Virus record (IMG/VR): IMGVR_UViG_3300025168_000874
Location: 1-20,490 of that record
Reading direction: 5' to 3' (one strand)
From: a virus
Length of the DNA: 20,490 nt
Shown: piece by piece, positions 1-20,490 of the stretch
How positions within the stretch are numbered: the stretch's first letter is position 1
Layout: each line of letters opens with the position of its first letter
Program-made: the position numbers and the translations under genes
The notes under the pieces: generated by a model
Told to the model about the DNA's origin: nothing
The model's input: only the letters and a program-made list of their open reading frames with translations
Databases searched by the model: none

Positions 1-1
1 T

Positions 2-1045
2 CCAGACCATGATGTCTTCGACCCTCAAGGAGAGTTAATAGATGTAGGTGTTGTAGAAAACTGGCAAAATGAAGCTGACGGTTTAAAAGGTGATCAAGAC
101 GCTTTAAACGAGTTTTATCGCCAGTTCCCAAGAACTACAGAACACGCGTTTAGAGATGAGACTAAGAACAGTATATTTAACTTAGTTAAACTATACGAAC
201 AAATAGATTACAACGAGGAAATGTCTAGAACACTAGGTATAACTCAAGGTAATTTTCAATGGGTCAACGGTGTTAAAGATAGTCAAGTCATATTTTACCC
301 AGATCCAAAAGGTAGATTTAAAGTAAGTTGGGTGCCACCAACAAATATACAAAATAATTGTATTATTAAAAATGGTGTTAAATGGCCTGGTAATGAGCAT
401 ATGGGTGCTTTTGGTTGTGATAGTTACGATATATCAGGAACTGTTGATGGTGTAGGTTCTAAAGGCGCTTTGCACGGTTTAACTAGGTTTAGTATGGAAG
501 ATGCTCCAGCTAATAGCTTTTTCTTAGAGTACTTAGCAAGACCACAAACCGCAGAGATATTCTTTGAAGACGTTCTAATGGCTTTAGTATTTTACGGGAT
601 GCCTTTACTTGCAGAGAACAATAAACCTCGTCTATTGTATTATTTAAGAAGACGTGGTTACAGAGGTTTTAGTATGAACAGACCTGATAAAATATGGAAC
701 AAATTATCTGTAGCAGAAAAAGAAGTTGGAGGAATACCTAACTCAAGTGAAGATATAAAACAAGCTCACGCTGCTGCAATTGAAATGTACATACAATCTC
801 ACGTGGGTATACAACAAGATGGATCGTTTGGGGATTGTTATTTTAATGAACTATTAAACGACTGGGCTAAATTTGATATAAACAAAAGAACAAAGCACGA
901 TGCTTCTATTAGTTCTGGACTTGCTATAATGGCAAACAACAGACACTTATACAGACCAAACGCACCAATGCAAAAACCTAAACTAAACTTAAATATTGCC
1001 AAGTACGCAAACAAAGGTAATACATCTAAATTAATCAAAGAATAA
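2..1045 (+). CDS. Terminase large subunit, C-terminal nuclease part (5' end outside window)
   Basis: The reading frame is open from base 2, well upstream of the first internal ATG at 221, so this is the 3' part of a longer gene; the N-terminal packaging ATPase would lie off the left edge. The visible ~347 residues look like the C-terminal RNase H-like nuclease of a large terminase, which cuts concatemeric DNA during packaging. Landmarks are a FYRQFPRT..AFRDE stretch near bases 113-160 that normally leads into the nuclease domain, an acidic GCDSYD strand near 412-429, an acidic FFEDVLMAL helix near 560-590, and a late KHDAS motif near 894-908. The three acidic sites would supply the metal-binding residues (inferred from family pattern). 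The portal gene begins two bases after the stop, the classic terminase-portal order. No nearby Shine-Dalgarno is seen for that downstream start. Confidence 0.88.
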   Translation, partial: PDHDVFDPQGELIDVGVVENWQNEADGLKGDQDALNEFYRQFPRTTEHAFRDETKNSIFNLVKLYEQIDYNEEMSRTLGITQGNFQWVNGVKDSQVIFYPDPKGRFKVSWVPPTNIQNNCIIKNGVKWPGNEHMGAFGCDSYDISGTVDGVGSKGALHGLTRFSMEDAPANSFFLEYLARPQTAEIFFEDVLMALVFYGMPLLAENNKPRLLYYLRRRGYRGFSMNRPDKIWNKLSVAEKEVGGIPNSSEDIKQAHAAAIEMYIQSHVGIQQDGSFGDCYFNELLNDWAKFDINKRTKHDASISSGLAIMANNRHLYRPNAPMQKPKLNLNIAKYANKGNTSKLIKE

Positions 1046-1047
1046 AT

Positions 1048-3468
1048 ATGGCAGAGTCTGTTATAAAAAGTTATTTTCCTAGTCAAGTTGTAAGCGATGC
1101 TGAAAAGTTAAGCTATGATTATGGTTTAAAAGTTGCAAAAGCAATAGAAACAGAATGGTTTTACAACGGTAGTAGTAATACTAAATATTTAAATAATCAA
1201 AATAATTTTCATAATTTAAGATTATACGCAAGAGGTGAACAATCTGTACAAAAATATAAAGATGAGTTATCTATTAACGGTGATTTGTCTTATCTTAATT
1301 TAGACTGGACACCAGTACCTATAATACCTAAGTTTGTAGATATAGTTGTAAATGGTTTAGCTGAAAGAATGTATGACATAAAAGCTTATTCACAAGATCC
1401 TTATGGTGTTAGTCAAAGAACAGAGTACATGGAGGCTTTGTTAGAAGACATAAACATGAAAAGTTACAACGATTTTGTTGAAGGAGCTTTTGGTATTGAT
1501 TTGTCAAACTCAGATCAAGATACTTTACCTGTTAATGAGGAAGAGCTTGCACTGCACATGCAGTTGACATATAAACAATCTGTTGAAATTGCTGAAGAAC
1601 AAGCATTAAATGTTTTAATGACTGGCAATCACTATGAATTGATAAAGAAAAGGTTTTACTACGATTTAACTGTTTTAGGTATAGGTGCTGTAAAAACAAA
1701 TTTTAATACTTCAGAAGGTGCAACTATAGATTATGTTGATCCAGCTGATTTAGTTTACTCTTATACTGAATCACCTTACTTTGACGATATATATTATGTA
1801 GGTGAAGTAAAAACAATACCTATAAACGAATTAGCAAAACAATTTCCACATTTAACACAAGAAGATTTAGAAGATATAGTAAGTAACAAAAGTTATCATC
1901 AAACAAACTATTCTAATTCTTCTAATTATGCAAATGAAGTTGATAATAACAAAGTGCAAGTTTTATATTTTAACTACAAAACCTACATGAACGAGGTTTA
2001 CAAAGTAAAAGAAACTGGTAGTGGTGCTGAAAAAGCAATACAAAAAGATGACACATTCGATCCACCATCTGATGCTGCTGATTATTCTAGACTACAAAGA
2101 AGTATAGAAACTTTATATGAGGGAGCTTTAATACTTGGTACAAACAAGTTACTTAAATGGGAAATGGCTAAAAACATGATGAGGCCTAAAAGTGATTTTA
2201 CTAAAGTAAAAATGAACTATTCTATTGTAGCACCTAGAATGTATAAAGGTAAAATTGAAAGCTTAGTAAGACGTGTAACAGGTTTTGCTGATATGATACA
2301 GCTAACGCATTTAAAAATACAACAAGTGTTATCACGTATGGTGCCAGATGGTGTTTATTTAGATGCTGATGGTTTGGCTGAGATAGATTTAGGTAACGGA
2401 ACAAATTACAGCCCACAAGAAGCACTAAACATGTTCTTTCAAACAGGATCTGTTATAGGTAGATCGTTTACGTCTGAAGGCGAGATGAACCCAGGTAAAG
2501 TACCTATTCAAGAAATACAATCAGGTTCTGGAGGTCAAAAACTTCAAACTCTTATAGGAAATTACAATTACTATATGCAAATGATTAGAGATGCAACTGG
2601 TCTTAACGAGGCTAGAGATGGTAGTATGCCTGATAAAAATGCTTTAGTAGGAGTACAAAAACTAGCAGCTGCTAATAGTAACACAGCAACAAGACATATA
2701 CTGCAATCAGGTTTGTTTTTAACCTCTCAAGTAGCAGAGTGTTTGTCTCTTAGAATATCTGATATTATAGAGTATTCTCCAACTGCTGAAGCTTTTATAC
2801 AACAAATAGGTGCTCATAATGTTGCTACGCTAAGCGAAATGCAAAACTTACACTTATATGATTTTGGTATATTTATAGAGCTAACACCAGATGAAGAAGA
2901 AAAAGGTTTATTAGAAAACAACATACAGGTTGCTTTAGCTCAACAAAGTATAAATTTAGAAGATGCAATTGACATTAGAGAAATTAAAAATTTAAAATTA
3001 GCAAATCAACTATTAAAACTTAGAAGATCTAAAAAAGACGAAAGAGATCAAGAAATACAAATGGCTAATATTCAAGCTCAAGCCGAGGCAAATGCTCAAA
3101 CACAACAAGTAGCAGCGCAAGCAGAAGTGCAAAAAAATATGGCAATAACAGAATCAAAAGTAGGTTTAGCCCAAATAGAAGCACAACTAGCATTACAAAA
3201 ACTTCAAGCCGAAGGTGCTCTTAAAAAAGAATTAATGGAGCAAGAGTTTAGTTATAACATGCAACTTAGACAAATGGATAACCAAACCATTAACAAAAAA
3301 GAAAAAGAAAAAGAAGATCGTAAAGACGAAAGAACAAGAATTCAAGCAACTCAACAAAGTGAGATGATTGATCAAAGAAATAGTGCAAAAGCACCTAAAA
3401 ACTTTGAATCCGCAGGTAATGATAGTATAGGAGGCGGATTTGATTTAGGTGCATTTGATCCTAGATAA
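1048..3468 (+). CDS. Portal protein
   Basis: An 806-residue protein immediately after the terminase, with the size and position of a portal, the dodecameric ring at the capsid vertex through which DNA enters and leaves. The N-terminal ~150 residues include a YARGEQ motif and the segment VPIIPKFVDIVVNGLAERM, typical of the portal clip/wing entry region as I remember it. Residues ~400-560 are the mixed alpha/beta and helical stem region. From about residue 660 to 785 the chain turns into a long Gln/Ala/Glu/Lys-rich coiled coil (repeated QAEANAQ-, AQAEVQK-like heptads), consistent with a helical barrel extending into the capsid, as in podovirus and crAss-like portals. It ends with a Gly-rich GGGFDLGAFDPR tail. 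Start chosen at the ATG two bases after the terminase stop; translational coupling is likely. Portal identity is secure by context; the finer domain limits are inferred. Confidence 0.87.
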   Translation: MAESVIKSYFPSQVVSDAEKLSYDYGLKVAKAIETEWFYNGSSNTKYLNNQNNFHNLRLYARGEQSVQKYKDELSINGDLSYLNLDWTPVPIIPKFVDIVVNGLAERMYDIKAYSQDPYGVSQRTEYMEALLEDINMKSYNDFVEGAFGIDLSNSDQDTLPVNEEELALHMQLTYKQSVEIAEEQALNVLMTGNHYELIKKRFYYDLTVLGIGAVKTNFNTSEGATIDYVDPADLVYSYTESPYFDDIYYVGEVKTIPINELAKQFPHLTQEDLEDIVSNKSYHQTNYSNSSNYANEVDNNKVQVLYFNYKTYMNEVYKVKETGSGAEKAIQKDDTFDPPSDAADYSRLQRSIETLYEGALILGTNKLLKWEMAKNMMRPKSDFTKVKMNYSIVAPRMYKGKIESLVRRVTGFADMIQLTHLKIQQVLSRMVPDGVYLDADGLAEIDLGNGTNYSPQEALNMFFQTGSVIGRSFTSEGEMNPGKVPIQEIQSGSGGQKLQTLIGNYNYYMQMIRDATGLNEARDGSMPDKNALVGVQKLAAANSNTATRHILQSGLFLTSQVAECLSLRISDIIEYSPTAEAFIQQIGAHNVATLSEMQNLHLYDFGIFIELTPDEEEKGLLENNIQVALAQQSINLEDAIDIREIKNLKLANQLLKLRRSKKDERDQEIQMANIQAQAEANAQTQQVAAQAEVQKNMAITESKVGLAQIEAQLALQKLQAEGALKKELMEQEFSYNMQLRQMDNQTINKKEKEKEDRKDERTRIQATQQSEMIDQRNSAKAPKNFESAGNDSIGGGFDLGAFDPR

Positions 3469-3496
3469 AAATTATTAACTATTATTATATTATATT

Positions 3497-4666
3497 ATGG
3501 CAAAAAAGAAAAAAGAAAAAGCAACTGATGAAGTTGTAAAAGTAGATTTATCTAAAAAAGCTAACGCTGAAGATAATGTTACAAAAGTAAACCTAGACAA
3601 ACCAATACAAGATGAAACCAAAGAAGAAATTAAAGAAGATAACCCTGACAACAAGGGAGTGGCTGGAGTCGATGAAAATGCCGATGCCACAGAAAAACAA
3701 GAAGAAGTACAACCGGAAGCTGAAACACAGGAAACTCCAGTATTAGAAGAAATAACTGAAGAAGAAGTTAAAGAGCAAACAGAAGAATTAACTGAACAAG
3801 TTGAAGAAGCTATAGTTGAAGCTCAAGAAACTGGCAAAGCAATACCTGAAAACGTGCAAAAGCTAATGGACTTTATGGAAGAAACTGGAGGTACGCTAGA
3901 AGATTACGTAACACTTAATCAAGATTTTTCTAGTTATGATGATATGACAATTCTTAGAGAGTACTATAAAAAAACAAAATCTCACTTAACATCAGAAGAG
4001 GTGGACTTTTTAATTGACGATAGCTTTTCGTACGACGAAGATGTTGATGAAGAAAGAGAGGTTAAAAAGAAAAAAATAGCGTTAAAAGAGCAAGTTGCCA
4101 ACGCTAAAAGCCACTTAGACGGGCAAAAGTCTAAATACTATGAAGAAATTAAAGCTGGGTCAAAGTTGACTCAAGAACAACAAAAAGCTGTAAATTTTTT
4201 TAATAGATATAACGAAGAATCAAAAGAAAACGATGCGGTTCTTGAAAAGCAAACAAATACTTTTAAAATGAAAACTAACAATGTTTTTAACAAAGACTTC
4301 AAAGGCTTTGATTACAACGTTGGTGATAAAAAGTATAGGTTTAATGTTAAAGACACTAACAAAGTAAAAGAAAATCAAAGCGATGTTAATAATTTTCTCA
4401 AGAAGTTCTTGAATGAAAATAACGAAATGTCAGATGCTAAAGGTTATCACAAGTCTTTGTTTACCGCTAATAATCCTGATGCTGTTGCAAAACATTTTTA
4501 CGAACAAGGTAAAGTAGATGCTTTAAAAACAAGCGTTGCTAAAGCTAAAAACGTAGACATGAATCCTAGGCAAGAACATGGTGTTGTTGAAATGGGAGGT
4601 ATGAAGGTAAAAGTATTAGGTGAAACTTCTAATGATTTTAAGTTTAAAATTAAAAACAATAAATAA
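3497..4666 (+). CDS. Probable capsid scaffold / assembly protein
   Basis: 389 residues between portal and major capsid protein, the usual place of a scaffold. It starts with a basic MAKKKKEK run, then roughly residues 25-120 are strongly acidic and low in complexity (repeated Glu/Gln/Thr, e.g. EEITEEEVKEQTEEL), with a further acidic patch near 175-190. The rest is Lys/Glu/Asn-rich and predicted helical, with no catalytic motif. The C-terminus is basic and beta-like (GGMKVKVLGE.. then KFKIKNNK), which could bind the capsid protein as known scaffold C-termini do. No Ser-protease motif is visible, so a scaffold-protease fusion is unlikely. The 28-base gap after the portal is A/T only apart from one C, with no Shine-Dalgarno; the leader just before the ATG shares 11 bases with that of the gene at 6275. 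Function is inferred from position and composition. Confidence 0.62.
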   Translation: MAKKKKEKATDEVVKVDLSKKANAEDNVTKVNLDKPIQDETKEEIKEDNPDNKGVAGVDENADATEKQEEVQPEAETQETPVLEEITEEEVKEQTEELTEQVEEAIVEAQETGKAIPENVQKLMDFMEETGGTLEDYVTLNQDFSSYDDMTILREYYKKTKSHLTSEEVDFLIDDSFSYDEDVDEEREVKKKKIALKEQVANAKSHLDGQKSKYYEEIKAGSKLTQEQQKAVNFFNRYNEESKENDAVLEKQTNTFKMKTNNVFNKDFKGFDYNVGDKKYRFNVKDTNKVKENQSDVNNFLKKFLNENNEMSDAKGYHKSLFTANNPDAVAKHFYEQGKVDALKTSVAKAKNVDMNPRQEHGVVEMGGMKVKVLGETSNDFKFKIKNNK

Positions 4667-4691
4667 ATTAAAAATTTAAAAAAACAAAATT

Positions 4692-6200
4692 ATGGCAATA
4701 CAAGGAGGAGATAATTTAAACAAAGTGCCAGCTCCACAAAAGCAAACACTTAATACAAATTATTTAGATTTCAACACAGATATGGGTTGGGCTCAACAAT
4801 ACCTGCCGGACTTGATGGAAAAAGAAGCTGAGGTTTTCGGACCTAGAACAATTTCTGGTTTCCTATCACAAGTTGGTGCAGAAGAAGCGATGTCCGCTGA
4901 CCAAGTTATTTGGTCTGAGCAAGGTCGTTTACATCTTTCATATACAGCTTCGATGATCGACGCTGATCAAGGTATCGGTGGTGATAATCCAGGATGTGAA
5001 ATACAAATTTTATTAGATATGGACGGTAATAATCCAGGTAATAATCATGGTATACGTGTAAACGATACTGTTATTGTAGCTGGTGGTACTGGTCAAACTT
5101 TTAAAGGTATCGTAACACAAGCATCGCTTAATTCAGATAAAATTGAAGTTGTACCTTACGATAACAATGATTCAGTTATTGCTGATGGTACTAACAACTG
5201 TAGAGTATTTGTTTACGGTTCTGAATTTGAAAAAGGTAGATCTTACTTAACACCTGATGGTTATACTGATGCTGGTGCTTATGGTACAGCTACTGATTCA
5301 AGAGGTGCTAACGAACCTAAGTTTAAAACTTACTCTAATAAACCAATTATCTTAAAAGATTACTACGAAGTTTCAGGATCTGATACTTCTAAGATTGGTT
5401 GGGTAGAAGTTACAACTGAAGGTGGTCAAGGAGGTTACTTATGGTACTTAAAAGCTGAATCTGAAACAAGACTAAGATTTACTGATTACTTAGAAATGTC
5501 AATGTTAGAAGGTGTTAAAGCATCTGGTACTAACAATGCAGATTTAATTATAGGTGGTACTGATGGTGATGCTGCTGGTACTCAAGGTTTATTTGATGCT
5601 GTTGAGGATAGAGGTAATGTTACTACTGGTGTTAGTGGTGTTAACGCTTCTACTGATTTAGCTGAATTTGACGCTATTTTAGCAGAATTTGACAATCAAG
5701 GTGCTATTGAAGAAAACATGATGTTTGTAAATAGAGCTACGTCTCTTGCAATGGACGACATGTTAGCTGCAATGAATTCTTACGGTGCTGGTGGTACATC
5801 TTACGGTGTATTTAACAACTCTGAAGATATGGCATTAAATTTAGGTTTCTCTGGTTTTAGAAGAGGTTCTTATGACTTTTACAAGTCTGACTTTAGATAC
5901 TTAAATGACAAAGCTACTAGAGGTGGTATTAATGCTGTTGCAGGTGCTTCTGCAATTAGAGGTATTATTATTCCTGCTGGAACGTCTTCAGTGTATGACC
6001 AACAACTAGGTAAAAACCTTACAAGACCATTCCTACACGTTAGATATAGAGCTTCACAAACTGACGATAGAAAAATGAAAACTTGGGTTACTGGTTCTGT
6101 TGGAGCTGCTACATCTGCTTTAGATGCAATGCAACTACACATGCTATCAGAAAGATGTTTAATTACACAAGGTGCTAACAATTTCATGTTAATGAAGTAA
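4692..6200 (+). CDS. Major capsid protein (HK97-fold expected)
   Basis: 502 residues, directly after the scaffold-like gene. The N-terminal arm contains FGPRTISGFLSQVGAEEAMS (residues 49-68) followed by DQVIWSEQGRLHLSY, which I recognise as a recurring pattern of major capsid proteins in marine Bacteroidota-type phages. Residues ~90-178 are beta-rich and Gly/Asn/Asp-rich (GGTGQTFKGI, IEVVPYDN) and look like an inserted surface or E-loop domain. The P-domain-like part resumes with FEKGRSYLTPDG and continues through WYLKAESETRLRFTDYLEMSM near 251-270. Codon use is somewhat enriched in C-ending codons (e.g. GGTATCGG, ATCGACG), in keeping with high expression. A strong terminator lies 13 bases after the stop, as expected for the most abundant virion protein. 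The start is the ATG 25 bases after the previous stop, preceded by an A-rich leader. Confidence 0.85.
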   Translation: MAIQGGDNLNKVPAPQKQTLNTNYLDFNTDMGWAQQYLPDLMEKEAEVFGPRTISGFLSQVGAEEAMSADQVIWSEQGRLHLSYTASMIDADQGIGGDNPGCEIQILLDMDGNNPGNNHGIRVNDTVIVAGGTGQTFKGIVTQASLNSDKIEVVPYDNNDSVIADGTNNCRVFVYGSEFEKGRSYLTPDGYTDAGAYGTATDSRGANEPKFKTYSNKPIILKDYYEVSGSDTSKIGWVEVTTEGGQGGYLWYLKAESETRLRFTDYLEMSMLEGVKASGTNNADLIIGGTDGDAAGTQGLFDAVEDRGNVTTGVSGVNASTDLAEFDAILAEFDNQGAIEENMMFVNRATSLAMDDMLAAMNSYGAGGTSYGVFNNSEDMALNLGFSGFRRGSYDFYKSDFRYLNDKATRGGINAVAGASAIRGIIIPAGTSSVYDQQLGKNLTRPFLHVRYRASQTDDRKMKTWVTGSVGAATSALDAMQLHMLSERCLITQGANNFMLMK

Positions 6201-6212
6201 GCGCAAAACTTT

Positions 6213-6250
6213 AAAAGAACCGGGGCTTCGGCCTCGGTACTTTTATTTTT
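6213..6250 (+). terminator. Rho-independent terminator after the capsid gene, UUCG tetraloop
   Basis: Arms 6213-6226 and 6231-6244 pair over 14 positions with one G-U (6223/6234) and one A-A mismatch (6218/6239), closed by a C(UUCG)G tetraloop at 6226-6231. The descending arm runs into TTTTATTTTT (6241-6250). The GC-rich core stands out in an otherwise very AT-rich sequence. It sits between the capsid gene and the next gene in the same direction, so it may act as a partial terminator that sets capsid mRNA level, or as a 3'-end stabiliser. Confidence 0.88.
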
Positions 6251-6274
6251 ATTAATTTTATTATATATTATATT

Positions 6275-7111
6275 ATGGCTAAAAAAGCAAAAAAAGCTTA
6301 CGCAGGAGATCCTGGCGATGAGCACGTAGAAAAAGTAGTAACACCGGTTATGGAAACACCAAAACCTAAAAAAGTTGAACCTAAAAAACCAACTTGGGAA
6401 ATAAAAGATAGAATTTATTACTTAAAAGGCAGTAAAAAACCTTTATCTTATATGTTAAAAAGTTCTAATGTTTATTATTTTGATGAAGAAAAAGGTTATG
6501 AAAGAGAACTTAAATATTGTCAAAATCAAAAAACTTCATTTGTAGATGAAATGAAAGGAGATCAAAGATTAGAACACATTATATTTAGAAATGGAACTTT
6601 GTTTGTTGAAAGATCAAAAACAACTTTGCAAAAATTATTATCATTGTATCACCCTCATAAAGATAGTATTTTTTACGAATACAAAGCAGAAGAATCTGCA
6701 GTTCAAGAAGTAGAAACATTAGAACTACAAGCAGATGCAATACTAGCAGCTAGAGATATGAGTATTGAAATGGCAGAAGCTGTTATGAGAGTAGAGTTAG
6801 GTTCTAAAGTGTCTAAGATGAGTTCTAGTGAGCTTAAAAGAGATTTACTTATATTTGCTCAACAAAATCCTTCTTTGTTATTAGAACTGGTTAATGATGA
6901 CAATGTTCAGCTTAGAAATTTTGGTATTAAAGCTGTTGAATTTAAAATTATTAAATTATCTAAAGATCAAAGAAACTTTTTATGGGGATCAAACGATAGA
7001 GTTATAATGACAGTTCCATTTGACGAACACCCATACACTGCTTTAGCACATTGGTTTAAAACTGATGAGGGTATGGATATATATCAACAAATTGAAAAAC
7101 GATTAAACTAA
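6275..7111 (+). CDS. Conserved structural-region protein of unknown function
   Basis: 278 residues; family not recognised with certainty. The N-terminus (1-~45) is Lys/Pro-rich and probably disordered (MAKKAKKAY.., PKPKKVEPKKPTWE). The middle ~45-135 is an alpha/beta segment rich in Tyr, Lys and Glu (DRIYYLKGSKKP, YYFDEEKGYERELKYCQNQ, FRNGTLFVERSKTTLQKLLSLYHPHK). The rest is largely helical, including a LIFAQQNPSLLLELVNDDNVQLRNFG stretch near 205-230 and a C-terminal helix ending DIYQQIEKRLN. No transmembrane segment, signal peptide or enzyme motif is seen. It lies behind the capsid terminator and ahead of the connector genes, so a minor head component or a head-completion protein is plausible, but this is position only. 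Its leader ends TATATTATATT before ATGGC, nearly the same as that of the scaffold gene. Confidence 0.8.
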   Translation: MAKKAKKAYAGDPGDEHVEKVVTPVMETPKPKKVEPKKPTWEIKDRIYYLKGSKKPLSYMLKSSNVYYFDEEKGYERELKYCQNQKTSFVDEMKGDQRLEHIIFRNGTLFVERSKTTLQKLLSLYHPHKDSIFYEYKAEESAVQEVETLELQADAILAARDMSIEMAEAVMRVELGSKVSKMSSSELKRDLLIFAQQNPSLLLELVNDDNVQLRNFGIKAVEFKIIKLSKDQRNFLWGSNDRVIMTVPFDEHPYTALAHWFKTDEGMDIYQQIEKRLN

Positions 7112-7117
7112 TCAAAC

Positions 7118-7156
7118 TGTAGGAGCGGTCGCTCTACGGGGCGACTGCAAACTACA
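7118..7156 (+). promoter_or_regulatory. Intergenic RNA hairpin without a U tract
   Basis: A GC-rich hairpin fills most of the 55-base gap between two genes. The outer stem is 7118-7122 with 7152-7156 (TGTAG/CTACA). A small internal loop (GA opposite AAA) separates it from an inner stem 7125-7132 with 7141-7148 (GCGGTCGC/GCGACTGC, one G-U), with an eight-base loop TCTACGGG. It is followed by ATAAAAAAAT rather than T's, so it is not a standard intrinsic terminator on the + strand. It ends ten bases before the next ATG. It could be an RNA processing or stability element or affect initiation of the next gene. Confidence 0.6.
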
Positions 7157-7166
7157 ATAAAAAAAT

Positions 7167-7862
7167 ATGGTAAATATAAACACGGTATATCAAACAGTAT
7201 TAGCTTTAGCTAATAAAGAACAAAGAGGTTATATAACACCTCAAGAGTTTAATTTATTTGCCAACCAAGCACAAATGAGTATTTTTGAACAATACTTTTA
7301 TGATTTAAATCAATTTTTAAGAATACCAGGTAATAACACTTCACACTCTGATGTAGTAAACTTGTTAGAAGAAAAAATTAGTTTTTTTGAAAAAACAGGT
7401 GAATCTGTTGGTAGCGGAACTCAACTACCAAATGATTTGTACCAGCTGCAAGACGTATTATGGCAGGAAAATAATGAAATTTATCAAGTTCAACACGTTG
7501 ATCAAAAAACGTATTATCAAATGAGACAAGTTTCTCTTGTTAAACCTACAGATAAAAAATTAGTGTATATTAGAGATAGATTTGGAATATCTGTTATAGG
7601 TGATAATATAAAAAGTGTTGGAGTAACTTGTAATTATATTTCAAAACCACCAATTGCTAGCTGGACATATGCTGTTGTTAACAAAAAAGCTTTGTATAAC
7701 GCTAATGCGGCTGATCACGAGCACTTTCAACTACATGAGTCTGAGCAAACTGAACTAGTTACAAGAATTTTAGCTTTAGCAGGTATAACTTTAAAAGATA
7801 ATAGTTTATTCCAAATAGCATCAAGCCAAACAAACAGTCAAGTTCAACAACAAAAACAATAA
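7167..7862 (+). CDS. Probable head-tail connector / ring protein
   Basis: 231 residues. The N-terminal ~55 residues are helical with the pattern LALANKEQRGYITPQEFNLFANQAQMSIFEQYF; this resembles the start of proteins I remember from marine phage structural operons just before the tail genes. The middle is mixed alpha/beta (PNDLYQLQDVLWQ, IRDRFGISVIGDN) and the C-terminal ~35 residues are helical then Gln-rich (SQTNSQVQQQKQ). It is only three bases from the following 515-residue connector gene, so the two are probably co-translated and assemble side by side as rings below the portal. There is no enzymatic motif. The ATG at 7167 is the first start after the intergenic hairpin and has an A-rich leader with no Shine-Dalgarno. 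Role is inferred from place, size and neighbour. Confidence 0.6.
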   Translation: MVNINTVYQTVLALANKEQRGYITPQEFNLFANQAQMSIFEQYFYDLNQFLRIPGNNTSHSDVVNLLEEKISFFEKTGESVGSGTQLPNDLYQLQDVLWQENNEIYQVQHVDQKTYYQMRQVSLVKPTDKKLVYIRDRFGISVIGDNIKSVGVTCNYISKPPIASWTYAVVNKKALYNANAADHEHFQLHESEQTELVTRILALAGITLKDNSLFQIASSQTNSQVQQQKQ

Positions 7863-7865
7863 AAA

Positions 7866-9413
7866 ATGACAGTAAATCCAAATAGAATTCAAAAAGATTA
7901 TTATGAAGGAAATGACTATGGAGATTATCAATTTACTTCGTTACAAGATATTATAAATCAATTTTTAGTTGTATACGTTGGAGAAGGAAAAATAATTAGC
8001 AAAACAAATAAAATAGATGTTGCTTTTCATGCTCAAAGAGCTTTGCAAGAATTATCTTTTGACACATTTAAATCTGTAAAAGCACAAGAAATAGTTTTAC
8101 CGCCTTCATTACAAATGATACTTCCTCATGACTATATAAACTATACAAATTTAGCTTGGTCAGATGCTTCTGGTGTACAACACACTATTTACCCAACAAG
8201 TAAAACTTCAAATCCATTTAGTATTAGGCAAGATAACGATGGTAATTACGATTTTGGTGGTGCAACTGGTAGTTTTGCTAATTTTAATAACTCAAATTTT
8301 TCTACACCATTTGATTCAACTAACGACTGGACTGCTTCTGGTGCTAGAGTTATGTTGGCAAACGCTATTGAAAACCCAAACACTTTAGCTACTATAGATA
8401 TTTTTAACAGTGCAGCTGGTAAGTTAACGGCTAACATACATAAAGAGTTTAATAATTCAACTGGTGTTACTTTTGGTAGGCATTACAGCTGTTGGCAAGA
8501 AATAAATGTTAATGGTTTAGATGAACTTAATATTTCTGCAGATGGTATTGCGCCAGCTAATCAAACAGGTGCTTCTGGCGCTACTATAAGAATGGGTATA
8601 AGCAGTACAAAAGGTGATACAAGAACAAGTACACAGGCTGTAGCCCCAACTTTAAACGGCCAAACTTTTGGTGAAATACACCCTACATTTGGAGCTCTTG
8701 GACCTAGCTTTATACCACACATTGGAACGTCAGATAATTTAGCGTATTTGCAATGGACTGGTGGTACTGCTGCGGATAGTAGAAACCAAACGTTAAGTAG
8801 TATTGATGTTAGCGGTTATAACAATGTCTTTGTGTTAATAACAATGTTTGTTCCAGGCGATTTGTCTGCAATGGTTGACAATGCAACTGTAGATATAACA
8901 TTAGACAATATTGAACTAAGGTTTGAAGGAGATTATAACACTCTACAAGGAAACTCTGAATCTAAAACGTGGGCTAATTTTAAATCAGTTAACACTTCAG
9001 AAAACAATAATCAAGAATATAATACAGATGATTATAGTACAATAGTTGGAAAAAGATATGGGTTAGACCCTCAACATAGCCAAGTTAATGGTTCTTTTTA
9101 TATAGACAATTTAAAAGGTTTAATACATTTTAGCTCTAACATTTCAGGAAAAACTGTAATCTTAAATTATATAAGCGATAGTTTAGGTACTGATGAAGAA
9201 ATGCAAGTTCATAAGTTAGCTCAAGAAGCAATATATAAACACATAATGTATGCTATTTTGTCTACCAAAGCAAACGTGCCTGAGTACGTTGTTAGAAGGT
9301 ACAAGCAGGAAAGATTTGCTGCAACTAGACAAGCAAAACTAAGGCTATCAAATATTAAGTTAGAAGAAATAACACAAACGCTTAGAGGTAAATCTAAGTG
9401 GATAAAACACTAA
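7866..9413 (+). CDS. Head-tail connector/adaptor-like protein with inserted beta domain
   Basis: 515 residues in three parts. Residues 1-~132 look like a helical connector: FTSLQDIINQFLVVYVGEGK (23-42), then AFHAQRALQELSFDTFKS and VLPPSLQMILPHDYINY. Residues ~133-356 change character to Gly/Ser/Thr/Asn-rich beta sequence ending in a strand ITLDNIELRFEGD (344-356), which resembles the final strand of carbohydrate-binding jelly-rolls. Residues ~357-515 return to the connector type, with GTDEEMQVHKLAQEAIYKHIMYAIL, then Arg/Lys-rich helices ending LRGKSKWIKH. The first and last parts together would make a protein of about 290 residues, a more usual adaptor size, so the middle is best seen as an insertion in a surface loop. 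It lies between the 231-residue ring-like gene and the giant tail gene (three-base gaps on both sides). The adaptor role is an inference; the composite structure is visible in composition. Confidence 0.66.
   Translation: MTVNPNRIQKDYYEGNDYGDYQFTSLQDIINQFLVVYVGEGKIISKTNKIDVAFHAQRALQELSFDTFKSVKAQEIVLPPSLQMILPHDYINYTNLAWSDASGVQHTIYPTSKTSNPFSIRQDNDGNYDFGGATGSFANFNNSNFSTPFDSTNDWTASGARVMLANAIENPNTLATIDIFNSAAGKLTANIHKEFNNSTGVTFGRHYSCWQEINVNGLDELNISADGIAPANQTGASGATIRMGISSTKGDTRTSTQAVAPTLNGQTFGEIHPTFGALGPSFIPHIGTSDNLAYLQWTGGTAADSRNQTLSSIDVSGYNNVFVLITMFVPGDLSAMVDNATVDITLDNIELRFEGDYNTLQGNSESKTWANFKSVNTSENNNQEYNTDDYSTIVGKRYGLDPQHSQVNGSFYIDNLKGLIHFSSNISGKTVILNYISDSLGTDEEMQVHKLAQEAIYKHIMYAILSTKANVPEYVVRRYKQERFAATRQAKLRLSNIKLEEITQTLRGKSKWIKH
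8262..8933 (+). other. Inserted jelly-roll-like domain within the connector gene
   Basis: Codons ~133-356 of the connector gene encode a beta-rich segment of low charge with repeated Gly, Thr, Ser and Asn, between helical, charged flanks. It contains NDWTASGARVMLAN and WQEINVNGLDELNISADG strands and closes with DITLDNIELRF, the sort of terminal strand seen in CBM-like beta sandwiches. Its limits are estimated to within about ten residues. Confidence 0.5.
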
Positions 9414-9416
9414 TAT

Positions 9417-12400
9417 ATGCCAGAAATTAAAAACACTTTCACTCAAGGTAAAATGAATCAAGACCTTGACGAAAGAATTGTTCCTAATGGACAGTACATA
9501 GATGCGATGAATGTTAAAGTAACGTCTTCAGACGATGCTAGTGTTGGTGTTGTTCAAAATATATTAGGTAACTACAGAGTTGAAAGTATTATACCGCCAG
9601 ATGGAGGTTATGTGTGTATAGCAACAATTGCTGATGAAAAAACTAACAAGCTGTATTGGTTTGTTACTCAAGAATCTTCTGCAACACACGCAATACTTGA
9701 GTATGATTTACTAAATCAAACACCTAAAATTGTTTTAGTAGATAAAAAAAATGATACTTTAAAGTTTACTCAAAACATTATTACAGGTATAAATATAATT
9801 GACAATTTAATTTTTTGGACTGATAATTATAATGAGCCTAAAAAAATAAATATAGATAACTGTATAAAAGGCACAGAAGAGTCAAATCCAACTGTTACAA
9901 ATTTAAACAATGCACTTCACACAAGGTTAATAGTTGAAGGTGAAGACATAGGTGATATGTCAGAAAAAAATATTACAGTTATTAAAAAAAGTCCTAAACA
10001 ATCACCTTTAATTAAAACAAACAAACCTACCAACAAGAACACACCAAGGCTGTTCGAGCAAGTTTTTCCTAGATTTTCTTTTAGATACAAATATAGCGAC
10101 GGAGAATATTCTTCTTTTGGTCCTTTTACGCAAGTAGTATTTAACCCTGTGTATGTTGCTGATGAATACGATAGAAAAGACGCGTATTCCACTAAAGACT
10201 CTCATAATTTAGCAATGACAAATTATATAGAGTCTATTGAAATATCTAATTTTATTTCTTCTAGCACTCCAAAAGACGTTACACAAATTGAAATACTTTA
10301 TAAAGAAGATGGTTCTTCTGTAGTTTTTTCTATAAAAACAATTTATTATAATGATGAAGTGTGGATTAACAACACTTACACATTAAAATCAGAAGCTATA
10401 TTTGCTGCAATACCTTCAAATCAATTTTTAAGACCTTGGGATAATGTCCCTACAAAAGCTTTAGCACAAGAAATTACAGGTAACAGAATTGTTTACGGTA
10501 ACTACACTCAAGGTTATGACTTTTTGTCTTCAGAAAGCTTTAGAATAAGTAATAAAATTAATGCTGGTTTTGGTTTAAGAGAAAACAGCTTAACTTTTGA
10601 TGAGGGTGGTTTGCCATCTTTAAAAACTCAAAGAAATTATCAAGTAGGTTTTGTTTGGGGAGATAAATACGGTAGAGAAACACCTGTTTTTACTTCTGAA
10701 GATGGAGGTGTTAATATACCTTGGTACAACAATGATTTTGAATTACTAGCAAGTAAAAGTTTGTTTTTAAAAGCAAACCTTGTTACATTTATACCTAATT
10801 GGGCTGATTACTATAAAATTTATGTAAAAGAAACATCTGGAGATTATTATAATCTACTTATGGAAAAAGCATACCCGCAGTCACACATGAATGTTTTTGA
10901 TTTTGAAGAAGACCGTGTTTGGCTTGCTTTTCCTTCTGCAGATAGAAATAAAGTTGTAGAAGAAGATTATTTAATAATTAAAAAACAACTTATTGGTGAC
11001 CATAAGCAAATAGCCATTGAAAATAAGTTTAAAATATTAGATATACAAAACGAAGCTCCTGACGCTATAAGATTTGAATACACTTCTTTAGGTAAAGCAA
11101 CACAAACTAGTGATGGTGGTAGTGGTGGGTTTTTAGATGTAACTACTGGTTTGTTTTCAAGCGCTGAGTTTAGAATTGACCAAACAACAGACATGATTCA
11201 TGTTGATAAAAATAAATGGTTAAATACTTTAGGTGGCGCATCTTTATTACTTGAAGATAATTTATATATTTCAAATTTGTATATTTACTGGAGAACAGGT
11301 GGTGACGAGTCAGAAAGATACAAAGTAGTTGGTATTCTTTTTGAAAACAACACTTATAAGCTTAAACTACAAAAACCTATTGAAATTTATGATGCTGAAA
11401 TGGCAGATTCTACTAACGCATCAAACAGTACAACAACTGTTTTAGAAACTGATTTAGAGTTTATTATTGATAGAAAAGACAAAAAAGATTTAGATGAGTT
11501 TTCAGGTAAGTTTTTTGTTCAAATAGTTTACAAAATACCAGCAATGCCAGAAAGTTTTGATTCTAACCTTCCAACAAGAATTACAGGTCAATTAAGGTCA
11601 AACTGGTTATACGACCCTATCAGCGGGGACAGTGAGGACGCTAATGGTATTATAAATGTTGGTAGTGATTCAAGTCCAGCAGAAAACGAAACCTCTGAAG
11701 TAAACACCAGTAATATCGGACCAACAACTACATCAGTTCAATGGGAGCTTTTAGCAGCGTCAATAGATGCTAATACAAATAGAGGATTTTTTATTGACAA
11801 CATGTATATGGTTGCTGGACAGCCTTTTAACGATGTGTCACAAAGCACAAGTGTTAAAATTTCTGGAAAAACTTGGATTGGCTGGTTTGAAGGACCAGCT
11901 GATACAATGCCTACATGGGGTGAGTTTGATGATGGTAGTTACGGTTGGAAAGATGGAGATTTTGACCTTGCTTTACCAACGTCTTACAGCCCTAGGCCTT
12001 TTAGTAAGTTTGGTAGTAATAGAATTTTAGATGTTACTAAAGCAATGAACGGTTTAGAAGGATTTTTAACTACTGAGGGTGGACACATAGCAAATACAAT
12101 TGGAAATATTGCGCCTATTGATGGTTATAGAAGGTGGAAAAGCTCTGGAAGTGTTCAACTTCCTTTAACTGGTCTTGGTGATAATACTTATGGTGTTTCT
12201 GAATCAGCTCCAAACGGCATACATGGAGTTCAACCTAATGAAACTGGTAGACATTTTATACATTTATCTTTTTTAGCACCAGGTGTAGATTTACATGATG
12301 GTAATTGGGAATCAAACCCATTTAATTCAGTTCAATTATTTGGAGTAAACAGCCCTGGTAGCCACATGCAAGCGATATGGGGTGGTGGTATTTTTACTGG

Positions 12401-15400
12401 TAGTGGTGAAATACTTGAAATGGAAGGTAATTATGACGAATTTGATAATCCACTAGCTGGTACACCAGGTCCTGGTGTTGGTCAAGGGTATGACGATAGG
12501 TTTGATTATAGCGAAATGAATAGAAGGCAATGGGATCCTTCGTATGGCGGTACAGATGAGCAAAATAAAGAAATTGCAAATTTTATAGAAAATATTACTA
12601 TTGGAAACACGTTTCGTTTTTCATCTAATCAAGACAAAGTATTTAAAATAATAGGTACTCCAAAAATAAAAAGAATATACAACCACACGCCTTGGATAGC
12701 GCAATATAAGTGGGACGGATCAACACAAAACCCAACTGTTAATAGTGGTTTAACATTGTGTCAAAATAGTGTTGACGAGGCTGCTAGTGCTTGGCTTGAT
12801 GATACTTCTGACGCAACTAAATTTGAATTTTCAAACGCCGACTCGTTGCAAAAGAGAATTACTGAGTTTGGAAAAGCTAGTAACAGAAGAGTTGTTTATA
12901 TATTTGAAGTAGATGAAAATCCTGTAGACACTGTTAACTTGGTTAGAGGAACTGTTGATTATGACTCTAACAGTCAGTTAGACATTACTTTTGTGTCAAA
13001 CAGCCCTAATGCTTTATTAAAAGATTTAATTAAAGGTACTGCAATATGGGAAACGGAAGCTAAGCCAGGTGAAAATTTAGACCTTTATTATGAGGCTAGT
13101 CAAGCAATACCACTGTATTTAACAAACGAAACAAACGAGCTTTTTGCACCTATAGGTTCAAAAGTAGAAATATTACTTAACGACGCTAAAAATGGTCAAT
13201 TTAATATTGATGGTGATGTTTTTTTAGAATCTTGGAATAACGCTGAAATAACAGTAACAGGTGGCGGTGATGGTAGTGATTTTGGCTTTAATGTTAAAAA
13301 TGCAGCTGACCCTGCAGAAGACATAGACTATGCAGGTGCACAAATAAGATTTTTTAGACCAGACGGTAGTTACACTACAACGCGACTAACTGGTATTCCA
13401 CAGCCGCAAACTGGAGATTTTGTAGCTATATTTAATTTAGACCCAACTTTAGATCCTTCTATGGAAGTTGGATTAAGTTACTTTAATTGTTATTCTTTTG
13501 GTAACGGTATAGAATCAAATAGAGTAAGAGATGATTTTAATGCGCCTAGTATTTCTAAAGGTGTTAAAGCTTCTTTAGTTTTAGATCAAGAATACAAAGA
13601 AGAAAATAGAAAAAATGGCTTAATATACTCTGGTATTTATAATTCAACTTCAGGTGTAAACAATTTAAATCAGTTTATAATGGCTGAAAATATTACTAAG
13701 GATTTAAACCCCACATACGGTAGTATACAAAAATTATTTCAAAGAAGAATAAGTTTAGTTGCTTTTTGTGAAGACAGGGTTGTAAGCATAACATCCAACA
13801 AAGATGCTTTGTTTAATGCTGATGGAAACTCTCAGTTAGTGTCTACTAACAACGTGCTTGGTGATGCAACACCTTTTGTAGGTGATTTTGGTATATCTAA
13901 AAATCCAGAGTCATTTGCTAAAGAAAGCTACAGGGCTTATTTTGCAGATAAACAAAGAGGCGCAGTTCTTAGGTTGTCAATGGACGGTATAACAGCTATT
14001 TCAGACTCTGGTATGGACGATTATTTTAGAGATAATTTAAAAATAGCAGGGCAAATTATAGGTAGCTACGATTCGCACAGTAAAAATTACAATATAACAT
14101 TACAAGGCGCTAATCCAGGTGAAAATATTATATCTAATAACTTTATTAGTATAGGTGTTGGAAGTGAAGATGCTCAAGCTCCTGTTGAAATAATTATTGA
14201 TGGAGATATAACTAACTACAATGATATAGTCTCGCCTACAATAGACCCTTCAACTAATATATATAATAATGACGCTATAAATATTGCCACTACAATAACA
14301 AACTATGACGCAATAGGTATTGGTGATTTAATTTCAGAAGTAACATCAACAACTACTACTACCGTGTCAAACACTGACTTTACGACAGACCCTACTAACC
14401 CAAGTTTTTACTATGGATCTTATACTGACGACCAAAAGCCAAATCCATTCGACCCAGGTCAAAACGATTTTAAAATAAAATCTTATAGTGCTAGTCCTGG
14501 TAATTTTCCAGCAAACCGTGATAGTTTTCAATATCCTACACACGACGATAACAACCCCAGTACTAACCCTACTGGTCAAGAGTCTACAAGTACTTATTTT
14601 TACGACCATCCGTCAAATATTATACCAAGTACTGACGTTTTTTGGAACCCTGAATCAAATTCTTATAATGGTCTTTACATGGGTAATCCACCTGGTACTG
14701 GTACACCGTGGTTTCATGAAAACTCTTCATCCGGTGTAGGTGAAGGTATTGTTTTTGATGGAACTTCTGCTACTAACATTATAACCTCTTTAGTAATACC
14801 AGGTGATCCAACTTACGTGTCTCCAAACCACGTACCTGCTCAAGTTCAGACTCAATATATTGATGCTGAAGATAACACAATATTTAACGGTGAAGAAGTA
14901 AAAATAAGGTTTTACTTTAGAAATGCAAATTATTTTAGTATTTTTGGTAATACAAGTCCATATATTAGAAGAATTAATATACAACTTTATGATGGCACAA
15001 CAGCGCTAGGTAATAGCGTTTTATTAGATACTGACTCTATTACCGGTAACGTAGGAAGTATGACAGACACAAACTATTCTACCTATCACATTATACCAAC
15101 ATCCTCCCCATACAGAGTAGGTTATACAACATCGGCTAGTTTTAATTTTGCAAATATTGCTCATGACAACAACGAACTACATGAAATTTATTTTAAATTT
15201 ACAGATGGTACTGAAAACGAAGGAATAGTAGTTCAAGATTTACAAGTTCATATATCAGTGGTTCATGGAGACACTAATCCTCAACAAACTGGTATTACTG
15301 CTGGATCTATATCTAGTTTAAATATTAGAAAAGTTTTTGAATTAACATCTGCTTTTGAACAAACAACAACAACAACAATAGATAACCCTCCTGTTCCAGA

Positions 15401-17498
15401 CGTAGAAATACCTGCTTTTGCAACCGTAGCACACGTTTTCCAAGGTGGATGGAATTTAAAAAATGACAATACTAATGTTATTTATTCAGACGCAACTACT
15501 TTTACATCACGAGCAGTAACTGCTTACGGATCAGAGTTTAGTGATTTAACGACATATACGCTAGACCAACTTGATTCATCTGGTCAAGCAACAGGTGTTA
15601 CTGCAACATATGTTTTTCCAACAGATGGAACCTTAAGTAATGGTGATACTGGTTATAATGATCAAACTGATGGTACTTATATTACAGATGATAAGTTGTT
15701 TATAAACCAAGAATTTGGTGGTGTTAGAGTTAGACAATTTTCTCTTAGCGTTGCTCAAGGCGATTGGTATATGGTAGATTTGATTTATAATAGTTACACA
15801 GCTGGTAGTGATATAACAATTTTGTCAGACGGTAGCTCTAATGGCGTTGTTTTTGAAATAGTAAACACAGATATATATGGTACAAATCAAGACGTATTAA
15901 GAGCTGTTTTTCAAATAGATAGTGATCAAAACACATTCAACAAAGTATTATTTTTAATACCAGAAGATGTTATTATAGAAATTGAAGAGCTTAAGTTGAT
16001 AAAAATAAACGATCCAATGACTGGTGGTGATATAGCAGATTGGGATTTTAATACACAACCTAATTCATCTGAACATTCTTTTGACCCACCAAGTGTATAT
16101 GGTAGCGCTAATGGTATTGAGTTTAACGTTGATATTAGTGACAGCAAAAGATATGTTTATCAAAACTTTACCACGCCTCCAACTCCAACTAATAGTGGTT
16201 ATAAACTTCAATTTGAAATTTCTAACTATGTTAGTGGTTCTTTAGATTTGTATACTATAGGTGTAGACGCAAACGGTAACCCAGAAGGTATAACAATTAA
16301 AGATGTAATAGACGCAGATGGTAATTATTCTATTGATTTTAATTTTGACTATAATAGCTATGATCTTATAAACGACGGTGTTGCTGTAGGTCAAACTATA
16401 CCGGCGTCAACACCAAATATAACATCAATGACAAATCTTGTTATATTTCAAAGTGATTCTATCAATGGCTTTATTGGTTGTGTAAAAGACATATCGCTTA
16501 TTGATATTACAAATTATTTTACAGGAGCAAGTATTGATTCTTTTAATATTACTGGGTTTGACAATCAGTTTAACGAGTATATAGATTTTCAAGAAACAAC
16601 AGGTAATGGACAAATTATATTTACAAATGCACCAATAATAGGTGATTTATCAACTTTAGCTAACCCTAATAGTCAAGTGCAAATAGAACAAACAATAAGC
16701 CAAGCCATACAACAAGATAACACATATAGACTTTCGTTCGATCACGATCTTGACTCTGGTAGTTCTATAGGTGTTTATTATTTTAGTTCAATAGATAATA
16801 AAGGTTTTAAAGTTGAAAGTATAATTGGAACTGATACATACAACTTTTTACACACAATGGATCAAGACCATATTGCTGACCATCTTAAAAATACGTTAGT
16901 TTTCTTTGTTAGCAGTGACAACACTAGTGGTACTATAGATAATATAGTGTTAAGACAAGAGTTTGCTTTATTACAAACTGAAACAATAAGTTTTAGTGAA
17001 AACGTTAGAGGTTGGGTTAGTAAAAAATCTTTTATACCAGAACAAGGTCTTAGTGTATCAAGCGAATATTTTACAACAAACAAAGGACGTTTGTACGAGC
17101 ATAATAAAGAATTAATAGTTAATGAGATTGATACTAACAGAAATACTTTTTACGGATTATACGAACCATCTACTATTACTGCTGTTTTAAACGAAAGCCC
17201 TTCATCAGTAAAAATATTTAATACTTTAAATTATGAAGGTAGTCAATCAAAAATAATTGCGGGTGATCCAGCTGTTTTAAGAGGTGGAAATACTTATAAT
17301 ACATTAGATACTTACAATTTAACCGAAGAAAAAGGTTGGAGTGTAGAGTATATAAAAACAGACAAACAAGAAGGTAGTTTAAGTGAGTTTATAGAAAAAG
17401 AAGGTAAATGGTTTAATTATATTAAAGGATTGTCTACAGATATAAAAACTTCTGATTTAAGCTTTCAAGGATTAGGAGTTGTTAAACAAATATTTTGA
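9417..17498 (+). CDS. Giant virion protein (tail/stabilisation-type backbone with inserted beta domains)
   Basis: 2693 residues, 40 % of the window. Residues 1-~560 begin with MNQDLDERIVPNGQYIDAMN (13-32), include two YWTD-propeller-like strands (LYWFVTQ 79-85; LIFWTDNYNEPKKINID 131-147), KYSDGEYSSFGPF (225-237), ALAQEITGNRIVYGNYTQGYD (348-368) and VGFVWGDKYGRETPVFTS (410-427). I remember this signature set from large structural proteins of marine and crAss-like phages. Residues ~1200-1565 continue that backbone (TAIWETEAKPGENLDLYYEAS, LNQFIMAENITKDLNPTYGS, VGDFGISKNPESFAKESYRA). Residues ~2519-2693 complete it (FSENVRGWVSKKSFIPE, IEKEGKWFNYIKG). Between the blocks lie large Gly/Asn/Thr/Asp-rich beta segments. 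There is no signal peptide and no enzyme motif that I can identify. It probably forms part of the tail tube/hub or muzzle with surface-exposed binding modules. The stop is TGA, with an in-frame TAA two codons later. Confidence 0.75.
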   Translation: MPEIKNTFTQGKMNQDLDERIVPNGQYIDAMNVKVTSSDDASVGVVQNILGNYRVESIIPPDGGYVCIATIADEKTNKLYWFVTQESSATHAILEYDLLNQTPKIVLVDKKNDTLKFTQNIITGINIIDNLIFWTDNYNEPKKINIDNCIKGTEESNPTVTNLNNALHTRLIVEGEDIGDMSEKNITVIKKSPKQSPLIKTNKPTNKNTPRLFEQVFPRFSFRYKYSDGEYSSFGPFTQVVFNPVYVADEYDRKDAYSTKDSHNLAMTNYIESIEISNFISSSTPKDVTQIEILYKEDGSSVVFSIKTIYYNDEVWINNTYTLKSEAIFAAIPSNQFLRPWDNVPTKALAQEITGNRIVYGNYTQGYDFLSSESFRISNKINAGFGLRENSLTFDEGGLPSLKTQRNYQVGFVWGDKYGRETPVFTSEDGGVNIPWYNNDFELLASKSLFLKANLVTFIPNWADYYKIYVKETSGDYYNLLMEKAYPQSHMNVFDFEEDRVWLAFPSADRNKVVEEDYLIIKKQLIGDHKQIAIENKFKILDIQNEAPDAIRFEYTSLGKATQTSDGGSGGFLDVTTGLFSSAEFRIDQTTDMIHVDKNKWLNTLGGASLLLEDNLYISNLYIYWRTGGDESERYKVVGILFENNTYKLKLQKPIEIYDAEMADSTNASNSTTTVLETDLEFIIDRKDKKDLDEFSGKFFVQIVYKIPAMPESFDSNLPTRITGQLRSNWLYDPISGDSEDANGIINVGSDSSPAENETSEVNTSNIGPTTTSVQWELLAASIDANTNRGFFIDNMYMVAGQPFNDVSQSTSVKISGKTWIGWFEGPADTMPTWGEFDDGSYGWKDGDFDLALPTSYSPRPFSKFGSNRILDVTKAMNGLEGFLTTEGGHIANTIGNIAPIDGYRRWKSSGSVQLPLTGLGDNTYGVSESAPNGIHGVQPNETGRHFIHLSFLAPGVDLHDGNWESNPFNSVQLFGVNSPGSHMQAIWGGGIFTGSGEILEMEGNYDEFDNPLAGTPGPGVGQGYDDRFDYSEMNRRQWDPSYGGTDEQNKEIANFIENITIGNTFRFSSNQDKVFKIIGTPKIKRIYNHTPWIAQYKWDGSTQNPTVNSGLTLCQNSVDEAASAWLDDTSDATKFEFSNADSLQKRITEFGKASNRRVVYIFEVDENPVDTVNLVRGTVDYDSNSQLDITFVSNSPNALLKDLIKGTAIWETEAKPGENLDLYYEASQAIPLYLTNETNELFAPIGSKVEILLNDAKNGQFNIDGDVFLESWNNAEITVTGGGDGSDFGFNVKNAADPAEDIDYAGAQIRFFRPDGSYTTTRLTGIPQPQTGDFVAIFNLDPTLDPSMEVGLSYFNCYSFGNGIESNRVRDDFNAPSISKGVKASLVLDQEYKEENRKNGLIYSGIYNSTSGVNNLNQFIMAENITKDLNPTYGSIQKLFQRRISLVAFCEDRVVSITSNKDALFNADGNSQLVSTNNVLGDATPFVGDFGISKNPESFAKESYRAYFADKQRGAVLRLSMDGITAISDSGMDDYFRDNLKIAGQIIGSYDSHSKNYNITLQGANPGENIISNNFISIGVGSEDAQAPVEIIIDGDITNYNDIVSPTIDPSTNIYNNDAINIATTITNYDAIGIGDLISEVTSTTTTTVSNTDFTTDPTNPSFYYGSYTDDQKPNPFDPGQNDFKIKSYSASPGNFPANRDSFQYPTHDDNNPSTNPTGQESTSTYFYDHPSNIIPSTDVFWNPESNSYNGLYMGNPPGTGTPWFHENSSSGVGEGIVFDGTSATNIITSLVIPGDPTYVSPNHVPAQVQTQYIDAEDNTIFNGEEVKIRFYFRNANYFSIFGNTSPYIRRINIQLYDGTTALGNSVLLDTDSITGNVGSMTDTNYSTYHIIPTSSPYRVGYTTSASFNFANIAHDNNELHEIYFKFTDGTENEGIVVQDLQVHISVVHGDTNPQQTGITAGSISSLNIRKVFELTSAFEQTTTTTIDNPPVPDVEIPAFATVAHVFQGGWNLKNDNTNVIYSDATTFTSRAVTAYGSEFSDLTTYTLDQLDSSGQATGVTATYVFPTDGTLSNGDTGYNDQTDGTYITDDKLFINQEFGGVRVRQFSLSVAQGDWYMVDLIYNSYTAGSDITILSDGSSNGVVFEIVNTDIYGTNQDVLRAVFQIDSDQNTFNKVLFLIPEDVIIEIEELKLIKINDPMTGGDIADWDFNTQPNSSEHSFDPPSVYGSANGIEFNVDISDSKRYVYQNFTTPPTPTNSGYKLQFEISNYVSGSLDLYTIGVDANGNPEGITIKDVIDADGNYSIDFNFDYNSYDLINDGVAVGQTIPASTPNITSMTNLVIFQSDSINGFIGCVKDISLIDITNYFTGASIDSFNITGFDNQFNEYIDFQETTGNGQIIFTNAPIIGDLSTLANPNSQVQIEQTISQAIQQDNTYRLSFDHDLDSGSSIGVYYFSSIDNKGFKVESIIGTDTYNFLHTMDQDHIADHLKNTLVFFVSSDNTSGTIDNIVLRQEFALLQTETISFSENVRGWVSKKSFIPEQGLSVSSEYFTTNKGRLYEHNKELIVNEIDTNRNTFYGLYEPSTITAVLNESPSSVKIFNTLNYEGSQSKIIAGDPAVLRGGNTYNTLDTYNLTEEKGWSVEYIKTDKQEGSLSEFIEKEGKWFNYIKGLSTDIKTSDLSFQGLGVVKQIF
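11097..13013 (+). other. First variable region of the giant protein
   Basis: Codons ~561-1199. It starts after the conserved NEAPDAIRFEYTSLG segment with a Gly-rich TSDGGSGG linker. Two beta domains can be guessed: one around 570-715 and one around 715-830 closing with a GFFIDNMYMVAG strand. A Trp/Gly-rich stretch follows (KTWIGWFEGPADTMPTWGEFDDGSYGW, 818-844), then a Pro/Gly-rich loop (NPLAGTPGPGVGQGYDDRFD, 1011-1030). Residues from ~1060 (TFRFSSNQDKVFKIIGTPK) look closer to the backbone type, so the true insertion may end there. Boundaries are approximate. Confidence 0.4.
14112..16970 (+). other. Large C-terminal insertion of the giant protein (~950 residues)
   Basis: Codons ~1566-2518. 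Upstream, the backbone runs to GSYDSHSKNYNITL (1549-1562); downstream it resumes at TETISFSENVRGWVSKKSF (2521-2539). In the relatives I remember, these two segments lie close together, so this block appears inserted. Inside are an Asn/Ile/Asp-rich stretch (1570-1640), a ~330-residue region flanked by two poly-Thr linkers (TTTTT at 1645-1649 and 1983-1987), and then three beta-sandwich modules (next entry). There are no charged coiled coils and few cysteines. Confidence 0.55.
15390..16964 (+). repeat. Three tandem, diverged carbohydrate-binding-like modules (protein level)
   Basis: Codons ~1992-2198, 2199-2364 and 2366-2516 share an order of motifs. Each has a central strand of the type Y-x-(L/V)-x-(F/L) followed by a Gly/Ser turn: WYMVDLIYNSYTAGSDITIL, YKLQFEISNYVSGSLDLYTI, YRLSFDHDLDSGSSIGVYYF. 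Each ends with a hydrophobic strand pair: NKVLFLIPEDVIIEIEELKL, NLVIFQSDSINGFIGCVKDI, NTLVFFVSSDNTSGTIDNIV. The last two line up best. The DNA itself is not repeated, so the duplication is old or the modules were acquired separately. The likeness to CBM-type jelly-rolls is by eye. Confidence 0.5.
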
Positions 17499-17515
17499 CC
17501 CTAACATAATATAAC

Positions 17516-18787
17516 ATGGATATAAAAACAATTAACTCAGTACAAATAAATCAAAGCAACATGTCTGCTGCTGCGCAAACAAGATTATTAAAAATTGTAG
17601 GTGACCTTGGCGCTAGCTTTATTGTTAATGTTATTAAAATAAATGGAACTGGTAAAGAAAGCTATTACAATTTTAAAACAAGCGCTTTTACAGACGCTTT
17701 TGTTTCTGCTAATGCTTTGAAAGGAACTGTAGGCTCTAGTATTTTTTCAGTACCTATAGTTTTTCCAGCTGATTCTTCTGGTGATGTGTATAGCATAATT
17801 GTGTTACCATCACAAAAAAATACAGTGTTTAAAAAAGGAGTTGGAGTTGTTAATAAAAAAATAACTCAAGTTGGTCAAACAACAGTTTCAATAGATGTTG
17901 ACGAAGGTACTGAAATTAACTCTGCTTTTACAGCCAAATACACTGCAAACCCACCAGATGCAGTTGTTTCTAGTGTAGGCTCTACTGTACAGCCTGGCTT
18001 TACAAACATACCTGTTGATTGGACTTTAACAAATACCTCTAGTGATGCAAATGGTTTTGGCTTTATGCTTCCTAATAGACCAGCCTCTAATCAGTTTACA
18101 ATACCAGACTCATATTGGTTCACTGCAAAAGTTGGTATTTGCAACGGAACTATTTCTAGCTCTACAACGTTAGTTTTAGACAGTGTTGCTAGTTTAGTTG
18201 TTGGCATGACACTTTCAACAGTAAGCTCAGGTAGTATATCTGGAGCTCCTGTAATAACAGCAATAAATGGTAACACTCTTACACTTTCTGTTGCTCAATC
18301 TATAGCTAACGATGTTAACATTGGGTTTAGGGCTTACGGTCCAGCTTTAATAAGTAAAGTGTTTGGAATGAACATAGCTTTTAATAATTTTGTTGCAATA
18401 GGAACTCAATTAATAAAATCAGTTAGAACAAATACAGCTTTTCCAGAATCTGATAGCAATGTAACTCTTAATTTAAACGGTACATATGGTATTTCAGGTG
18501 GTAACTTAGTTAGTTTTAACGGTTTTAATATCAATGCTAGTGGTAGCAATAACTTAATTGCAAGTGTATCAGCTAGCGCTACAGCGGGTAGTGTTGTTGT
18601 TGAATTTATAGGATCAGCCGAAGGAGTTGTTGCAGCTGTTGTTCCTGTTGGAACTAAAATTTACATAAACGGTTCTCATCAAGAGATAAAAGTAACTGGT
18701 ACTGTTACTATAAACAAATACCCAGCAACTGATTCTAGATTAGCTTTAGACTTAACTAAATTTATAACACACGGCGCTGCCTCATAA
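17516..18787 (+). CDS. Beta-rich virion structural protein
   Basis: 423 residues, rich in Ser, Thr, Val, Ile and Gly and poor in charge, typical of an exposed beta-structured phage protein. The first ~100 residues (MDIKTINSVQINQ.., DVYSIIVLPSQKNTV) are alpha/beta. Residues ~209-275 carry the pattern CNGTISSSTTLVLDSVASLVVGMTLS followed by ISGAPVITAINGNTLTLSVAQSI, a small beta domain (GMTVTGTGISG..-like) that I remember from many phage structural proteins. The C-terminal ~150 residues continue as Gly/Asn/Ser-rich strands, ending LDLTKFITHGAAS. No transmembrane or catalytic motif. It follows the giant gene after 17 bases and precedes the 107-residue gene by three bases, so it is likely a tail-associated or decoration component. 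The start is the ATG after an A/T leader; the next in-frame ATG is at codon 16 and would remove a conserved-looking N-terminus. Confidence 0.7.
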   Translation: MDIKTINSVQINQSNMSAAAQTRLLKIVGDLGASFIVNVIKINGTGKESYYNFKTSAFTDAFVSANALKGTVGSSIFSVPIVFPADSSGDVYSIIVLPSQKNTVFKKGVGVVNKKITQVGQTTVSIDVDEGTEINSAFTAKYTANPPDAVVSSVGSTVQPGFTNIPVDWTLTNTSSDANGFGFMLPNRPASNQFTIPDSYWFTAKVGICNGTISSSTTLVLDSVASLVVGMTLSTVSSGSISGAPVITAINGNTLTLSVAQSIANDVNIGFRAYGPALISKVFGMNIAFNNFVAIGTQLIKSVRTNTAFPESDSNVTLNLNGTYGISGGNLVSFNGFNINASGSNNLIASVSASATAGSVVVEFIGSAEGVVAAVVPVGTKIYINGSHQEIKVTGTVTINKYPATDSRLALDLTKFITHGAAS

Positions 18788-18790
18788 GAT

Positions 18791-19114
18791 ATGAAAATAA
18801 CACTAGAAAATAATATAGAAAACAATTCTTTACAAGTTGGTGATCAAGCTTACTATGTATCTTTAGATCAAGGTTATGGTACTAGCGATCCTAAACCTCT
18901 TGGGCAAATAACTGAAATTAGTAATGATTATATAATAGTAGATCCTGGAGATAGTAATTTAGTACTAGAAGATTTTATAATGTTTTCAAAAAATAAAGAA
19001 GTAAATAACAGTAGTTTACTTGGCTATTACGCTGAAGTAAAATTAACAAATAATTCAATTGAAAAAGCAGAGCTATTTGCATTAGGTTCTGAAGTGTTAG
19101 AAAGTAGTAAATAA
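18791..19114 (+). CDS. Small conserved virion-region protein
   Basis: 107 residues, acidic, with an SH3-like all-beta look: NSLQVGDQAYYVS (residues 13-25), LGQITEISNDYIIVDPGD (37-54), DFIMFSKNKEVN, then GYYAEVKLTNNSIEKAELFALGSEVLESSK at the end. The C-terminal pattern (GYYAEVK...KAELFALGSEV.ESSK) is one I remember as a recurring small protein in marine phage structural operons, where its exact job is not known to me. It is only three bases downstream of the 423-residue structural gene, so they are probably translated together. No signal peptide or membrane segment. Confidence 0.72.
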   Translation: MKITLENNIENNSLQVGDQAYYVSLDQGYGTSDPKPLGQITEISNDYIIVDPGDSNLVLEDFIMFSKNKEVNNSSLLGYYAEVKLTNNSIEKAELFALGSEVLESSK

Positions 19115-19142
19115 CATATAAAAAATGTAACTATATATATAT

Positions 19143-19817
19143 ATGAATAACAAAATAAAGAAAAAAAGTCCTGTAAAATTTGGTTGGGTAACAGCTGCGC
19201 TAGCTGTGGCTGGTTATTTAAGCTCAAAAAAACAAGAAAGAAGAGCAAGGCGTGATGTGTCAGCAGCTCAAGCTGAATTTGAAGAGCAATTGCAAATATA
19301 CAAAGACTCTAAATTTCAACCAATTGATCCTGATATAGTAGATCAAGAAAACATATTTGAAGATATGGAAGTTGATACTACTACTTTTGAAATGCAACGC
19401 AAGGCTTTTTTACAACAACAAGCTAATATACTTCAAAGTCTACAAACAGTTGGGGGTACGTCAGGCGCTGCAGGTTTAGCAACTGCTTTAAGTATGAGTG
19501 CTGAACAACAAGCAGAAAAAGCAACAATGACTACAGCTCAAATGTTAAACAGAGCTAAAGAGTTAAGGCTGCAAGAGCAAGGTAGAATAAATCAAGCAGT
19601 TACAAGCGTAGAGCTTGCCAATGCTGAAGGAGCTAGACAATTTGAAATAGACAAACTAAACACACTGCTAGGTGTTTCTGGTCAAAAAGTTGCTGGAGCT
19701 AGACAAGGATTGGCTGGAGCTAGAAGTGCAACTAACTCATTAGTTGCTGGACTAGGATCAGCTGCTGGTTCTTACTTTGGCGCTGGAGGTAAAGTAGACT
19801 TAAGCAAACCTTTTTAA
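19143..19817 (+). CDS. Internal virion / ejection-protein-like protein
   Basis: 224 residues. A basic N-terminus (MNNKIKKKSPVK) precedes a short hydrophobic segment FGWVTAALAVAGYLSS (13-28), then a long helical, Gln/Ala/Glu-rich coiled coil (KKQERRARRDVSAAQAEFEEQ; later FEMQRKAFLQQQANILQSLQ). A Gly/Ala/Ser hinge (TVGGTSGAAGLATALSMSAEQQ, 102-123) breaks it. After more helix, the C-terminus is a Gly/Ala-rich, small-residue stretch (VAGLGSAAGSYFGAGGKVDLSKPF, 201-224) that could insert in or cross a membrane. This layout resembles the smallest T7-type internal core/ejection proteins (gp14-like) in style, not in proven homology. The next gene also starts with a small-residue, amphipathic N-terminus, so the two may act together in DNA entry. 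Its ATG follows a (TA)n run at 19132-19142, with no Shine-Dalgarno. Confidence 0.6.
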   Translation: MNNKIKKKSPVKFGWVTAALAVAGYLSSKKQERRARRDVSAAQAEFEEQLQIYKDSKFQPIDPDIVDQENIFEDMEVDTTTFEMQRKAFLQQQANILQSLQTVGGTSGAAGLATALSMSAEQQAEKATMTTAQMLNRAKELRLQEQGRINQAVTSVELANAEGARQFEIDKLNTLLGVSGQKVAGARQGLAGARSATNSLVAGLGSAAGSYFGAGGKVDLSKPF

Positions 19818-19841
19818 ATTATGACAAATAAAAATTAAAAT

Positions 19842-20490
19842 ATGGCAAATCAAGCAATAATAAACGCAGCAAAAGCGGCTTATACGCCAGTGCAAGGCGA
19901 AAATAATAATTTATCAGGTTTTATACAAGGTATTACAGCTGTAGCAGCAGGAATAGTTAAGCAAAAGGAAATAAGAAAAAAAATGCAGTCTGATTTAGAT
20001 AAATTTTATTTTCCATCAGCAAACCCTCAAGTTCAAGGTGTAGCAGAGGCTATAAAAGCTAGAGTAATAGACCCTAAAGAAAACTTTAGTTTACAAGAAG
20101 GTATTAACGCTTTAAAAACACTAGAATACCAAGTTAAAACTGTTTTACCAAAAATAAACACAAAATTTGGTGATATAGATAAAAAAGGTTTAGCTGGTTC
20201 TGTTGAGCCTTTTGCAGAAAACTATGTTAATAATATTGCCACAGGCCAGTTAGATCAAACAATAACAATAGGTAATGAAGCGGCATCTGCAGTTTACAGA
20301 GTAAATCCACAATCTTTAAGTTTAGAAATGATGGGTATGGATGGCGCTTTTGTAGCTCCTGAATTATTATATGCTAATCTTGGAAACCTACCTACTTTAG
20401 ACACTTCTTCTAAGCCTACAACAAAAATGATTGGTTATGTTGATGATAAGTTTGCAAAAGGAGAAAAAGGAAATTGGAAAGAAACTTCAG
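19842..20490 (+). CDS. Internal-virion-like protein of unknown function (3' end outside window)
   Basis: An open frame of 216 codons with no stop before the right edge; the rest lies outside the window. It begins MANQAIINAAKAAYTPVQG at an ATG preceded by an A-rich leader (AATTAAAAT), 24 bases after the previous stop. Residues ~27-43 are a hydrophobic, small-residue segment (LSGFIQGITAVAAGIVK) followed by basic KQKEIRKKMQ, then a largely helical region (EAIKARVIDPKENFSLQEGINALKTLEYQ) and a mixed segment with VNNIATGQLDQTITIGNEAASAVYRV. I do not recognise the family. The Ala/Gly-rich first part, shared in style with the preceding gene, suggests a minor or internal virion protein. A five-codon ATG frame just upstream (19821-19838) is ignored as too short. 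Confidence 0.7.
   Translation, partial: MANQAIINAAKAAYTPVQGENNNLSGFIQGITAVAAGIVKQKEIRKKMQSDLDKFYFPSANPQVQGVAEAIKARVIDPKENFSLQEGINALKTLEYQVKTVLPKINTKFGDIDKKGLAGSVEPFAENYVNNIATGQLDQTITIGNEAASAVYRVNPQSLSLEMMGMDGAFVAPELLYANLGNLPTLDTSSKPTTKMIGYVDDKFAKGEKGNWKETS

Follow-up and report, generated by a model that had tools for sequence, protein, structure and literature searches.

A turn near the C-terminal end of a crassvirus-type muzzle protein as a probable docking loop for modules resembling carbohydrate-binding modules

The muzzle protein gp44 of phage phi-crAss001 (PDB 7QOK/7QOL/8CKB; PMC10172136) is encoded after the ring protein and carries the crAss_MUZ_C domain. Its IG2 domain spans residues 318-1021 and, in the accessible sections of the structure paper, the variation in muzzle length is attributed to crass and IG2 domain insertions (PMC10172136). 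The DNA analysed here, a 20,490-base IMG/VR virus fragment ("the window"), codes for a muzzle-type protein with the same position in the gene order and the same C-terminal domain, but with an insertion at a turn, named site A, where gp44 has none. Site A lies C-terminal of the crass and IG2 domains, in which those sections of the gp44 paper place the insertions.

ORF calls and PHROG matches showed that the window carries a podovirus structural gene run (Table 1). ORF 9417-17498 is a single open frame of 2693 aa without interruption, and its product matched the structural family phrog_14478 and the small family phrog_18548. PF25729 (crAss_MUZ_C) was detected with 49.4 bits, the gathering cut-off being 27, and a profile of the right backbone flank aligned to residues 1202-1282 of gp44 (7qok_A, E 3.7e-7); PF25729 begins in gp44 at residue 1244, so that the similarity starts some 42 residues earlier. 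Among the proteins scanned, PF25731 (crAss_MUZ) was scored by gp44 alone: the window protein, phi38:1, elemo and the compact relative L020 gave no match, although the last three aligned to the window muzzle across the same core. By homology, the 2693-aa product is assigned as a crassvirus-type muzzle protein. The source phage, a marine podovirus of the Bacteroidota type, has Elemovirus, Pachyviridae and Pervagoviridae among its relatives, with the crassviruses more distant.

The window protein aligned to compact relatives in pieces, the last two of which were residues ~1344-1566 and 2522-2693. Profile borders put the end of the left backbone at residue 1566 (nt 14114) and its resumption at residue 2522 (nt 16980), with 955 residues between. 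In compact homologues the same flanks were contiguous, with a spacing of 1 residue in L019 (junction 1557/1559), 2 in L020 (1021/1024), 2 in phi38:1 (1076/1079) and 3 in Gundel (1154/1158); the junction in elemo was 1241/1260, and in a sample of 80 IMG/VR loci the 49 with an empty site had a spacing of 2-23 residues. A sequence-only reading of the window had described the two segments as neighbours in the family that are held about 950 residues apart here, at 14112-16970, and had proposed the alignment of these flanks; the adjacent flanks of the homologues agree with that description, and its borders are a few codons off the profile borders 14114/16980. In these alignments site A corresponds to a tight turn at gp44 residues ~1199-1202, where the muzzle core approaches its C-terminal end, and, from the known propeller, it would be the turn of a beta-hairpin (strand-turn-strand). 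Further turns of the window muzzle also accept insertions, the one at site A being the largest seen.

Table 1. Features of the window and gene breaks at site A in relatives
Feature	Position	Strand	Basis or description
Portal-type gene	start of structural run		match phrog_6547
Capsid-type gene	after portal-type gene		match phrog_13704
Two proteins	between capsid-type and muzzle genes		matches phrog_14543 and phrog_13977
Insert of ~237 residues in ring-type protein (ORF 7866-9413)	8250..8960	+	gap between conserved halves
Muzzle-type tail-tip protein, 2693 aa	9417..17498	+	PHROG 14478 E 1e-122; PF25729; gp44 match
Left backbone flank, residues 1344-1566, end SYDSHSKNYNITLQ	13446..14114	+	profile across 28 muzzles
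Site A insert, 955 residues (1567-2521)	14115..16979	+	absent or 1-23 aa in empty homologues
D0, leading segment (ENIISNN...)	14112..14366	+	model confidence low at start
D1, predicted beta-sandwich module and long poorly modelled stretch	14367..15359	+	AlphaFold2 model, structural comparison
D2, predicted beta module, fold class less certain	15387..16013	+	pLDDT 53-88
D3, predicted CBM66/CBM-like beta-sandwich	16017..16517	+	Z 9.0 to CBM66 4b1m
D4, predicted CBM4/16-like beta-sandwich, most widespread module	16515..16970	+	Z 10.7 to CBM4-2 4bj0
Right backbone flank, residues 2522-2693, crAss_MUZ_C at 17136-17426	16980..17495	+	profile, Pfam, gp44 match
423-aa gene at site B	17516..18787	+	sub-threshold CBM_6 match
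107-aa gene homologous to last ~90-100 residues of compact muzzles	18791..19114	+	blastp, alignment
phi13:2 split			499 extra residues, stop, gp121 takes up backbone at residue 3
ctfjg026 split			352 residues, 183-aa gene annotated putative glycosidase, then resumed backbone
L021 split			129 residues, genes of 961 and 315 aa, then resumed backbone
L012 split			break within a block still ending in D4
L110 split	L110:8940-9010		TAA, 9 nt, ATG in same frame; nothing inserted at turn

The inserted block comprises segments D0-D4, which are conserved in most filled relatives. As read from the letters alone, it opens with a low-complexity stretch and ends just before the backbone: the ~85 leading residues, which modelled poorly, include a T-rich stretch and the last module stops ~4 residues before the backbone. 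A first AlphaFold2 model of the block (mean pLDDT 49.9) was confident solely over block residues ~550-953, that is the end of D2, D3 and D4; in a second model, from a deeper alignment, the mean rose to 69.3 and D1 and D2 improved. The models matched dozens of carbohydrate-binding modules (CBMs) and related beta-sandwiches, including CBM4, CBM16, CBM22, CBM29 and CBM66. The match of D4 to CBM4-2 covered 137 aligned residues at an rmsd of 4.0, and the D1 region (block residues 92-414) matched CBM-like and Stig-cyclase folds with Z 8.4-10.7 (8.5-9.3 for CBM4, 22, 27 and 29). Sialidase and toxin lectin-type domains, cyclases and Eph receptors also appear in the match lists; such unrelated proteins of a common fold indicate the fold class, not the function. 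The models support a block of three to four tandem beta-sandwich modules resembling CBMs (Z about 9-10.7), in line with the beta character noticed at the outset; the beta-sandwich (jelly-roll) fold is best modelled for D3, D4 and D1.

No Pfam CBM match was obtained from nine blocks at E <= 1, and the block is therefore not filed as a member of a CBM family. Foldseek with the second model gave no match at E <= 0.001, the block alone had no match among phage records, and its profile found nothing convincing in the PDB. A structural search of BFVD matched many tail proteins with poor overall superposition and was set aside, and a search for D4 relatives in bacteria yielded an alignment of insufficient conservation. 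Comparison by hhalign (95% probability, E 3.5e-8) identifies D3 and D4 as paralogues, and gave 16% probability (E 0.0016) for D2 and D3. D4 was present at site A in 23 sampled loci. D3/D4-like modules were also found elsewhere: six loci have them in the insert of the ring protein (best iE 5e-6) and two have them close to the N-terminus of the muzzle; in L114, a D3-like module occupies muzzle residues 131-215, instead of a block at site A.

Site A was found empty, filled or split among the relatives. In the first 26 loci and reference phages it was filled in nine, empty in thirteen and split in four. The 80-locus sample, which includes seven contigs of the first set, was taken in order of similarity to the window from more than 600 matching contigs, and population frequencies cannot be read from it: 49 loci were empty, 25 filled in frame (469-1353 aa), four had 118-307 aa and two were gene-split. 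The content also differed: L060 has a 930-aa block without detectable similarity to D0-D4, L044 and L066 have a ~475-aa block with D4 alone among the D modules, phi13:2 has Big_9/cadherin-like content (E 4e-21) and L021 a marginal BACON match (E 4e-4, below cut-off). In the split state (Table 1) the backbone is nicked into two genes at site A, and a second polypeptide would be needed to complete the tail-tip fold; the L110 break is known from one contig and could be due to sequencing error. The block is thus not a conserved stretch of ~950 residues common to all homologues, being often absent and poorly conserved where present. The early proposal of a loop used as insertion site for stacked modules is supported, since the modules are replaceable across homologues and the flanks are contiguous without them.

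The block is the fastest-changing part of the protein. Its identity to the nearest relative, L004, was 48%, against 94% and 80% for the left and right flanks; for L005, L006 and L008 the values were 36, 38 and 33% in the block, 91, 88 and 85% in the left flank and 77, 79 and 67% in the right flank. Compared with the rest of the protein, the block is low in K+R (3.4 vs 8.9%) and, from the Gly/Asn/Thr/Asp richness described in the sequence-only reading, enrichment holds for T (10.8 vs 7.1%), D (9.1 vs 7.2%) and N (9.3 vs 8.2%) but not for Gly (7.5 vs 7.8%). GC, GC3 and codon usage did not differ between the block and the rest of the gene (RSCU r = 0.97), which gives no indication of a recent foreign origin.

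We consider it likely that the site A turn is a docking loop and that the roughly four CBM-like modules arrayed on it serve for contact with the host surface, a role to which fold, divergence and replacement point. This turn would hold the predicted beta-sandwich modules as an in-frame array, partly the product of duplication (D3/D4). If each tail has six copies of the muzzle, as that of crAss001 does, its tip would be decorated with about 24 outward-projecting modules, which would most likely hold the host capsule or another surface glycan before the muzzle opens. Tail-fibre-type genes were observed on the contig of the near relative L008 (L116:8301-12461), one of which matched phrog_5668 (E 1e-26); with separate genes of this type in L008, host range would not have to depend chiefly on the block.

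The modules could instead serve as structural decoration: as jelly-roll spacers they would make the tail tip longer or more stable, or shield it, and bind no receptor. This we regard as unlikely: many tail proteins without proven binding do contain beta-sandwich/Ig-like modules, a relative has separate fibre genes and the block matches no CBM sequence family, but a block that diverges fastest in the protein and swaps with unrelated content looks less like a scaffold than like a surface in contact with the host.

The tree of 99 rows, in which the filled label changed at least four times on well-supported branches, bears on whether the block is an ancestral muzzle part lost by compact relatives. 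Loss does happen, as at least one empty locus, L114, nests within the filled clade; however, the outgroups (Gundel, phi38:1, elemo, L020, crAss001 and cr127) are empty, which makes empty the likely ancestral state, and the content of the block varies by lineage, so ancestry of the block is very improbable. An intein or other self-removing sequence, which would suit in-frame presence/absence variation at one conserved point, was rejected with near certainty: the N border has no Cys/Ser, the C border no HN-[CST], Pfam found no intein domain and the predicted fold is a tandem beta-sandwich. An assembly chimera was likewise dismissed, because the arrangement, seen here on a single metagenomic contig, is common to independent contigs (L004-L010, L024 and about 21 further distinct ones) and shows no composition break.

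The homologous sequences indicate a second dock, site B (17499-19114): the last ~100 backbone residues of the muzzle have a separate 107-aa gene in the window, behind the inserted 423-aa gene. By blastp the 107-aa protein matched phi13:2 gp121 (152-239, E 1e-8), elemo (1405-1491, E 5e-7) and phi38:1 (E 6e-6); its profile did not match gp44 in the PDB, and the homology comes from the phage muzzles alone. Among the 88 loci in which both parts were found, ten were compact, with the crAss_MUZ_C region followed within about 13 residues by the last ~90-100-residue segment, and in 78 this segment had a gene of its own, set apart by an in-frame extension, by one or two genes, or by both. The extensions include GCTD...DGSC repeats, a weak fn3 match and Big_9/cadherin-like domains. 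Tandem GCTDPxAxNYxxxAxxDDGSC repeats open the extensions after the muzzle C-domain in L052, L058, L071, L073, L084 and L103; repeats of this type occur in Bacteroidota secreted proteins. Long in-frame extensions at site B were confined, on raw counts, to loci with an empty site A (23/49 empty vs 0/25 filled, p 9e-6), but a trade-off is not claimed, because the tree has only three independent pairs, none decisive.

In the ring-type protein, the gap between the conserved halves is 12-48 aa in compact relatives and 155-293 aa in most. Within the window's own group, hhalign detected no similarity of the ring insert or the 423-aa protein to the D modules. Taken together, the data are explained most simply by a small number of turns in the muzzle and ring proteins of these phages at which modules can be accommodated. 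The variants of site A across relatives suggest a dock that can be used repeatedly, for parts that may come into contact with the host. On balance we favour, with less assurance than for the window itself, a general role for site A as the docking turn in crass-like muzzles, which independent lineages filled with unrelated adhesion modules or nicked (phi13:2, ctfjg026, L021, L110); at site B, the window and most relatives would provide the last ~100 backbone residues as a small separate protein, encoded behind an inserted module gene.

These results give the exact point in a conserved tail-tip protein at which phages plug in, swap or detach modules. They predict a muzzle built from two or three polypeptides; neither such a muzzle nor a gene break at site A is mentioned in the accessible sections of the gp44 structure paper (PMC10172136). 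Cellulophaga phage phi13:2 (gp120 + gp121) is like the window in that its 499 extra residues begin at the same turn, and unlike it in their Big_9/cadherin-like content and in the stop codon that divides the backbone into two genes. The muzzles of Elemovirus, phi38:1 and Gundel share the homologous backbone (about 25-35% identity), but their site A is empty (2-18 aa). With cultured relatives that have the insert (phi13:2, grown on its laboratory host Cellulophaga baltica) and lack it (phi38:1, elemo), muzzle-mediated host contact is testable. The predicted beta-sandwich fold is shared with CBM4, CBM16, CBM22 and CBM66 modules (Z about 9-10.7), from which the block differs in having no detectable sequence-family membership. 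The BACON-repeat tail protein of p-crAssphage (PMC10136315) likewise presents fast-evolving tandem binding-type modules on the tail, but as a separate tail protein and not in a muzzle loop.
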